Shown piece after piece: positions 1 to 64,000 of a stretch of 64,000 nucleotides of DNA. Every line of letters starts with the position of its first letter. Position 1 is the first letter of the stretch. Origin of the DNA: Flavobacterium johnsoniae UW101 (lineage in GTDB: Bacteria > Bacteroidota > Bacteroidia > Flavobacteriales > Flavobacteriaceae); the NCBI RefSeq assembly GCF_000016645.1, contig NC_009441.1, positions 5,828,001-5,892,000 of the forward strand. Direction: 5' to 3'. Made by a program: the position numbers and the translations under genes. Below the pieces are notes generated by a model. The model was not told where the DNA came from, made no database searches, and was given only the letters and a program-made list of their open reading frames with translations.

Positions 1-468
1 AACTCAGATCTTGATTTGTCTATCAATAAAGTACGTACTCGTGCCGGAATTGCACCTTTAACTACAGACGGAGTAAATGCTTCTGCCGGCGGTGTGCAAA
101 TTAACGACCCAAGAAGAACTTCTTCTTTAGAGCAGCTTACAGGTGTTGTAAATCCATTAATCTGGGAAGTTCGTCGTGAGCGTCAAATCGAATTCATGAG
201 CTGGACAACTTTAAGACAAGCTGATATTTACCGTTGGAAAAAAGGTGATTATTTAGATACTAATAAAAACCCTGATGTAAACTTAGGAGCAAGAATTGGA
301 ACTCCTGTTGGATCACAAACTGTGGTAGATGCAAACGGATACGTAAAAATTTATCCTGTCAGCACCAGAACTTTTGAACCAAAGCATTATTTAATGAATA
401 TCCCTACGAACGATATCGACTTATACAAAGCTCAGGGTGTAGAGTTAAAACAAAACCCAGGCTGGTAA
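1..468 (+). CDS. SusD/RagB family outer-membrane lipoprotein, C-terminal part
   Basis: The reading frame is open from base 1, so the gene starts outside the window; 155 C-terminal residues are present. The stretch WEVRRERQIEFMSWTTLRQ followed by ADIYRWKKGDYL is the typical end of SusD-like proteins, which sit on the outer face of the outer membrane and bind oligosaccharides for a partner SusC TonB-dependent channel. The ending, with an NPGW tail, is also usual. The susC partner should lie just upstream. Given the downstream genes, the substrate is probably a peptidoglycan-derived sugar or muropeptide; this is inferred from context only. Confidence 0.9.
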   Translation, partial: NSDLDLSINKVRTRAGIAPLTTDGVNASAGGVQINDPRRTSSLEQLTGVVNPLIWEVRRERQIEFMSWTTLRQADIYRWKKGDYLDTNKNPDVNLGARIGTPVGSQTVVDANGYVKIYPVSTRTFEPKHYLMNIPTNDIDLYKAQGVELKQNPGW

Positions 469-509
469 TTCGAAATTCATAATAACATTTTGCCCCTCCC
501 AATATTAAA

Positions 510-560
510 ACTGCCTCCGGAAATTAAACTTACCGGAGGCAGTATTTAAAAATCTTTTTT
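510..560 (+). terminator. terminator-like hairpin after susD
   Basis: An 11-bp perfect G+C-rich stem (510-520 with 533-543), loop of 12, is followed by an A/T tail ending in six T at 555-560. It lies 42 nt after the susD stop and would end or attenuate the susCD transcript before namZ. Confidence 0.75.
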
Positions 561-725
561 CAACACCAGTTGAGACAAAACAAATTAATAAAATTACAAT
601 CTGACCAAAATCAGATATTTATTTTCTACAAACCACACGACAACAATCAAAAAACATCAAAAGCAATCAAATAATAATCTAATTTTATTTAGTCAATTTT
701 TGTCTTAACTATAACTGTAATAAAA

Positions 726-1925
726 ATGATAAAATTCATAGCAAAAAGTGTTCTTATTGTAACTTCTTTCATATTTACATCTTCTTATTCTAATTCGTTT
801 TCAGCAGTTGCAAAAAATAACACATCAGAAACAAATCCGCCCGCAATAAAAACCGGAGCTGATAATTACGAGAAATATTTACCGCTTTTAAAGAATAAAA
901 AAATAGGAATTGTAACCAATCAAACCGGAATTTTGTCTGACAAAACCCATTTGGTAGATTTTTTATTAGAGAAAAAAATTGCAGTACAAACCATTTTTGC
1001 TCCTGAACACGGATTTAGAGGAACTGCCGATGCAGGTGAACATATTGTTGACGGAAAAGATCCTAAAACCGGTTTATCTATCATTTCTCTTTATGGAGAT
1101 AATAAAAAACCAAAACCTGAACAGTTAGCCGGAATCGATATTATGATTTTCGATTTACAGGATGTCGGCGCCCGTTTTTACACTTATATTTCTTCTTTGC
1201 ATTATGTAATGGAAGCCTGCGCCGAAAACAATGTACCGCTTATAATTCTGGACCGCCCAAATCCAAACGGAAGTATTGTTGACGGTCCGCTTTTAGAAAA
1301 AGAATTTACCAGTTTTGTAGGCATGCACCCTATTCCGGTACTTCACGGAATGACGATTGGCGAATATGCACAAATGGTAAACGGCCAAAAATGGCTGAAA
1401 AATGGTGCGCAATGTAAACTGACAGTAATTCCGTGTGTGAATTACAAACGAACAATGCCATATAGTTTATTGGTAAAACCATCTCCAAACCTTCCAAACG
1501 ATCAATCCATAAATTTATATGCAAGTTTGTGTCTTTTTGAAGGAACGAATGTAAGCATGGGACGCGGCACTGAAAAACAATTTCAAATTTACGGTTCACC
1601 TTACTTAACAAAAACCAATTTCAGCTTTACGCCAAAACCAAATTTTGGTGCTAAAGATCCTCTTTATAATGGAAAAGAATGTTTTGGCGAAGATTTAACC
1701 TCTTATCCTAAACTAACCCAATTAGAATTAAAATGGCTCATTAAAGCCTATCAAAATACCAGCGATAAAACGAAATTTTTTAATGCTTTTTTTACCAAAC
1801 TTGCCGGAACCAAAAAACTGCAGCAGCAAATTGAATCGGGAGTTTCAGAAAAAGACATTCGCGCAGGCTGGAAAAAAGACCTGGAAGCTTTTCTAATCAT
1901 GAGAAAACCTTATCTGCTCTATTAA
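726..1925 (+). CDS. namZ: exo-beta-N-acetylmuramidase NamZ (DUF1343, GH171)
   Basis: The 399-residue protein has an N-terminal hydrophobic export signal (about residues 1-27), then the DUF1343/GH171 fold with KIGIVTNQTG, APEHGFRG (Glu94 is a likely catalytic acidic residue), DLQDVGARFYTY and LDRPNPNG. Family members such as Bacillus NamZ release MurNAc from the non-reducing end of peptidoglycan fragments. Export places it in the periplasm or at the surface. It is followed by murQ, a symporter and a NagZ-type enzyme, the same set of functions as the Bacillus subtilis mur-amiE-nagZ-namZ operon. The start is the only ATG that includes the full signal peptide. The family assignment is secure; the substrate is inferred from family and context. 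Confidence 0.9.
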   Translation: MIKFIAKSVLIVTSFIFTSSYSNSFSAVAKNNTSETNPPAIKTGADNYEKYLPLLKNKKIGIVTNQTGILSDKTHLVDFLLEKKIAVQTIFAPEHGFRGTADAGEHIVDGKDPKTGLSIISLYGDNKKPKPEQLAGIDIMIFDLQDVGARFYTYISSLHYVMEACAENNVPLIILDRPNPNGSIVDGPLLEKEFTSFVGMHPIPVLHGMTIGEYAQMVNGQKWLKNGAQCKLTVIPCVNYKRTMPYSLLVKPSPNLPNDQSINLYASLCLFEGTNVSMGRGTEKQFQIYGSPYLTKTNFSFTPKPNFGAKDPLYNGKECFGEDLTSYPKLTQLELKWLIKAYQNTSDKTKFFNAFFTKLAGTKKLQQQIESGVSEKDIRAGWKKDLEAFLIMRKPYLLY

Positions 1926-2056
1926 GCACAGCTTTTAAAATCTCCCCAAATCATTACAAACCGACTACTTTACACAAAAGTAGAGGAACCTCATACAAAA
2001 TATCGAAATCATAAATATCAAAATCTGCTGTTTCAAAATCAAAAAAGAAAAGAAAA

Positions 2057-2884
2057 ATGAAAAATAAAAATCCTGAAACTGAACAAGAATCTTTGTACAA
2101 AGACTTGGATCAAATGAGCGTGAAAGAACTTCTTACTAACATCAACACAGAAGACAAAAAAGTACCCCATATTATTGAAGAACAAATTCCAAAAATTGAA
2201 AAACTGGTTAAAGCGATCGTAAAAAAAATGCAGCTTGGAGGCCGATTATTTTATATTGGAGCCGGAACTTCGGGACGTATTGGTATTTTAGATGCATCAG
2301 AATGTCCGCCTACTTTTGGCGTACCGCATGATATGATAATCGGAATCATTGCCGGAGGTGACACCGCCATACGCAAAGCAGTTGAAAATGCTGAAGATGA
2401 TACAGAACAGGCATGGAAGGATTTAGCCAAGTTTGAAATTTCAAGTCTGGATATGATTATTGGAATTGCCGCTTCTGGAAACACGCCGTATGTTTTGGGA
2501 GCTTTGAAAAAAGCGAAAGAACACAATATTAAAACAGGAAGTATTTCCTGCATCAGCAACGGACTTATTGCTCAGGAAGCTGATTATCCGATTGAATTAA
2601 TTGTAGGACCGGAATTCTTAACAGGAAGTACAAGAATGAAAGCTGGAACGGCTCAAAAACTGACTTTAAACATGATTTCTACTTCGGTAATGATAAAACT
2701 GGGGAAAGTAAAAGGCAACAAAATGGTCGATATGCAGCTGTCTAACGAAAAACTGGTAAAGCGAGGCATTAAAATGATTATGGAAGAACTAAACATTGAA
2801 TATGATTTAGCCGAAGAATTACTGCACAAACACAAAAGCGTAAGAGCTGTTTTATTAGCTCAAAACAAAAATCAGGAAATCTAA
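2057..2884 (+). CDS. murQ: N-acetylmuramic acid 6-phosphate etherase MurQ
   Basis: This 275-residue cytoplasmic SIS-fold enzyme cleaves the lactyl ether of MurNAc-6-phosphate to give GlcNAc-6-phosphate and D-lactate. Diagnostic stretches are YIGAGTSGRIGILDASECPP (with Glu82 in the position of the catalytic Glu of MurQ), GIIAGGD, GIAASGNTPYV and LTGSTRMKAGTAQKL. Length is close to that of the family (about 300), with a short C-terminus. Its substrate must be phosphorylated first; no MurNAc kinase (MurK) or PTS is in this window, so the kinase must be elsewhere. It lies 131 nt after namZ, probably in the same transcript. Confidence 0.95.
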   Translation: MKNKNPETEQESLYKDLDQMSVKELLTNINTEDKKVPHIIEEQIPKIEKLVKAIVKKMQLGGRLFYIGAGTSGRIGILDASECPPTFGVPHDMIIGIIAGGDTAIRKAVENAEDDTEQAWKDLAKFEISSLDMIIGIAASGNTPYVLGALKKAKEHNIKTGSISCISNGLIAQEADYPIELIVGPEFLTGSTRMKAGTAQKLTLNMISTSVMIKLGKVKGNKMVDMQLSNEKLVKRGIKMIMEELNIEYDLAEELLHKHKSVRAVLLAQNKNQEI

Positions 2885-2900
2885 AAACTGCAGTATTTAA

Positions 2901-3039
2901 TTAAACACATAGCAACATAGATCTAACACTATAAAAAAGGCGTTTCACTTATTTAAACACACAGAGACAGCTATGAGTTAGAAACATGTTTCTTTTTAAA
3001 TTCTTTACACATATAAAACCTATGTCCCTATGTGTTAAA
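2901..3039. repeat. long-range inverted repeat in the murQ-symporter gap
   Basis: The 328-nt gap between murQ and the symporter holds two 20-nt arms, 2901-2920 and 3020-3039, that are near-perfect inverted copies built on the core CTATGTnnCTATGTGTT, separated by about 100 nt. Related ACACATAG words also occur between the arms. It looks like a dispersed intergenic repeat; copy number cannot be seen from one window. Confidence 0.55.
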
Positions 3040-3125
3040 TGTTTTTTTTATGAATTAATCCAATACGTTTTTATAGATTTATACAAATCAAAAACTGAAT
3101 TTTCATTTTTTGAGTTTTTAACGGC

Positions 3126-3154
3126 GACCTGACCGATTAACAATCTGTCAGGTC
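3126..3154. other. perfect 8-bp hairpin upstream of the symporter
   Basis: GACCTGAC at 3126-3133 pairs with GTCAGGTC at 3147-3154 around a 13-nt loop, 59 nt before the symporter ATG. No T-tract follows on either strand, so it is more likely an operator or an mRNA leader hairpin than a terminator. Confidence 0.35.
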
Positions 3155-3212
3155 AAATTAAAATCCGTTATTTGAATAAATTATAAAAAACCAAAACCAC
3201 CAAAACTATAAA

Positions 3213-4718
3213 ATGACACCAACTACCATTCTTCTCCTTATTATCGTTTATTTCGGAACCCTATTCTATATCTCACACAGAGTGAGCAGAAAAGACAGCG
3301 GAAATGATGCTTTTTTTACAGCCAATAAAAACTCCAAATGGTATTTAGTTGCTTTTGGAATGATTGGAACTGCTCTTTCCGGAGTAACCTTTATATCCGT
3401 TCCCGGAGAAGTTGGCGCACCAAGCGGTGAACAATTCAAATATTTTCAGTTCGTTTTAGGAAATGCTCTTGGTTTTATTGTAATCACAAAACTATTGCTG
3501 CCGTTGTATTACCGAATGAACCTGACTTCAATTTATGGTTATATTGAACAAAGAATGGGGCTTTACAGTTACAAAACTGCCGCTTCTATTTTCTTAATCA
3601 GCAGAACCATAAGTTCAGCATTCAGGCTTTATCTTGTTGTAATTGTATTGCAGCGTTTTGTATTCGATTACTTTCATATTCCATTTGCCTTGACAGTATT
3701 AATCTCTTTACTGCTTATTTTCTCTTATACGTACAGAGGCGGATTAAAAACGATTATTATTACTGATACTTTACAAACGTTTTTTCTAGTAACATCAGTT
3801 TTTCTTACTATTTATTTCATCTGCGACCGTATGGATTTAAGTGCCATCAGCGCATTTGAAGAAGTAAAAAACAGCAACTATTCTAAAATATTTTTCTTTG
3901 ATGATTTCTTCGGAAGCAAATTCCATTTTGTAAAACAAATTTTAGGCGGAATGTTCGTAACCATCGCCATGACAGGTCTGGATCAGGATTTAATGCAAAA
4001 AAACCTGAGCTGTAAAAACATTGGCGAAGCACAAAAAAATATGTTCACTTTTACAGGAATCTTTGTAGTTATTAATATTTTCTTTTTAAGTGTTGGAGCT
4101 CTATTATATATTTATGCTAATAAAAACGGAATCGCTATTCCAACTGATTTAGTTACAGGAAAACCCAGAACCGATTTACTCTTTCCTGAAATTGCCTTAA
4201 ATCATTTAGCAGTAGTTCCAGCCATTGTGTTTTTACTGGGAATTATCGCGGCGACTTTTGCCACAACAGATTCGGCATTAACAGCTTTAACAACTTCTTT
4301 TTGTGTTGACTTTTTAGGAATGGATAAAAGTGAAAATACCAAAAAAAATACCGTTAGAACCAGACATTTAGTACACATCAGTTTTTCGGTATTAATTTTC
4401 TTTGTCATTATTATTTTCAATACCATCAACGACAGTTCTGTTGTGGGAATGATTTTCAAAGTTGCTTCTTATACTTACGGTCCATTATTAGGGTTATATG
4501 CTTTTGGATTGTTCCAAAAATCAAGATATGTAAACGATAAGTTAGTACCGTTTATTTGTCTCTTGGCTCCTTTCCTAACCTATTTAATAAATGAAAACTC
4601 GAAACTATTATTTTCAGGATATGTTTTTGACAATGAGTTAATTGTACTGAACGGATTAATCACCTATTTAGGATTATATATAACAAGTTCTCGAAGCCAC
4701 GAAAAAATAAGTTTTTAA
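3213..4718 (+). CDS. sodium:solute symporter (SSS family), probable MurNAc/amino-sugar importer
   Basis: The 501-residue protein has about 13 hydrophobic membrane segments spread over its whole length. Motifs of the SSS family are visible: the N-terminal YFGTLFYISHRVSRK segment, the FFTANKNSKWYLVAFGMIGT and GVTFISVPGEVG region of TM2-3, SIYGYIEQRMG, and TYRGGLKTIIITDTLQT. It would couple Na+ entry to uptake of an organic solute through the inner membrane. Its place between murQ and the NagZ-type gene suggests MurNAc or a muropeptide-derived sugar, as proposed for MurT of Tannerella. That substrate is an inference. Confidence 0.88.
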   Translation: MTPTTILLLIIVYFGTLFYISHRVSRKDSGNDAFFTANKNSKWYLVAFGMIGTALSGVTFISVPGEVGAPSGEQFKYFQFVLGNALGFIVITKLLLPLYYRMNLTSIYGYIEQRMGLYSYKTAASIFLISRTISSAFRLYLVVIVLQRFVFDYFHIPFALTVLISLLLIFSYTYRGGLKTIIITDTLQTFFLVTSVFLTIYFICDRMDLSAISAFEEVKNSNYSKIFFFDDFFGSKFHFVKQILGGMFVTIAMTGLDQDLMQKNLSCKNIGEAQKNMFTFTGIFVVINIFFLSVGALLYIYANKNGIAIPTDLVTGKPRTDLLFPEIALNHLAVVPAIVFLLGIIAATFATTDSALTALTTSFCVDFLGMDKSENTKKNTVRTRHLVHISFSVLIFFVIIIFNTINDSSVVGMIFKVASYTYGPLLGLYAFGLFQKSRYVNDKLVPFICLLAPFLTYLINENSKLLFSGYVFDNELIVLNGLITYLGLYITSSRSHEKISF

Positions 4719-4795
4719 TCGGTTTAAAAACGCAAATAATTTACCCAGCCAATTGACGTTTAAAACAAAACTTCAATTGATTCAAAAAAAATAGT

Positions 4796-7789
4796 ATGAA
4801 AGATTACATCATAAAGATCAGCCTTTGTGCTTCATTTTTATTTTTAATCACCAATTGTGCTGTCAAAAAAAACAACACAGTTACAGATTCAAAAAAAGAC
4901 ATTCCGTTAAAAGATACCATTGTTTACAAAGAAGATAAATCAGAGAAAAAAACCTTTTTCAAAGATTCTGATAAAGAAACGGCCTGGGTTGACAGCATTT
5001 ACAGTAAAATGCCGCTTCGCGAAAAAGTAGGCCAATTATTTATGGTTTCGGCTTATTCAAACAAAGACTCCATTCATGTCAATCAAGTTTCAAAGTTAAT
5101 TGAAGAATACAAAGTAGGAAGCGTTATCTTTTTTCAGGGCGGTCCGGTTCGTCAGGCAAAATTGACCAATTTATATCAGTCAAAAGCAAAAGTACCTTTG
5201 TTCGTAGGAATTGATGCCGAATGGGGATTAGCCATGCGTTTAGATTCTACATACCGCTATCCGTGGAATATGACTTTGGGTGCAATTCAAGATTTAAAAT
5301 TAATTGAAAAAGTGGGCCGAAATATGGCCAATGAAAACAAGCGAATTGGCGTTCACTTCAATTTTGCTCCTGTTTTAGACATCAATACCAATCCTAAAAA
5401 CCCTATTATTGGAAACCGTTCTTTTGGCGAAGACAAAGTAAATGTAAGCGAAAAAGCCATTGCGTTAATGAACGGAATACAAGGGAACGGCGTTTTCTGT
5501 ACCGGAAAACATTTTCCCGGACATGGCGATACAGCAACAGATTCGCATCATGCTTTACCAACCGTTAATTTCTCTAAAGAACGTCTTGATTTGGTCGAAT
5601 TATATCCATACAAACGAATGTTTGATGAAGGTTTGGTTTCTGTAATGGTAGCACACCTTAATATTCCAAGTTTAGAACCAATTCCAAATCTGCCGTCTTC
5701 GGCTTCTTATAATGTCGTTACCAATCTGCTTCAAAAAGAATTAGGCTTTGATGGTTTAATTTTTACCGATGGTTTAGCCATGAAAGGAGCAGCAAATTTT
5801 AAAGGTCCCGGCGATTTAGAAATTGCGGTGCTTTTGGCTGGAAATGACATTTTACTGTGTCCTGAAAATGTTCCGGTTGCGGTTCAAAAATTAGAAGAAG
5901 CTTATAACAATAATATTATAACCGAAGAACGTTTAGCACATTCGGTTAAAAAAATTCTGCACTATAAATACAAAGCCGGATTAAATCATTACAAGCCTAT
6001 TGATATGGCAAACATTTACAATGATCTTAATCCGCCGCAAAATGATGCGCTGCATTATCAATTGTATGAAAATGCCGTTACCGTTTTAAAGAATGAAAAG
6101 GAAATACTTCCTATAAAAGAACTGGATCAGAAAATTGCCTATATAAAATTAGGCGACGACACAAACAGCGCTTTTATTTCTACCTTAAAAAAATATACCG
6201 AAATCACAGAGGTTAAAGATACCAATCTTGACAGTCTGAATAAGGAATTAAAAAAGTTTGACAAGGTTATTATCAGTTTCCATAAAGTAAACAAACCTTG
6301 GGAAAAGCAAGAATTTACATTAACTGAAATGCTTTGGCTGAAAGAAATCGCCAAACACAACAAAGTAATTCTGGATGTTTTTGCAAAACCGTATTCATTA
6401 TTGTCAATTACTGATTTTGATGATATTGAAGGTTTAGTGGTTTCTTACCAAAATTCAGATATTAGTCAGGTTGTTTCTGCCGAATTACTTTTTGGAGCAA
6501 TAGATGCCAAAGGAAAACTGCCGGTTTCGATTAATAATTCTTTCAAAGTAAATGACGGATTGACGACTGAAAAACTAAATCGTCTGGCTTTTACCGCTCC
6601 TGAAAATGTCAATATGAATCCTGCAATTCTTTCAAAAATTGATGCTGTCGCGCAAAAAGCAATCGACGGAAAAATGGCACCGGGAATGCAGGTTTTGGTT
6701 GCCAGAAAAGGAAATGTGATTTTCCAGAAATCATACGGATCTCAAACCTACGATAACGGAAGAAAAGTGACCAATACTGATTTGTATGATGTAGCTTCAA
6801 TTTCAAAAATGATTTCGACACTGCCAAATGTGATGCAGTTGTATGATAAAAACAAAGTGACGCTGGATACCAAGTTGAAAGACATGCTGCCCTTTTTTGC
6901 TAAAACAAACAAAGAAAATATCATTTTTAAAGACCTGTTAAACCATTACGCAGGACTTCAGGCATGGATTCCGTTTTACAAAGCAACATTAGACAGCAAT
7001 ACTAATCCTTCTGAAAAATACTATCGAAAAACAGCCGAAAATGGCTTTACTACAAAAGTAGCCGACAATCTTTATATTCGAAATGACTATCACGACACGA
7101 TTATGAAAATTATTGCCGATAGTCCTGTATCTCCTAAAATTGAATACAAATACAGTGATTTTACTTTCATCATTCTAAAAGAATATTTAGAAAGAAAAAC
7201 GCATAAAAAACTGGAAGATTTAAGCAAAGAGAATTTCTACAGCACGCTGGGAATGAATTATACGCTTTACAATCCGCTGGATAAATTCGAAAAAAACAGC
7301 ATTGCTCCTACTGAAATCGATAATTATTTTAGACATCAGACTATTCAGGGTTATGTTCATGATATGGCAGCAGCAATGGAAGGCGGTGCTGCAGGCCACG
7401 CCGGAATTTTTTCTAATGCGATGGACGTTGCTAAAATGATGCAGTTGTTTTTACAAAAAGGAAATTATGGCGGTATTGAGTATTTTTCACCGCAGACTTT
7501 CGATGCTTTTAATACCTGCTATTACAAAGACAAAGGCGTTTTAAGAGGTTTGGGTTTTGATAAAAGAATTGGAAAAGACGGACCAACCTGCGGCTGTGTT
7601 TCAGAATCTAGTTTTGGTCACACCGGATTCACCGGAAACATGGCCTGGGTTGATCCCGAAACTGAAATTGTGTATGTATTTCTATCTAACAGAACCTATC
7701 CAGAAGTAGTCAATGATGAAAATAAATTAGCGAAAGGAAAAATCAGAGAAGAAATTCAAAAAATAATCCAGGAAGCAATAATAAAATAA
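4796..7789 (+). CDS. NagZ-type GH3 beta-N-acetylhexosaminidase fused to a serine beta-lactamase/AmiE-type domain, lipoprotein
   Basis: A lipobox (LITNC, Cys21) predicts a lipoprotein. Residues about 60-600 are a GH3 enzyme with the NagZ signature KHFPGHGDTATDSHH (K238, D249, H251 of the Asp-His acid/base dyad) and the nucleophile in TDGLAMKG (D325). Residues about 620-990 form a class-C beta-lactamase-like serine hydrolase: S668-I-S-K671 (SxxK), a YSD in place of YxN, and GHTGFTG near the C-terminus. In Bacillus the separate neighbours NagZ and AmiE remove GlcNAc and the peptide from muropeptides; here both activities would sit on one chain. The 997-residue length fits the fusion. It follows the symporter by 77 nt. 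Confidence 0.9.
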   Translation: MKDYIIKISLCASFLFLITNCAVKKNNTVTDSKKDIPLKDTIVYKEDKSEKKTFFKDSDKETAWVDSIYSKMPLREKVGQLFMVSAYSNKDSIHVNQVSKLIEEYKVGSVIFFQGGPVRQAKLTNLYQSKAKVPLFVGIDAEWGLAMRLDSTYRYPWNMTLGAIQDLKLIEKVGRNMANENKRIGVHFNFAPVLDINTNPKNPIIGNRSFGEDKVNVSEKAIALMNGIQGNGVFCTGKHFPGHGDTATDSHHALPTVNFSKERLDLVELYPYKRMFDEGLVSVMVAHLNIPSLEPIPNLPSSASYNVVTNLLQKELGFDGLIFTDGLAMKGAANFKGPGDLEIAVLLAGNDILLCPENVPVAVQKLEEAYNNNIITEERLAHSVKKILHYKYKAGLNHYKPIDMANIYNDLNPPQNDALHYQLYENAVTVLKNEKEILPIKELDQKIAYIKLGDDTNSAFISTLKKYTEITEVKDTNLDSLNKELKKFDKVIISFHKVNKPWEKQEFTLTEMLWLKEIAKHNKVILDVFAKPYSLLSITDFDDIEGLVVSYQNSDISQVVSAELLFGAIDAKGKLPVSINNSFKVNDGLTTEKLNRLAFTAPENVNMNPAILSKIDAVAQKAIDGKMAPGMQVLVARKGNVIFQKSYGSQTYDNGRKVTNTDLYDVASISKMISTLPNVMQLYDKNKVTLDTKLKDMLPFFAKTNKENIIFKDLLNHYAGLQAWIPFYKATLDSNTNPSEKYYRKTAENGFTTKVADNLYIRNDYHDTIMKIIADSPVSPKIEYKYSDFTFIILKEYLERKTHKKLEDLSKENFYSTLGMNYTLYNPLDKFEKNSIAPTEIDNYFRHQTIQGYVHDMAAAMEGGAAGHAGIFSNAMDVAKMMQLFLQKGNYGGIEYFSPQTFDAFNTCYYKDKGVLRGLGFDKRIGKDGPTCGCVSESSFGHTGFTGNMAWVDPETEIVYVFLSNRTYPEVVNDENKLAKGKIREEIQKIIQEAIIK

Positions 7790-7872
7790 TTCAAGCCAAA
7801 AGTCTTGCTTCTTTATTCTTTCTTCTTCAAAAAATCTAAATTCTAAAATCTAACATCTAAAATATTAACCCA

Positions 7873-9144
7873 ATGACAAAAGAACGTTTAACCTCGCTGG
7901 ATGTATTTAGAGGATTTACTATTTTATTGATGACGATAGTAAATAATCCCGGAAGCTGGTCTTCAATATATCCGCCATTAGAACACGCCGAATGGCACGG
8001 CTGTACACCAACTGATTTAGTATTTCCTTTTTTTGTTTTTATAATGGGAACTGCAATACCATTTGCAATGCCGGTAAAACATTTTGACGGAGCGGTTTTT
8101 AATAAAATTTTGGTTCGTTCACTGCGAATTTTCTGTTTAGGATTGTTCTTGAGCGTTTTCAGCAGAATCCATTTATTTGGTCTCGAAGGAATTCCGTTAT
8201 TAGGAGTAAGACTGGTTATTGCATTTGCAGTCGCTTATGCCCTTTTAGGTAACTTTTCGATGAAAGTAAAAACCATTCTTGCGGTTGGAATTTTTATTAT
8301 ACTGCTTTCTTTAGCGTTTAGTGGTTTGGAACATTTTGAAGATACCAGAATACCGGGCGTTTTACAGCGAATTGCAATCGTCTATTTCTTTGCTTCTATT
8401 CTATATCTAAAAACAAATTTAAAAACACAGCTTTGGGTCGTGGCGTCAATTTTAGTTATTTATTATCTTTTAATGGCTTTTGTTCCCGTTCCGGGATTTG
8501 GTCCGGCTAATTTTGATAAAGGAACCAATCTTGCTGCATGGCTGGATAACTTGGTTTTAAACGGACATTTATGGAGCGTTTCTAAAACCTGGGATCCTGA
8601 AGGAATTTTAAGTACACTACCAGCTATTGGCACCGGAATTCTTGGAATGTATATTGGCCAGTTATTGAACTTACAGACAAACAGAACTGAAATTCTAAAA
8701 AAGACAGCAGTTACAGGAGTTATTTTATTAATTGGAGGTTTGCTTTGGAATATCATTTTCCCAATCAATAAATCACTTTGGACTAGTTCTTATGTATTAT
8801 ACACTGCCGGAATCGCAACTTTGTGTTTAAGTTTATTGTATTATATAATCGACATTCAGGGTTATAAAAAATGGGCTAAACTGTTTTTAATCTGGGGAGT
8901 AAATCCTATGATTGTGTTTTTCTTTTCGGGAATAATACCGAGGGTTCTTGGTTCTATTCAAGTTCAAAATCCGGAAACAGGCGGAGAAGAAATCAGTGTA
9001 TTAACTTTAATTTACAAACATGGAATTGCGCCTTGTTTTGAAAATCCATTAAATGCATCATTAGCTTATGCGCTTTCATACGCTGTTTTCTGGTCGGTAA
9101 TACTTTGGATTTTCTATAAAAAGAAATTGATATTTAAGGTTTAA
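7873..9144 (+). CDS. HGSNAT/NagX-like membrane protein (DUF5009 type)
   Basis: The 423-residue polytopic protein has about 11 hydrophobic segments and begins with RLTSLDVFRGFTILLMTIVN. It also has HAEWHGCTPTDLVFPFFVFIMG, the hallmark of the heparan-alpha-glucosaminide N-acetyltransferase/DUF5009 family. The conserved His in EHAEWHG is the position linked with acetyl transfer in HGSNAT; whether bacterial members transfer acetyl groups or transport sugars (NagX) is not settled. It is the last gene of the amino-sugar cluster, directly before a strong terminator. Role inferred: handling of GlcNAc/MurNAc at the inner membrane. Confidence 0.85.
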   Translation: MTKERLTSLDVFRGFTILLMTIVNNPGSWSSIYPPLEHAEWHGCTPTDLVFPFFVFIMGTAIPFAMPVKHFDGAVFNKILVRSLRIFCLGLFLSVFSRIHLFGLEGIPLLGVRLVIAFAVAYALLGNFSMKVKTILAVGIFIILLSLAFSGLEHFEDTRIPGVLQRIAIVYFFASILYLKTNLKTQLWVVASILVIYYLLMAFVPVPGFGPANFDKGTNLAAWLDNLVLNGHLWSVSKTWDPEGILSTLPAIGTGILGMYIGQLLNLQTNRTEILKKTAVTGVILLIGGLLWNIIFPINKSLWTSSYVLYTAGIATLCLSLLYYIIDIQGYKKWAKLFLIWGVNPMIVFFFSGIIPRVLGSIQVQNPETGGEEISVLTLIYKHGIAPCFENPLNASLAYALSYAVFWSVILWIFYKKKLIFKV

Positions 9145-9200
9145 GATTTTCAACCGAGAATATTTCGTTTCTTCTCACAATAAAAATTATGGTAAACAAA

Positions 9201-9232
9201 AAAGGGAAGACATTAAACGTCTTCCCTTTTTA
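9201..9232. terminator. bidirectional terminator between convergent genes
   Basis: An 11-bp perfect stem (9201-9211 with 9219-9229), 7-nt loop, has T-runs in both directions. It lies between the plus-strand NagX-like gene and the minus-strand TonB receptor. Confidence 0.9.
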
Positions 9233-9251
9233 TATAACTAACCTTTATAAT

Positions 9252-11117
9252 TTAAAAACTCACAAATTTTACACCTGCACTAAACCATCTTGACGGCAGC
9301 GGAAATGCTCCAACTTCAAAATAAGTTGTATTAAAAATGTTTTGAGCATCTACGAAAAATGTAAATTTTTTAACTGACTGACTTACTCTAAAATCATTAA
9401 TCCAGTAAGAAGCTCCCGTTACTCTTTCATTAAAACGAGTGGCAAACAAAACTGAAAAATCTTTATGCTGGAAATCAATTGTGTTAGTAATTTGATGTTT
9501 CAAAGAAGAAATCAAATATTTAGAAAATGGCTCAGAACGAGTGTCTTTAAATTTAGAATCTAAATACGAATAACCTAAAGTGAAATTTAATTTAGAATCT
9601 GCAGAAAAATCAATTCTGTAACTGCCGCGCATATTGATTCCGTTTGTAATCAAATCCCCGTAGTTTTGACTCTGCCACGGCACTGCTGTAGTCATACGGG
9701 TCCAATCGATATAATTGCTGATTTCTCTGTAGAAATAATTCACATTTAAATTCAAATTCTTTCTGTTGAATTTAAACCCTACTTCACTTTGAAAAGCATT
9801 TTCAGAATCAAGATCAGGATTTCCAATATTTCCCGGACGCTGGTTTAGATATAAATCTGTAAAAGACGGAATTCTTTGGCTTGTGCCGATGTTTCCAATA
9901 ATTTTAAATTCCTCCGTTAATTCATAACTCGCATCAATTCCAGGATAAATCTGCCATTTATAATCTGAATTGTAATTTAAATACGTTCCTACATTCACAT
10001 TTAATTTTTCAAACAAATACGTTCTGTATTCGGCATAAATTCCAACATTTTCGCGATCATGATCTCCAATATTAGACGAATGAATATCCTCATTTCTAAA
10101 TTCGGCACCAAAACCAATTTCGCCATTTTCTGTTTTAATAGACGAGTTTAATTCTGCTGCAATAGAATTCGTATAATGCTGGCTTCTTCCTGCATTTAAA
10201 TTTCCGTTTCCTAAATACCTGTAATCGTCATAATTATATCTGTAGGTAACTCTCGGCATAATTTTCCATCTGTCTGTAATAGCATGTTTCGACTGAATGT
10301 TGGCAAAAGTAGTCTGTACTATTTCAGTAGAATTTCTGTCGCCCGGTGCAGCATAAAATCCGTTGGCACCAAATCCGTTTTTAACATAACCAAATGAACC
10401 TAAAATTTCGTTAGAATCATTGATTTGAACATTTCCCTGATACAATAATTTATTGTTTTCAAAACCCGTATTGTAACGGTATCCGTTGCTTTTATCATGC
10501 GATGCAAAAATCGAATGCTGTTGTTTTTCTTTTCCTAAAACAGCTCCTGCCTGAATGCCCGTTCCGTAAAAAGTATCGCCTGTGTTTTCTGTATCTTTTT
10601 CAAAATTAGAACCTGCATAAGTACTTACCATAAAACCTGAATCGGTTGGTTTTTTGGTAATAATATTAATGGCTCCCGTTAAACTGTTAATTCCAAAAAT
10701 TCTGGCAGCCGGACCACGCAAAACTTCAATTCTTTCAATAACTTCTACCGGAAGAGGCAGATTTAACATATTATGAGCCGTTTGCGAATCAATAATTTTG
10801 GCTCCGTTTAATAAAACTACAGTTTGTTCAAAGCTTCCGCCGTCGACACTTACATCGGCCTGACCGCCAAAAGGACCTCTTTGTCTAATATCAACTCCGT
10901 TAGCATATTGCAATACTTCCTGTAAAGTACGGCCCGGTAATTTTTTTATTGTTTCGCTGTTTATAACGTATACGTTTCTGTTTTGTTTAGAAATTGGTGT
11001 GCTTAAACGGTTTTCGTTAATAATCACTTCATCAATTTCTATTATAGAATCCCTTTTGGTTTGGGCATAAAAATTTGTGCAAACTAATGTAAAGACTGCA
11101 AAATAGATTTTTTTCAT
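9252..11117 (-). CDS. TonB-dependent outer-membrane receptor (BtuB/vitamin-type size)
   Basis: The 621-residue protein has a signal peptide (ending TNFYAQ), a plug domain with RTLQEVLQYANGVDIRQRG and IERIEVLRGPAARIFGINSLTGAINI, and a beta-barrel ending in a Phe-rich strand (SAGVKFVSF). There is no CarboxypepD-regulatory domain, so it resembles the small cofactor or siderophore receptors and not SusC. It is transcribed divergently from a MocR-type regulator with 66 nt between the starts. That pairing suggests control by the regulator and a substrate such as a vitamin; the substrate is not readable from sequence. Confidence 0.9.
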   Translation of the reverse strand: MKKIYFAVFTLVCTNFYAQTKRDSIIEIDEVIINENRLSTPISKQNRNVYVINSETIKKLPGRTLQEVLQYANGVDIRQRGPFGGQADVSVDGGSFEQTVVLLNGAKIIDSQTAHNMLNLPLPVEVIERIEVLRGPAARIFGINSLTGAINIITKKPTDSGFMVSTYAGSNFEKDTENTGDTFYGTGIQAGAVLGKEKQQHSIFASHDKSNGYRYNTGFENNKLLYQGNVQINDSNEILGSFGYVKNGFGANGFYAAPGDRNSTEIVQTTFANIQSKHAITDRWKIMPRVTYRYNYDDYRYLGNGNLNAGRSQHYTNSIAAELNSSIKTENGEIGFGAEFRNEDIHSSNIGDHDRENVGIYAEYRTYLFEKLNVNVGTYLNYNSDYKWQIYPGIDASYELTEEFKIIGNIGTSQRIPSFTDLYLNQRPGNIGNPDLDSENAFQSEVGFKFNRKNLNLNVNYFYREISNYIDWTRMTTAVPWQSQNYGDLITNGINMRGSYRIDFSADSKLNFTLGYSYLDSKFKDTRSEPFSKYLISSLKHQITNTIDFQHKDFSVLFATRFNERVTGASYWINDFRVSQSVKKFTFFVDAQNIFNTTYFEVGAFPLPSRWFSAGVKFVSF

Positions 11118-11134
11118 TTTGGTTTAAAATTTTT

Positions 11135-11143
11135 GCAAAAGTA
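11135..11143 (-). promoter_or_regulatory. -7 box (TACTTTTGC) of the TonB receptor, in the divergent gap
   Basis: On the minus strand TACTTTTGC matches the Bacteroidota -7 consensus TAnnTTTGC exactly, 17 nt before the receptor ATG. The rest of the gap (11144-11175) holds three AGTA/GTACTA/AGTATA-type words that could be the MocR regulator's operator. Confidence 0.55.
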
Positions 11144-11183
11144 GTATCTTGCCGTACTAATAAAGTATACCAGTTTTGTAATT

Positions 11184-12674
11184 ATGAGTGGTCCGGTTCA
11201 AATTCCTTTTAAAAGCTTCATTGAGCTTAAGCCCAAAGAAAATACGGCAATCTATCTGCAAATCGTTTTTGAATTTATAAAAGCGATACAAACGGGATTT
11301 CTTCCCGAAGGAACTAAACTTCCGGGCACGCGTATATTATGCAGACAGCTTTCTGTAAACCGAAATACGTTAATTAAAGCTTTTCAGGATCTGGAATCGC
11401 AGGGCTGGATTGAAACTCTGCCAAACAAAGGGACATTTATATTGTCTCAGCATAAGCAAAAAAGCAAAGATGAATTTATTGCTCCTTCCAATCAAAAACA
11501 TTCAGAAAATAATATTGGATTTACTTTTAAAAAATCAACAATACTTGAAAATCCAACAGAAACCAGTACTCTTCCGTATCAGTTTAATGACGGAATGCCT
11601 GATTTAAGATTGGTTCAAAATGAGATTTTGGCCAGATTGTATGTTTCAAAATTAAAAAGGCAGAAAACTTCTAAAACTTACGAGCAGATTCAGATTCAGT
11701 CGCACTTAAATTTTAAAACTCATTTTTCGAATTACTTAAATCTTACGAGGGGTTTACGTATTTCTACTTCGAATCTGCTTACGGCAAGCAGTCATGAAAT
11801 TAGTTTGTATCTGGTTACCAAAGCGCTTATTTCTCCGGGGGATAAAGTTGTAGTGGCTTCGCCGGGTTATTATATTTCGAATATGACTTTGACTAATACA
11901 GGAGCGCAGATTATTACAATTCCGGTTGATCAGGACGGAATTGATACAAACCGATTGAAAGAGATTTGTAAAGAAACAGAAATCAGGATATTATACCTTA
12001 CTTCAAACTATAATTATCCAACAACCATTTCTTTAAGTGCCAAAAGACGAATGGAAGTTTTGGAATTGGCGAATCAATATGGATTTGTGATTTTAGAAGA
12101 TGATTACGATTTTGATTTTCATTACGATAATAATCCAATTTTGCCTTTAGCTGCATTTGATTCTAACCAAAAAGTAGTTTACATAGGCTCTTTTGGAAGA
12201 TCACTTCCGTCGGGATTTAGTTATGGATTTGTGGCCGCGCCTTCTGAATTTATATTAGAACTGGAAAAACATCAAAACATTCTCGAACCCGGAATTGATG
12301 TTCTTAAAGAGCAGGTTTTATCTGAATGGATTAATGAAGGCGAAGTGCACAGACTTTCGAAAAAGAACAAAAAAATCTATAAGGAACGTCGGGATTATTT
12401 TGTTTCCTTATTAAATGAAAAATTAAGTTCTAAAATTAAATTTAAAGTACCGCTTAGAGGATTAGCCGTTTGGATTGAATGGCTTGATAAATTTAATTTA
12501 ATAACGCTTCAAAAAGAATGTGCAGCAAACGGATTATTCCTGCCTAAAACCATTTTATACCAAACCAAAGATCTTACGGCTACAAGGTTGGGATTTGGGC
12601 ATTTGGAAAAACAAGAAATGGAAAAAGCGGTTTCTATTTTATGTGAATCGGTAGAAGCGATTTCAAACATTTAA
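11184..12674 (+). CDS. MocR-type GntR/aminotransferase regulator with Arg at the PLP lysine position
   Basis: The 496-residue protein has an N-terminal winged helix of GntR type (LPGTRILCRQLSVNRNTLIKA, about residues 45-65, and NKGTFI) and a fold-type I aminotransferase domain (about 130-490) with YNYPTT and EDDYDFDFHYD. Where MocR proteins have the Schiff-base lysine in a TFSKTL motif, this one reads SFGRSL, giving Arg339. PLP could still bind non-covalently, but an internal aldimine could not form. The protein probably controls the divergent TonB receptor; its effector may differ from PLP. Family certain, effector unknown. Confidence 0.88.
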   Translation: MSGPVQIPFKSFIELKPKENTAIYLQIVFEFIKAIQTGFLPEGTKLPGTRILCRQLSVNRNTLIKAFQDLESQGWIETLPNKGTFILSQHKQKSKDEFIAPSNQKHSENNIGFTFKKSTILENPTETSTLPYQFNDGMPDLRLVQNEILARLYVSKLKRQKTSKTYEQIQIQSHLNFKTHFSNYLNLTRGLRISTSNLLTASSHEISLYLVTKALISPGDKVVVASPGYYISNMTLTNTGAQIITIPVDQDGIDTNRLKEICKETEIRILYLTSNYNYPTTISLSAKRRMEVLELANQYGFVILEDDYDFDFHYDNNPILPLAAFDSNQKVVYIGSFGRSLPSGFSYGFVAAPSEFILELEKHQNILEPGIDVLKEQVLSEWINEGEVHRLSKKNKKIYKERRDYFVSLLNEKLSSKIKFKVPLRGLAVWIEWLDKFNLITLQKECAANGLFLPKTILYQTKDLTATRLGFGHLEKQEMEKAVSILCESVEAISNI

Positions 12675-12724
12675 AAAAATAATAGTACCTTTTCATAAGT
12701 TTTATTCTAACCTCAACTTCAATT

Positions 12725-13603
12725 ATGACGACAGATATTCTAGAATTACATGATTGTATTGTTTTAATCGAGCATTCGAATACCACAAAAACAATTGTTC
12801 AAAAATGTGAAATCGACGGCGATGCGCTGGGTTTTGCCTTTTATGGTTCGGGAAATGTTGAGTTAGAAATTAAACACAATAAACAGACTAAATATTTGGT
12901 AAATACAACAGGGCTGGCAATTTGTTTTTTTGGAAACCAAAAAGTCGAATTCTCACATAAAATTGAACCCGACAGACCTTTACAGTCCATCAGTATTTTT
13001 ACCAAACTGAAAAATCTTAATTCATTACCGCAAGCCGAAAAAGAGATTTTCGAAAATCATTTACCACAATTATTAAACCCAAAAGAACATTTTGTAAAAG
13101 GTCCGTCGTTTTACATGACACTCGAAATGCAGCTGGCGGTTCAAAAAATCTTTAATACAACCTACACCGGAAATACACGTTTGTTATTTTTAAAAAGTCA
13201 GGTCAATGAACTTCTGGCACATTTTTATGCGCTTTTAGCTTCTGAGAAAAAACTGGATTTGTCTGAAACAGATAAAAACAAACTTTTTCAGGCCAAAGAA
13301 ATTGTTACCATCAATTATTCGACACCGCCGTCTATAACGCAGTTGTCACAAATGGTTGGGCTCAACAGCAATAAATTAAAAAAGAATTTCAAGGAACTTT
13401 TTGGGATTCCGGTTTTTAAATTTGTTCAGGAAGAACGATTAAACAAGGCGTATGAACTACTCCGCGAAAGCGAAAAAACAGTTCAGGAATCAGCCTGGGA
13501 AGTGGGTTACGAAAGTTTGAGTTCGTTTTCGAATGCTTTTCATAAAAAATTTGGCATGCGTCCCAACGATGTAAAACAGCAGTTCTTTTCAAACAAATCA
13601 TAA
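12725..13603 (+). CDS. AraC-family transcriptional regulator
   Basis: The 292-residue protein has an N-terminal sensing region (about 1-180) with no recognised ligand motif. The C-terminal AraC double helix-turn-helix has ITQLSQMVGLNSNKLKKNFKELFG and the second helix region with AWEVGYESLSSFSNAFHKKFG and RPNDVK. It lies 50 nt after the MocR regulator and 74 nt before the NmrA-like gene on the same strand, so it may regulate that gene. The ATG at 12725 gives a normal AraC-family length. Confidence 0.88.
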   Translation: MTTDILELHDCIVLIEHSNTTKTIVQKCEIDGDALGFAFYGSGNVELEIKHNKQTKYLVNTTGLAICFFGNQKVEFSHKIEPDRPLQSISIFTKLKNLNSLPQAEKEIFENHLPQLLNPKEHFVKGPSFYMTLEMQLAVQKIFNTTYTGNTRLLFLKSQVNELLAHFYALLASEKKLDLSETDKNKLFQAKEIVTINYSTPPSITQLSQMVGLNSNKLKKNFKELFGIPVFKFVQEERLNKAYELLRESEKTVQESAWEVGYESLSSFSNAFHKKFGMRPNDVKQQFFSNKS

Positions 13604-13677
13604 TTCCTTTGCGACAAATGATTGTGTTTTAATCTCAACAACTTTGTATCAGTAATCATCATTAAAAAACTACTGAT

Positions 13678-14508
13678 ATGAAAAAGAAAATTTTAGTTCT
13701 GGGTTCTAATGGAAAAACAGGACGCAGAGTTGTAACCAGATTAGAAAATAATCCAGATTTTGAAATTCGTTTAGGTTCACGAAACGAAAAAATTCCGTTT
13801 GACTGGGAAAATCCTGAAACCTGGGAAAATATTGTAAAAGATATTGATACGGTTTATATAACTTTTCAGCCGGATCTTGCCGTTCCTTTTGCTGCAGAAG
13901 CTATAGAAAATTTCACAAAACTTGCAGTAAAATCGGGAGTAGAAAAAATCGTTTTACTTTCGGGCAGAGGCGAAAAAGAAGCTCAGGTTTGCGAGGAAAT
14001 CGTAAAGAAAAATGCCAAAAACTGGACGATTGTCCGTGCGAGCTGGTTTAATCAGAATTTCAGCGAAAGCTTTTTCTTAGATCCAATTCTTTACGGAATC
14101 GTTGCTTTGCCAAGAGCCGAAGCACTTGAACCTTTTACAGATGCGGATGATATTGCCGATGTTGTTACAAAAGCTCTTTTAGACGAAAATCATAACGGAA
14201 AAACCTATGAATTGACTGGGCCAAGATTATTAACTTTTAAAGAAGCGGTAAATGAAATTGCCAACGCCAGCGGCAGAAATATTAGTTTTCAGGGTTTAAG
14301 TTTAGAAGAATACACGCAGATGCTGAAAGAATATCAGATTCCTGACGATCATATCTGGCTGGTAAATTATCTTTTTGAACAGGTTTTGGACGGAAGAAAT
14401 TCGAGCGTTACTTCAGACATTGAAAAAGTTTTGGGAAGAAAGGCGAAAGATTTTAGCGCTTACGCGAAAGAAACAGCCAAAACCGGAATCTGGAATCCTG
14501 AAAATTAA
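13678..14508 (+). CDS. NAD(P)-binding NmrA/SDR-like oxidoreductase
   Basis: The 276-residue protein begins KKKILVLGSNGKTGRRV, a Rossmann GxxGxxG motif, and continues with the atypical-SDR pattern (KSGVEKIVLLSGRG, WTIVRASWFNQNFSE) of the NmrA-like/HSCARG group. These bind NAD(P) and act as reductases or redox sensors; the substrate is unknown. It follows an AraC regulator and overlaps no gene; a small membrane protein gene starts 5 nt downstream and is probably cotranscribed. Confidence 0.82.
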   Translation: MKKKILVLGSNGKTGRRVVTRLENNPDFEIRLGSRNEKIPFDWENPETWENIVKDIDTVYITFQPDLAVPFAAEAIENFTKLAVKSGVEKIVLLSGRGEKEAQVCEEIVKKNAKNWTIVRASWFNQNFSESFFLDPILYGIVALPRAEALEPFTDADDIADVVTKALLDENHNGKTYELTGPRLLTFKEAVNEIANASGRNISFQGLSLEEYTQMLKEYQIPDDHIWLVNYLFEQVLDGRNSSVTSDIEKVLGRKAKDFSAYAKETAKTGIWNPEN

Positions 14509-14513
14509 AAAAG

Positions 14514-14909
14514 ATGAAATACATCAGAGCCATTTTTTCGGGTATTTTGGTTTGGATTGCAGTTAGTTTGTCTTTTTATATTCTAGAACAAATTCTATTT
14601 GTAAAAGATTCTTTTTTCTGGCAGTCGTTTATGGTCACAATTTGGATTGTATTTTTCGCCATTGGTTCTGCGAAGTTTTATTATTCGAAAAATTATAAAA
14701 TGAGCGGTTTGCAGCTTGGCATTATAATGTCACTTACTGCTTTATTTCTGGATGTAATTATTACAGTTCCTTTTGTAGAAATTCCAAACGGAAGAAGTTA
14801 CGAAAGTTTTTTTACCAGTCCCGTTTTATGGATTCTGGCTCTTGTAAATGCATTTTCAGTCTTTCTCTGGAAAAAAGGGAGCAAAGTCAAAAAATCAGTC
14901 AGCTTATAA
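14514..14909 (+). CDS. small four-helix membrane protein (DUF5367-like)
   Basis: The 131-residue protein has four hydrophobic segments (about 5-27, 35-55, 65-85, 100-118) and a basic C-terminus (KKGSKVKKS). It resembles the DUF5367 membrane family, but the match is from general appearance only. It starts 5 nt after the NmrA-like gene, so translation is probably coupled. No function can be assigned. Confidence 0.65.
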   Translation: MKYIRAIFSGILVWIAVSLSFYILEQILFVKDSFFWQSFMVTIWIVFFAIGSAKFYYSKNYKMSGLQLGIIMSLTALFLDVIITVPFVEIPNGRSYESFFTSPVLWILALVNAFSVFLWKKGSKVKKSVSL

Positions 14910-14936
14910 AAACTGTTTTTTTATCAAAACTTATCA

Positions 14937-14972
14937 GAAAAAGGAAAGACTATCCGACGTTTTTCCTTTTTC
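14937..14972 (+). terminator. terminator in the 325-nt gap 14910-15234
   Basis: An 11-bp stem GAAAAAGGAAA with TTTCCTTTTTC and a 14-nt loop ends in a T-rich tract. The rest of the gap up to the AraC gene at 15235 is A+T-rich and shows no gene or clear promoter box. Confidence 0.7.
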
Positions 14973-15234
14973 TTTTGGTTTGAATTTACCCAAAAACACC
15001 TCTTAAAGTCTTAAATTTCCTAACATTTAGTTAAAAATTGAAGCTGAAAGGGACTTAAAACAGCCCCTAGAAGATTTATTTATGTCAAATTAAGTTCAAA
15101 TTATTTGCTATAAGCTTTAAAAGAGAGAAAATACTTATAAAACATAAGAACAGCTGTTTAATGACTTCATTTTTGTATTAGTTTTACATTGAAATTTTTC
15201 ACTAAAAATACAATTAATACAGTATAGCCATAAA

Positions 15235-16125
15235 ATGGAAAAACCTATTCAAATTCTTAGTGCTTATGAGTACAAGTTACAGTTTTTGCCATGTATAAAC
15301 AGTGTTACTTTACAAGATAAATCGCAGCTTCAATTGTATAAAATAGAAGAGTATCTTAAACAAATTGTAATACCGGTTGCTCCTTACAGAACCTCTTTTA
15401 ATTTTTTATTATTTGTTTCTGAAGGTTATGTAAAACAGCAGTTAGAATCAGAAAATCACTTAATAGGTCCTGGACAAATATTAAACATTAAACAAGGCAG
15501 TATTACGAGAAGTCATGAATTGTCTCCCGATGTAAAAGGTTTTTATCTGATTTATGAAAATGATATTTTATCCTCTATTTCTTTAAGCAGGCAGGACCAA
15601 ATTTTTCTTACTTCAGATCCTGTTATTCTGCTTCAGGAGAGTGCTTACAACTGCATGGTCAAGACTTTTGAACTTCTGGATGCGGAACTTCATACAGATT
15701 ACGTACAGGAGGAAATATGCCTGACTTTTTTTAAGGCAATTATGCTTAAAATCAGCAGACAAACTTCTCATAAACCATTATTATCTATGGCGAGAGAACT
15801 TTATATCACTTATAAATTTAGAGAGAAACTGCAACAGGAACACAAGGAACATAAAAATGTTATTTTTTATGCCCAGCAGCTGAATATTTCTGAAACTTAT
15901 CTAAACAAGTGTATCAAGAAAGCAACAGGAAAACCCCCTAAACAATGGATTAATGAAATATGCGTGCAGCACAGTCAAATTCTGCTTCGTGATTTAGGAC
16001 GCGAAATTGCAGATGTAGCTTATGAACTTAATTTTCATTCTCTATCTCATTTTTCAAGAGTTTTTAAAAAAGTAACTCATCTCTCTCCATCAGAATTTCG
16101 TTTGCAGGTATTAAATCAATACTAG
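15235..16125 (+). CDS. AraC-family regulator beside the urease island
   Basis: The 296-residue protein has an N-terminal cupin-like sensing domain (about 1-170) and a C-terminal AraC domain: NVIFYAQQLNISETYLNKCIKK and EIADVAYELNFHSLSHFSRVFKK with THLSPSEFR. It is convergent with the TonB receptor that ends the urease/nickel gene block, separated by a bidirectional terminator. Regulators of this type often control an adjacent receptor; control of the urease or nickel genes is an inference from position. Confidence 0.88.
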   Translation: MEKPIQILSAYEYKLQFLPCINSVTLQDKSQLQLYKIEEYLKQIVIPVAPYRTSFNFLLFVSEGYVKQQLESENHLIGPGQILNIKQGSITRSHELSPDVKGFYLIYENDILSSISLSRQDQIFLTSDPVILLQESAYNCMVKTFELLDAELHTDYVQEEICLTFFKAIMLKISRQTSHKPLLSMARELYITYKFREKLQQEHKEHKNVIFYAQQLNISETYLNKCIKKATGKPPKQWINEICVQHSQILLRDLGREIADVAYELNFHSLSHFSRVFKKVTHLSPSEFRLQVLNQY

Positions 16126-16140
16126 TTAACATAGATAAAA

Positions 16141-16182
16141 AAAGGGAATTCGGCTCGATTGGCAGAATTCCCTTTATCTTTT
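16141..16182. terminator. bidirectional terminator
   Basis: AAAGGGAATTC (16141-16151) pairs with GAATTCCCTTT (16165-16175) around a 13-nt loop, with A-runs before and T-runs after. It separates the convergent AraC and TonB receptor genes. Confidence 0.85.
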
Positions 16183-16193
16183 TTTCTAAAAAT

Positions 16194-18416
16194 TTAGATC
16201 TTGTAAGTGAGTCCTATTTTAACCATAAATGGCGTTCCTGGCGTAAATGTCAATTCTTCTACACTAGCCGATTCTCCTTTTAATCTTGTCTCCTGAGCAA
16301 ACATTGCTTCGTTCCATTTTGTATTAAACAGGTTTTGTATCTGTAGATTTATTCCCCATTTTTTTGCCTGATATCCTGAGATTAAATCATTAACAAAATA
16401 TCCTTGTGCGACAATGCTGGCATCTTGTACAGCAGGACGATCGTGCATGTAACGATAACGTAAATTAGCATAAAAACCATTTTGAAACTGAAAACCAAGT
16501 CCGCCTGTACTGGTTAATGTAGGTGCGAGTTCAACATAATTATCTCCTTTAGGCGCGCCTACAACACGAGGCACAGCCCAATTAATATCATTATCGAGAT
16601 AGAGAAAAGGAAGAATTTGATAACGCGTAGAAATATCTACCCCATATCTTCTGGTTGCTCCTGCATCGCTGGTTCCGTAACTATCGCCATTCCAGACAAA
16701 TTCATGATTTAAATAACTATTCCATAAAATGGGCTGTAAAACTAAACCTTTGGCTGGTTTTAAAATACATCCAACATCTACTCCAAATGAATAAGGAAGT
16801 ATATTGGTTCCTTGCTGTAATACTACATCGCGTACATCATTTGAATGAAATCCTAAACCAGATTTAACATACAATGTAAGCTGATCTGACGCATTATAAA
16901 AAAGACTAAGTTTAGGGCTGATTCGAGCTTTGTTATAGGAAGAAGCGGCGTAATCCGGTTGTAATTTATCGTAATAATTAAAATAAAACCAATCAGCACG
17001 TAAACCTGCATTTAATCTCCATTTTCCAGTACTCAAATCGGCAGAAATAAAAGAATTAGCATTGGCTTCTTTGGCGGCTCCCCAGGCAAGACGTTCATTT
17101 AGTGTATATCTTGCCGTTACATAACTTAGTTCTAAGTCTTTTATATCATCAAATCTGCCTCCAAATCCTGCATTCAGGTTGAGATGAAAACGATCAAATG
17201 TAAAATAATTGGTATAAATAGTATTCATTCCGTATACCGCCCTGTTATCATATTGATTTATTTCGTCTCCTGCATCTGGATGTATGAGGTAAAAAGTGAA
17301 ATTTGAATATAAATTGAATAAATAATTGATGTAATAAAAAGTAGTTTTAAATGTCTGATTTTCGCTGGCTTTGTACGTGTATGAAGCTAAAAGATTTGTC
17401 CTGTGCGTGTTTCCTCCTTCTGTAGGATCGATAGAACCAAATCTGCCCACGAGACCTTCTGCAACAGCTCTTTCAGGAATCTGACCAGAAGCATTCCAGC
17501 TGGAATTAAAACAGGAAGCTTCTAGTCTCAATTGTCCTTGTGAACCAATTTTTTGATTGTATTTTCCAAATAAATTAAATCTTTTAAAATCTTGTTTTAC
17601 ATCAAATGGTCCATCTGTATAATTGTATTCTCCGGCAATAAAAGCGTTCTGCTGTAAAGAATTACCTTTAAGCAAATCCGCCATTCCCATTATTCTCATG
17701 GTATTAAAATTTCCTGCTTCGGCTTTCACGTAACTCTGACTTATAGAGTCGTAGGTGTGAAAGTTTACATAACCTGAGGTATTAAAATCGCCTTTATCTG
17801 CATAGTAGGATCCTTTTCCAAAATCGATGTTTTGAATAGTCTCCGGAATTAAAAAGTGTAAGTCAGAATATCCCTGTCCATGTGCATGGGAAGGCATATT
17901 TACAGGCATATCATCAGCACTAATTGCAATATCCGTTCCATGGTCATTATCAAACCCGCGCAGAAATATCTGTTCGGCTTTTCCTCCTCCGGCATGCTGT
18001 GCAATAAACAGACCGGGCACTTTACGAAGCAGGTCCTGGGCTGTATTTACTGGAGTTTTTTCTAAGTCTATTTTTATAAGTTGTTTATCTACTTTTTTCG
18101 ATTTTATAACTACCTCATCCAGTGTACCTATATGTGATATTAAAACTATGTTTAAATATTTCTCGTTTGTCACAGCATAAAACTGTGGTTTAAATCCCGT
18201 AGAGGTAATTGTCAACGTATCCGGCAGTTTTTTTAAACTTATCGCAAAACTGCCGTTTTTCTTTGTATTGGCCTGACTGAAATTGTCTTTGCTGTTAATT
18301 ATTGCATTAACTGGTAATCCATCTTCGTCAGTAACAATTCCGCTAACCATTTTTTGCGCAAAAAGCGGCAATGATGTAATTAAAAATAGGAATATAAAAA
18401 TGAAATTCTTCTTCAT
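16194..18416 (-). CDS. TonB-dependent receptor with carboxypeptidase-like N-domain, probable nickel (or urease-related) uptake
   Basis: The chosen start (18416) gives 740 residues beginning MKKNFIFIFLFLI with a signal peptide ending LFAQ; an upstream in-frame ATG would add 12 residues before the signal. A CarboxypepD-regulatory domain (VSGIVTDEDGLPVNAIIN) is followed by the plug (EKTPVNTAQDLLRKVPGLF, RGFDNDHGTDIAI, a His-containing MPSHAHGQGYSD) and the barrel, ending FMVKIGLTYKI. It is the last gene of the minus-strand urease block, so nickel is the likely substrate; TonB-linked nickel receptors next to urease or Ni genes are known in other bacteria. Substrate inferred. Confidence 0.85.
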   Translation of the reverse strand: MKKNFIFIFLFLITSLPLFAQKMVSGIVTDEDGLPVNAIINSKDNFSQANTKKNGSFAISLKKLPDTLTITSTGFKPQFYAVTNEKYLNIVLISHIGTLDEVVIKSKKVDKQLIKIDLEKTPVNTAQDLLRKVPGLFIAQHAGGGKAEQIFLRGFDNDHGTDIAISADDMPVNMPSHAHGQGYSDLHFLIPETIQNIDFGKGSYYADKGDFNTSGYVNFHTYDSISQSYVKAEAGNFNTMRIMGMADLLKGNSLQQNAFIAGEYNYTDGPFDVKQDFKRFNLFGKYNQKIGSQGQLRLEASCFNSSWNASGQIPERAVAEGLVGRFGSIDPTEGGNTHRTNLLASYTYKASENQTFKTTFYYINYLFNLYSNFTFYLIHPDAGDEINQYDNRAVYGMNTIYTNYFTFDRFHLNLNAGFGGRFDDIKDLELSYVTARYTLNERLAWGAAKEANANSFISADLSTGKWRLNAGLRADWFYFNYYDKLQPDYAASSYNKARISPKLSLFYNASDQLTLYVKSGLGFHSNDVRDVVLQQGTNILPYSFGVDVGCILKPAKGLVLQPILWNSYLNHEFVWNGDSYGTSDAGATRRYGVDISTRYQILPFLYLDNDINWAVPRVVGAPKGDNYVELAPTLTSTGGLGFQFQNGFYANLRYRYMHDRPAVQDASIVAQGYFVNDLISGYQAKKWGINLQIQNLFNTKWNEAMFAQETRLKGESASVEELTFTPGTPFMVKIGLTYKI

Positions 18417-18469
18417 GTAATCTCTTTTATCATTTTTCATTTTGAAAAACAACTGTGTTTGTTTTACTT

Positions 18470-19732
18470 TTAAAAACCAACCTTTATACCCGCAGCAATA
18501 CGATTAACCATAGAACTTTGAGAAATTGAATTGTTGATTTGTTTTGCTCCGCCATCATACTCAATACCCATTGTAAATATTTTTGTAATATCATACATCA
18601 AGTTTATAGAGCCGTAAGTCAAAGCGGTATGTGTTGTAGATTCGTTATTCTTGTTTAAAAAATCACCAGCAGCATTATCATTAATTACTTTATTCTGAAC
18701 TAATGAAAGAGGTGATGCATGATACGCCATATTAGTATATCCAAGTACTAAATTAGAATGCAGATTCTTTTTTGTTCCAAAGAAATATTCAATTCCCGCA
18801 GAACCTCCATATACTGGAACTGTTTTAAAACTGCCATTTTGATCGTAAATACCATCATACATAACTGCGGCGCCGTTATTACTAAATAATGCTCCGGATA
18901 AAGTATATGATCCTGCAATACCAGAACCTACAAGTCCCTGAGCCATAAAATAGCTTTTATCGCTTAGTTTGTTTTTTAAGTTAGCATTAATACCCCATCC
19001 CATTTGAAGTGCATTTTCTGAATTTTCTTTGGTGTAACGAATGCTTCGTCCCATTAATGCCAGACGAATAAAACTTCCATCCTGTGTATATTTAGTAAAT
19101 GCTGCAATTGGGTCTACAGAAAATTGTCCGGGAACATTACCGCCGGCCACTTTTAGGTATTGTGCCGATGTTTCCATTCCTCCTTCAAATCTCCATAATT
19201 TATCTTTTCCAAAATTATTATAGTATTTTACCTGAAGGTGTCTTGCCCATGTTCCTGAATTAGGCCCTTCCCAATCTAAGGTATTGTACCATGTAGGAAC
19301 TCCGCCGCCAAAGAAACTCCAATCCTGACCAACGTGCCAATGGTTATAATCTACATAGGCTACTCTCAATTGCAGATTTCCTCCAGATCCAGGCCCTCCC
19401 CACCATTGCCCTTCAATATAGGTTTCTAATGGTCCTTTTTCAAAACCGTTATAAGTAGTTTTCCAAGCCAGCTGTGTTTGGTACATATTGGCGTCAGCAT
19501 TTTTGTCTTTCAGCGAATTGTACGGATCTGCTGAATTTAAGTTTAATGATTGAGAGGCGCTGGCATCATTTCCTCCTAAATTTACATAACCGTTTAATTT
19601 TAAACGAGGTGAAAATTCCATTTCATAAAGTGGTTTATCTCCTGCCGTTGCTTTAGATTCAAACGAAACCTGAGCGCAGGCTGAATAGCACACTGCAAAA
19701 AACAATGTGCTTAATAAGGCATATTTTTTCAT
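18470..19732 (-). CDS. outer-membrane beta-barrel porin-like protein
   Basis: The 420-residue protein has a signal peptide (MKKYALLSTLFFAVCYSACAQ) and alternating aromatic/polar beta strands with many Gly and Asn, ending in RIAAGIKVGF, a typical barrel end. It resembles DcaP-like or carbohydrate-type porins of Bacteroidota. Lying between the urea channel gene and the TonB receptor, it may be the outer-membrane pore for urea. The barrel is clear; exact family and cargo are not. Confidence 0.7.
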   Translation of the reverse strand: MKKYALLSTLFFAVCYSACAQVSFESKATAGDKPLYEMEFSPRLKLNGYVNLGGNDASASQSLNLNSADPYNSLKDKNADANMYQTQLAWKTTYNGFEKGPLETYIEGQWWGGPGSGGNLQLRVAYVDYNHWHVGQDWSFFGGGVPTWYNTLDWEGPNSGTWARHLQVKYYNNFGKDKLWRFEGGMETSAQYLKVAGGNVPGQFSVDPIAAFTKYTQDGSFIRLALMGRSIRYTKENSENALQMGWGINANLKNKLSDKSYFMAQGLVGSGIAGSYTLSGALFSNNGAAVMYDGIYDQNGSFKTVPVYGGSAGIEYFFGTKKNLHSNLVLGYTNMAYHASPLSLVQNKVINDNAAGDFLNKNNESTTHTALTYGSINLMYDITKIFTMGIEYDGGAKQINNSISQSSMVNRIAAGIKVGF

Positions 19733-19766
19733 TTTAATTTGATTATTTAATTTGAAGATTTTTCAA

Positions 19767-20627
19767 TTATCTATATTTTGCAGGAACACTTTTTTTAAGC
19801 AAAAGAGTAATCCAGCTGGAGGCCACGAAAGGAAAAGTAAGAGGAGCCCATCCCATTTTTACCATATAAATATCGAATAAGGTTGAAACCAAAATTGAAA
19901 ACAGTACATAAATTCCGTCTCTAACGCGGGTTCCTGAGAAAGTTATGGCACAAAGCACCGCATTAAAACTAAACAATCCCATGTGTATATCAGTTTGCGG
20001 TTCTGAAAACTGAAGCGATATGTAAGCACTCAATACTCCTGATGCTATAGCATACAAAGCCGCTACAGGATTATTGATAAATACTGCCAAAATAAAGATA
20101 ACTCCGGCAAGAATACTGCCCTGAAAAATTACTTCTCCAAAGCCGTGGGCCACTGTAGCCAGTTCGTTTTGATCATTTAAAAGTTCTGATCCTGATACAG
20201 GCCCCCCAATAATAAATACATTGTGAAAAATATACAACCCAATCCAGGTAATAATTATGAATGGCAATGTAAATACCGGTATTTTTCTTTTTATAAAAAC
20301 ATGCTGTAAAATAGCCGCTAATGAAGATCCTGCAATAATAGCAATCCATATTACAGGTTCTGGTTTAAAAAAGAAGGTTAACGCAACTCCTACAAGGGTG
20401 GCACTAAAACCATAAAGCCCCTGCTCTGTCTCATTTTTATCAAATTTTAATAACAAAGCTGTAATTAATGCTGTTACTGCAGATAAAATTGCCGCAATTC
20501 CCATTACCACAGATCCATAAAATATACCGGCTAGAAAAAGTAATCCTGTCCACGGATTTTCCTGCAGCATGATTTGACCTATACTGGTCAAAATTGTTTT
20601 ACTATAAAGACTAATTTTTGATTTCAT
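19767..20627 (-). CDS. urea transporter (UT family)
   Basis: The 286-residue membrane protein has about ten hydrophobic segments in two similar halves, as in UT-type urea channels. The N-half has MLQENPWTGLLFLAGIFYGS and the motif PVFTLPFI corresponds to the LPxxTxPF urea-pore signature; the C-half repeats the pattern at NNPVAALYAIASGVLSAY. It gives passive, selective passage of urea across the inner membrane. It lies within the urease operon after the nickel permease, which fits its role as the substrate entry route. Confidence 0.88.
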   Translation of the reverse strand: MKSKISLYSKTILTSIGQIMLQENPWTGLLFLAGIFYGSVVMGIAAILSAVTALITALLLKFDKNETEQGLYGFSATLVGVALTFFFKPEPVIWIAIIAGSSLAAILQHVFIKRKIPVFTLPFIIITWIGLYIFHNVFIIGGPVSGSELLNDQNELATVAHGFGEVIFQGSILAGVIFILAVFINNPVAALYAIASGVLSAYISLQFSEPQTDIHMGLFSFNAVLCAITFSGTRVRDGIYVLFSILVSTLFDIYMVKMGWAPLTFPFVASSWITLLLKKSVPAKYR

Positions 20628-20639
20628 AATTTTAAAATT

Positions 20640-21341
20640 TTACCATCCTAGAAATACCATTCCAATACCGCATATTGTCACGACTCCGCCGCCAATTGCA
20701 TGCACATAACGCTCTAGTTTGTCTGTTTTGAAAAAAGAGTAACCATAACACCCTATCAGCACCATGATAAGCATGGTAAGAACTGTAAAGACTGCAAAAA
20801 CAACAATTAAAATGATTACTTCTATTGAAGATCGGCGCACTCCCGAATAAAATAATAACGGTACAAGAGGTTCACTGGGTCCCATAACGAAAATAACAAA
20901 CAAAATCCAGGGTGTAATTTTGATTCGGCTTTGAGGAGCAACTACTTCGCCATGTCTATGTTCATACACATATATATCCTCATCATTATATACCTCAAAA
21001 TGTTTGTGGGGTTTGTTTAGATAAGCGCTTCTTAATCCCCAGATAAAATAAACAAGACCAAACAGCAGTAAACACCAGCCCGAAACATTTCCTCTCACAT
21101 CCTGAAACATAGACAATTTTGATAACTGCCAGCCTACCACAACCCCAATAAGTCCCAGTACAACAGAACTTAATATGTGTCCAAGACCGCAGACAATAGT
21201 AAGCCAGACCGTTTTTGTTATGGACCATTTTCTGGATCTTGATAATACAATGAATGGCAGATAATGATCCGGCCCTGATGCTGTGTGCAGACAGCTTATT
21301 GTAATAGCTGATAATACCAGCGTAGTTAATGTAGTATCCAT
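20640..21341 (-). CDS. NicO/UreH-type nickel permease
   Basis: The 233-residue protein has about six hydrophobic helices. The first contains HTASGPDHYLPF, the His/Asp metal motif of UreH/NicO nickel transporters, and the second has GLGHILSS. A cytoplasmic His-containing loop (HKHFEV, YEHRHGE) lies between helices 3 and 4. It would bring Ni2+ across the inner membrane for urease maturation. Its stop abuts the urea transporter by 12 nt and its start is directly adjacent to the ureD stop, so it belongs to the urease operon. Confidence 0.88.
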   Translation of the reverse strand: MDTTLTTLVLSAITISCLHTASGPDHYLPFIVLSRSRKWSITKTVWLTIVCGLGHILSSVVLGLIGVVVGWQLSKLSMFQDVRGNVSGWCLLLFGLVYFIWGLRSAYLNKPHKHFEVYNDEDIYVYEHRHGEVVAPQSRIKITPWILFVIFVMGPSEPLVPLLFYSGVRRSSIEVIILIVVFAVFTVLTMLIMVLIGCYGYSFFKTDKLERYVHAIGGGVVTICGIGMVFLGW

Positions 21342-22175
21342 TTAGATATAATTTTCAGCAAGATCAGTCACCTGACTTTTAATATTCAATTTCTCTTCTG
21401 CTATCCAAAGCTTACGCTGTATTTTACGAAATGCATTATAAAGCTGTTCTCCGCCATTGCCCAAAACACGTACTATCATGCCATTTGCAAAAGGCTTGGA
21501 AACTCCAAAAGCAATATTTTCTTCAGACTGCAGTTCGGCATAAGCCAATTCAATACACGATTCAACATCCTCAATTCCAGTATTGATATACATAAGAGTT
21601 GCCTGATGTGTAAAACCTTCCATCTGTCCTAAAGTTTGAACATCTGCCAAAAGTGGCTGCAAAAGCACATTATCTTTAACTACCAATTTTCCATTATGAA
21701 ATACTTCGGTTAGATTTTGGAATTTTGAAAAAAGAAATACTTCTCCAGAATGTTTTCGGCCGCAAGTAATGATCTCTCCCACAGTCAGACTGCAATTATC
21801 TGTAAGATTAAAGACATTATATGCTTTAAAAATAGACTGCTCGTGAGGTACAATGGGATGCTGCACATAACTAAAAGTACTTTTGTCTGCTAATGAAACA
21901 TTCATTTGCTGTACAGCACCGTTCTGCATATTAAACAATCTTTGATACGATTGAGACTCTAGCATTAAACGGCTTTCAGATTCGATTTGAATGTTTATAT
22001 CATAATGATCATTATCGAGTATTCCGGGAGAAGAGCTCATCAGCATCAGATAAAGAGAAGGATCTGTTTTGTCTTCTTTTATATCTGCTATGCGAAAAGG
22101 GCGGGTAAAGAAGGCATCTTTTAGATAAGAACGTCCTTCTTTAAATCCACTAACAATATTTAGTTTATTGATCAT
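21342..22175 (-). CDS. ureD: urease accessory protein UreD
   Basis: The 277-residue protein matches UreD: GRSYLKDAFFTRPFRIAD at the N-terminus, LMLMSSSPGILDNDHYDI (the usual SPGLLAGD region), and an SFSYVQHPIVPHEQSIF segment. UreD forms the UreDFG complex that guides nickel into apo-urease. It lies 33 nt after ureG and is contiguous with the nickel permease gene. Sequence is diverged at the C-terminus as usual for this subunit. Confidence 0.9.
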   Translation of the reverse strand: MINKLNIVSGFKEGRSYLKDAFFTRPFRIADIKEDKTDPSLYLMLMSSSPGILDNDHYDINIQIESESRLMLESQSYQRLFNMQNGAVQQMNVSLADKSTFSYVQHPIVPHEQSIFKAYNVFNLTDNCSLTVGEIITCGRKHSGEVFLFSKFQNLTEVFHNGKLVVKDNVLLQPLLADVQTLGQMEGFTHQATLMYINTGIEDVESCIELAYAELQSEENIAFGVSKPFANGMIVRVLGNGGEQLYNAFRKIQRKLWIAEEKLNIKSQVTDLAENYI

Positions 22176-22208
22176 TTAAAATAGTTGAATGTTGTACACT
22201 AAATAGAA

Positions 22209-22847
22209 TTATCGAACCAGCTGCGGTTCTTCTATATTTTCCAGTAAGGCATATTTTTTAATCCAGCCTATAACAACATCAAGTCCTTGAAGACTCATAA
22301 GATTTGTAAAAACAAAAGGCTGTCCGTTTCGCATTTTTCTGGCGTCACGTTCCATAACTCCAAGATCTGCATTTACATAAGGAGCAAGGTCAATTTTATT
22401 AATTACAAGTAAATCTGATCTTGTAATTCCAGGTCCCCCTTTACGTGGAATTTTATCTCCTTCGGCAACATCAATTACAAATATGCTTATATCTGCCAGG
22501 TCAGGACTAAAAGTAGCCGACAGGTTATCACCGCCGCTTTCAATTAATATAATTTCAATTTCAGGAAAGCGTGAAGCCATTTCTTCTACTGCTTCCAGAT
22601 TCATACTTGCATCTTCACGAATGGCAGTGTGCGGGCATCCTCCTGTTTCTACACCAATGATACGCTCTTTAGGAAGCATACTATTTTTAGTAAGGAATTC
22701 AGCATCTTCTTTTGTATAAATATCGTTTGTGATTACTCCAATGCTGTATTCGTTCATCAATTTGCGAGACAAACGTTCAATTAAAGCCGTTTTTCCTGAA
22801 CCAACTGGTCCGGCTATTCCAATTTTGATATAATTTCTTTCTTTCAT
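22209..22847 (-). CDS. ureG: urease accessory GTPase UreG
   Basis: The 212-residue SIMIBI-class GTPase has the P-loop [10 protein letters not shown], the nickel-binding Cys-Pro-His in [30 protein letters not shown], and the guanine motif NKID. UreG supplies GTP energy and nickel for urease activation with UreD, UreE and UreF. There is no His-rich N-terminal tail, so nickel storage must be by other proteins. Confidence 0.97.
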
Positions 22848-22917
22848 TTTTTCTAATTTTTTAATTGTAACACTGAGTTTTTAGCTCTTGGTTACTACTT
22901 TATTTTTATTGTTTTTT

Positions 22918-23604
22918 TTAAGACATATATAATCTTGAATACAATTGCTCATGCTGCATACATCTTACATCCAGACCAATATTGCATAAGCCCACATGAT
23001 TTCGATCAAGCTCAATGGTCTTTCCGGCTACAGTTTCAATTACTTCCTGCATATCATGCAGTATATCTTGTCCATCCAGCTGTCCCAGCGGAACAAGCTT
23101 TACAGCATTGGTTACCATTCCAACAGCTGCATTATATAAGAATGCAAAAAGAGCTTCATACAACGGAATATTTAATAAGCTTGCATAAATTCCAAAAACG
23201 ATACAATAATGTCCTTCGGATTTTTTCTCAAAAATTGCTTTTTCGTATTCGTTAATTATCTCATCTGCAACCTGGCGTTTAAAGATTTTGATAAGTCTTA
23301 CTCCTAGTTTTTGGCTTGCCTGCCTAATTTCACGGGCCGTTTTTAATGCTGCGCACTCATCATCAAGTAAAAACAATGCGCTGGTATTTTTAGACTGTGC
23401 AGCTTCATAAGCGAGTTTTACAAATGCTGCATCATTGTATAATAAATTGTTTGTAAGCATATTGTGAACAAATAACATAGCAGATTCCCTATCTTTTACT
23501 AATCCCTGCTGTACATAAGTTTCCAGTCCGTTTGAGTGTGTGTAACCTCCAATTGGCAATGTTGGATCACTTAGGTGTAATAAGCTGCCTATAAAATTTT
23601 TCAT
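22918..23604 (-). CDS. ureF: urease accessory protein UreF
   Basis: The 228-residue all-helical protein has the UreF hallmarks SDPTLPIGGYTHSNGLETYVQQGLV at the N-terminus and SLLNIPLYEALFAFLYNAA followed by VKLVPLGQLDGQDIL. It serves as the GTPase-activating partner of UreG in the UreDFG complex. It lies between ureE (29 nt) and ureG (70 nt). Confidence 0.95.
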   Translation of the reverse strand: MKNFIGSLLHLSDPTLPIGGYTHSNGLETYVQQGLVKDRESAMLFVHNMLTNNLLYNDAAFVKLAYEAAQSKNTSALFLLDDECAALKTAREIRQASQKLGVRLIKIFKRQVADEIINEYEKAIFEKKSEGHYCIVFGIYASLLNIPLYEALFAFLYNAAVGMVTNAVKLVPLGQLDGQDILHDMQEVIETVAGKTIELDRNHVGLCNIGLDVRCMQHEQLYSRLYMS

Positions 23605-23633
23605 TATATATTTTATTAAAAATAAATCCCTTT

Positions 23634-24131
23634 TTACTTAGCGATATTCATAATTTTAAAAAACAGCGAACTACTTTCTGAATGTCCATGCGGCTGCACA
23701 GTAGAGTTTACTATGTTAGTTAATCTTGTAAAGACTTTTTCTGTATGATAACCGCTCGCCGAAAGCCATTTAAAAATAGGCTCTTCAAAAGGAAGCAATA
23801 CCTCATCATTTTGTATAAACATTGGAAGATGCTTGTTTCCAATCTCGTAGCATACGTTGCCCATTTCAAGCAATGATTTTGGTTTTACCACAATTGCATC
23901 GCAGGGAATAATATCAACTACTATTATTTTTTGATCATCTGCATATATTACATCCTCATGTTTTAACCGCTGTCCTTCTTTCAAAAATTTAATGGCAACT
24001 TCTTGTCCGTTTTTAGATTTTTTCCGCTGAATTCGTTTAGTAGATTCAAACCATTCTATTTCCAGATAATCTACAACACGGTTTGTGATATCAAATTCCC
24101 TAAGGCTTCCTTCAATTTCATTTATAATCAT
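23634..24131 (-). CDS. ureE: urease nickel metallochaperone UreE
   Basis: The 165-residue protein has the UreE N-domain and a C-domain with YEIGNKHLPMFI (the conserved metal-binding His) and ENP-like FEEPIFKWLSASGYHTEKV. The C-terminus has only a short PHGHSES stretch, not the long His tail of Klebsiella UreE, so nickel storage capacity is low. It delivers Ni2+ to UreG. Confidence 0.92.
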   Translation of the reverse strand: MIINEIEGSLREFDITNRVVDYLEIEWFESTKRIQRKKSKNGQEVAIKFLKEGQRLKHEDVIYADDQKIIVVDIIPCDAIVVKPKSLLEMGNVCYEIGNKHLPMFIQNDEVLLPFEEPIFKWLSASGYHTEKVFTRLTNIVNSTVQPHGHSESSSLFFKIMNIAK

Positions 24132-24210
24132 ATCTTCTATTTTAAATCATACATTTTTCAAGCATGCCTTGTTTCTTTTTCATATCATTCTAAAGGTTCA
24201 ATTAGATAGA

Positions 24211-24233
24211 AACTGCTGCCGGATTAACCAGCA
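24211..24233 (-). other. hairpin between ureC and ureE
   Basis: In the 149-nt gap, the minus strand reads GCTGCTGG-TTAAT-CCGGCAGC, an 8-bp stem with one G-T pair and a short weak T-rich stretch after it. It may lower expression of the accessory genes relative to ureABC, or protect the 3' end of the ureABC mRNA. Confidence 0.45.
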
Positions 24234-24280
24234 GCGTTTCTTTCTATTTTAGGCTGAACCGCTATTTTAAACTCTAATAA

Positions 24281-26002
24281 TTAAAATAAGAAATAGCGCT
24301 GTGCCATTGGAAGATGTGTTGCTGGTTCGCAGATGATTTTCTCACCATCAACACGTACTTCATAATTTTCTGGATTCACAGTAATTTCAGGAGTTTTATC
24401 ATTATGGATCAGATGTTTTTTTGAAATGTTTCTGCAGCCTGTTACTGGTAAAATCATTTTTTCTAATCCATACTCTTCTGCAATATTGTTTTTAATAGAA
24501 GCCTGAGAAACAAAAGTGGCACATGTTTTAGACAGTGCTTTTCCAAAAGCTCCAAACATATTACGATAAAGAACTGGCTGCGGCGTAGGTATAGAAGCAT
24601 TTGGATCTCCCATACGAGCTGCAATAATCATCCCTCCTTTAATAATAATTTCAGGTTTTGTACCAAACAGCATTGGTTTCCATAATACAAGGTCTGCCAT
24701 TTTTCCTACCTCAATAGATCCCACATACTGTGAAATACCATGTGCAATAGCAGGGTTAATTGTATATTTAGCCACGTAACGTTTTGCACGGAAATTGTCA
24801 TTTTTGTTTCCTTTATCTTCTGCAAGGTCACCGCGTTGTTTTCTCATTTTGTCAGCAGTCTGCCAAGTACGGGTAACCACCTCACCTACACGTCCCATAG
24901 CTTGTGAGTCTGAACTCATGATACTAAACACTCCCATATCATGCAGGATATCTTCTGCTGCAATGGTTTCCGGACGAATACGAGAATCTGCAAATGAAAC
25001 GTCTTCAGGAATATTTTTGCTTAAGTGATGGCATACCATCAACATATCTAAGTGTTCGTCGATTGTATTTACAGTATAAGGACGGGTTGGATTTGTTGAA
25101 GCCGGCAATACATTAGGATACATTGCAGCTTTAATAATATCCGGAGCGTGACCTCCTCCAGCACCTTCTGTATGAAAAGTATGAATCACACGTCCGTTAA
25201 TTGCATTCATTGTATCTTCAAGGAAACCTGCTTCGTTAAGAGTATCAGTATGGATTGCCACCTGAACATCATATTTATCAGCAACTTTTAATGAAGCATC
25301 AATTACTGCAGGCGAAGCACCCCAATCCTCATGAATTTTTAAACCTAAAGCACCAGCCTCAATCTGCTCATCCAATGGCGCTTCGGTTGAACAGTTTCCT
25401 TTTCCAAAAAATCCAAGATTCATAGGGAATGCTTCTGCAGCTTGCAGCATTTTTTCAATATACCATTTACCAGGTGTAATAGTAGTAGCATTTGTACCAT
25501 CAGCAGGTCCAGTACCACCGCCAATCATTGTGGTTACACCACTATATAAAGCAGTTTCAATTTGCTGAGGGCTGATAAAATGAATATGGGTATCAATTCC
25601 ACCAGCAGTAACAATTAAATTTTCACCACCGTGAGCTTCTGTACTCGCACCTATAATCATGTGAGGTTCAACACCATCCATTGTATCTGGATTACCAGCT
25701 TTACCAATTCCTGCTATTTTACCATCTTTAATACCAATATCTGCTTTTACAATACCCCAGTGGTCAATAATAGTAGCATTGGTAATTACAAGATCTAAAA
25801 CTCCCTGATCGCGCGTAGCAGTACTAGACTGAGCCATACCGTCTCTGATTGTTTTTCCCCCGCCAAATTTATTTTCATCACCATAAACGGTAAAATCTTT
25901 TTCTATCTCAACAATGATATCTGTGTCGGCCAGTCTAATTTTATCTCCTTTTGTAGGACCATACATGCTGGCATATTTCAGCTTATTTATTTTCAGGCTC
26001 AT
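24281..26002 (-). CDS. ureC: urease alpha subunit UreC
   Basis: The 573-residue catalytic subunit hydrolyses urea to ammonia and carbamate at a di-nickel site. All key residues are visible: H139 and H141 (GGIDTHIHF), the carbamylated K222 ([12 protein letters not shown]), H251 ([10 protein letters not shown]), H277 ([12 protein letters not shown]), the flap Cys324 and catalytic H325 (MVCHHL), and D365 ([12 protein letters not shown]). Length is normal. It starts 2 nt after ureB. Confidence 0.99.
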
Positions 26003-26004
26003 AA

Positions 26005-26373
26005 TTATTTATTTTTAAAGTTTTCAGTTTTCAGTTTTGCCAAACTATGTTGTTTGTTTATTTCTAGTGTAGTATCTCCGTTCACGATATTGTTGATACC
26101 AAATGCACGTCTTGCTCCACTAAATGCAACTAATTCTACTTCTTTTTCTTCGCCGGGTTCAAAACGAACTGCTGTTCCGGCGGCAATGTTAAGACGCATT
26201 CCAAAAGCTTCACTGCGATCGAAACTCATCATACGATTGATTTCAAAAAAATGGCAGTGAGATCCTACTTGTATTGGACGGTCACCTGTGTTGATTACTT
26301 TTATTTTAGTTGTTTTTCGGTCAACATTACACTCAATGTCTCCCTTACTGATAAAATATTCTCCCGGAATCAT
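26005..26373 (-). CDS. ureB: urease beta subunit UreB
   Basis: The 122-residue structural subunit starts [16 protein letters not shown] and contains [18 protein letters not shown] and [15 protein letters not shown], all typical of UreB. It is separate from UreA, as in three-subunit bacterial ureases. It lies 18 nt after ureA and 2 nt before ureC. Confidence 0.98.
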
Positions 26374-26391
26374 AATTTTAATTTTTTGAGT

Positions 26392-26694
26392 TTAACGAAT
26401 AGGACTGTGAACTGTAACTAATTTAGTTCCGTCAGGAAATGTTGCCTCGATTTGAACATCATGTATCATCTCAGCAATACCTTCCATAACATCATCTCTG
26501 GTCAGCAGGGTAGCTCCATAATTCATCAGTTCTGCTACTGATTTTCCGTCTCTTGCTGCCTCCAGTAAATGACTGCTGATATAAGCAATCGTTTCTGGGT
26601 AATTTAATTTAAGACCTCTTGCCTTTCTTTTTGCCGCTAACTCTCCGGCTAGATGCAATAGCAGTTTTTCACTCTCTCTTGGTGTAAGATGCAT
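26392..26694 (-). CDS. ureA: urease gamma subunit UreA
   Basis: The 100-residue subunit has the UreA pattern: [36 protein letters not shown], and [17 protein letters not shown]. It is the first urease gene of the block; the 190-nt region before it (26695-26886) is A+T-rich and should contain the promoter, but no convincing -7 box was found. Confidence 0.98.
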
Positions 26695-26886
26695 AGTGTT
26701 TAAAATTTAAAATGTTTAACAATTTTTAAAAATAGAGTCCCATTAACAGCACTAAAATTGTCAATGCTGAGAAAATATAGACTATACGATTTTGGAAGAA
26801 ATACAACAGAAGAATATGATTATGAGATCATAATCTGTCTAATTGAAATGATTTCCTAAAAAAAAGAAGTAATAGTAAAACCCGAT

Positions 26887-27276
26887 TTAATTCGCCGAAG
26901 GAATAATCATGGAATGAAATAAAATGTAAAGGGGAATTGTTGCTGCATGCACTATTTGGTGAGAACCATTTGCATACAAAGCTGACTTATAAGACTGCTG
27001 GCTGAAGATAAAACTAAATACTGCATTAGAATCTAGAAAGGCGAAATGATCAAAACCATAATCGCCCAAATCAATATCTTCAATATCTTCAGAATAAGAC
27101 TCATCGTTAATATCAGCAAAAACAGCTGAATCATTTTGAGATACAGACTGATCATTACCCAAAATATGACTGCCGGATAAATGCTGATTGTTGTGTATAT
27201 GAACTTTTTGGACATTTTTTGCAGCTGCAAAAAACACCAATAATAAAAAACAAGTTATATACAGTAATCGTTTCAT
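26887..27276 (-). CDS. small exported His-rich/acidic protein upstream of urease genes
   Basis: The 129-residue protein starts with a signal peptide (about 1-19), then VHIHNNQHLSGSH (four His), an acidic segment SEDIEDIDLGDYG and a hydrophobic C-terminal part ending LYILFHSMIIPSA. I do not recognise a named family. Its layout (signal, His cluster, NQxxS, acidic IEDxD segment, hydrophobic end with an HS pair) matches the protein at 59362-59739, so the two look like paralogues. Position ahead of nickel enzyme genes and the His/Asp content fit metal binding, but this is a guess. Confidence 0.65.
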   Translation of the reverse strand: MKRLLYITCFLLLVFFAAAKNVQKVHIHNNQHLSGSHILGNDQSVSQNDSAVFADINDESYSEDIEDIDLGDYGFDHFAFLDSNAVFSFIFSQQSYKSALYANGSHQIVHAATIPLYILFHSMIIPSAN

Positions 27277-27434
27277 TCTTTTAAATAGTTCCTTTTAAAA
27301 ACCAGAAACAAAATTATGAAAGAGCTCAACTGTTTTGCTTTCACAAATCACGACTTTTGTATCCTTTTTCTGTAATTTTAATATGTTTTTTTAGTTTGAA
27401 AAAAAATCCTCTTTTATTGTACGAAAAAAATGAC

Positions 27435-27462
27435 TTTGTCGTAAAAAAAAACCTACTTTTGC
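27435..27462 (+). promoter_or_regulatory. promoter of the LCIB-type carbonic anhydrase gene
   Basis: TACTTTTGC at 27454-27462 matches the -7 consensus TAnnTTTGC exactly; a TTTG lies at 27435-27438 (15-nt spacing, shorter than usual). Transcription would start near 27468, leaving a leader of about 108 nt. This lies in the 299-nt divergent gap 27277-27575; nothing else is evident there. Confidence 0.55.
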
Positions 27463-27575
27463 CCGCTTACAACTTCTAAAATAGATTTTAATACTATTCA
27501 TTTTTAAGAATTATACCCCATAAAACACTCATTATCAACAGATAATTATAAAAACTTTGCATAAATTTTTGATAC

Positions 27576-28319
27576 ATGAAAAAAAGAGAGAAACTTGACA
27601 TCATCCGTCAATATTATCCAAATGCATTAACTACGATTGATTACATAAATAAGATAATTGATTATGTTGAAGACAAATTAGATTTAGAACCTTCACAGAT
27701 AATATTGGCAGACAGCATTTGCAGTGATGATGTTAATAGTATTCAATATCCAGCAAGGGCTCTGGAATTTTTAGGTCCGTTTAAAATGGGAGGATTAGAC
27801 GGATTTCCTTTTACTGGTTTAACAGGTATGGCCGCTTTTGCCAGCCATGTACCCGATGATGGCGCCGTATTTATTTATTACGGGCCTCATATTGGTATTT
27901 CAAAAGAAGGTATAGTGGGAGAAATAAATCGTTTTGGGCAAAACAATAATTCGCTTTGCTGCGGAGCCGCTAAAGGAGCATTGAACAAACTGACGCACAA
28001 TGGTATTCAGCCAAATAATATTACTGAACTTGATTATCAAATGAATATAATTGAACAAATTCTTTATAATCAAAAAGATAAGATTTTAAATTCTGAAATT
28101 CCTTTGTATGAAGCAACTGAAGTAATTTATGAAGCTATCGACCAACGAATTCAGGAACTTATTGCTTCTACAAGATATAATTGTAAATATATTATTTTAG
28201 TTGGCGCTATTTTAATCAACAGCGACAGCGATGTAGGATCATTTTCGTCTACCAAAAGATTTGAAGTAATTGATTTAAAAACCGGAGTTAGAGAAAACGT
28301 AATAGCCTCGCTGCAATAA
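27576..28319 (+). CDS. LCIB-type (beta/theta-like) carbonic anhydrase
   Basis: The 247-residue cytoplasmic protein carries the LCIB signature in order: ADSICSDDVNS (C49, D51/D52), FKMGGLDGFPFTGLTGMAAF, HVPDDGAVFIYYGPHIGIS (H91, H105) and NNSLCCGAAKGAL (C128/C129). LCIB proteins of algae and their bacterial homologues are a zinc carbonic anhydrase group; Cys, His and Cys ligands plus an Asp fit the residues seen. There is no signal peptide. It lies next to the urease island, whose reaction makes CO2/bicarbonate and ammonia in the cytoplasm. It has its own promoter and terminator, so the link is by neighbourhood and not by operon. Activity is predicted, not shown. Confidence 0.82.
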   Translation: MKKREKLDIIRQYYPNALTTIDYINKIIDYVEDKLDLEPSQIILADSICSDDVNSIQYPARALEFLGPFKMGGLDGFPFTGLTGMAAFASHVPDDGAVFIYYGPHIGISKEGIVGEINRFGQNNNSLCCGAAKGALNKLTHNGIQPNNITELDYQMNIIEQILYNQKDKILNSEIPLYEATEVIYEAIDQRIQELIASTRYNCKYIILVGAILINSDSDVGSFSSTKRFEVIDLKTGVRENVIASLQ

Positions 28320-28328
28320 AAGCATAAA

Positions 28329-28360
28329 AAAAACTCCTGCTTAGTGGAACAGGAGTTTTT
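28329..28360. terminator. bidirectional terminator
   Basis: AAAAACTCCTG (28329-28339) pairs with CAGGAGTTTTT (28350-28360) around a 10-nt loop between the convergent carbonic anhydrase and glycosyltransferase genes. Confidence 0.9.
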
Positions 28361-28396
28361 CAGGATTAAATATAAAATAGTAGTTGTGGAAATTTC

Positions 28397-29833
28397 TTAA
28401 CCTCTAGTCAGCCAGCCTCTTTTATGAGCTGTAATGATTGAATACGGAGCGATCCAAAACAATCCGAAAGTGTAGAAAACACTATATGAATACGCCCAGA
28501 ATGCTTCTGTAAAAGAATATCTTTTTGCATAAAACAATACTGAAAAGCTTGATACAATTAATATTCCTAATAACGCTGAACTAATAAATAATAATGGATG
28601 CGTTGCAATAAAATAGAACATAAAGATAAAGAAAGGATACGTCATGATGATTCTGATAGACTGTTCTGTAAACAATAATCTTGCTCCAACTTTAGATTCT
28701 TTTCTAAAATCTTTCCAAACGTATTTTGCCATCATAATATTCTCACGAACATTACTTCTTCCCCATCTAATGAACATTTTGTATAAACCTTTGTAATCTT
28801 CAGGAACATTTGTTAAAACATAAGCATTACGCTGAAACAATACATGGTGTCCTTGTTTTAAGATCATATTTGTCATGGCACGGTCTTCACCAATATCAGA
28901 CGGCTGTCCCATAAAAGTCTGGTCGATCCATTCTGGCAGACAGGCAAAAACGGCATTTCTTCTGTAAGCAGCCAAAGCTCCCGGAGTACAAAGTACTGAA
29001 CCTAACGAACTTTCTGCAGAACGCATGAACTCAAAACTCATTACAAAACTTACATTAAGCATTTTTGGCAGAATTGCTTTTTCGTTGTTCAAAACCTGAA
29101 CATTTCCTGCAACGGCACCGCATTTTTCGTCAACAACAAACGGGCTTACTAAGTTTCTTAAAGTATCTTTTTTCACAATTGAATCACTATCAACTGTTAC
29201 AAAAACTTCTCCTTTTCCTAAGTTAAATCCACGGTATAATGCGTGGCGTTTACCTTTATTTTGAGGTTGTTGAAAAATTGAAACACGATCTCCCAATTTA
29301 ATTTTAGCCTGCTGAATCCAGTACCATGTATCATCTTTACTTCCATCATCAATAGCTAAAAGCTCTAATTTGTGTGCTGGGAAATCACTTTCTGCTAAAC
29401 TCATTAAAGTTTCGTAAACCAATTTTCCTTCGTTGTAAGCCGGAACAATCACGGTACAAGTTGGCAGTAATTCATCAGAAACTGATTCAATTGGTTTGTA
29501 TTTAAAATAAAGGTATAAATTGTAAAGAAACATACCGCCTTTAAAAAGAAATAATGCTACCGTTACGGCAAGAAAAATAATTCCGCCTGTAGAATTTAAT
29601 CTTTCTAAATGAAGCTGATCAAAATCCGGCTGAAATTGAAAAACGAAAAAAGCTCCGGTCAGCAGTAACAAAAATGTACCTGCAAGGATCATAAATCCGA
29701 AAGCACTTTTTGGTCTTTCAATATGTTTTTTGGTTGAGTTGTTGTTTATTTTAAAAATAGAAGGGCTTATTTGTACATCGGCGCTATTGCTGCCAGTGTA
29801 AAATTGTTTCGAGATAATTGTTTCGCTTTCCAT
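28397..29833 (-). CDS. membrane glycosyltransferase family 2 (hyaluronan/PNAG-synthase-like)
   Basis: The 478-residue protein has two N-terminal membrane helices (about 45-67, 82-108), a GT2 domain (VIVPAYNEGKL, LLAIDDGSKDDT, NKGKRHALYRG, TVDSDSIV, GEDRAMTNMIL) and the processive-type FIRWGRSN, equivalent to the QxxRW motif. Three or so helices follow at the C-terminus. Such enzymes add sugars from UDP donors and export the chain (hyaluronan, PNAG, cellulose). There is no adjacent export or modification gene, so the product is unknown; NodC/HAS-like GlcNAc polymers are possible. Confidence 0.85.
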   Translation of the reverse strand: MESETIISKQFYTGSNSADVQISPSIFKINNNSTKKHIERPKSAFGFMILAGTFLLLLTGAFFVFQFQPDFDQLHLERLNSTGGIIFLAVTVALFLFKGGMFLYNLYLYFKYKPIESVSDELLPTCTVIVPAYNEGKLVYETLMSLAESDFPAHKLELLAIDDGSKDDTWYWIQQAKIKLGDRVSIFQQPQNKGKRHALYRGFNLGKGEVFVTVDSDSIVKKDTLRNLVSPFVVDEKCGAVAGNVQVLNNEKAILPKMLNVSFVMSFEFMRSAESSLGSVLCTPGALAAYRRNAVFACLPEWIDQTFMGQPSDIGEDRAMTNMILKQGHHVLFQRNAYVLTNVPEDYKGLYKMFIRWGRSNVRENIMMAKYVWKDFRKESKVGARLLFTEQSIRIIMTYPFFIFMFYFIATHPLLFISSALLGILIVSSFSVLFYAKRYSFTEAFWAYSYSVFYTFGLFWIAPYSIITAHKRGWLTRG

Positions 29834-29990
29834 GTCCTGTTTGTTTTAATTCTCTAAAATGGCTTTTATCAAATGCTCTCTTTCTTTTGTATTTTGTTTA
29901 GTAAACAATTAAAAGTTAAAGAGTGACACTATCCCAATTTGCAAGCGACGTGCCATTTAGGTTTTAAACTGACTTTAAGCGTTTTACGTT

Positions 29991-30061
29991 TTTTACACAG
30001 ATTTGATGTGTGTAAAAATTTTACACTTTGTAGAATGTTTATACAGTTTTTAGTGTGTAAA
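29991..30061. promoter_or_regulatory. cluster of four TTTACAC(A) sites in the 550-nt gap 29834-30383
   Basis: Four copies of a TTTTACACA-like word occur in 71 nt: 29991-29999 (plus), 30008-30017 (minus), 30018-30027 (plus) and 30053-30061 (minus). They form two inverted pairs and lie 160-230 nt before the glycosyltransferase start. They look like operator sites. The remaining gap toward 30383 is A+T-rich, with a TATCTTAGC (-7-like) about 70 nt before the response-regulator gene. Confidence 0.45.
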
Positions 30062-30383
30062 CAGTAGTAAAATAAGGGATTTTTGCTGTGGCGAAGTGAT
30101 GCCTTAAAATATAAAAACGCAAAATTGAATCGAAAATTGTATCTCTATTTCAAAGAAATGATCTTGTTTTTTTGTTTTTAGAAAAAGTAAAAACTTTACT
30201 TACAAAAAAGCCTTAAACAAAAAGTATTGCCATAAATGTTTTTAAATTATCGATTAAATACGTTAATTTTATAGGTATTTATTTAATTATACTGCGAAAA
30301 TTAATTTTATCTTAGCAAGAAAACATTCATTTTCGCTTTTACTTTTTAAACCTAAGCAGAATACCCAAAATATTTTATACTGA

Positions 30384-30833
30384 ATGAACAAACAGATTTA
30401 CAACATTTTACTAGCTGATGACGACGAGGACGACTGCTCTTTTTTTGAAGAAGCTTTAGATGAATTATCGCTTGCCACAACTCTTGTAACTGTAAATGAC
30501 GGAGTTCAATTAATGGACTTTCTGGCAGATAAATCTGGAAATGATTTACCTGATATTCTTTTTTTAGATTTGAATATGCCTAGAAAAAACGGTTCAGAAT
30601 GTCTTACAGAAATTAGACAGATTGAAAAACTAAAAGATTTTCCGATAGTAATTTTTTCGACTTCTCTCGACAGCGAAATCGTAGACGTTATGTACGATAA
30701 AGATGCTACATATTATATTCGCAAACCCGGCGATTTTTCAAAATTAAAATCGGTTATAGAAAATGCCCTTATTACTGCCTCCGAAAATAATTTCAAAAAA
30801 CCTGCACGAGCACATTTTATAATTCAACCCTAA
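30384..30833 (+). CDS. single-domain response regulator (Rcp1-like)
   Basis: The 149-residue protein is a lone receiver domain: acidic cluster LADDDEDDC near residue 11, phospho-acceptor Asp in ILFLDLNMPRKNG (about residue 60), conserved Thr/Ser (IFSTS) and Lys (RKPGD). It has no output domain, so it acts by protein contact or as a phosphate relay. It is 11 nt before a large PAS histidine kinase, its likely partner, as in Rcp1-Cph1 pairs. Confidence 0.9.
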   Translation: MNKQIYNILLADDDEDDCSFFEEALDELSLATTLVTVNDGVQLMDFLADKSGNDLPDILFLDLNMPRKNGSECLTEIRQIEKLKDFPIVIFSTSLDSEIVDVMYDKDATYYIRKPGDFSKLKSVIENALITASENNFKKPARAHFIIQP

Positions 30834-30844
30834 ATCCTTTTGTA

Positions 30845-33800
30845 ATGAGCCACGCCAATAAGGAACATTATTTTTTAGCCGATGGCGGAGAAATGGGCGA
30901 ATTAATACGCTCCAAAGACTGGAGCAAAACTCCCATAGGTGATCCTGAAAACTGGCCTCAAAGTCTGCGTACCATAACTTCGGTAATGCTCAATAACCCG
31001 TTTGGAATGTATATAGCGTGGGGAAATGAATTTACGCAGTTATACAATGATGCTTTTCGTAAAATTATTGGTTCAGATAAACATCCTGATGCTTTAGGAA
31101 ATTCTCCAGAAAAAACATTTTCTGAAATCTGGCATATTACAAATCCCATGTTTGAGGAAGTAATGAACGGAAAATCAATCAGTTTTCCAGATTTTGTTGT
31201 TCCGCTAAACAGAAATGGCGTTGTTGAAACCTGTTATTTCGATTTTTCTTATTCACCAATACGAATAGAAAATGGCAAAGTAGGCGGTATTTTAGTAACC
31301 GTAATTGAAACTACTGCAAAGAAAAAAGCTGCTGATCTTTTAAAAGAAAAAAATGAGCGTTTTAAAAACAACATCATGCAGGCGCCATTGGCAATGTGTA
31401 TTTTTAGAGGAAAAGATCATATTGTAGAAATTGCCAACGAAAAAATGATACAGCTCTGGGGAACCACTTCAGAAAAAGTACTCAACAAATCTATTTTTGA
31501 AGTTCTGCCCGAAATTAAAGATCAGGGATTAGAAGAGCTTATTCAAAACGTTTACACAACCGGAAAAAAGTTTATTGCCAATGAACGTTTGGTTGAGCTT
31601 TCTCGAGATGGAAAAACAGAACATACTTATGTCAATTTTATTTATGAAGCCTTAACCGAATGTACCGGAAGTATTTCGGGCGTTGTCGCTATTGCAATAG
31701 AAGTTACAGATCAGGTTGAAGCCCGATCAAAATTACAGCAAAGTGAACAAAAAATCAGACAGCTTGTAGAAAATGCTCCTTTTCCTATTGGAGTTTATGT
31801 TGGCAGAGAAATGCGTATCGAACTTGCCAACGATTCTATCATAAAAGTATGGGGAAAAGGTCCGGATGTTATTGGAAAATCATACAGAGAAATTCTGCCA
31901 GAACTTAATAATCAATCGGTTTTTGAACAGGTTGAAAGTGTTTTAAATACCGGAAAATCTTTTCACAACAAAAATGCCCGGATTGATATAATGATTAACA
32001 ATAAACTAGAAACTTTTTATTTCAATTACAGTTTTACGCCTTTGTTTGACACAAACGAAAAAGTATATGCTGTAATGAACACTGCAGCCGATGTTACTGA
32101 TTTGCATCTGGCATCTAAAAAAATTGAAATTGCCGATAAACGTTTCCGTGATACCGTAAAACAAGCGCCTCTTGGAATTACAATTCTCCGCGGACCAGAA
32201 TATATTGTAGAATCAGCAAACGAAGCGTATCTAAAATTAGTTGACAAAGAAGAAAATAGTTTTGTTGGAAAACCTTTGTTTGATTCTCTTCCAGAAGTAA
32301 GAGAAACGGTAGATTCTTTATTAAAAAATGTTTTAACAACGGGTATTCCCTATCATGGAAATGAAGTTCCTGTTCCTTTAAATCGATATGGAAAACAAGG
32401 AATCTGGTATTTTGATTTTCTGTATTATCCGCTTAGAGAAGAAGACGGCGAAATAACCGGAATTATTGTAACGGTAACAGAAGTAAGCGAAAAAGTCGAT
32501 GCCCGAAAAAAAATCGAGCAAAACGAAGACCGCTTAAATATTATAGTTGAAGCCAGCGAATTAGGAACCTGGGATTTAAACGTAAAAACCGGCGAACTTC
32601 ATTATTCTCAAAGATATCTGGAAATTCTGGGCAATTACAAGGATCCTATTATATTATCTCACGAAGAAATATTAAAACACCTGCATCCGGATGATATGCA
32701 AATTCGAAATGCAGCTTTTAAAGAAGCTATTTTATCCGGAAATCTTCATTATGAAGCTCGAATTATCTGGCCGGACAATTCTATTCACTGGGTAGAAGGA
32801 AAAGGAAAAGTTTTTTATGATAAAAATGATAATCCCGACAAGTTAATTGGAACGGTACGCGATATTACAAGCGAAAAAAATCATCAGCAGGAATTAGAAC
32901 AAAGCGAAAAAAGATTTAGAAATCTGGTAATGCAGTCCCCTATCCCAAAAGCCATTTTAAAAGGGAGCGATATGGTTATTGAAATAGCCAATTTAGCTTT
33001 GCTTAAAAACATTTGGAAGAAAAAAGAAAGCGACGTTCAGGGTAAAAAACTCTTAGAAATTTTTCCGGAACTCTCTTCTCAAAAATATGGCAGAATATTA
33101 AATGAAGTATATCTTTCCGGAGAAGTACATTCTGAAATAGAATCTCCTATTCTTATCAATGGCGACGATGGTGAGCATTTGTTTTATATTGATTTTGAAT
33201 ATGCTCCAATGTACGATACCGATAATAGTATATCCGGAATTAGAGCCACAATTGTTGATGTAACAGAAAAAGTCCAGGCACGAAACAAAATCGCCGAAAG
33301 CGAAAAGCGTTTCCGTTCTTTAACCGAAAGTATTCCACAGTTAATTTGGGAAACCGATGAAAAAGGAAATGGTTTATTTGCCTCTGGAAAATGGGCTGAA
33401 TATACCGGAATAAAACCAACTGGCGATGCTGAATGGAAATCTATGATTCATCCCGAAGATTTTAAAGAAAATATAAAAATCTGGAATCATAGTTTGCATA
33501 CAGGACAAGTTTTTAGATCTGATGTCAGAGTACTTAGAAAAGACGGCAGTTACAGATGGCATACCGTATTGGGTGAACCAGTTTTAGATGCCGATAATAA
33601 AATTGTAAAATGGGTTGGCGCCTTTACTGATATTCATACCGAAAAAGCTTTTACAAACGAGCTGGAACAACAAGTTACAGCAAGAACGCGGGAATTAAGC
33701 CAAATGTACGAATCGCTTAAAAAAAGCGAAGAACGTTACCATTTAATGGTCGAAGAAGTACAAGATTACGCCATTTTATATTTAAGCCGCGACGGAATAG

Positions 33801-34864
33801 TAGAAAACTGGAATATTGGTGCTGAAAAAATTAAAGGTTATAAAGCACAGGAAATTACCGGAAAATATTTTGGCATATTTTACACTCCCGAAGATCAAAA
33901 AAACAATATTCCAAGTACTTTACTAGAACTCGCCAGAGAAAAAGGAAGAGCAGTTCAGCAAGGCTGGCGCGTGCGCAAAAATGGTACTTTATTTTGGGCC
34001 AGTGTAGTAATTACAGCCATTCATAATAAAGATAATGAGGTTATTGGATTCTCAAAAGTAACGCATGACTTAACCGAGAAAAAAAGAGCCGATGATAAAA
34101 TAAAACTGAATGCTCTCGAACTGGAACAAAAAAATGCAGAACTGGAACACATGAACAAAGAACTTCAGTCCTTTGCTTATATTTCCAGCCATGATTTACA
34201 GGAACCGCTTCGAAAAATTCAGACTTTTGCTTCGCAGATTATTGAAAAAGAATTTGAAAATTTATCTGATTCTGGAAAAGATAAATTTCAAAGAATGCAA
34301 AATGCGGCTAAACGCATGCAGACTTTAATTCATGATTTGTTATCGTATTCAAGAACAAACATTCAGGATAGAACTTTTGAGCAAACCAGTCTTTCTAAAA
34401 TTATTGAAGAAGTAAAGGAAGATCTCCGTGAAGAACTCGAACAAAAAAATGCCGTAATTGAAAGTAACGAAATTGCAGATGTAAGTATTATACCATTTCA
34501 GTTTAGACAGCTGCTTTATAATCTGGTCAGCAATTCGCTTAAGTTTTCAAAACCAGATGTACCTGCTTTAATAAAAATTGAAAGCAAAATCGCAAAAGGT
34601 TCTGAGTTTGAAGAAAAGTCATTAGAAAGTGAAACTCAATATTGCCATATTAAAGTTTCTGACAACGGAATTGGTTTTGAACCGCAGTACAGTAAAAAAA
34701 TATTTGATGTTTTTCAGCGTTTACATGGACGAGACCAATATAACGGAACCGGAATAGGTCTAGCAATCGTAAAAAAAATTGTTGAAAACCACAACGGAAT
34801 TATAACTGCCAAAGGCGAACAAAACCAAGGAGCATCTTTTGATATTTATATTCCGGTATCATAA
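30845..34864 (+). CDS. soluble multi-PAS sensor histidine kinase
   Basis: The 1339-residue protein lacks membrane segments and a signal peptide. About eight PAS repeats are visible, several starting with a RFxxxVxQAPLxIxIxxG-like pattern (near residues 30, 175, 305, 430, 560, 690, 820, 975). A coiled-coil follows, then a HisKA domain (FAYISSHDLQEPLRK, phosphorylated His1116) and HATPase_c (NLVSNSLKFS, DNGIGFEP, GTGIGLAIVKK). It senses cytoplasmic or membrane-permeant signals through PAS ligands or redox. The single receiver protein just upstream is the likely phosphate acceptor. Confidence 0.92.
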   Translation: MSHANKEHYFLADGGEMGELIRSKDWSKTPIGDPENWPQSLRTITSVMLNNPFGMYIAWGNEFTQLYNDAFRKIIGSDKHPDALGNSPEKTFSEIWHITNPMFEEVMNGKSISFPDFVVPLNRNGVVETCYFDFSYSPIRIENGKVGGILVTVIETTAKKKAADLLKEKNERFKNNIMQAPLAMCIFRGKDHIVEIANEKMIQLWGTTSEKVLNKSIFEVLPEIKDQGLEELIQNVYTTGKKFIANERLVELSRDGKTEHTYVNFIYEALTECTGSISGVVAIAIEVTDQVEARSKLQQSEQKIRQLVENAPFPIGVYVGREMRIELANDSIIKVWGKGPDVIGKSYREILPELNNQSVFEQVESVLNTGKSFHNKNARIDIMINNKLETFYFNYSFTPLFDTNEKVYAVMNTAADVTDLHLASKKIEIADKRFRDTVKQAPLGITILRGPEYIVESANEAYLKLVDKEENSFVGKPLFDSLPEVRETVDSLLKNVLTTGIPYHGNEVPVPLNRYGKQGIWYFDFLYYPLREEDGEITGIIVTVTEVSEKVDARKKIEQNEDRLNIIVEASELGTWDLNVKTGELHYSQRYLEILGNYKDPIILSHEEILKHLHPDDMQIRNAAFKEAILSGNLHYEARIIWPDNSIHWVEGKGKVFYDKNDNPDKLIGTVRDITSEKNHQQELEQSEKRFRNLVMQSPIPKAILKGSDMVIEIANLALLKNIWKKKESDVQGKKLLEIFPELSSQKYGRILNEVYLSGEVHSEIESPILINGDDGEHLFYIDFEYAPMYDTDNSISGIRATIVDVTEKVQARNKIAESEKRFRSLTESIPQLIWETDEKGNGLFASGKWAEYTGIKPTGDAEWKSMIHPEDFKENIKIWNHSLHTGQVFRSDVRVLRKDGSYRWHTVLGEPVLDADNKIVKWVGAFTDIHTEKAFTNELEQQVTARTRELSQMYESLKKSEERYHLMVEEVQDYAILYLSRDGIVENWNIGAEKIKGYKAQEITGKYFGIFYTPEDQKNNIPSTLLELAREKGRAVQQGWRVRKNGTLFWASVVITAIHNKDNEVIGFSKVTHDLTEKKRADDKIKLNALELEQKNAELEHMNKELQSFAYISSHDLQEPLRKIQTFASQIIEKEFENLSDSGKDKFQRMQNAAKRMQTLIHDLLSYSRTNIQDRTFEQTSLSKIIEEVKEDLREELEQKNAVIESNEIADVSIIPFQFRQLLYNLVSNSLKFSKPDVPALIKIESKIAKGSEFEEKSLESETQYCHIKVSDNGIGFEPQYSKKIFDVFQRLHGRDQYNGTGIGLAIVKKIVENHNGIITAKGEQNQGASFDIYIPVS

Positions 34865-34884
34865 TCTTAAAATATAAATCATAA

Positions 34885-34921
34885 AAAAACGGAAATAACT
34901 TTATTGTTATTTCCGTTTTTT
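34885..34921. terminator. bidirectional terminator
   Basis: A 15-bp stem (34885-34899 with 34906-34920), 6-nt loop, with A- and T-runs, separates the kinase gene from the convergent lipoprotein gene. Confidence 0.92.
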
Positions 34922-34942
34922 ATTTCCACTAATTCAATCTAA

Positions 34943-35359
34943 CTATCTGCTGTAAACTGTAATTACACCAGTAGTTTTGTCTTTAATTTTTAACTCTTTA
35001 TTAGTTAAATTCATGATATCGCTTGTTGAACTTACATTACCAACAGTAATCGTTAAATCGTTATGAGATCTTACATAAGTACCTGTAGTTTCTGTTAAAG
35101 CACAATCAGACCCATTATAATCCCCCATTACAGCAGTATTACTTAATCTTAGATCTAAATAATCTCCAGGACATCCACTTTGATTTTGCGGTGCATCTAC
35201 CAAAACTTCCTGTCCATTAATAATTGTCCCTGTTTGGCGCAAGTTATATTTCCCTTGAATTGGAACTATTGTTTCTCCTTCATTGTCATCGTTACTACAA
35301 GATGTTGCGAACATTCCCACGCTTAAGGCTAATACGAATAATATACTTCTACTTTTCAT
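34943..35359 (-). CDS. lipocalin-like lipoprotein, hypothetical
   Basis: The 138-residue protein has a signal with lipobox ATSCSND (Cys21) and an acidic linker, then a short beta-rich domain starting IQGKYNLRQTGTIINGQEV, as in the small lipocalin-like lipoproteins common in Flavobacteria. Two Cys (GCPGDY, SDCAL) may form a disulfide. Function unknown. It is alone on its strand between a terminator and the next gene. Confidence 0.7.
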   Translation of the reverse strand: MKSRSILFVLALSVGMFATSCSNDDNEGETIVPIQGKYNLRQTGTIINGQEVLVDAPQNQSGCPGDYLDLRLSNTAVMGDYNGSDCALTETTGTYVRSHNDLTITVGNVSSTSDIMNLTNKELKIKDKTTGVITVYSR

Positions 35360-35492
35360 GTTGATTTGTTTTTTATTGATTTAATTTAATAATGCTAAAT
35401 TAAAAGGATATACTTACAAAAAATTTCATGATTTAAAGAATTTATTACATAAATCGCATTTTAGAGATTTATAAAATTATTTTTAAAAATTG

Positions 35493-36602
35493 CTACTCAC
35501 ATGGCTTGCCCTTTAAATATTTATTAAACATATAATTTGTTACCGGTCTTAAAGATACATTTGTTTCTGGATGTCTTCCGTTGCCATTATCATTAAAAAA
35601 ATCAACACCATTTGCTGTTTTCCCATACCAAACAAAAGCTTCTCCATTTTTCTTAAAACAAGTTGTAGTGTCACAAGCATTTAATTTTCTAAAATCTAAT
35701 AGGCTTTCATCAAGTGGAATTATTACACAAGAACCTGGTGTTATTTTAGAAGAACAATCTACAATTTCATAATGATCACCTGTCCACTGCATACAATGTT
35801 TTTTAAAGAAGGCAAAATAAACTACTCCACCAATTGAACAAAAAATTAAAATAATAACCGCAGCTGTTTTTCCTAATCGTTTTAGGAAATTTTCAAATAA
35901 AATCTGTCTAATTCTCCTAAAAAGCTTTTCCCTTTTTGGTTTAGATTCCTGTGCTTTAGATTTATCTGTTTCATCACAATTACTCTCGGTAGGATTTGTT
36001 TCAGATTGAGAAGTCTGTGTAATTTCATATTCTTTTATATTAGCACCATAACTGTCTTTTGCTATAAATGGGAGAGGCACGTATGTTTTTTCTTTTTCTG
36101 TTTCCTCGGTTTTTAAATTAGTTTTTTTTTTAATTTCGACCTCATCAATAAAACCATTAGAAGAAATTTCAGGCTTGTAATGTTTGTTTTTTCTTAGTTC
36201 TTCTATCAATTTCAAATTCTGTGGATCAATTTCTTTTCTAAACTTATTAAAAGGTCTAGGTTGAAAATCTACCAAAATTGCTGCTAATTCAACCGTACTA
36301 ATTTTAGCTGTTTCTCTTTCCGCTTTAAAAAAAGCACCTACCTTTTTAAACTTATCTGTGTATTGCTGTGAAGTATCTACCTCTCTTGGGATAAAATCAG
36401 CTTTAAAAAAGTTACGATATACTGCAAGGTCATCGACTGTAGGTTCTAAATTGAAAATTTCCCAGCATAAATCTCTTAAAGCTGCTTGTGAAGGATTGCT
36501 TAAGTAATCAGAATATTTTCCTTCATTTTTTTCAACTCTATATTTCTCTCGAATCGCTTCTTTATAGTCACTTTGAATATCATCTTGAGTAATTTTTCTC
36601 AT
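35493..36602 (-). CDS. hypothetical protein with one membrane helix
   Basis: The 369-residue protein has an N-terminal helical region (about 1-130; LRDLCWEIFNLEPTVDDLAVYRNFF) of unknown family, a charged low-complexity linker rich in Glu, Lys, Ser and Thr (about 160-240), and one hydrophobic helix (about 248-270). A C-terminal 100-residue domain with four Cys follows (KHCMQW, IVDCSS, NACDTTTC). The single helix suggests the Cys domain is outside the cytoplasm. It is divergent from the lipoprotein/TPR-kinase locus across a 354-nt regulatory gap. No function assigned. Confidence 0.65.
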   Translation of the reverse strand: MRKITQDDIQSDYKEAIREKYRVEKNEGKYSDYLSNPSQAALRDLCWEIFNLEPTVDDLAVYRNFFKADFIPREVDTSQQYTDKFKKVGAFFKAERETAKISTVELAAILVDFQPRPFNKFRKEIDPQNLKLIEELRKNKHYKPEISSNGFIDEVEIKKKTNLKTEETEKEKTYVPLPFIAKDSYGANIKEYEITQTSQSETNPTESNCDETDKSKAQESKPKREKLFRRIRQILFENFLKRLGKTAAVIILIFCSIGGVVYFAFFKKHCMQWTGDHYEIVDCSSKITPGSCVIIPLDESLLDFRKLNACDTTTCFKKNGEAFVWYGKTANGVDFFNDNGNGRHPETNVSLRPVTNYMFNKYLKGKPCE

Positions 36603-36662
36603 AAGCTATTAGGATTTTCAGGATTTATTATCGGTTTTTTCAAGTTTTTATCGGACGTCATC

Positions 36663-36723
36663 GGAGAATCAGGAAATCCCGGAAATCCGTATCAATACAG
36701 GCTCTAAACCGTTGTTACTTTGC
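36663..36723 (+). promoter_or_regulatory. tandem GGAAAT repeats and -7 box of lipoprotein/kinase locus 1
   Basis: Three 9-nt units start at 36663, 36672 and 36681 (GGAGAATCA, GGAAATCCC, GGAAATCCG). They are followed 34 nt later by TTACTTTGC (36715-36723), one mismatch from TAnnTTTGC. The same arrangement precedes locus 2 (49653-49734). Phased repeats just upstream of a promoter suggest an activator that binds side by side on one face of the helix. Confidence 0.6.
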
Positions 36724-36727
36724 TTCA

Positions 36728-36930
36728 ACAAAATTAGTTAACGTTTTGATCTGCAGGTCAAAAACAAATGTACAAAACTAGTTCAATCAACAAGTGTGGA
36801 AAACCGTAAAACGGAGTTTATCCGGGAAGTATAAATAATGTTTTATAGTTCTACGCACTTCACTTCCCAAACAAATTTGGTATTGCTCCTAACACAAAAT
36901 CCGGAAAAGTTCCGGCAGGCAATACCCAAT
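36728..36930 (+). promoter_or_regulatory. candidate structured 5' leader RNA, copy 1
   Basis: Helices that can form: P0 36744-36751/36756-36763 with a TGCA loop; P1 36792-36798/36854-36860; P2 36806-36812/36840-36846; a small hairpin 36812-36815/36821-36824; and P4 36879-36886/36919-36926 enclosing 36901-36906/36910-36915. GGAAGT at 36825-36830 can pair with ACTTCC (36862-36867) as a pseudoknot. Copy 2 at 49740-49932 keeps every helix with altered bases, including a paired A-T to G-C change in P2. The leader ends 30 nt before the small lipoprotein ATG. No match to a known RNA class is claimed. Confidence 0.55.
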
Positions 36931-36956
36931 GTTTAATCCTTTAATAATTAAAAAAA

Positions 36957-37154
36957 ATGAGAACATTATATCTATTGGGAGCGTGCGCGCTGTTGTCAAC
37001 TACATTATTTTCTTGTACTGCTGACGAATTCGAAAATGAAACAAAAAAGACTGAGGTAAAAAAAGAGGTAATTCCTAATGGCGGTCAAGCCAGCGATCCA
37101 CCTCCTCCAGGACCAGATGATGATCCAATTAATGTTAAACCACCAAAAAAATAA
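36957..37154 (+). CDS. small Pro-rich lipoprotein, copy 1
   Basis: The 65-residue product has a lipoprotein signal (lipobox LFSC, Cys20), an acidic/Lys-rich middle (ADEFENETKKTEVKK) and a Pro-rich tail (DPPPPGPDDDP). It matches the 60-residue protein at 49959-50141 in signal, charged segment and poly-Pro tail. Both are followed by a TPR sensor kinase gene, so it may be a surface or periplasmic ligand, or a partner of the kinase's TPR domain. Function inferred from pairing only. Confidence 0.7.
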   Translation: MRTLYLLGACALLSTTLFSCTADEFENETKKTEVKKEVIPNGGQASDPPPPGPDDDPINVKPPKK

Positions 37155-37200
37155 TAAATAAAGCCGCAATATTAAATTAATTACTAAATATTGTTAAATT

Positions 37201-37239
37201 CGGGGAAAGTAACTTTTATGCTGCGTTCCCCGTTTTTTT
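37201..37239 (+). terminator. terminator-like hairpin with the kinase start codon in its loop, copy 1
   Basis: CGGGGAA (37201-37207) pairs with TTCCCCG (37226-37232), followed by seven T (37233-37239). The ATG of the TPR kinase (37218) lies in the 18-nt loop, and the codons for Ser-Pro-Phe-Phe make up the 3' arm and T-tract. The same hairpin is present at the second kinase gene (50180-50219). It would end most transcripts after the lipoprotein gene unless ribosomes or a factor open it. Confidence 0.65.
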
Positions 37240-38924
37240 ATGTAGTTATTATACTCTCTTTTATTTCTTGCAAAGAGAAAACACCTGCATTGATTAAGCC
37301 CAATATCTCCAAAAAAACGGCTAAACTTATGCAGGAAAAAGCACTGAATGAACTTGAAAAAAGTAATTACAACAGCTCATTTTATTATTTTAATAAATCA
37401 AAAGTAATATTTGAAGCCGCAAAAGACAGCTCAAATATAGTTTTCAACTTACTTCAAATGGCCACCATTCAACAAATAAATGGTGATTATTATGGCAGTA
37501 AAGAGACTTTAACCGAAGCATTACCTTTCTTTAAAAAAAACGATGACTATAAAGCTCCAGTTAATAATCTGTTTGGTATTGCAGACAAAGAACTTTCACT
37601 TTATGATGATGCCGTATTTTATTACAATGAAGCTTTAAAAGATGCTAAAGATGAGGCATCAAGACAATCTCCGTTAAACAATATTGCCGTTATTTACATT
37701 AAGCAGAAAAAATACGATAAGGCAATTAAAATTTTAGAATCCATTTTAGACACAAAAGCACTTGATGAATTTGTAAAAAGTAAATCGAGAGTTATGGACA
37801 ATCTTGGATTTGCTTATTTTAAAAAAGGAATTAAGGATAAAAGTCTTCAGTTTCTAAATGAAGCATTAAAATTAAGAATACAAGCTGATGACTCTTATGG
37901 AAGTATTGGAAGTTACCTACATCTGGCAGAATTTTACTCAGAAACCGATCTCCAAAAATCAAATAAATATGCTGAAAAGGCCTATCAAACAGCCAGTAAA
38001 TTAAACAGCGTAGATGAACGTCTAAAATCGCTCGCAATTTTAATTTCTAATGGATCAGGTACAATATATTCAAAAAAATATATAGCAATAAACGACAGCA
38101 TCACAAATATCCGCAACAACTTTAAAAACAAATTCGCAAAAATTAAATACGATTCGAAAAAGGAAAAAGATGAAAACCAAAAACTTCGACTAGAAAAAGC
38201 TGAAAATTTAGTAGCGCTGAAAGAAGCCGAAAAAGATAAAGTAATCTTATTTGCCACCATAATTGCCACTTTAATTTCTCTTGTGTCATTAGGTCTTTAT
38301 CTAAGAAAACGTTACAAACACAAAACTCGACTTGTTGCTATAAAAACAGCATATAACACCGAAACCCGAATTGCCAAAGACATTCATGACGGATTAGCAA
38401 ATGATGTTTTTCATGCGATAACATATACACAAACTCAGCCCTTAACCAACGACAATAACAAAGAAAACCTGTTACAAAAACTCGATGATATTTATTCACG
38501 AGTACGCGGAATTTCTCGTGAAAATAATGATATCAATACCGGACCTAATTACCCCAATTATTTAAAGGAAATGCTTTCTACCTATAATAGTCCTCAAACA
38601 AACGTTATTATTAATAGTATCGAAAAAATAAATTGGGATTCGGTTGAAGATTTAAAAAAGATTGCCATTCAGCGTGTATTACATGAATTAATGGTTAATA
38701 TGAAAAAACACAGCGAAGCTTCTATCGTTGTTATAAAATTTGAAAGCAGTTCAAATACCTTATTTATAAATTACTCGGATAATGGAAAAGGCTGCGAAAA
38801 ATCAAAAATTATCAAAAATGGTCTGCAAAATATGGAAATCCGTATTCTAGCCATAAAGGGAACTATTACTTTTGAAACTGAACCAGATAAAGGTTTTAAA
38901 GTAAAAATAACAATGCCTAAATAA
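37218..38924 (+). CDS. TPR-containing sensor histidine kinase, copy 1
   Basis: I chose ATG 37218 (568 residues, MLRSPFFY...) because the paralogue at 50198 starts with the same residues; an upstream ATG at 37191 would add nine. An N-terminal lipobox-like FISCKEK is followed by TPR-like helical repeats (about 40-280), a coiled-coil, a membrane helix (about 340-362), a HisKA_3-type segment ETRIAKDIHDGLANDV (His about 390) and HATPase_c (DNGKGCEKSK, NGLQNM). The TPR part would be periplasmic, the kinase cytoplasmic. It is 6 nt before a LuxR-type response regulator, its obvious partner. Confidence 0.88.
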   Translation: MLRSPFFYVVIILSFISCKEKTPALIKPNISKKTAKLMQEKALNELEKSNYNSSFYYFNKSKVIFEAAKDSSNIVFNLLQMATIQQINGDYYGSKETLTEALPFFKKNDDYKAPVNNLFGIADKELSLYDDAVFYYNEALKDAKDEASRQSPLNNIAVIYIKQKKYDKAIKILESILDTKALDEFVKSKSRVMDNLGFAYFKKGIKDKSLQFLNEALKLRIQADDSYGSIGSYLHLAEFYSETDLQKSNKYAEKAYQTASKLNSVDERLKSLAILISNGSGTIYSKKYIAINDSITNIRNNFKNKFAKIKYDSKKEKDENQKLRLEKAENLVALKEAEKDKVILFATIIATLISLVSLGLYLRKRYKHKTRLVAIKTAYNTETRIAKDIHDGLANDVFHAITYTQTQPLTNDNNKENLLQKLDDIYSRVRGISRENNDINTGPNYPNYLKEMLSTYNSPQTNVIINSIEKINWDSVEDLKKIAIQRVLHELMVNMKKHSEASIVVIKFESSSNTLFINYSDNGKGCEKSKIIKNGLQNMEIRILAIKGTITFETEPDKGFKVKITMPK

Positions 38925-38930
38925 AAGCCT

Positions 38931-39599
38931 ATGTTTAAAAAAGTAATAATTGCTGAAGATATCGACGCAATGAATTTAGGAATTCAACAAGTTTTAAAAG
39001 ATTTAAATATTGTCAATTTTCAACATTCCAGATTTTGCGATGATGCATTTCTAAAAATACGCGCTGCAATTCAGCAAAATGAACCTTATGATTTATTAAT
39101 CAGCGATCTTTCTTTTAAAACAGATCATCGCAAATCTGACATTACCAGTGGAGACGAACTGGTTCAAAAAGTTCGAGAACTGCAGTCGGATATTAAAATC
39201 ATTGCTTACTCGGTAGAAGATAAAAGTTACCGCATTAAATCACTTTTTGAAGATGCCGAAATAGATGCTTTTGTATTAAAAGGTTTAAATAGTATCGAAG
39301 AGTTAAAAAAAGCGATTAGTATTATTTCAACTTCCGATCAAAAATTTATTTCTCCGGAAGTTGCTTCGGCATTACTGGAAAAAAACAATTTCGAAATTGA
39401 CGATGTCGATATTAAAATTCTAAAATATTTATCAGCCGGAACGTCGCAGGATGAAATTATCGAAATTTTTAAAAACAGCGATGTAAAACCAAACAGTAAA
39501 AGTGCCATGGAAAAAAGATTAGCAAAACTCAAAGACTTTTTTAAAGCCAATAATACCGTTCATTTGGTTTCGATTACAAAAGATATGGGAATTATTTAA
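38931..39599 (+). CDS. LuxR/NarL-like response regulator
   Basis: The 222-residue protein has an N-terminal receiver (EDIDAMN, acidic E9/D10; phospho-acceptor Asp59 in YDLLISDLSF; IIAYS; FVLKGL) and a C-terminal helical region from about 155 (DDVDIKILKYLSAGTSQDEIIEIF), a diverged helix-turn-helix of LuxR type. It is 6 nt downstream of the TPR kinase. It is a candidate binder of the TAYGG-N4-CCRTA palindrome found directly downstream at 39671 and at two other promoters, since LuxR-type dimers usually bind such TAC/GTA-type palindromes (inference). Confidence 0.85.
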   Translation: MFKKVIIAEDIDAMNLGIQQVLKDLNIVNFQHSRFCDDAFLKIRAAIQQNEPYDLLISDLSFKTDHRKSDITSGDELVQKVRELQSDIKIIAYSVEDKSYRIKSLFEDAEIDAFVLKGLNSIEELKKAISIISTSDQKFISPEVASALLEKNNFEIDDVDIKILKYLSAGTSQDEIIEIFKNSDVKPNSKSAMEKRLAKLKDFFKANNTVHLVSITKDMGII

Positions 39600-39620
39600 A
39601 CTCCCAATTACTTCATTTTC

Positions 39621-39644
39621 AAAGCTCCTTCGGGAGCTTTTTTT
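39621..39644 (+). terminator. terminator with UUCG tetraloop
   Basis: AAAGCTCC and GGAGCTTT close a TTCG loop (39621-39640), followed by a T-tract to 39644, 21 nt after the response-regulator stop. Confidence 0.95.
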
Positions 39645-39670
39645 ATTCCTGAAATTTAAAATTTTCAGAT

Positions 39671-39714
39671 TATGGTTTTCCGTAATATACTGGTTTTGAT
39701 TGGTTTTACTTTTG
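39671..39714 (+). promoter_or_regulatory. palindrome-activated promoter A (TAYGG-N4-CCRTA, 22 nt, -7 box)
   Basis: TATGGTTTTCCGTA (39671-39684) is followed after exactly 22 nt by the -7 box TACTTTTG (39707-39714). The 51-nt block starting at 39670 is 43/51 identical to the block starting at 45938 before another small gene. The third case is at 61080-61123 on the minus strand. Confidence 0.7.
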
Positions 39715-39754
39715 AATTACAAAACAATTTAAATATTAATTAAAATCAAAAATT

Positions 39755-39988
39755 ATGGAATACAAAGTAGTACCATTCGTAGCTTCAATCGATCCAAAAA
39801 AAGGAACTTCAAATCACGTAGCTGAGCAACTTGAAAGCTTAATAAAAAATTACACAAATCAAAGTTGGGAATATGTACGTTTAGAAAGCGTATCAACATT
39901 TGTCCACCCAGATAATGGCTGTTTTGGATTTGGAGCCAAACCAGGTTACACAACAAATAGCCAAATGGTTGTTTTTCAGAAAAAATGA
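39755..39988 (+). CDS. small conserved protein (DUF4177-like)
   Basis: The 77-residue cytoplasmic protein begins MEYKVVPFVASIDPKKGTS and contains NQSWEYVRLESVSTF and GYTTNSQMVVFQK. This two-strand/helix/strand pattern resembles DUF4177 (EYKVV...GWEYV). Function unknown. Its stop overlaps the start of the YidD-like gene by 4 nt. It is under promoter A, so it heads the accessory operon. Confidence 0.7.
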   Translation: MEYKVVPFVASIDPKKGTSNHVAEQLESLIKNYTNQSWEYVRLESVSTFVHPDNGCFGFGAKPGYTTNSQMVVFQKK

Positions 39989-40266
39989 AATATTTAATTC
40001 TATTAATTATTCGATTGTATTGGTTTTTAATTCCACAATCGAGCAGAAGAAAATGCATTTTTAAAAAATCTTGTTCCCATTATGTATTTGAAACAACCAG
40101 AAAAGAAGGATTCTTAAAAGGCATAAAAGCATTTCAATTTAGATACAAAAACTGTAGAGGAAATTTTTCAATTTTTCAAAATCCAATCAACAACAAAATT
40201 CAAATGATTCTTCCTTCACAAATAATAATTGAGAAGGAAGAAATTGCCGAAAGATTAATTACTTAA
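39985..40266 (+). CDS. YidD-like membrane protein insertion factor
   Basis: The 93-residue protein has an N-terminal hydrophobic/amphipathic helix (MKYLILLIIRLYWFLIP) and the YidD core CIFKKSCSHYVFETTRKEG...YKNCRGNF, matching the CxFxPSCSxYxxEAI pattern with three of its Cys. Housekeeping YidD sits in the rpmH-rnpA-yidC region and helps YidC insert proteins. This copy is in an accessory block, starting inside the previous gene's stop, so it is probably a specialised paralogue serving the membrane proteins encoded downstream. Confidence 0.8.
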   Translation: MKYLILLIIRLYWFLIPQSSRRKCIFKKSCSHYVFETTRKEGFLKGIKAFQFRYKNCRGNFSIFQNPINNKIQMILPSQIIIEKEEIAERLIT

Positions 40267-40357
40267 GTCCAAACAAAATCAGGTATTTGTACTCTTTCAG
40301 CAGGAGCCAATTCTAATTAGATTTATCGAATATCATTTATCCTAAAGCTTTGAAATT

Positions 40358-40882
40358 TTGCTTTCACAATATCTAAAATATTTATTCAAAGAGATCACCT
40401 TTACTAAAATAGTATTGGTAAGATTCTTTATTGTTCTCTTTAAAAGAAATAAAAATATTGAACTTTTAAAATTGAATTACGGAACAAATTACTTGTTCAA
40501 AAACAGTTTTATTATCATTGAGTACGATTTCAATAATGCCTTGTGGTATTCATTTAACAATAAAAAAACTTTAGAAAAAAGCATCAAAATTTTCAATCTT
40601 GAAAATATCTCTCCAAACATGGATATAATAGTTCATGGTTTCTTTAGGAAAAAGAAATATTCGTTAACATTTGAGCCCTCTTTAAAAATAGAAAATCAAA
40701 GTTTCAAAACGAATTTTTCAAATCTTTCTTTAAATCTGAAACATAATCAAATTCCTCAATTAACTCATCCTTCAATAGAGATTTCTATTTCAAAACCGGA
40801 GATAAAAACATCAAAAGTTAGTATAAAAAATCAAGCAGTCAATTTCAATCATAATACTTATAACCAAAACGAATTTATATGA
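40358..40882 (+). CDS. hypothetical protein of accessory operon
   Basis: The 174-residue frame has no ATG near its start; TTG at 40358 (or ATT at 40355, after an in-frame stop at 40343) is the likely start. The N-terminal 35 residues are hydrophobic/basic and may be a membrane anchor; the rest is Asn-, Lys- and Ile-rich. No family recognised. Its stop overlaps the next start by 4 nt, which supports it being translated. Confidence 0.55.
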   Translation: MLSQYLKYLFKEITFTKIVLVRFFIVLFKRNKNIELLKLNYGTNYLFKNSFIIIEYDFNNALWYSFNNKKTLEKSIKIFNLENISPNMDIIVHGFFRKKKYSLTFEPSLKIENQSFKTNFSNLSLNLKHNQIPQLTHPSIEISISKPEIKTSKVSIKNQAVNFNHNTYNQNEFI

Positions 40883-42123
40883 CACGAGAATATTACAAAC
40901 TACCTGAGTCTAGTGCAATAATGCGATTTCTGTGGAAATGCGCTGGAGGAGATCGTTATTTACTTGAAAGAGCTACCTATTCTGACCAAATAAAATACAT
41001 GTGTTTGGGAGGAATTGTTTTTGCAACTGGAGCTTTGGCTGGGATTGCAGGCGGGTATGCCTTTTATACCATATTTGAGCCAAGAGGATCTGCAATTGAT
41101 AATCCTATTGATTTACAAACTATTTGTATAGCATTTTTCTTTGGAATTGTTTGGGGATTAATGATATTCAACATTGATCGTTTCATTGTGACAAGTACTG
41201 GTAAAGGAGATGGAACTGAAGCTATTACTATAGGCGAACTAAAAAGTGCACTTCCTAGAATTTTAATGGGAATGATCATCGCTATGACAATTTCAAAACC
41301 TGTTGAAATTAGAATGTTTAAAACCGAAATTGACATAAAACTACGAGAAAAACAACTTGAACAACAAGCTGAATATCAAAAAAAAGTAGATAAAACTTAT
41401 TCAGATCGAGAAAAATTATTAACTGCAGAATTTGGAACTATTGCGAAAGAAAGGACTGCATTAAATGAACGAATTAAAGCTGCAGAACAAGCTTATACTG
41501 ATAATTTAATGGGTAAAGGAGAAAAAGTACCCGCTGGAAATGGCCCTTTATCACGAGCATTAAAATCGCAATTAGATGATCTAACCAATCAATTAGCAAC
41601 TTTTGACAAACAAAATGGAAAAGATTTAGCTGAACTAAATAAAAGAAAAGATATTCTAAGAATAGAAAAAGACAAAGCCAGAGCAGATAATACAAAAATA
41701 GCGAATGGTCTCGATGGTTTACTTGAACGCATAAAAATTGCTCATGAAGTAGCCGGTTTTTGGATTTCTCTTTTTATCACTTTACTATTCATGGCAATAG
41801 AACTTACTCCTATTTTTTTCAAGCTAATGTTAACCAAAACGACTTATGACTATTTGGCTGAAAACCGTGATGAATTAATTAAGGCAGAATACGGAATTGA
41901 GGTAAAATATGATTACTACAAAGATAAACAGGGAGTAGAAAAACATTTAGTGATTAATCATGAGGCTGAAAAGTTAATTTTTGAAAAAATGAAAGTTACA
42001 GAAATTCAAAAGGAGCTTACAAAATATGCTGTTGAAAAGTATAAAGAAAGAGAAATGAGTAAAATAGATAACAATCTGGATGCTTATATAAATTCAATCG
42101 AAAAAAATGAACAAAGCAGTTAA
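40879..42123 (+). CDS. DUF4407 membrane protein 1
   Basis: The 414-residue protein has FLWKCAGGDRYLLERATYSDQIKY before the first helix, the N-terminal signature of DUF4407. Membrane helices lie at about 37-60, 78-98, 128-145 and 295-316, with a long charged coiled-coil (about 150-280) between the third and fourth and a charged cytoplasmic tail. Function unknown. It overlaps the next gene, also DUF4407-like, by 17 nt, so the two products probably form a heteromeric complex. Confidence 0.85.
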   Translation: MTREYYKLPESSAIMRFLWKCAGGDRYLLERATYSDQIKYMCLGGIVFATGALAGIAGGYAFYTIFEPRGSAIDNPIDLQTICIAFFFGIVWGLMIFNIDRFIVTSTGKGDGTEAITIGELKSALPRILMGMIIAMTISKPVEIRMFKTEIDIKLREKQLEQQAEYQKKVDKTYSDREKLLTAEFGTIAKERTALNERIKAAEQAYTDNLMGKGEKVPAGNGPLSRALKSQLDDLTNQLATFDKQNGKDLAELNKRKDILRIEKDKARADNTKIANGLDGLLERIKIAHEVAGFWISLFITLLFMAIELTPIFFKLMLTKTTYDYLAENRDELIKAEYGIEVKYDYYKDKQGVEKHLVINHEAEKLIFEKMKVTEIQKELTKYAVEKYKEREMSKIDNNLDAYINSIEKNEQSS

Positions 42124-43651
42124 CGAAATTCGGCTTTTTTTATTTACATGTTCTGGAGAAGATAATTACATTTTAAAAAGATGTAATAAACGAATCCAGA
42201 CAAGATTTGCATTGCTTGGCTTTTTTGTTCTTCTAATATTTATTGGATGTTTTTTCAGTGCAACTTTTTTTATTATTTCATTATTTAATGGAGCTCATTT
42301 TTTTGGCATCACAATTGGTTTTATTTGGGGAGCAGTAGTTGTAAATATGTATTTATTATTACTCCATACTATCTCACCAGCAATAATTCCTTTATCATCA
42401 AAAAGAAAAAAGAGCAAAAACTCCAATAACAATGTCGAAATAAATACGAACCAAAACAGTTTTGTAAATCTTTCCATGATTTTGAGAATTGGCTTCATGA
42501 CTTTATTAGCGATCATTATTGCTCAACCTTTAAGCGTATATCTGCTCTCACACTCCGTACAAAATGATATTGAAAAACATAAAATCTCGGAAAGAATTAA
42601 ACTATACACATTAACAAACAGTCAATTAATTAAAGAAGAACTTATTAATCGAAAAGAATTTAATAACAAGGTTATTAGTCAGTTAAATTATGCAGAAACA
42701 AAATCCCTTCAAAATCAAATTGGCATAATAAATTCAAAAATTAAAACAGATAGTTTATTCGTTATCAACACAATAAAGAAATTAACTCAATTTAATAAAA
42801 TTGACAGAAAATTTAGTTTAAGTAATAAAGAGGAATTACAGAAAATAAAAATATTAAATGACCTCGAAAATTTATTAGCCAATGAATTAACATCAGATAA
42901 GAATTTTATAATAGATATTAATTCTATAGCTATAGGTGGTTCACTAAAATCAGATTTTGATAATTTCAAAAACAATTTAAATACTTTAGTCACAAATAAG
43001 ATTGATAACTATAATTCTTTAAATAATCTTTTAAATAAAAGCAATTTTTATGTAAAAACAATTCAATTGTTATTTACTGGAAATCCAATTTCATGGATTA
43101 TTACAGTAATTGTTTGTTTAGTATTTGTTTTCCCAATTTACTCTAAATACAAAGCACGTAATTTATGTTCGAGAATATTTAAAACCAATGAAAGAAATGA
43201 ACGTGATATTGTTAAATTAAGAGAAGAACTTATAAAGACAACAGATTTTAATTGGCTAGAAAGTAAAATAAAATCAGTTAATATAAACAGTATTAATACG
43301 TCAGATTATTATTTCCAACGAATGTTAATCGAGCATCGAATTATTCTAGAAGAGTACGAAAATTCAAAAAAGGTATTTACAAAAATCCTCTCTCATAATA
43401 TATCATCTTTCAACAAAGAATCTTTAAAAAGACTAAGGCCATTATTAGACAAATTAAAGCATTTTAATTTTCAAAAGTATAGTGTAATCGAAAGATCAAT
43501 TAATAAAGAATATACTGATGAAGAAATGCGTAAATATGAATATTGGTTAGATTCTCCTTTTAGAACTAAAATGAGATTAATTACAAAGATTTCAAATAAT
43601 GAAAAAGGACTACTAGACTTCCTCTACGATCAAAAACCTGAAAACGATTAG
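42107..43651 (+). CDS. DUF4407-like membrane protein 2 (diverged paralogue)
   Basis: The 514-residue protein repeats the start of its neighbour (FLFTCSGEDNYILKRCNKRIQTRF versus FLWKCAGGDRYLLERATYSDQIKY). Helices lie at about 33-55, 65-85, 125-145 and 315-335, with a helical insert between the last two and a 170-residue charged C-terminal part. It is less conserved than the first DUF4407 protein, and its sequence is very A+T-rich. The 17-nt overlap with the upstream gene suggests coupled translation. Confidence 0.7.
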   Translation: MNKAVNEIRLFLFTCSGEDNYILKRCNKRIQTRFALLGFFVLLIFIGCFFSATFFIISLFNGAHFFGITIGFIWGAVVVNMYLLLLHTISPAIIPLSSKRKKSKNSNNNVEINTNQNSFVNLSMILRIGFMTLLAIIIAQPLSVYLLSHSVQNDIEKHKISERIKLYTLTNSQLIKEELINRKEFNNKVISQLNYAETKSLQNQIGIINSKIKTDSLFVINTIKKLTQFNKIDRKFSLSNKEELQKIKILNDLENLLANELTSDKNFIIDINSIAIGGSLKSDFDNFKNNLNTLVTNKIDNYNSLNNLLNKSNFYVKTIQLLFTGNPISWIITVIVCLVFVFPIYSKYKARNLCSRIFKTNERNERDIVKLREELIKTTDFNWLESKIKSVNINSINTSDYYFQRMLIEHRIILEEYENSKKVFTKILSHNISSFNKESLKRLRPLLDKLKHFNFQKYSVIERSINKEYTDEEMRKYEYWLDSPFRTKMRLITKISNNEKGLLDFLYDQKPEND

Positions 43652-43654
43652 AAA

Positions 43655-45397
43655 ATGCTAGATAAAATAGTAAATATCATCAATGAAGAAACTTTTATAG
43701 GAGAAGATAATCTAGCCTATAAAAAAATCACATATGAAATTCTAATACCAAGAAAAACATATTTGAAAGGAATTATTTCAGGAAAATACAGAGGGATTAA
43801 AATCGATGACGATTATGAAAAAGCTGATTTATTTGATTTTGAAATTTATGAAGCAAATGTAATAACTGAAAGTCGAGATGACTTTAGAGCTAACAAACCT
43901 TTCATTTTTCCTAAAGATTTTGAAAATGTTATTAAGAGGAAAAGAATAAAAGGTGAAAAATTTCCAAAAGAAAAATTACCTAGAGATCTTGCCGTAACAA
44001 TAAATGCGAATGAAAAGTTATTTGGAGTAAATCTGTTAGAACCTGAATTATTTGAATTTGAAATAATAAGAAAACTTCATCAAACAGAAGGTGATGAAAT
44101 TTTTGGATCATTTAATGCTTACATTACAGGATATATTATTGATGAAACAAGTGAAATTGAAGAGAAAGTTATTTTAGTTCAAGATGAAGTAACTAGTATT
44201 TCAGAATCTCCCTCAATTTGTGTATGTAGTAATATTGAAACAGGCAGAACAGAAATTAAAAACAATTATATCCGAAGAGAATATAAATGCAAAAATCATA
44301 ATCATAATGTTTGGGGTAATTGGCAATATTTAAAAAATAGTCAACCATTAAATTTTAGAGCTCATAATACTAACAGCAATCCAGGGTGTGCAAGTCAAGG
44401 TTTTGGAATTCTTGGTATTTTATTCGGATTAGCATTTCTTATATTTATATTACCAAGCATTTTATATATTATTGCTCTTTTCATAATTATTCTAGTTTTG
44501 GGTAATCTTGTATCATTTTTCAAACCATTCTTTAGAATAATTGGAATATTATTTTTAATCGGATTTATTGCCTCTCTAATCCATTCTATTAGTAAACAAT
44601 CACATACATATAATCCAAAACCTCTAATTGTTGATTCACCAAGAGAAGTAGCCCCATATATTCCTATTGACGAAACTAGACATGAAGACCAAAATATTGA
44701 AAATGATAGTATCATAACAAGATATAGATCTTGGAGAGATTATTCTGGAAACAAATATGAAGGTGAATATAAAATCAAGTTAAGCGATTATAAGAAAGCA
44801 CATTTGTTCAAAGAAAGTCTTCCTTTAAGCTCAAATACTATAAATGCTTATGATAAGGTTATTTTTGATTTAAAAGAATTTGATAAAAATAATTTTAATA
44901 GTCTATTTAAACTTTTTGATAGTATTGGTAAAGCAAAAAAATTAAACGAGATACAATTTGCTGAAATGATTGTAACATTTGTTCAAGATATACCATATGC
45001 TATAGTACTTGATAAAGACTGCAATTCTAATTTATACAGTGATCGCTTTACAAAAAATTATCTTTTAAACAATAAAGGAGATTGCAGTGGAAACCAACGG
45101 TTCGGGATCAATACTCCCATAGAATTTTTAGTCAATCTAAAAGGAGATTGCGACACACGCACATTATTATTATACGGTATTTTAAGCCATTATAATTATG
45201 ATATTGCACTTATGAGTAGTGAATTTTACGGACACTCAATAATTGGGATTAATTTACCAATTAATGGTGCTACCTATGACTATAATGGCCAAAAATATAT
45301 TCTGTGGGAAACAACAGCTCCAAATGCTAAACCCGGAAATATACCAAATGAAATTTCAAATTTAAATAACTGGAGAATCTCCCTAAAATCAAAATAA
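43655..45397 (+). CDS. membrane protein with transglutaminase-like cysteine protease fold
   Basis: The 580-residue protein has an N-terminal soluble region (about 1-240, with CVCSN and CKNHNH Cys/His pairs), two or three hydrophobic helices (about 250-310), a linker, and a C-terminal transglutaminase-like domain. The C-terminal domain has Cys499 in LKGDCDTRTLLL, His527 in YGHSIIGI and Glu552 in LWETT, a plausible Cys-His-acid triad. Such domains act as proteases or cross-linkers. It starts 3 nt after the second DUF4407 gene, so it is cotranscribed with it. Substrate unknown. Confidence 0.75.
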   Translation: MLDKIVNIINEETFIGEDNLAYKKITYEILIPRKTYLKGIISGKYRGIKIDDDYEKADLFDFEIYEANVITESRDDFRANKPFIFPKDFENVIKRKRIKGEKFPKEKLPRDLAVTINANEKLFGVNLLEPELFEFEIIRKLHQTEGDEIFGSFNAYITGYIIDETSEIEEKVILVQDEVTSISESPSICVCSNIETGRTEIKNNYIRREYKCKNHNHNVWGNWQYLKNSQPLNFRAHNTNSNPGCASQGFGILGILFGLAFLIFILPSILYIIALFIIILVLGNLVSFFKPFFRIIGILFLIGFIASLIHSISKQSHTYNPKPLIVDSPREVAPYIPIDETRHEDQNIENDSIITRYRSWRDYSGNKYEGEYKIKLSDYKKAHLFKESLPLSSNTINAYDKVIFDLKEFDKNNFNSLFKLFDSIGKAKKLNEIQFAEMIVTFVQDIPYAIVLDKDCNSNLYSDRFTKNYLLNNKGDCSGNQRFGINTPIEFLVNLKGDCDTRTLLLYGILSHYNYDIALMSSEFYGHSIIGINLPINGATYDYNGQKYILWETTAPNAKPGNIPNEISNLNNWRISLKSK

Positions 45398-45399
45398 TC

Positions 45400-45909
45400 A
45401 TGGACAAACAAAGTTTATTTTTCACTTGCCTTGTAGCAATAGTTTCAACTTTATTAATGTTAATGTCAATCCAATTTTTAACCAAAAAATTAAATATTAA
45501 ACATGAGGAACAAGAAAAAATAAAAATTTCATACACAATATGGTATGTCTCTATTTTAATTAGTTATTTTCTATTTTTAAAAGTGGCTTTAGAATTAATT
45601 GAAAATTCTATTGAAATAATCATTTACTCTAAAACAATAGAAAATACATTTTTGACATCAATGCAAAAAATTACACTTTTTATTGGCTTTACATTTTTCT
45701 TCACTTTCACATCTTATTTTACAGTTGAAAAAATACAGCAATTATCATTTGGTAAAAGATTAGACAGTATTGAGATTGAAAAGGAAAACATTGGTTATTA
45801 CCTTATAAAAGGATTTTTATTGATCCTATTTACTTTTTCTCTAATTAGCATTTTCGAACATTTCTTAAAATGGTTTGTTCCAACTGTAGATGCTCCATTT
45901 TATCATTAA
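45400..45909 (+). CDS. hypothetical four-helix membrane protein
   Basis: The 169-residue protein has hydrophobic segments at about 5-25, 45-70, 85-110 and 130-155 and no recognised motif. It starts 2 nt after the transglutaminase-like gene and is the last gene of the accessory operon. Its function is probably linked to the preceding membrane proteins. Confidence 0.6.
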   Translation: MDKQSLFFTCLVAIVSTLLMLMSIQFLTKKLNIKHEEQEKIKISYTIWYVSILISYFLFLKVALELIENSIEIIIYSKTIENTFLTSMQKITLFIGFTFFFTFTSYFTVEKIQQLSFGKRLDSIEIEKENIGYYLIKGFLLILFTFSLISIFEHFLKWFVPTVDAPFYH

Positions 45910-45938
45910 TTATAAATGAAGTGGTAAATTTATCACAT

Positions 45939-45982
45939 TATGGTTTTCCATAAAATACTGATTTTAATCGGTTTTACATTTG
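45939..45982 (+). promoter_or_regulatory. palindrome-activated promoter B
   Basis: TATGGTTTTCCATA (45939-45952) is a perfect palindrome with a 4-nt centre. Exactly 22 nt later TACATTTG (45975-45982) forms a consensus -7 box. It drives the 68-residue protein at 46021. Confidence 0.7.
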
Positions 45983-46020
45983 AATAAAACAAATATTTTT
46001 TTAATTAAATTTTTAAAATC

Positions 46021-46227
46021 ATGAAAAATTATTATGTAAATCAAAACGCTCAATCAAATGGTGATCACGAAGTTCATACTGGAGATTGTATTTATTTACC
46101 ATTACCTGAAAATCGAAAATATTTAGGAATCTTTTCGAACTGTAAGGATGCTGTTACTGAAGCAAAAAAAACTTATACCAAATCAAATGGATGTAAAACT
46201 TGTTGCAAAGAATGTCATACTAGTTAA
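46021..46227 (+). CDS. small Cys-rich conserved protein
   Basis: The 68-residue protein begins MKNYYVNQNAQSNGDHEVH and ends SNGCKTCCKECHTS; with GDCIYLP and FSNCKDA it has six Cys and several His. Similar short proteins are common in Bacteroidota and other bacteria, with unknown function. The CxxCCxxC end may bind a metal. No signal peptide. It has its own promoter (B) and a hairpin after the stop. Confidence 0.75.
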   Translation: MKNYYVNQNAQSNGDHEVHTGDCIYLPLPENRKYLGIFSNCKDAVTEAKKTYTKSNGCKTCCKECHTS

Positions 46228-46243
46228 ACTAGAATGAACTTTA

Positions 46244-46278
46244 TTCTTCCCTCTTAAATTAAACATGAGAGGGAAGAA
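46244..46278. terminator. strong hairpin after the Cys-rich gene
   Basis: TTCTTCCCTCT (46244-46254) pairs with AGAGGGAAGAA (46268-46278), 11 bp with a 13-nt loop, 16 nt after the stop. A long T-tract is missing, so termination may be partial. Confidence 0.6.
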
Positions 46279-46353
46279 AATCTCTCAAATATTAAATTTA
46301 TAGTTAAAGAGATTTATTGATATAATGAAATACTAATCTATAACCAAAGCACC

Positions 46354-46719
46354 ATGAAAACGAAGCATTATGCAATTATCGGAGTTTGTATATTCTTATT
46401 AATTACAGCGTTAACAAACCCAAGTACTGAAAAACACAAAGAAGAAGTAAAATTGAAAATGAATGCGTTTCTGGAAAAAGAAATGAGCAAAGAAAAAACG
46501 AATCAAAATGATGAATTATCCGCAGCTGGCAGCTTAATGGGAAATGCATTAGCAAAATCGATGATAAACATGATGGTAGATAATATGGTTTCATCTTCAA
46601 ATTACATCCTTTTTTCTACAACAAATGTTACCGTTGAAGGAAAAACTAAAACTATTGGTTTTGGTATTTTAGGAAATATCTTTTTATCTAGTAAAATTGA
46701 TGAAGCAATAAAACAGTAA
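46354..46719 (+). CDS. DUF4359-like membrane-anchored protein
   Basis: The 121-residue protein has one N-terminal hydrophobic helix (about 7-22), then a charged region (STEKHKEEVKLKMNAFLEKEM) and the end pattern NYILFSTTNVTVEGKTKTIGFGILGNIF that resembles DUF4359. It is probably exported or anchored with its C-terminus outside the cytoplasm. Function unknown. The following two genes are 37 and 10 nt apart and probably share its transcript. Confidence 0.6.
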   Translation: MKTKHYAIIGVCIFLLITALTNPSTEKHKEEVKLKMNAFLEKEMSKEKTNQNDELSAAGSLMGNALAKSMINMMVDNMVSSSNYILFSTTNVTVEGKTKTIGFGILGNIFLSSKIDEAIKQ

Positions 46720-46756
46720 AAAAGATTTTAAAACTAACCAAATACCACAAGCGCCT

Positions 46757-47167
46757 ATGAAAAAAAACTACCTCATCTTACTGTTGCTTTTTATATTTTA
46801 TTCCTGCGAAAAAGCATCTGCTCCTCTTCCAGCCCAGATAAATACTTTTTACCAATCAGCAATTACAGCAGATGACCGTAAAACGATTACGCCGGAAGAA
46901 GCCAAAACGTATCATGTTAATAACACTTACAAGTACGAATACCGAACCGGAAATCCCGGAAATTATAAATACAATTATGATGTAAAAGGAATAAACATCA
47001 ATGGCGATTCGGTTTTTGGCAATATAAATGTTCAGGGAAAATACGGCGCCGGAATTTTAATTGGCGACACCGTTGCCGAGATTGAAATTAATACCGAATG
47101 GATTTCATACGGAAAATTAAAAGCGCTCGATAAAAAAGGAAACGAATACAATTTAATCGTAAAATAA
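46757..47167 (+). CDS. hypothetical lipoprotein
   Basis: The 136-residue product has a lipoprotein signal with lipobox FYSCEK (Cys17) and then a Tyr/Asn/Gly-rich beta domain (TYKYEYRTGNPGNYKYNYDVKG) that looks like a small beta-barrel or sandwich. No family recognised. Located between the DUF4359-like gene and a small secreted Cys protein. Confidence 0.65.
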   Translation: MKKNYLILLLLFIFYSCEKASAPLPAQINTFYQSAITADDRKTITPEEAKTYHVNNTYKYEYRTGNPGNYKYNYDVKGININGDSVFGNINVQGKYGAGILIGDTVAEIEINTEWISYGKLKALDKKGNEYNLIVK

Positions 47168-47177
47168 AAACGATCTC

Positions 47178-47387
47178 ATGAAATACACTTTACTCTTACT
47201 TTTTGTTTTTACCGTATCTTTTACTCCGCCGCCAGCCAGCGTATTTATCTGCGGATCGACCGGAGCAAAAAAATATCATCTAAAAGAAAACTGCCGGGGT
47301 TTATCGAGCTGTCGCAGCGAAATAGTAAAAACATCGCTTAAACAAGCTCAGGGGCTTGGTTTAACATTATGCGGATGGGAAGATTAA
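47178..47387 (+). CDS. small exported Cys-containing protein
   Basis: The 69-residue product has a signal peptide (about 1-20) and the conserved pattern VFICGSTGAKKYHL, ENCRGLSSC and AQGLGLTLCGWE, which recurs in small Bacteroidota proteins. The four Cys plus His suggest a metal site or disulfides. It is the last gene before a terminator whose stem overlaps its stop codon. Confidence 0.7.
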   Translation: MKYTLLLLFVFTVSFTPPPASVFICGSTGAKKYHLKENCRGLSSCRSEIVKTSLKQAQGLGLTLCGWED

Positions 47388-47404
47388 TTATCTTCCCATT
47401 TTTA
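47375..47404 (+). terminator. terminator overlapping the stop codon
   Basis: ATGGGAAGAT (47375-47384) pairs with ATCTTCCCAT (47390-47399) around TAATT, which holds the TAA stop, followed by T's. Confidence 0.85.
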
Positions 47405-47597
47405 TATTTAATTATTTGATAATAATGACTTTACAATAAATTCACATTGATTTTATTAATTTGATATAAAACTAATCGTTATGAAATTCTTTAATCTAAA
47501 ATTCCTGGTATCATTCAAAGAATGGCTTTTTTTAAGAGCTATGCAATCTTCTTTCCTACACTAATAAGCCATTAAAAATAAAGGAAAGCACTATTGA

Positions 47598-48950
47598 ATG
47601 AATAAAATTGAAAACTCATTTTTGAACAAAAACCAATTTGGGGAAGATTTCTTGTGGGGTGTTTCTACCGCTGCTTTCCAAATTGAAGGAGCACATGATT
47701 CTGATGGAAAAGGTTCTTCTATTTGGGACGTTTTTACTTCTCAAAAAGGAAAAATAAAAAACGGACATCATGCCCTGACTGCCTGCGATTTCTATAACTC
47801 GTACCAAAATGATATAGACTTGATTCGGGAATTGAATATTCCAAATTTTAGGTTTTCTATAAGCTGGCCCCGAATTATGCCAACTGGAGTTCATCCGGTA
47901 AATCAGGCAGGAATTGATTATTACAATAAAATTATAGACTCTCTGCTGGCATCTGGAATCGAACCCTGGATAACGCTTTACCACTGGGATTTACCGCACG
48001 CTCTAGAAGTAAAAGGAGGCTGGACTAACCGTGAATCGGTTAACTGGTTTTCAGAATATGTAGAAGTTTGTGCGCAGTATTTTGGTGATCGTGTCAAAAA
48101 CTGGATGGTAATCAATGAACCATCTGTTTTTACCGGAGCTGGTTATTTCTTAGGAATTCACGCTCCTGGAAAAAAAGGAATCACAAATTATCTAAAAGCC
48201 ATGCATCACGTTACTTTAGCGACAGCTGCCGGCGCCAGGATATTACGAAACAAGGTTCCAGAAGCAAACATAGGAACGACTTTTTCATGTACGCATATTG
48301 AAGCGGCAACAGAAAGCGCGAAAGATGTTGAAGCCGCAAAACGTGTCGATACTTTACTCAACAGAACATTTATCGAACCTATTTTAGGATTAGGATATCC
48401 GCAAAAAGATCTTCCGGTACTTAAAAAACTCAACAATTATATTTTAGAAGACGATTTAAACAATCTCGATTTCGACTTTGATTTTATTGGATTACAGTGT
48501 TATACCCGCGAAGTTGTAAAATCTTCTATCCTTACTCCCTACATTGGTGCCGAATTAGTGAGTGCCGAAAAAAGGAATGTAATTTCTACCGAAATGGGCT
48601 GGGAAGTATATCCTCCGGCATTGTACCATGTTCTGGAGAAATTCAATAAATACGATAAAATCAAAAAAATCATTATTACCGAAAACGGCGCGGCTTTTCC
48701 AGATACGGTTACAAACGGAAAAGTATTCGACATTAAACGAACACATTATATTCAGGACCATTTAGAACAAATCTTAAAGGCCAAAAAAAATGGTCTAAAT
48801 GTAGAAGGGTATTTTGTGTGGAGTTTAACTGATAACTTCGAATGGGCCGAAGGCTACAACGCTCGCTTCGGACTAATTCATGTCGATTTCGAAACTCAAA
48901 AAAGAACCATTAAAAACTCAGGATTATGGTTTAAAGATTTTTTATCTTAA
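47598..48950 (+). CDS. beta-glucosidase, glycoside hydrolase family 1
   Basis: The 450-residue cytoplasmic (alpha/beta)8 enzyme has FLWGVSTAAFQIEGAHDSDGKG at the N-terminus, the acid/base Glu174 in VINEPSVF and the nucleophile Glu362 in IITENGAAF, followed by GYFVWSLTDNFEWAEGY. It hydrolyses beta-linked disaccharides or aryl glucosides. It stands alone between terminators. Start at the ATG 47598 gives normal GH1 length; a phospho-specific (6-P) subtype is not indicated. Confidence 0.95.
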   Translation: MNKIENSFLNKNQFGEDFLWGVSTAAFQIEGAHDSDGKGSSIWDVFTSQKGKIKNGHHALTACDFYNSYQNDIDLIRELNIPNFRFSISWPRIMPTGVHPVNQAGIDYYNKIIDSLLASGIEPWITLYHWDLPHALEVKGGWTNRESVNWFSEYVEVCAQYFGDRVKNWMVINEPSVFTGAGYFLGIHAPGKKGITNYLKAMHHVTLATAAGARILRNKVPEANIGTTFSCTHIEAATESAKDVEAAKRVDTLLNRTFIEPILGLGYPQKDLPVLKKLNNYILEDDLNNLDFDFDFIGLQCYTREVVKSSILTPYIGAELVSAEKRNVISTEMGWEVYPPALYHVLEKFNKYDKIKKIIITENGAAFPDTVTNGKVFDIKRTHYIQDHLEQILKAKKNGLNVEGYFVWSLTDNFEWAEGYNARFGLIHVDFETQKRTIKNSGLWFKDFLS

Positions 48951-48985
48951 ACTCTGTCAATAAAAATATTTCATTTTATCGAAAA

Positions 48986-49022
48986 ACAAAAAATCCCGCT
49001 GTTAATAGGCGGGATTTTTTGT
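48986..49022 (+). terminator. terminator after the GH1 gene
   Basis: A 14-bp stem (48986-48999 with 49009-49022) has a T-tract within its 3' arm. It opens the 1,008-nt gap 48951-49958. Confidence 0.93.
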
Positions 49023-49230
49023 TTTTAAGATAATACGTTTTGATTATGAAATAAGGTGAATATAAAATTAGAAAAAGACTCAAAAAAACGACAAAAACCA
49101 CCGGTTTTATTAGGTTTTTCGGTATTTTTTTCTTATCTTTATTATGTAAATAACAACAAATACATGCCAAAATTTCACTTCAAAAAATTATTCTTTTTAT
49201 CTCTTCAAGCATTTTATTTTTTAAAATACC

Positions 49231-49423
49231 TTCGAATTTCATTTCGAAATTATTTCTTCTAATCTTTCGTCTGCGTAAAATACAATCACGCAGAAAACAT
49301 CGGGACAAACTCTGTCCGTAATTATAATTATTTTACGGAAATCTATTTTCTGAGCTTTTTTTAGAAAACAGATTTTAAAATTTCCCCCAAAGACTTCCTT
49401 TTTAGGAATCTCTTTCGAGTCTT
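49231..49423. other. run of stem-loops in a gene-free stretch
   Basis: Between the GH1 terminator and the locus-2 promoter no convincing gene is seen. Five or six hairpins follow each other: 49235-49240/49246-49251; 49270-49276/49288-49294; 49303-49307/49313-49317 (overlapping an alternative 49316-49321/49333-49338); 49339-49351/49363-49375 (12 of 13 paired); and 49390-49395/49418-49423 enclosing 49395-49399/49404-49408. A non-coding RNA is possible, but A+T-rich DNA also gives chance stems. The stretch 49424-49650 shows nothing. Confidence 0.35.
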
Positions 49424-49652
49424 CATTTTCATTTTTCACCAAAACATTATTTCTATATGCCAATATTTACGGTTTCTGAAATTAACTTCTTATCGTCCTC
49501 TCCAATTTTTACTTTAATTCTGTATTATTTCTGCATTTTTTAATCGTTCGCACCCAACTTTTAGCGGACTTATTCCATCTATATAGTATAGAGATTTATT
49601 TAAGCTTAAATACCATTTAATAATTTAAACTAGACTTTGTATCCTTTTTTGC

Positions 49653-49734
49653 GGGAATTTCCGGGAATCCCGGGAAAACGCGGGAATTCTGGGAATCCCT
49701 TGCCTGTAAAGGCCTGAAACCGCCTTTACTTTGC
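49653..49734 (+). promoter_or_regulatory. five phased GGGAA repeats and -7 box of locus 2
   Basis: GGGAA starts at 49653, 49663, 49672, 49682 and 49691, so spacing is 9-10 nt, one helical turn. TTACTTTGC (49726-49734) follows 35 nt after the last repeat, nearly the same offset as in locus 1. Confidence 0.62.
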
Positions 49735-49739
49735 ACCAA

Positions 49740-49932
49740 GAAATTAGTTCAAGTTTTGTCTGCAGACTAAAACAATCGTTAAAACTAGTTCTAATTAAGA
49801 GTGTAAAAAACCGTAAGACCGAGTTTATTCGGGAAGTATAAATAACGTCTTACTGTTCTGCACACTGCACTTCCCAAAATCAATTTGGTATTGTCACAAA
49901 AGCCTCTGGGTCATTCCGGACAGCAATACCTA
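49740..49932 (+). promoter_or_regulatory. candidate structured 5' leader RNA, copy 2
   Basis: Helices as in copy 1: P0 49753-49760/49765-49773 (same TGCA loop, one bulge); P1 49800-49804/49862-49866; P2 49813-49819 (GTAAGAC)/49847-49853 (GTCTTAC); hairpin 49819-49822/49829-49832; possible pseudoknot 49832-49837 with 49869-49874; P4 49887-49893/49924-49930 around 49905-49910/49915-49920. Single strands GAGTTTAT, GGGAAGTATAAATAA and CACTTCCC are nearly identical between copies. The leader ends 26 nt before the small lipoprotein ATG. Confidence 0.55.
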
Positions 49933-49958
49933 TGTCTAATTTCTTAAAATAAATCAAA

Positions 49959-50141
49959 ATGAAAAAACTAATACTATTTATCGCTTTTGCGTTATTGTTC
50001 ACGATATTTTCTTGTACTCCTGATGAGTATGAGACTACAACAAAAAAAAATGAAAAAGTTGGTACACCATCGGCTTACGAGCCCAATGGTCCTGGTGATA
50101 CTCCAGGTGGAGCACCGCCTCCACCTCCACCAGCTCCATGA
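49959..50141 (+). CDS. small Pro-rich lipoprotein, copy 2
   Basis: The 60-residue product has lipobox IFSC (Cys19), TPDEYETTTKKNEK and a Pro-rich tail (PGGAPPPPPPAP). It corresponds to the 65-residue product at 36957-37154 in layout and position before a TPR kinase. Role unknown; the two may be signals or accessory parts read by the kinase pair. Confidence 0.7.
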   Translation: MKKLILFIAFALLFTIFSCTPDEYETTTKKNEKVGTPSAYEPNGPGDTPGGAPPPPPPAP

Positions 50142-50179
50142 TAAAAAAATATTTTTAGTATCAAATTAATTACTATTTT

Positions 50180-50219
50180 CGGGGAAAGTAAATTTAAATG
50201 TTACGATCCCCGTTTTTTT
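50180..50219 (+). terminator. terminator-like hairpin with the kinase start codon in its loop, copy 2
   Basis: CGGGGA (50180-50185) pairs with TCCCCG (50207-50212), followed by seven T (50213-50219). The ATG at 50198 is in the loop. Arms and T-tract are conserved with copy 1 while the loop differs. Confidence 0.65.
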
Positions 50220-51952
50220 ATTTTTTTATTTTGCTTTTTCTTTTTTCCTGCAAAGAAAAAGAAACCATTAACCTTAAAAATAAATCTATACAAAAGGAGG
50301 CTTTTGCTTTGCGAAATAAAGCAATTGAAAGTTTTGATCAACAGAAATTCAATACTTCTTTTTATCAGTTTAATAAATCAAAAGCTCTTTATGAAACCAT
50401 AAAAGACAGTGCTAATATTTCCTATATACTTATTCGAATTGCAGAAATTCATCAGATTAATGGTGATTATTATGGCAGTAAAGAGATTGTCACCGAAGCA
50501 TTACCATATATTAAAAAAAAGGGAGATTACACTGCCAGCATTAATACCAAACTTGGAGTTGCAGACAAAGAACTTTCTCTTTATGATGATGCCATTTATT
50601 ACTACAAACTAGCAGCAAGTGAATATACTGACCCTCTCTTAAAGCAAGCACCTATACAAAATATTGCAGCTGTTTACATTCACCAAAAAAAGTACGATAA
50701 AGCTATCCTTATATTAGATTCTCTTTTACAATCTTTTTCCAGTAAAGATTTAAAGGAGAAAGTTAAAACAAGTGATGAATCTGTACTACTTGATAATTTG
50801 GGTTATGCTTATTTTAAAAACGGAGACGAAGTTAAAGGACTCAATTTGATGAATGAAGGTCTGCAAAACAGAATTGAAAATAATGATACTTACGGTAGCA
50901 TAGAAAGCTATCTGCACTTTGCCGATTATTACTCTAAAAAAGATATTCAAAAATCGGATGAAAATGCTCTTTTAGCCTACAAAGCTGCTACAAAACTGAA
51001 CAGCATTGACGAAAGATTAGAAGCACTGCAAATACTAATTTCAAACGACAATACTTCTAATACTCCAAAGTATACTCAGAAGTACTTTACATTAAATGAC
51101 AGCATCATCAAGGTTCGAAATAATTTTAAAAACAAGTCTGCTAAAATTAAATATGATGCCAAAAAAGAAAAAGATGAAAACGAAAAACTTCGTTTAGAAA
51201 AAGCAGAAAATCAATTGTCACTTCAAAGAGCCAAGTATCTGAGAATTGTTTTTGCGATTGTTTTTGTTTTTTTAGTCATTCTAATAGTGATCTTAATACG
51301 CTATTATAAAAATAAAAACAAAGCCATCGAATTTAAAACTTCGTACAACACAGAAACCCGAATTGCTAAAAAAATCCACGATGAATTAGCAAACGATGTT
51401 TTCCAGGTAATTGCTTTTACTGAATCTCAGCCCTTAGCTGCAGAAAATACCAAGGAAAATCTGCTGCAAAAATTAGATGATATTTACAGCCGCGTAAGAG
51501 GAATTTCCAGAGAGAATAATAGTATAGATACCGGAGCAAATTTTACACGCACTATAAAAGAAATGCTCTCAGCTTATAACACACGTGAAAGAAATATCAT
51601 GGCAACCAATTTAGAAAACATACATTGGGAAAACATTGACGATATTAAAAAGATTACCATCAGCCGAATTCTACAGGAATTAATGGTAAATATGAAAAAA
51701 CACAGTGAAGCAAAAATTGTAGTCATAAAATTTGAAAGTGATCATAAATCAATTTCAATAAATTATAAGGACAATGGCAAAGGCTGTGATAAAAACATGA
51801 TCGTGCAAAACGGTCTTCAAAACATGACAAACCGCATCCTGTCTGCTAATGGAACTATTGATATTGACACAGAACCCGGTAAAGGATTTAAAGTGAAAAT
51901 ATCCATGCCTCAGCAAACTCATATTAAAGTAAAAGAAAAGTTTGCCTCTTAG
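50198..51952 (+). CDS. TPR-containing sensor histidine kinase, copy 2 (orphan)
   Basis: The 584-residue paralogue of the kinase at 37218 has the same plan: MLRSPFFY start with lipobox-like FLFSCKEK, TPR-like repeats (about 35-290), coiled-coil, membrane helix (about 347-368), ETRIAKKIHDELANDV (His394) and HATPase_c (DNGKGCDKNM, NGLQNM). Unlike copy 1 it has no response regulator gene after it; the next gene is convergent. It may signal to the regulator at 38931-39599 or to one outside the window. Confidence 0.88.
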   Translation: MLRSPFFYFFILLFLFSCKEKETINLKNKSIQKEAFALRNKAIESFDQQKFNTSFYQFNKSKALYETIKDSANISYILIRIAEIHQINGDYYGSKEIVTEALPYIKKKGDYTASINTKLGVADKELSLYDDAIYYYKLAASEYTDPLLKQAPIQNIAAVYIHQKKYDKAILILDSLLQSFSSKDLKEKVKTSDESVLLDNLGYAYFKNGDEVKGLNLMNEGLQNRIENNDTYGSIESYLHFADYYSKKDIQKSDENALLAYKAATKLNSIDERLEALQILISNDNTSNTPKYTQKYFTLNDSIIKVRNNFKNKSAKIKYDAKKEKDENEKLRLEKAENQLSLQRAKYLRIVFAIVFVFLVILIVILIRYYKNKNKAIEFKTSYNTETRIAKKIHDELANDVFQVIAFTESQPLAAENTKENLLQKLDDIYSRVRGISRENNSIDTGANFTRTIKEMLSAYNTRERNIMATNLENIHWENIDDIKKITISRILQELMVNMKKHSEAKIVVIKFESDHKSISINYKDNGKGCDKNMIVQNGLQNMTNRILSANGTIDIDTEPGKGFKVKISMPQQTHIKVKEKFAS

Positions 51953-51960
51953 CAAATTAA

Positions 51961-51994
51961 AAAAGCCTTTCAGGAATTCCCGAAAGGCCTTTAT
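51961..51994. terminator. terminator, sequence twin of 53410-53450
   Basis: AAAGCCTTTC and GAAAGGCCTTT form a stem with one bulge, between convergent genes. Confidence 0.7.
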
Positions 51995-52026
51995 CTTCAA
52001 AAAACAACTATTATAACCCTTTCAGT

Positions 52027-52560
52027 TTATAATGTTTCGTTTAAAACTGCAACCGCTTCTTTCCAGTTGTTTACCCTTAAATGATGCGTTTGGTTTATAT
52101 TGTGAAATGCAGTAAACATAATAGGTTTACCCATACAGTAATCTAGGTTTTTGCAGTGATCGTCTATTAAATAATCAGTATTGATGATTCTTTTACTGCC
52201 GCATAAAACAATGTTTTCCCATTTAATAAAAGGAAAATGTTCGCCAAGCCAGGCTACTTTTTCAGCTAATGAAATTGGGAATTCTGTTGCAGCAGAAACT
52301 ATAAAAATCTCAAAATTCTTTTGCAGTTCACGCACACTTTCAACAGCATCTGGCATTACAGGCAGTGTTCTAAAAAAATTATCCTTGTTTAGAATTTCAA
52401 ATAACAATTCTCTTTCCTTAAAAGCTTCCTCTTCACTTAATCCCTGAATACCTTCTTTTGTTAAATTGGTTCCGTAGGCTTTATTGTAATGGTCTATTAT
52501 CTGCGATTCGACATCAGCGAGAACACCATCCATATCTATTGCAATTGTTTTCTTTTTCAT
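52027..52560 (-). CDS. 5'(3')-deoxyribonucleotidase-like HAD phosphatase (NT5C type)
   Basis: The 177-residue protein starts KKKTIAIDMDGVLADVES, the HAD motif I DxDGVLAD of the NT5C family, with motif II in FIVSAATEFP and the motif III/IV region at SKRIINTDYLIDDH. These enzymes dephosphorylate (deoxy)nucleoside monophosphates. It is divergent from a DeoR regulator across an operator-rich 88-nt gap, so the regulator probably controls it. Confidence 0.85.
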   Translation of the reverse strand: MKKKTIAIDMDGVLADVESQIIDHYNKAYGTNLTKEGIQGLSEEEAFKERELLFEILNKDNFFRTLPVMPDAVESVRELQKNFEIFIVSAATEFPISLAEKVAWLGEHFPFIKWENIVLCGSKRIINTDYLIDDHCKNLDYCMGKPIMFTAFHNINQTHHLRVNNWKEAVAVLNETL

Positions 52561-52570
52561 TGTAATTCTA

Positions 52571-52648
52571 TTTTGCGGTAAAATTATGCAAAAATTGCAA
52601 ATTATTGCAATTTTTAACTTATTTTTGCAATATAAAACCGCAAATAAA
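52571..52648. promoter_or_regulatory. divergent operator region with nested dyads
   Basis: A perfect 10-bp inverted repeat AAAATTGCAA-ATTA-TTGCAATTTT (52591-52614) lies at the centre. Outside it TTTGCGGT (from 52572) and ACCGCAAA (ending near 52644) form a second inverted pair, and a TTTTTGCAA word lies between. Such nested TTGCAA dyads fit a multimeric DeoR-type repressor acting on both genes. Confidence 0.7.
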
Positions 52649-53398
52649 ATGAAAAAGGAAGAACGTCAAAAGGCAATTTTAGAATATTTATCTAAAGAAC
52701 ATCGTGTAACCTCCATAGAATTAAGCGAATACCTAAGTGTTTCTGAAGATACTATCAGACGTGATTTAAAAGAACTTTCAGATCAGGGACTTTTAAAAGC
52801 TGTTCGCGGCGGTGCGGTTGCTCCTTCCCCTATTCCATTACATTACAGAAAGAGAGAAAAGCATGATATTGAAAACAAAAAGATTATTGCGCAGAAAGCG
52901 ATTTCTTATTTAAAAGACGGACAAGTTGTTTTTATTGACGGTGGAACGACTTCTTTAGCATTAGTTGCCAGTTTTCCTTATGATTTAAAATTAACCGTAA
53001 TTACCAACAGTTTTCCGGTTGCGACATTGGCTGAAGATTTACCCAATATTGATTTAATTTTTGCAGGCGGTAAAATGTGCAAAACTTCCTTCACAACTTC
53101 GAGTATTGAAACAGTAGACTTTTTTAGAAGTTTTAGAGCCGATGTGTGTATTTTAGGAATCTGCAGCATTCATCATGAACGCGGTGTTACCGGAATTTTA
53201 TATGATGATTCAATGCTGAAAAAAAACATGGTTCAGAATTCTAATTTTGTGATCGCATTAAGTTCTATCGAAAAAGTAGAAACTGCAGAATCGTATTTTG
53301 TCTGCCCAATAAAAGATATTAATGTTTTGGTAACGAATGTTTCACCAGAAGATGAAATTTTAAAAGTGTATCAAAATACAGGTTTGATCATTCTTTAA
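52649..53398 (+). CDS. DeoR/GlpR-family transcriptional regulator
   Basis: ATG 52649 (249 residues, MKKEERQKAILEYLSKEHRV) was chosen over the in-frame ATG at 52586, which would start inside the operator and add 21 hydrophobic residues. The N-terminal helix-turn-helix ends SVSEDTIRRDLKELSDQGLL with RGGA; the C-terminal sugar-phosphate sensor domain has FIDGGTTSLALV, VITNSFPVA and AGGKM. It normally represses a sugar or nucleoside gene set until a phosphorylated sugar binds. The divergent NT5C-like gene is the obvious target. Confidence 0.9.
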   Translation: MKKEERQKAILEYLSKEHRVTSIELSEYLSVSEDTIRRDLKELSDQGLLKAVRGGAVAPSPIPLHYRKREKHDIENKKIIAQKAISYLKDGQVVFIDGGTTSLALVASFPYDLKLTVITNSFPVATLAEDLPNIDLIFAGGKMCKTSFTTSSIETVDFFRSFRADVCILGICSIHHERGVTGILYDDSMLKKNMVQNSNFVIALSSIEKVETAESYFVCPIKDINVLVTNVSPEDEILKVYQNTGLIIL

Positions 53399-53409
53399 AT
53401 TCATAAAAC

Positions 53410-53450
53410 AAAAAAGCCTTTCAGAACTTCACTTCCGAAAGGCTTTTTTT
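53410..53450. terminator. bidirectional terminator
   Basis: AAAAAAGCCTTTC (53410-53422) pairs with GAAAGGCTTTTTT (53437-53449) between the DeoR and efflux genes. It resembles the terminator at 51961. Confidence 0.92.
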
Positions 53451-53470
53451 CTACAAATTAATTGGCAAAA

Positions 53471-54910
53471 TTATTTCCATCCGCCGCCCAGGTCTCTGTA
53501 AACATGAACCGCAGCATTTAATTGTTCTTTTTTAGTGTCGATTAATTCAAGTTTTGCTTCTAATGCATCTCTCTGCGTCATCAAAACTTCAAAATAATCT
53601 ACTCTCGCAGATTTAAACAAATCATTTGAAACATCAATTGATCTATTTAAAGCATCAACCTGCTGTGATTTTAAATCGTAACCTTTTTGAAGATTTTCGA
53701 TTTTAGAAAGTTGTGTTGAAACTTCTAAATATGCATTCAAAATTGTTTTATCGTAATTGTACAAAGCCTGAAGCTGTCTTGCATTAGCGCTTGAAAACTC
53801 TGCTTTAATAGCATTTCTATTAATAAGCGGCGCAGCAAGATCTCCTGCTAATGAATACAAAATTGACTCAGGGAATGTAAACAAATAAGAAGGTTTAAAA
53901 GCCTGAACTCCAAAAGCAGCAGAAATATCCAATGAAGGATAAAATTCAGCCTTTGCTACTTTTACATCTAGTTTTGCAGCTACTAACTCTAATTCGGCCT
54001 GTTTAACATCTGGACGATTTGCAAGTAACTGAGATGGAATTCCAGAGTTTACAACTGCCGGAAGCAAGTCTGTAAAATTGGTTTTCTCTCTTTTTATTTC
54101 CTGTGGATAACGTCCTAACAAAAAGTTGATTTTGTTTTCGTTTTCTTTAATTTTCTGAAGAATATCAAACTCTAAACTTTTTGAAGTTAAAACCTCAGCC
54201 TGAAACTTCTGAACTCCAAGTTCTGTAGCTCTAGCTGCTTGTTTCTGAACTTTTACAATTTCCAAAGCATTGCTCTGTAATTCAATTGTCTGTTTTACGA
54301 TTTCCAATTGGCTGTCTAAAGCTAATAATTCATAATAAGAATCAGCGATTTCAGCAATTAAGTTTGTAATTACAAAGTTTTTACCTTCAACTGTAGCTAA
54401 ATAACGGTTTACAGCTGCCTTTTTAGAATTACGCAGTTTTTTCCAGATATCTACTTCCCAATTTGCATAAGCAGCAATGGTATAATCCGGTAATGGATCT
54501 GGTGTTTCTACTCCAGGTTTTATTTCTGTTGTAGCATCACCTGCTCCCTGACTTGTATATCTACCCACTTTTTCGATTCCTGCACCGGCACGAACACCAA
54601 CTGTTGGCAGTAAAGCGCCTTTACGAACTCTGATATCATTCTTTGCAATTTCAATTTCCTGCAAAGTCATATTCAGTTCCTGATTGTTTTTCAGCGCAAT
54701 ATCGATTAGTTCAACTAAATTTTGATCCTTAAAGAAATCTTTCCATTTTAAGGCTGCAGTATTAGTTGTATCCTGAGATTTAACGTTTCCAAATGCTTCA
54801 GGAACAGGAGCACTTGTACTTGCTGTTTCAGCTGCAGGAGCTTTACATCCTGCCACGGCAAGACATAAGCCCAATGCAATACTGTATTGATATGTTTTAA
54901 CTTTATACAT
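53471..54910 (-). CDS. outer-membrane efflux lipoprotein (TolC/OprM-NodT family)
   Basis: ATG 54910 gives 479 residues (MYKVKTYQYS...) with lipobox AVAGCKAP; an alternative ATG at 54922 adds four residues. Typical OEP features: NNQELNMTLQEIEIAKNDIRVRKG in the first helix pair, ANWEVDIWKKLRNSKKAA, ANRPDVKQAELELVAAKLDVKVAKAEFYPSLD, and DYFEVLMTQRDALEAKLELI. It forms the outer-membrane channel of the tripartite pump encoded by the two upstream genes; its start overlaps the RND gene end by 8 nt. Confidence 0.93.
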   Translation of the reverse strand: MYKVKTYQYSIALGLCLAVAGCKAPAAETASTSAPVPEAFGNVKSQDTTNTAALKWKDFFKDQNLVELIDIALKNNQELNMTLQEIEIAKNDIRVRKGALLPTVGVRAGAGIEKVGRYTSQGAGDATTEIKPGVETPDPLPDYTIAAYANWEVDIWKKLRNSKKAAVNRYLATVEGKNFVITNLIAEIADSYYELLALDSQLEIVKQTIELQSNALEIVKVQKQAARATELGVQKFQAEVLTSKSLEFDILQKIKENENKINFLLGRYPQEIKREKTNFTDLLPAVVNSGIPSQLLANRPDVKQAELELVAAKLDVKVAKAEFYPSLDISAAFGVQAFKPSYLFTFPESILYSLAGDLAAPLINRNAIKAEFSSANARQLQALYNYDKTILNAYLEVSTQLSKIENLQKGYDLKSQQVDALNRSIDVSNDLFKSARVDYFEVLMTQRDALEAKLELIDTKKEQLNAAVHVYRDLGGGWK

Positions 54911-57900
54911 GATTGTTATCAATTTCTTCTGTTAATGGATTTTCTTCTTCATGTTTTACCAGTTTGTGTTTCTCAGCAATTTTGGCAAAAATGAAATACA
55001 AGCCCGGAATTACAAATACCCCGCAGATTGTACCTATAAGCATACCTCCTGCAGCAGCAGTACCAATGGTTCTGTTACCAATTTTACCCGGACCAGTTGC
55101 AAACGTAAGCGGCAATAATCCCGCGATAAATGCAAATGAAGTCATCAAAATTGGACGGAACCTTGCTTTTGCTCCTTCCATTGCGGCTTGTAAAACAGAT
55201 AATCCTGCAGCATGTCTCTGAATCGCAAACTCTACGATCAGTACGGCATTTTTACCTAATAAACCAATAAGCATTACCATGGCAACCTGAGCATAAATAT
55301 TGTTTTCTAATCCTGTTAATTTTAATAAAAGGAACGCTCCAAAAATACCTGCAGGCAATGAAAAGATTACTGATAATGGCAGAATAAAACTCTCATATTG
55401 TGCTGCTAATACTAGGTAAACGAATCCTAAACAGATCAGGAATACCCAAATAGCCTGATTACCCTGTGCTACCTCATCGGCAGAAATACCAGCCCAGTCA
55501 ATGTCATATCCTCTCGGTAATTTTTCAGCTGCGATTTTCTGAATAACTTTAATCGCTGTACCAGAACTGTAACCTGCTGCTGGTGAACCACTAATTTGTG
55601 TTGAGGTATACATATTATGACGTGTAATTTCTGAAAGTCCGTATACTTTTTCTAATTTCATAAAAGCTGAAAAAGGCACCATTTCATCACGATCATTTTT
55701 TACATACAATTTTAAGATATCATCTGGCTGTGCACGATATTCCGGCGAAGCCTGAACGATTACTTTATAGTTGATACCAAATTTTATAAAACTAATTTCG
55801 TAGTTACTTCCCACAAGAGTTGACAAAGTATTCATGGCGTTTTCAATAGAAACTCCTTTTTGCTGTGCCAAATCATTGTCGACTTTCATCATGTACTGAG
55901 GGAAACTAGAGCTGTAGAAACTAAATACGTTTGATAATTCTGGCTGTTTGTTTAATTCTGCTACAAAATCATTGTTTACCTGTTCCATTCTCTTATAATC
56001 TACTGAACCTGTTTTATCTAACAAACGAAGTTCAAAACCTCCGGCAGCACCATAACCAGGTACAGCAGGCGGTTGGAAAAATTCGATATTAGCACCTGTA
56101 ATATCTTTACATTTTTCCTCCATTTCATGCATAATCTCAACTACAGATTCTTTTCTGTCATTCCAGTCTTTCAAGTTCACCAAACATGTTCCTGAGTTTG
56201 CTCCTGTACCTTCAGAAAGGATTTCATAACCTGCTAATGAAGAAACTGATTTTACTCCGTCGATATCTTCAGCAATTTTTTGAACTCTTTCTGCAATATT
56301 GTTAGTTCTTTCTAAAGATGAACCCGGCGGTGTCTGAATTACAGCGTAAAACATTCCCTGATCCTCATTCGGGATAAATCCTGAAGGAACTGTGCTGCTT
56401 ATTAACCATGTTCCGGCACAGAAAACTAGAAGTGCCACTATAGTAACCACTCGTCTGTTAACAATTTTCCCTAATAGATTTTGATATTTTCCTTGTGCTA
56501 AGTTGAACTTTTCGTTGAAAGCATCAATAAATCGATTTGCAGGTGTTTTCTTTTTAGGCTGTCCGTGATTGTTTTTTAACATCATCGCACAAAGCGCTGG
56601 TGTCAATGTCAATGCCACAATACCCGAAAGAATAATTGCAGTTGCCATAGTTACAGAGAACTGTCTGTAGAATACCCCAACAGGACCAGACATAAATGCA
56701 ACCGGAATAAATACTGCCGCCATCAAGAACGTAATCGCAATAATTGCCCCCGCAATTTCATGCATAGCTTTTTTAGTTGCCTTAAACGGCGACAGGTGTT
56801 CTTCTTCCATCTTGGCGTGAACAGCTTCGATAACCACAATCGCATCATCGACGACGACCCCAATTGCCAATACTAAAGCAAATAACGTTATCAAGTTCAA
56901 TGAAATATCAAAGAATGTCATGAACACAAAAGTTCCTACTAGCGATACAGGTACTGCAATTGCCGGAATTACTGTCGAACGCCAGTCTCCTAAGAAAAGG
57001 AATACTACTAAACCTACCAGAATAAAGGCTTCAACAAGCGTGTGAATTACTTTTTCGATAGAAGCATCAAGGAATTTAGAAACGTCATACGAAATTTCAT
57101 AATCCATTCCTTTTGGAAATCTTTGTTTAATTTTTTCCAGTTTAGCCTTAACTTCTTCAATAACCTGATTTGCGTTACTACCAAAAGATTGTTTTAATAC
57201 GATCGCTGCAGATGGTCTTCCATTCAAATTAGAATAGATATCATACATCGAGCTTCCAAATTCAACTTTAGCAACATCTTTCAATCTCAAAAGCTCTCCG
57301 TTTGGATTAGCTTTTACTACAATATTCTCATATTGCTCTTTTGTCGTAAAACGTCCAGAATATTTTAATACATATTCGAATGCCTGAGAACGTTTACCAG
57401 AACTCTCTCCTGTTTTACCCGGAGAAGCCTCCAAACTCTGACTAGATAATGCTTCCATTATTTCATCAGCAGAAATTTTATATGCTAACATACGGTCTGG
57501 TTTCAACCAGATACGCATTGCATATTCACGTGTTCCTAAGATATCTCCAGAACCAATACCATTTACCCTTTTTAATTCAGAAAGTACGTTAATATCGGCA
57601 TAGTTGTATAAGAACTTCATGTCGGTATTTTTGTCTGTACTGTAAAGGTTCACGTACATCAACATACTTGGTACTTCACGGGTAATTTTAATACCTTCAC
57701 GAATTACCAAAGGAGGAAGCTTATTTGTAACAGAAGCTACACGGTTTTGCACGTTAATAGCAGCCTGATTTGGATCTGTACCTAAATTAAAAACTACTTT
57801 AATTGTAGCCTCACCATCGTTTCCGGCATCAGAAGCCATATATTTCATTCCCGGAACCCCGTTTAGAGCTCTTTCCAGCGGAATAACAACCGCCTTAATC

Positions 57901-58070
57901 ATCAGCTCACCGTTAGATCCAGGATAATCTGCAGTAACGTTCACCATTGGCGGTGAAATTGTAGGGAATTGGGTAATTGGTAAATTCAATACCGACAATA
58001 CCCCTAAGAAGACAATAATCAACGATATTACTATCGACAGAACAGGTCTTTGAATAAATTTATTAAACAT
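54903..58070 (-). CDS. RND efflux transporter, AcrB/HAE1 type
   Basis: The 1055-residue inner-membrane antiporter starts MFNKFIQRPVLSIVISLIIV and has the 12-helix RND layout. The proton-relay Asp pair is in AIGVVVDDAIVVIEAVH; also visible are the porter repeats and the GLLGKNAVLIVEFA helix. Sequence is of the HAE1 drug-efflux type, not heavy-metal CusA type. It pumps hydrophobic compounds from periplasm to outside with the MFP and OEP partners. Confidence 0.95.
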   Translation of the reverse strand: MFNKFIQRPVLSIVISLIIVFLGVLSVLNLPITQFPTISPPMVNVTADYPGSNGELMIKAVVIPLERALNGVPGMKYMASDAGNDGEATIKVVFNLGTDPNQAAINVQNRVASVTNKLPPLVIREGIKITREVPSMLMYVNLYSTDKNTDMKFLYNYADINVLSELKRVNGIGSGDILGTREYAMRIWLKPDRMLAYKISADEIMEALSSQSLEASPGKTGESSGKRSQAFEYVLKYSGRFTTKEQYENIVVKANPNGELLRLKDVAKVEFGSSMYDIYSNLNGRPSAAIVLKQSFGSNANQVIEEVKAKLEKIKQRFPKGMDYEISYDVSKFLDASIEKVIHTLVEAFILVGLVVFLFLGDWRSTVIPAIAVPVSLVGTFVFMTFFDISLNLITLFALVLAIGVVVDDAIVVIEAVHAKMEEEHLSPFKATKKAMHEIAGAIIAITFLMAAVFIPVAFMSGPVGVFYRQFSVTMATAIILSGIVALTLTPALCAMMLKNNHGQPKKKTPANRFIDAFNEKFNLAQGKYQNLLGKIVNRRVVTIVALLVFCAGTWLISSTVPSGFIPNEDQGMFYAVIQTPPGSSLERTNNIAERVQKIAEDIDGVKSVSSLAGYEILSEGTGANSGTCLVNLKDWNDRKESVVEIMHEMEEKCKDITGANIEFFQPPAVPGYGAAGGFELRLLDKTGSVDYKRMEQVNNDFVAELNKQPELSNVFSFYSSSFPQYMMKVDNDLAQQKGVSIENAMNTLSTLVGSNYEISFIKFGINYKVIVQASPEYRAQPDDILKLYVKNDRDEMVPFSAFMKLEKVYGLSEITRHNMYTSTQISGSPAAGYSSGTAIKVIQKIAAEKLPRGYDIDWAGISADEVAQGNQAIWVFLICLGFVYLVLAAQYESFILPLSVIFSLPAGIFGAFLLLKLTGLENNIYAQVAMVMLIGLLGKNAVLIVEFAIQRHAAGLSVLQAAMEGAKARFRPILMTSFAFIAGLLPLTFATGPGKIGNRTIGTAAAGGMLIGTICGVFVIPGLYFIFAKIAEKHKLVKHEEENPLTEEIDNNHV

Positions 58071-58104
58071 TTTTGTATTTTTTAATGATTAAAACCCAGT
58101 AAAC

Positions 58105-59187
58105 CTATTCTGCTTTTAAACGTAAATGATTCATTACCTCTTTAGGCGATTGGTAATCATATTTAATTTTGTCGTTTTCTTTTACTTTCTGAACACCTTC
58201 AAGTAAGATTCTGTCATTTTCTGAAATACCGCTTTTAATCACGTACAAATCAGGGATTTCACCAGTAATTGTAATTTCTCTTGAACTAACTTTGTCGTCC
58301 TTGCCTACTACAAAAACATATTTTTTATCCTGAATTTCGTAAGTTGCTTTTTGTGGAATTACAATAGCATTTTTAAGAGGAACATTCATTTGAACCTGTC
58401 CTGTTTCGCCATTTCTAAGTAATTTTCCAGAATTTGGGAATCTTGCTCTGAAAGCGATATTTCCTGTTTCGTTATTGAATTCACTTTCTATAACTTCAAC
58501 ATTTCCTTTATCTTTAAAAATATCTCCGTTTGCTAATACTAAAGCCACTTTGTTATCAGCACGATCTTTAATATTGGTTTCATACTGAAGATATTCTGGC
58601 TCCGAAACGTTGAAGTAAGCAAACATCTGGCTGTTGTCTGAAAGACTTGTCAGCAATTCGCCTTCGTCGATTAAACTTCCTAGTTTTAAAGGAATACGGT
58701 CGATTGTTCCGTCAAACGGAGCTCTGATTTCTGTAAATGATAAATGAAGTCTTGCTAATGATACTTCTGCTTTTGCAGATTGTAGTTTTGCCTGAGCAAC
58801 GCTCAATTCGTTTTTAGAAACGATATTTTTATCTGCCAGTAATTTAGAGTTCTGCAATTCGATTTCTGCTGATTTTTGTTCAGACTGTGCTTTAAGTAGT
58901 TCAGCCTCATACATATTTGGCATAATTTTAAACAACAGTTGTCCTTTTTTTACAAACTGTCCTTCATCAACGTATATATTTTGTAAAAACCCTTTTTCCT
59001 GGGCACGCAATTCGATATTTCGAACTGATTTTATTTGTGAAACATATTCTTTTGTAAACGAAGTATCGATTTTAACCGGATTGGTAACGGTAAATTTTTC
59101 AACTTCTTCTTTTTCTTCTTTTTTAGATGTACAGCTCGTTAAGCACACCAAGGCCATTAAGCCTGTGAAAACAATGATTTTTTTCAT
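58105..59187 (-). CDS. RND efflux membrane fusion protein (AcrA type)
   Basis: The 360-residue periplasmic lipoprotein (lipobox CLTSCTSKK) has the biotinyl-lipoyl halves (ELRAQEKGFLQNIYVDEGQFVKKGQLLF, FTEIRAPFDGTIDRIPLKLGSLI), an alpha-hairpin (about 90-140) and a barrel with GQVQMNVPLKNAIVIPQKA. It links the RND pump to the outer-membrane channel. It is first in the mfp-rnd-oep operon. Confidence 0.94.
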   Translation of the reverse strand: MKKIIVFTGLMALVCLTSCTSKKEEKEEVEKFTVTNPVKIDTSFTKEYVSQIKSVRNIELRAQEKGFLQNIYVDEGQFVKKGQLLFKIMPNMYEAELLKAQSEQKSAEIELQNSKLLADKNIVSKNELSVAQAKLQSAKAEVSLARLHLSFTEIRAPFDGTIDRIPLKLGSLIDEGELLTSLSDNSQMFAYFNVSEPEYLQYETNIKDRADNKVALVLANGDIFKDKGNVEVIESEFNNETGNIAFRARFPNSGKLLRNGETGQVQMNVPLKNAIVIPQKATYEIQDKKYVFVVGKDDKVSSREITITGEIPDLYVIKSGISENDRILLEGVQKVKENDKIKYDYQSPKEVMNHLRLKAE

Positions 59188-59361
59188 GATTTAGTTTGGA
59201 AATTAAGCGATTGAAGCTTTGGAATGAAAATTCCTTTTGGATGTTAAAATGCATCAGTCAGCCTTAGTCCAGACCTTAACTTTGATATAAGCAGAAGTAG
59301 AAAATATACAACAGCAAGATACGCAGAGATCCAACTCAGGTAACCGATGTATATTGTAAAA

Positions 59362-59739
59362 TCAAATTCGTAATACTCGTTGAGTAATATAGATAGGATT
59401 TGAATGCCCGAAGAAAGGGACAGAAATTTTTAAACGATTAGAATCATTCGCTGCAGACTGATCTGAAAGTGTCAGATATAAAGCGTCTACCAAACTATAC
59501 GAAGCAGTAAAATACTTGTTCGTTAGTAAATTAGTATCATCACCGCCAAGAAGATCTTCTTCAATATCAACATCAGCATCTTCAATTATTGAACTGCCTC
59601 GATCCTGATTGGTAAATTTAACTCGGTGTTTTTGCAGATGATGGTGATTATGAGCACCAAAAGTATTGGCATTCAAGTATTGGCCTCCGCCAAACAGAAG
59701 CATATTCATGAATACTAAAAATACTATTAACTTTCTCAT
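59362..59739 (-). CDS. small exported His-rich/acidic protein upstream of efflux operon
   Basis: The 125-residue protein has a signal peptide (about 1-25), a His cluster HNHHHLQKH, TNQDRGSSIIEDADVDIEED (acidic) and a hydrophobic C-terminal region with FFGHSNPIYITQRVLRI. Its layout matches the 129-residue protein before ureA (26887-27276). It precedes the efflux genes on the same strand by 174 nt and may be cotranscribed. Metal binding is suggested by composition only. Confidence 0.65.
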   Translation of the reverse strand: MRKLIVFLVFMNMLLFGGGQYLNANTFGAHNHHHLQKHRVKFTNQDRGSSIIEDADVDIEEDLLGGDDTNLLTNKYFTASYSLVDALYLTLSDQSAANDSNRLKISVPFFGHSNPIYITQRVLRI

Positions 59740-59745
59740 TTCGGT

Positions 59746-59823
59746 GCGAAAGTAATAAAAGAATTAAAACAAAAAAAGAATTTTTAACAAGGTTTAACAG
59801 TTACTTAAAACGAAAACGTTTTC
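59746..59823 (-). promoter_or_regulatory. -7 box and GAAAACGTTTTC palindrome before the His-rich gene
   Basis: On the minus strand TACTTTCGC (59754-59746) is one mismatch from TAnnTTTGC and lies 6 nt before the ATG, so the mRNA would be almost leaderless. About 60 nt upstream GAAAACGTTTTC (59812-59823) is a perfect 12-bp palindrome, a LacI/CcpA-like operator shape. Confidence 0.45.
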
Positions 59824-59907
59824 TTTTATTTAATATTCAGCAAAAATCTTATTCATTATCTTACATTTATTGACATATGTCTAAAAATCAATAATTTACA
59901 AATAAAC

Positions 59908-60315
59908 TTAAAAAAGCATAATTTCCATTATCGTAAATTCCTGATCTGCTTTTACAAAGGTTTTAAAGGTATCATTCATTCCAAATTTTTCATAGAACAA
60001 TTTTTTGTTACTTCTTGCGTTACACCATACCCTTTTTAAGTCTCTGCTTTTTGCAAATTCGAAAATGTATTTTAAAAGACATGATGCAATTCCTTTTCCC
60101 TGATATTCTTCTAAAGTGGCTAATTTTCTAAACTGCATTTCTTTTCCTTCAATAAAACAAGAAACTATAGAAACTAATTTATCTTCATCAAAAACTCCAA
60201 AATGAAACCCTGAATTGTCTTCTTCTAATTGTACAAATTCAAAAGGCTGATCCGGCCACATTACTTCATGTCTAATCTGCCAGGTTTGTGAAGCTTGAAT
60301 TTCTTTTATTTCCAT
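59908..60315 (-). CDS. GNAT-family N-acetyltransferase
   Basis: The 135-residue protein is a compact GNAT domain: IRHEVMWPDQPFEFVQLEED at the N-terminus, the acetyl-CoA loop TLEEYQGKGIASCLLKY, and LFYEKFGM near the end. Substrate unknown; the IRHEVMWPDQP start is seen in a Bacteroidota subgroup. Monocistronic, followed by its own terminator. Confidence 0.9.
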   Translation of the reverse strand: MEIKEIQASQTWQIRHEVMWPDQPFEFVQLEEDNSGFHFGVFDEDKLVSIVSCFIEGKEMQFRKLATLEEYQGKGIASCLLKYIFEFAKSRDLKRVWCNARSNKKLFYEKFGMNDTFKTFVKADQEFTIMEIMLF

Positions 60316-60378
60316 TTTTAAAGTCCATTAACTGATTACAAATTTATGGACTAAAAAATACTTTATATGATTCAAAAA

Positions 60379-60412
60379 CAAAAAAGGAATCTAATTTTAG
60401 ATTCCTTTTTTG
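60379..60412. terminator. terminator/hairpin between GNAT and the 205-residue gene
   Basis: ACAAAAAAGGAATCTA (60379-60394) pairs with its inverted copy to 60412, tight loop; T-runs on both strands. It would end the 60434-61051 transcript on the minus strand. Confidence 0.85.
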
Positions 60413-60433
60413 TTTATTTATTTACAATAAAGC

Positions 60434-61051
60434 TTAAATAGCTTTTTTATAAAATATCTCATCGTTGTTTTCTGTAATTTTTTCAACTCCGTTTTCTCCT
60501 TTTTTTGCAATATTAATTACATGAAGAACTTTTGATTTATCATCAACTGTACAGTTCCAAATTGTACCATCTGATAAAATAAATGCTGAAAATAAAGCGT
60601 CTGATTTATCCATATTGTAATACACCAAATCTTCAGTTTTTATAAGTTTTTTTGCTTTTGTTTTACGATCTACTTCATAAAACAAAATTTTATTGTTACC
60701 AATTTCTACTAATTCGTCAACTAATTTGTTCTTAAAATTATCATTCGCATTTACAGTCCAGCTTGGTTTATCGCCAGTCATGAGCCAGGTTCCGTTTACT
60801 TTCTCTAAAATTTCTTTTCTTAAAATTTCTTTTAAGGTATCTACTTTTTTGATTGATTCCTGACCTATTTCATTTTCAGGTCTAATTTTAGATGCGATTG
60901 AAAATTGGTCTAAAGCATTTACAAAATCTGATTTTTTGTAATAAGAAACGGCCAATTCGTATTTATTTTTCTGGAATTTAGCCTTAGCATCATTTTGTGC
61001 AGCAATTTTCATTGAAAACAACAAAATGATAAGAATTAAATAATTTTTCAT
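60434..61051 (-). CDS. exported TPR-like protein of unknown function
   Basis: The 205-residue product has a signal peptide (MKNYLILIILLFSMKIAAQ) and then a TPR-like helical hairpin (KYELAVSYYKKSDFVNALDQFSIASKI), followed by a beta domain (GTWLMTGDKPSWTVN) of lipocalin-like appearance. No family recognised. Its promoter carries the TAYGG-N4-CCRTA palindrome also found at 39671 and 45939, so it may belong to the same regulon. Confidence 0.65.
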   Translation of the reverse strand: MKNYLILIILLFSMKIAAQNDAKAKFQKNKYELAVSYYKKSDFVNALDQFSIASKIRPENEIGQESIKKVDTLKEILRKEILEKVNGTWLMTGDKPSWTVNANDNFKNKLVDELVEIGNNKILFYEVDRKTKAKKLIKTEDLVYYNMDKSDALFSAFILSDGTIWNCTVDDKSKVLHVINIAKKGENGVEKITENNDEIFYKKAI

Positions 61052-61079
61052 TGGTTTAGGGGTGTTTTTTTATTTTTTG

Positions 61080-61123
61080 CAAACGTAGTGAATAAAAATT
61101 TCTTACAAATACGGTTTCCCGTA
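61080..61123 (-). promoter_or_regulatory. palindrome-activated promoter C
   Basis: On the minus strand TACGGGAAACCGTA (61123-61110) is a palindrome with a GAAA centre. Exactly 22 nt later the -7 box TACGTTTG(C) (61087-61080) follows, with a -33 TTTG 18 nt before it. The ATG is at 61051. Confidence 0.75.
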
Positions 61124-61133
61124 ATAAAGTATC

Positions 61134-61170
61134 AAAAAAAGCCAAATCTTTTTTTAAGATTTGGCTTTTT
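61134..61170. terminator. bidirectional terminator
   Basis: AAAAAGCCAAATCTT pairs with AAGATTTGGCTTTTT around five T, ending the ACT-domain gene transcript (minus strand). Confidence 0.9.
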
Positions 61171-61208
61171 CCTTCTATTACAAGTAAAAGAGATTACTTG
61201 ATGTAAAT

Positions 61209-61601
61209 TTAATTTGAAAATGAATTTAAAATTTTCATCGATTGTGTAATATCTTTCTTATTTACAAAAATATGATCGTGATAAAACGCGGCTACAACAT
61301 TGCAGCTTATTTCATGATCTGAAAGTGCTTTTGAAAAAGTGGCAGTTAAACCAACTGCTTCCAACGAAGAATGTACAGAAAGTGTAATCCAGGACATTAC
61401 AACAGAATATTCTAAATTTAATTTATCGGCAGTTTCTTTTTTTAAAATCAGCGTTATGGCTTCATCTTCTCTAAAGATCATTGCAATTTCATCTAAATTT
61501 AGATTCTCTAATTTTTGGACTTTACAAAAAACATAATCACCAGACTTATGTTCAGGTTTCATGCTTTTTAGTAATGTTTGTAAATCCTTTTCTCCTGACA
61601 T
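61209..61601 (-). CDS. ACT-domain protein (DUF2241/ACT_3-ACT_7 type)
   Basis: The 130-residue protein starts EKDLQTLLKSMKPEHKSGDYVFC and has SWITLSVHSSLEAVGLTATFSKAL followed by ISCNVVAAFYHDHIFV. This is the double-ACT layout of small ligand-binding proteins related to the regulatory domain of aspartate kinase. Binding of an amino acid is likely; the partner is unknown. It lies 17 nt after the M1 peptidase gene, so the two probably share a transcript. Confidence 0.85.
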   Translation of the reverse strand: MSGEKDLQTLLKSMKPEHKSGDYVFCKVQKLENLNLDEIAMIFREDEAITLILKKETADKLNLEYSVVMSWITLSVHSSLEAVGLTATFSKALSDHEISCNVVAAFYHDHIFVNKKDITQSMKILNSFSN

Positions 61602-61618
61602 TTTATTTATTTTGATTA

Positions 61619-63490
61619 TTATTTACTGTTCCAAATGTTATCATCCGGCGTTGCATCTAAAAATATTCCGCCGTCAACAGTCACTTTTTTAATTTGTTTT
61701 TTAGTATTAACTGCTACCTGTGCCGTTTTTTGATTTTTCTCCCAAACAGAAGGTGTTTCGTGAATTGTTTCTGTTGAATTGTCAGCATAAACCACAATCA
61801 CATCAAACGGAATGGCAAAACCGCCTTTGTTTTGGATTGAAACAATGTTTTTGGAAACATTTTTAACAGATATATCAATATAATTATTGGTAAAAAACCA
61901 GTTGTTGAAAAACCAATTTAAGTTTTTGCCTGAACCTGTATTCATCGAATTGAAATAATCCCAAGGTATTGGATGTTTTCCGTTCCAGGTATCCATATAA
62001 TGGTGAAGCGCTTTTTTAAACAAATCATCTCCAAGCATATCTTTTAGTGCTAAATAAGACAAAGACGCTTTTCCGTAAGAGTTATTTCCATAACCCGGAC
62101 CAGAAACCTGTGTAGACATTGAAATTATCGGCTGATCTTCTTCTGTAGATTTATCGTTAATGTAGTATTCAACTCTAAACTCTTTGTAGAATTTATCCGC
62201 CGCTTCTTTTCCATGCTCTGCAATTCCAATTAAGTATTCAAAAGTTGTTGCCCAGCCTTCATCCATGTATGCGTAACGGGTTTCGTTGATTCCCATATAA
62301 AACGGAAAATAAGTATGCGCTACTTCATGATCCTGAACTAATTGAGCAAATTTTGGATCATTCATCTGCGAATCGTTACACATCATTGGATATTCCATAT
62401 CAGCAAATCCCTGAAAAGCAGTCATTTTAGAATATGGATATGGAATTCCAGGCCAATTATTTGAAAACCAGTCTAAAGCAAACTGATTGTTTTTAACTGA
62501 GTTTACAAAATCGGTTCCTTTAATATCATACGCTGCCTGAACACTCGCGCGGCGGTTTGTTTTTTTATCTACCAAAACACTGCTGGCATCCCATAAATAA
62601 TGATCGCTTAAACCAAAGCAGACATCAGTAATATTTTTGGCTTCAAATTTCCAGATATTCCATTCGTTTTGTTTGGTTACAATACCGCTTTTCATCTCCT
62701 GTTCGTTTGCAATATGCAGAATTTCATCTGTTGAATATGATTTTTTTAGACGCGCTGCAAACTCCGGCTGTAAAACCTCATCTGGATTTAAGAAATCACC
62801 GGTCGCATAAACCACAAAGTTTTTTGGTGCTTTTACAGAATAAACATAATCATTAAAGTCGTTATAAAATTCCTGACGATCTGTATGAGGTATTCTGTCC
62901 CAGCCGTTATAATCATCAAAAACAGAAACTCTTGGATAACTGTAGGCCACAAAAAAAGTACTTTCGTCTATTTGCCCTTCTCTGCCGCTTTCTTTTGATA
63001 AAGGATAATTCCAGTCGATATTAATAGTTGTTTTAGAATGCGGTGCAAGTGCTTTTTTTAGCTTTACGTTTCCAACAGTTCCCCAATTTCTGGCATTTTC
63101 ATTATAGGTTTCCCCAGCTACTTTAAGAGACGTAAGCGTTAAACCGTTACTTAAGAAATCCTCGCTCACATCGCCGCTTCTTGGTGCTGATGGTTTATGA
63201 AGATTGTTTACAAAACGAATAACGAGATTTCTTAAACTGTCATTGCTGTTGTTTTCGTAAATAATGGTTTCTGTTCCCGAAACCATTTTGGTTTTGGCAT
63301 CAACCGTAATATCCATAGTATATTTACCATGATTCTGCCAATAATTTTTTCCGGGTTTTCCGTCTGCAGAACGAGTGCCTTTGGCATAAGCGGCCTTAAT
63401 ATTTCTTGGCATATAAAGCTCTTGTGCAAATCCTGTTTGTGCCAGAATTAAAAAAGCAGTGAATGCAAGATGAATTGATAATTTTTTCAT
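61619..63490 (-). CDS. M1-family zinc metallopeptidase (aminopeptidase), secreted
   Basis: The 623-residue protein has a signal peptide (ending QTGFAQ), an N-terminal beta domain and the gluzincin site H388-E-V-A-H392 with the third ligand Glu411 in YMDEGWATTFEY. The exopeptidase motif GxMEN is replaced by FADMEYP (Glu366). It removes N-terminal amino acids from peptides in the periplasm or outside the cell. It heads a transcript with the ACT-domain gene. Confidence 0.92.
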   Translation of the reverse strand: MKKLSIHLAFTAFLILAQTGFAQELYMPRNIKAAYAKGTRSADGKPGKNYWQNHGKYTMDITVDAKTKMVSGTETIIYENNSNDSLRNLVIRFVNNLHKPSAPRSGDVSEDFLSNGLTLTSLKVAGETYNENARNWGTVGNVKLKKALAPHSKTTINIDWNYPLSKESGREGQIDESTFFVAYSYPRVSVFDDYNGWDRIPHTDRQEFYNDFNDYVYSVKAPKNFVVYATGDFLNPDEVLQPEFAARLKKSYSTDEILHIANEQEMKSGIVTKQNEWNIWKFEAKNITDVCFGLSDHYLWDASSVLVDKKTNRRASVQAAYDIKGTDFVNSVKNNQFALDWFSNNWPGIPYPYSKMTAFQGFADMEYPMMCNDSQMNDPKFAQLVQDHEVAHTYFPFYMGINETRYAYMDEGWATTFEYLIGIAEHGKEAADKFYKEFRVEYYINDKSTEEDQPIISMSTQVSGPGYGNNSYGKASLSYLALKDMLGDDLFKKALHHYMDTWNGKHPIPWDYFNSMNTGSGKNLNWFFNNWFFTNNYIDISVKNVSKNIVSIQNKGGFAIPFDVIVVYADNSTETIHETPSVWEKNQKTAQVAVNTKKQIKKVTVDGGIFLDATPDDNIWNSK

Positions 63491-63550
63491 AAGCTGGTTT
63501 TTGGTTTTATAAAATTTAAGTTTTTTATATAAGACCTTATTTTTAAAATA

Positions 63551-63592
63551 AAGTTACAAAATTGATAAAATTTATCTTCAAAGTTACAAAAT
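63551..63592 (-). promoter_or_regulatory. direct repeats and -7 box before the M1 peptidase
   Basis: AAGTTACAAAAT occurs at 63551-63562 and, apart from its last base context, at 63581-63592, 30 nt apart. On the minus strand the second copy contains TAACTTTG (63586-63579), a consensus -7 box. The leader would be about 80 nt. Confidence 0.45.
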
Positions 63593-63645
63593 CAAAAAAC
63601 TTAGCAGCTTAGAACCTTAGTATTTCGCATCTTAAAAAAAGAAAA

Positions 63646-63677
63646 ACCGTCTGATTCTTATAAAGAAAAAGACGGCC
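63646..63677 (-). terminator. terminator of the GapN-type gene
   Basis: On the minus strand GCCGTCT and AGACGGT close a 17-nt A/T-rich loop, followed by T-runs, 29 nt after the stop codon. The long loop makes it weaker than the other terminators here. Confidence 0.6.
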
Positions 63678-63705
63678 TGCTACAATTAATATATAACCTT
63701 GATGC

Positions 63706-64000
63706 TTACAAGATATAGTCGGTATTAATAAAATTCGACTCTTTGCTGTTTAACAATTCCTGCAGAATTTCATTGTTATAAGCGATATCTTTTGAAGCGA
63801 CAAACGTACGAATTGAGAAAGAGCGCAAAGCATCTGGAATACTTAATGTCCCTACTGCAGAATCTTTACGACCTGTAAATGGGAAAGCATCCGGACCTCT
63901 TTGGCAAGAACTGTTTAAGTTTACACGGCATACTAAGTTTACCAAAGCATCGATAAGCGGTGCAAGGGTTTTAATATCTTTTCCGAACAAACTTACCTGC
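63706..64000 (-). CDS. gapN: NADP-dependent glyceraldehyde-3-phosphate dehydrogenase (GapN-type), C-terminal part
   Basis: The frame is open to the window edge, so the gene begins beyond 64000; 97 C-terminal residues are present. [35 protein letters not shown] matches the C-terminal region of GapN-type aldehyde dehydrogenases, which oxidise glyceraldehyde-3-phosphate to 3-phosphoglycerate with NADP+. The catalytic Cys and Glu regions are outside the window. A terminator follows. Confidence 0.85.

Follow-up and report, generated by a model that had tools for sequence, protein, structure and literature searches.

Two sensor kinase genes of Flavobacterium johnsoniae UW101 begin inside a sequence that resembles an intrinsic terminator, which raises the question of what the hairpin is for and how a gene that starts within it is transcribed. 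Both copies are located in the window analysed here, a continuous stretch of 64,000 nucleotides (NC_009441.1, positions 5,828,001 to 5,892,000), whose numbering is used below; the features described are on the plus strand unless indicated otherwise. The order of elements is the same in the two copies: a structured leader, a gene for a lipoprotein of 60-65 aa with a Pro-rich end, the hairpin and the gene of a TPR histidine kinase that carries a lipoprotein-type signal peptide. The original prediction proposed that the hairpin acts as a switch: kinase mRNA would arise only if a ribosome, a protein or an alternative fold blocked it.

In copy 1, a candidate promoter box TACTTTGC (36716..36723), predicted to serve the lipoprotein transcription unit, precedes the structured leader RNA (36726..36956, of which the core 36726-36868 was aligned) and the small lipoprotein gene (36957..37154), an ORF of 65 aa (MRTLYLLGACALLSTTLFSC...PPKK) for which a Pfam search returned no match. 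The hairpin consists of the 5' arm CGGGGAA (37201..37207), an 18-nt loop (37208-37225) and the 3' arm TTCCCCG (37226..37232), followed by a run of seven T (37233..37239). The first two bases of the 5' arm are also the two final bases of the predicted kinase -7 promoter box TAAATTCG (37195..37202), and the kinase ATG, at 37218, is inside the loop, just as had been claimed. The accompanying claim that the first codons constitute the 3' arm and the T-tract is correct for the end of codon 3 to codon 5 (arm) and for codons 6-7 (TTT TTT, Phe-Phe) with base 1 of codon 8 (T-run), but Leu2 lies in the loop. The kinase (37218..38924) has 568 aa, with a lipoprotein signal peptide judged by eye. Six nucleotides past its stop begins a response regulator gene (38931..39599), whose Response_reg match (E 3.4e-6) is slightly under the Pfam cut-off; the two genes are likely to form one operon, and the terminator scan placed an ordinary terminator-like hairpin 3' of the regulator (39621..39640).

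Copy 2 repeats the geometry with a different loop (50180-50219), in agreement with the original prediction. Its leader (49737..49958, core 49737-49875) and 60 aa lipoprotein gene (49959..50141) are followed by the predicted -7 box TATTTTCG (50174..50181, predicted +1 at 50186/50187), the 5' arm CGGGGA (50180..50185), the ATG (50198) and the 3' arm TCCCCG with its T7 run (50207..50219; arm 50207-50212, T7 50213-50219). The loop is 21 nt long, and an inner GTAA/TTAC helix reduces it to 9 nt. The start of the 584 aa kinase (50198..51952) is fixed by an in-frame TAA immediately 5' of the ATG. Since this stop abuts the copy 2 ATG and the alignment of kinase N-termini begins at the ATG, a TTG at 37191 was dropped as the copy 1 start. 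Unlike copy 1, the copy 2 kinase has no adjoining response regulator, the next gene (52027-52560) being on the opposite strand. Elsewhere in the window, a urease gene cluster with accessory genes, named by eye from translations, occupies 20640-26694 on the minus strand.

A chance hairpin was rejected by dinucleotide shuffles and by pattern counts in the window and the genome. The 81-nt copy 1 fold has a predicted energy of -16 kcal/mol, equalled by 4 of 200 dinucleotide shuffles (z -2.56). The pattern GGGGA-N6-30-TCCCC-N-TTTT matches twice in the 64-kb window against a shuffle mean of 0.01, and TTCGGGGAAAG-N6-20-TCCCC-N-TTTT matches twice in the whole genome of 6,096,872 bases, both times at the kinase starts, with 0 matches to the reversed-pattern control. 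Intrinsic terminators usually have shorter loops than the 18-21 nt seen here, and the window terminator scan, limited to loops of 3-8 nt, did not pick up the copy 1 hairpin.

Relatives were collected in three sets: the 48 among 60 genomes that matched at E<=0.001, at least 80 named loci titled Flavobacterium or Flavobacteriaceae, and 182 of 299 genomes of the genus matching at E<=1e-60. The named loci include L052, the kinase in F. johnsoniae strain CI04. Of 174 distinct start regions extracted, one with a short frame was removed, and the remaining 173 gave 115 representatives at 75% identity; counts by gene context use 169 rows, with four left out as mis-called starts or as having less than 300 nt upstream. 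The sequences are related, so these counts are not independent trials. A common anatomy emerges: the lipoprotein stop, about 28-59 nt, TAHHTTYG, the 5' arm, the ATG in the loop or the 5' arm, and the 3' arm with the T-run in the first codons. Two hairpin classes can be distinguished. The loop class has the layout box-GGGAAAG-~8 nt-ATG-xxx-CGN-TCC-CCG-TTT-TTT and the peptide MxRSPFF; the stem class has box-GGAA-ATG-loop-CATTTCCCG-ATTTTT and the peptide MxxKKxHFPIF, with CGGGAAATG pairing to CATTTCCCG and the ATG within the 5' arm. The expectation that relatives would keep a GGGGA/TCCCC stem and a T-run was borne out, as 90 of the 92 MxRSP starts retain the stem; the case named as refuting, a peptide kept with its pairing lost, occurs only marginally, at L141 and L164, with one mismatch each.

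TAHHTTYG is located exactly 4 nt 5' of the ATG in 43 of the 115 representatives, 12-20 nt in 56 and at neither distance in 16, that is, it is found at these distances in 99/115 (when more variant letters are allowed, 45, 57 and 13, respectively). Among 46 other window genes used as a control, one has the motif at those distances and none at exactly 4 nt. PMC6847099 describes F. johnsoniae promoters as TAHHTTTG, 4-5 nt from the start site, with no clear -33 box; likewise, no -33 box is visible upstream of the kinase boxes. With the two middle box bases left free, no box has a G there, as in the published motif; 86 of 100 boxes have C at the seventh position, where the consensus TAHHTTTG has T, and so are one step off it. 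The box is not a by-product of the hairpin arm, since it is kept in loci that lost the hairpin (L012, L013, L038, L106, L121, L196 and L202, the last base being changed in L038). An own box in copy 1 (37195-37202) and the persistence of the box without the hairpin speak against the proposed switch.

Applying the published spacing (PMC6847099) to copy 1 predicts a kinase mRNA start at 37207/37208, past nearly all of the 5' arm. The gap between box and ATG is 15 and 16 nt in the window copies, predicting leadered mRNAs, whereas leaderless mRNA is predicted for the 43 representatives with exactly 4 nt. In F. psychrophilum leaderless mRNAs form a minority of 5.5% (PMC9723704), and the short-leader mRNAs of Bacteroides thetaiotaomicron include those of sensor kinases (PMC7366714). 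At L034 (genome 34000-45500) there is a tandem array of three related kinases and no small lipoprotein; the first kinase of the array has TATTTTTG-N4-ATG and is predicted to be leaderless.

Taken together with the gene context discussed below, we consider it fairly probable that the hairpin terminates the lipoprotein gene, has merged with the kinase start and the predicted kinase promoter, and forms only in RNA running in from upstream; the kinase is then predicted to be made from its own promoter only, not by read-through. A polymerase coming from the lipoprotein gene would transcribe both arms and stop at the T-run, and any read-through RNA would still hold the kinase start within the hairpin. 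A polymerase starting from the kinase box would initiate 4-5 nt past it and produce an mRNA without most or all of the 5' arm, in which the hairpin therefore could not form; given the position of the box at the 5' arm, the hairpin is expected in run-in RNA only. The kinase would be translated from a leader of about 10-12 nt in the window type, or leaderlessly in those relatives whose box lies exactly 4 nt from the ATG. The net effect would be two mutually insulated transcripts that share a single compact junction, one for the lipoprotein and another, under separate control, for kinase and regulator. In folding models the mean unpaired probability of the start rises from 0.46 in run-in RNA to 0.56 in own mRNA for copy 1 and from 0.48 to 0.53 for copy 2, but the A of AUG becomes less accessible, with 0.61 instead of 1.00 in copy 1 and 0.10 instead of 0.82 in copy 2. 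These models thus predict no clear gain in start accessibility for the own mRNA, and the explanation rests on the loss of the hairpin instead.

If the hairpin terminates the lipoprotein transcript, it can be expected to accompany the lipoprotein gene. Under a strict criterion (a contiguous stem of at least 5 pairs, at least 3 of them G-C), 119 of the 169 usable loci have both, 3 have the lipoprotein gene without the hairpin, 16 the hairpin without an intact lipoprotein gene and 31 neither (120, 2, 14 and 33 with a looser score), so the hairpin is present at 119 of the 122 loci with a lipoprotein gene upstream. The three others are L141, which retains the lipoprotein gene and the peptide with one mismatch in the stem, and L022 and L024, which belong to a different family within the order and in which an ordinary terminator and the kinase start follow in series. 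Twelve of the 16 have a decayed remnant or an atypical gene by eye (L005, L020, L108, L115, L122, L150, L157, L160, L165, L172, L178 and L197). No remnant was seen by eye at L200. At L036, L102 and L188 the hairpin kinase is located behind another gene having its own terminator; the stems of L036 and L188 are marginal, and L102 is a real exception, a tandem kinase that keeps the full hairpin behind another kinase and an ordinary terminator. L089, in a comparable tandem position, has lost the hairpin. Loci with neither element mostly lie behind other genes: a tandem kinase, a gene of 144 aa or one that by eye resembles rplT. Ordinary terminators occur at several of them. The hairpin is thus absent mainly at loci without a small lipoprotein gene upstream.

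No other terminator was found before the hairpin in 68 of the 71 hairpin representatives with a called lipoprotein ORF, and in the remaining three the called ORF is 348-472 nt away. Ordinary terminators are frequent at hairpin-less loci: among 32 weak representatives the script scored 13 with such a terminator, including one whose start was mis-called. A tree built from 82 kinases shows about five changes of the hairpin. In independent pairs the lipoprotein gene changes the same way in 3.0 of 5 on average and the opposite way in 0.2, values with which a sign test cannot become significant. If remnants and atypical genes are scored as present, a recoding chosen after seeing the data, the values become 4.2 of 5 and 0.0.

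At L005, L157, L160, L165, L172, L178 and L197 the lipoprotein genes look decayed by eye, and the kinase hairpin and box remain. At L032, about 130 nt 5' of the lipoprotein start, there is a further hairpin start (GGGGAAAG..ATG..TCCCCG), whose frame ends after nine codons and which is apparently what remains of a kinase copy since lost.

The lipoprotein gene is preceded by a conserved leader some 230 nt long. Its consensus has a TTACTTTGC box at the 5' side, and a degenerate form of the box matched 67 of 74 leaders; both this box and that of copy 1 fit the SM5 motif TAnnTTGY of F. psychrophilum (PMC9723704). The alignment contains 68 cores of the 74 leaders found in the representatives. Five helices, one closing a pseudoknot, are paired in 88.2% of cells over these 68 cores (helix 4 in 68.5%). 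Slid versions of the structure paired in 33-50%, a comparison that favours the structure partly because the helices were picked by eye from the same sequences and 68 of the 74 leaders were admitted to the alignment. The covariation score is 0.180 against 0.106 for shuffled alignments, none of 500 shuffles being as high, and 119 cells are changed on both sides, compared to a shuffled mean of 46.2 and 13-65 in slid versions. RNAalifold retained the pseudoknot stem only, without covariation; this stem (GGGAAGT/ACTTCCC in copy 1) hardly varies, and its support is conservation, not covariation.

Rfam searches with window positions 36600-37500 and with the leaders of L002, L009, L016, L099, L111 and L014 gave no match at E<=1. 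Under strict filters, by which weak matches are lost, a covariance model of the leader found 36 places in 26 of 100 genomes and no place outside the genus among these 100; the F. johnsoniae genome has two, both in the window. All 36 are immediately upstream of a kinase of the TPR sensor-kinase family. Box and hairpin were seen downstream in 27 of the 30 fetched loci; by their coordinates L227 and L239 correspond to L016 and L004, both with a hairpin, and L235 corresponds to L019, where the hairpin is absent. The six places not fetched match by coordinates kinases found in the genome searches. Among representatives, the leader is present at 70 of 73 loci with lipoprotein gene and hairpin, 2 of 10 with the hairpin only, 0 of 2 with the lipoprotein gene only and 0 of 27 with neither. 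Conserved, probably pseudoknotted, unmatched in Rfam and located only beside this gene pair in the 100 genomes, the leader is a candidate new RNA family.

This co-occurrence of leader, lipoprotein gene and hairpin would also be expected if the kinase were co-transcribed with the lipoprotein gene and a signal opened the terminator, possibly with the structured leader as antiterminator, which would be a refined form of the switch in the original prediction. PMC9723704 attributes a class of transcribed regions in F. psychrophilum to partial termination at predicted terminators, consistent with such regulated read-through. However, the kinase has its own promoter-like box, the box stays where the lipoprotein gene is absent and the hairpin usually lost, and no conserved alternative partner of either arm was noticed by eye in the alignments. 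The distance from the lipoprotein stop to the 5' arm, 28-59 nt in all measured cases but one (17 nt), also argues against it, and we regard regulated read-through as unlikely. The original prediction named a ribosome among the agents that might block the hairpin; blocking by a ribosome at the lipoprotein stop is disfavoured by the same distance: the footprint of a ribosome terminating 28-59 nt away is too small to mask the hairpin. Slightly less likely still is that leader, small lipoprotein and fused hairpin form one device, in which the leader as antiterminator or sensor would gate the terminator, the RNA would set the ratio of lipoprotein to kinase, and a promoter hidden at the 5' arm would supply a constant amount of hairpin-free kinase mRNA.

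Returning to the proposed fused terminator, its sequence can be separated from the peptide it encodes by reshuffling synonymous codons, with amino acids fixed, and comparing the folds. Reshuffling weakens the fold at p<=0.05 in 68 of 73 loci with lipoprotein gene and hairpin (median z -3.2), in 10 of 10 with the hairpin only, in 0 of 2 with the lipoprotein gene only and in 3 of 27 with neither (median z 0.0). Among the 55 loop-class representatives, Ser4 is TCC in 53/53, Pro5 is CCG in 48/53 and Phe6/7 are TTT in 76/77, the backgrounds, taken from codons 16-100 of the 173 genes, being 14%, 8% and 79%. High conservation of the arms leaves partner-swap tests with little power to discriminate: the broad-zone version (own at least 17 in 83/115, swaps 51.7%; loop class 50/55 vs 86.3%) is uninformative, and the anchored one (own at least 17 in 79/102, cross-class swaps 49%) modestly informative. 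The stems are G+C-rich, L020 having only 3 G-C pairs, and a T-run lies directly 3' of the arm in 70 of 73 lipoprotein+hairpin representatives, both as in an intrinsic terminator. At least five T occur in the 8 nt past the arm in 49/49 loop-class (mean 6.47) and 21/24 stem-class representatives (mean 5.71), compared to 35/49 (mean 5.27) and 8/24 (mean 4.17) in the following 8 nt. This stretch is generally T-rich because of signal-peptide codons, and hairpin-less loci have at least five T in 8 at the same codon offset in 9/14 (mean 4.86), so the synonymous TTT bias is a cleaner sign of T-run selection than the T counts. Sequence comparison thus supports selection on a terminator-like hairpin in which early kinase codons supply the 3' arm and the T-run.

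These data bear on the idea that the hairpin chiefly hides the kinase start codon in a polycistronic mRNA, without termination. The ATG does lie in the loop or, in the stem class, in the 5' arm, and structure near the start lowers initiation in F. johnsoniae (PMC6847099). A translational lock does not account for selection on the T-run, seen in the TTT bias and in the excess of T directly past the arm, nor for the scarcity of other terminators after the lipoprotein gene at hairpin loci; besides, the AUG of the loop class is largely unpaired in the predicted hairpin. We consider it improbable.

Across the 173 start regions the stem is usually kept where both its sequence and the encoded peptide differ. 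Altered stems still pair at L157 (TCGGGGGA/TCCCCCGA), at L014 (AGGGGAATGAA/TTTATTCCCTT, using G-T pairing) and at L020 (TTCGAAGA/TCTTCGAA), and by eye L130 and L139 keep the pairing with other letters. Such differences among the arms speak against an operator, that is, an inverted repeat at the -7 box bound by a dimeric regulator such as the cognate response regulator. The symmetry of the repeat, its overlap with the promoter box and the adjoining kinase and regulator genes of copy 1 would suit this role, but the loop length varies from 7 to 29 nt by the script, 15 and 19-21 nt being the usual values, and the repeat goes with the upstream gene, which leaves a DNA operator little credence. That the hairpin is a mere by-product of the N-terminal peptide MLRSPFF, conserved in the loop class, is very improbable, since peptide-only conservation is rejected by synonymous codons fixed to the pairing form and the weaker folds of reshuffled ones, and the stem class pairs with a different peptide.

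No published work on the junction, the leader RNA or the lipoprotein-kinase pair was found among the matches listed in literature searches, but parts of the arrangement have known counterparts. In E. coli frd-ampC, the attenuator also terminates the upstream operon, and the ampC mRNA itself bears it. Part of the upstream gene lies within the downstream promoter there, which also has an attenuator (PMC11796351). By contrast, the kinase box is located at the 5' arm, so that an mRNA free of the hairpin is expected, and the 3' arm belongs to the coding sequence. Bacteroidetes sigma-A promoters (PMC6847099) have a similar -7 motif, from which most kinase boxes are one step away, and the 4-5 nt spacing assumed in the predictions above; in the kinase box the last two bases, together with the spacer, also form a hairpin arm. 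Attenuators and riboswitch expression platforms likewise place a terminator-like hairpin between an upstream transcript and a coding gene; the kinase junction differs in the promoter-like box at the hairpin, and no conserved antiterminator pairing was noticed by eye. EAR and put are structured leaders acting in processive antitermination. The kinase loci resemble them in that a conserved leader, probably with a pseudoknot, and the probable terminator downstream belong to one unit, but this leader matches no Rfam family and its role is putative.

A terminator made of a promoter spacer and coding codons can evade annotation, since terminators and starts are usually scored separately. Here three signals share about 40 bases, in a design that predicts folding of the hairpin in run-in RNA only. 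The finding connects a widespread family of Flavobacterium sensor kinases with a small lipoprotein and with a structured leader RNA that matches no Rfam family, and this link may serve as an entry point to the signals sensed by these kinases.
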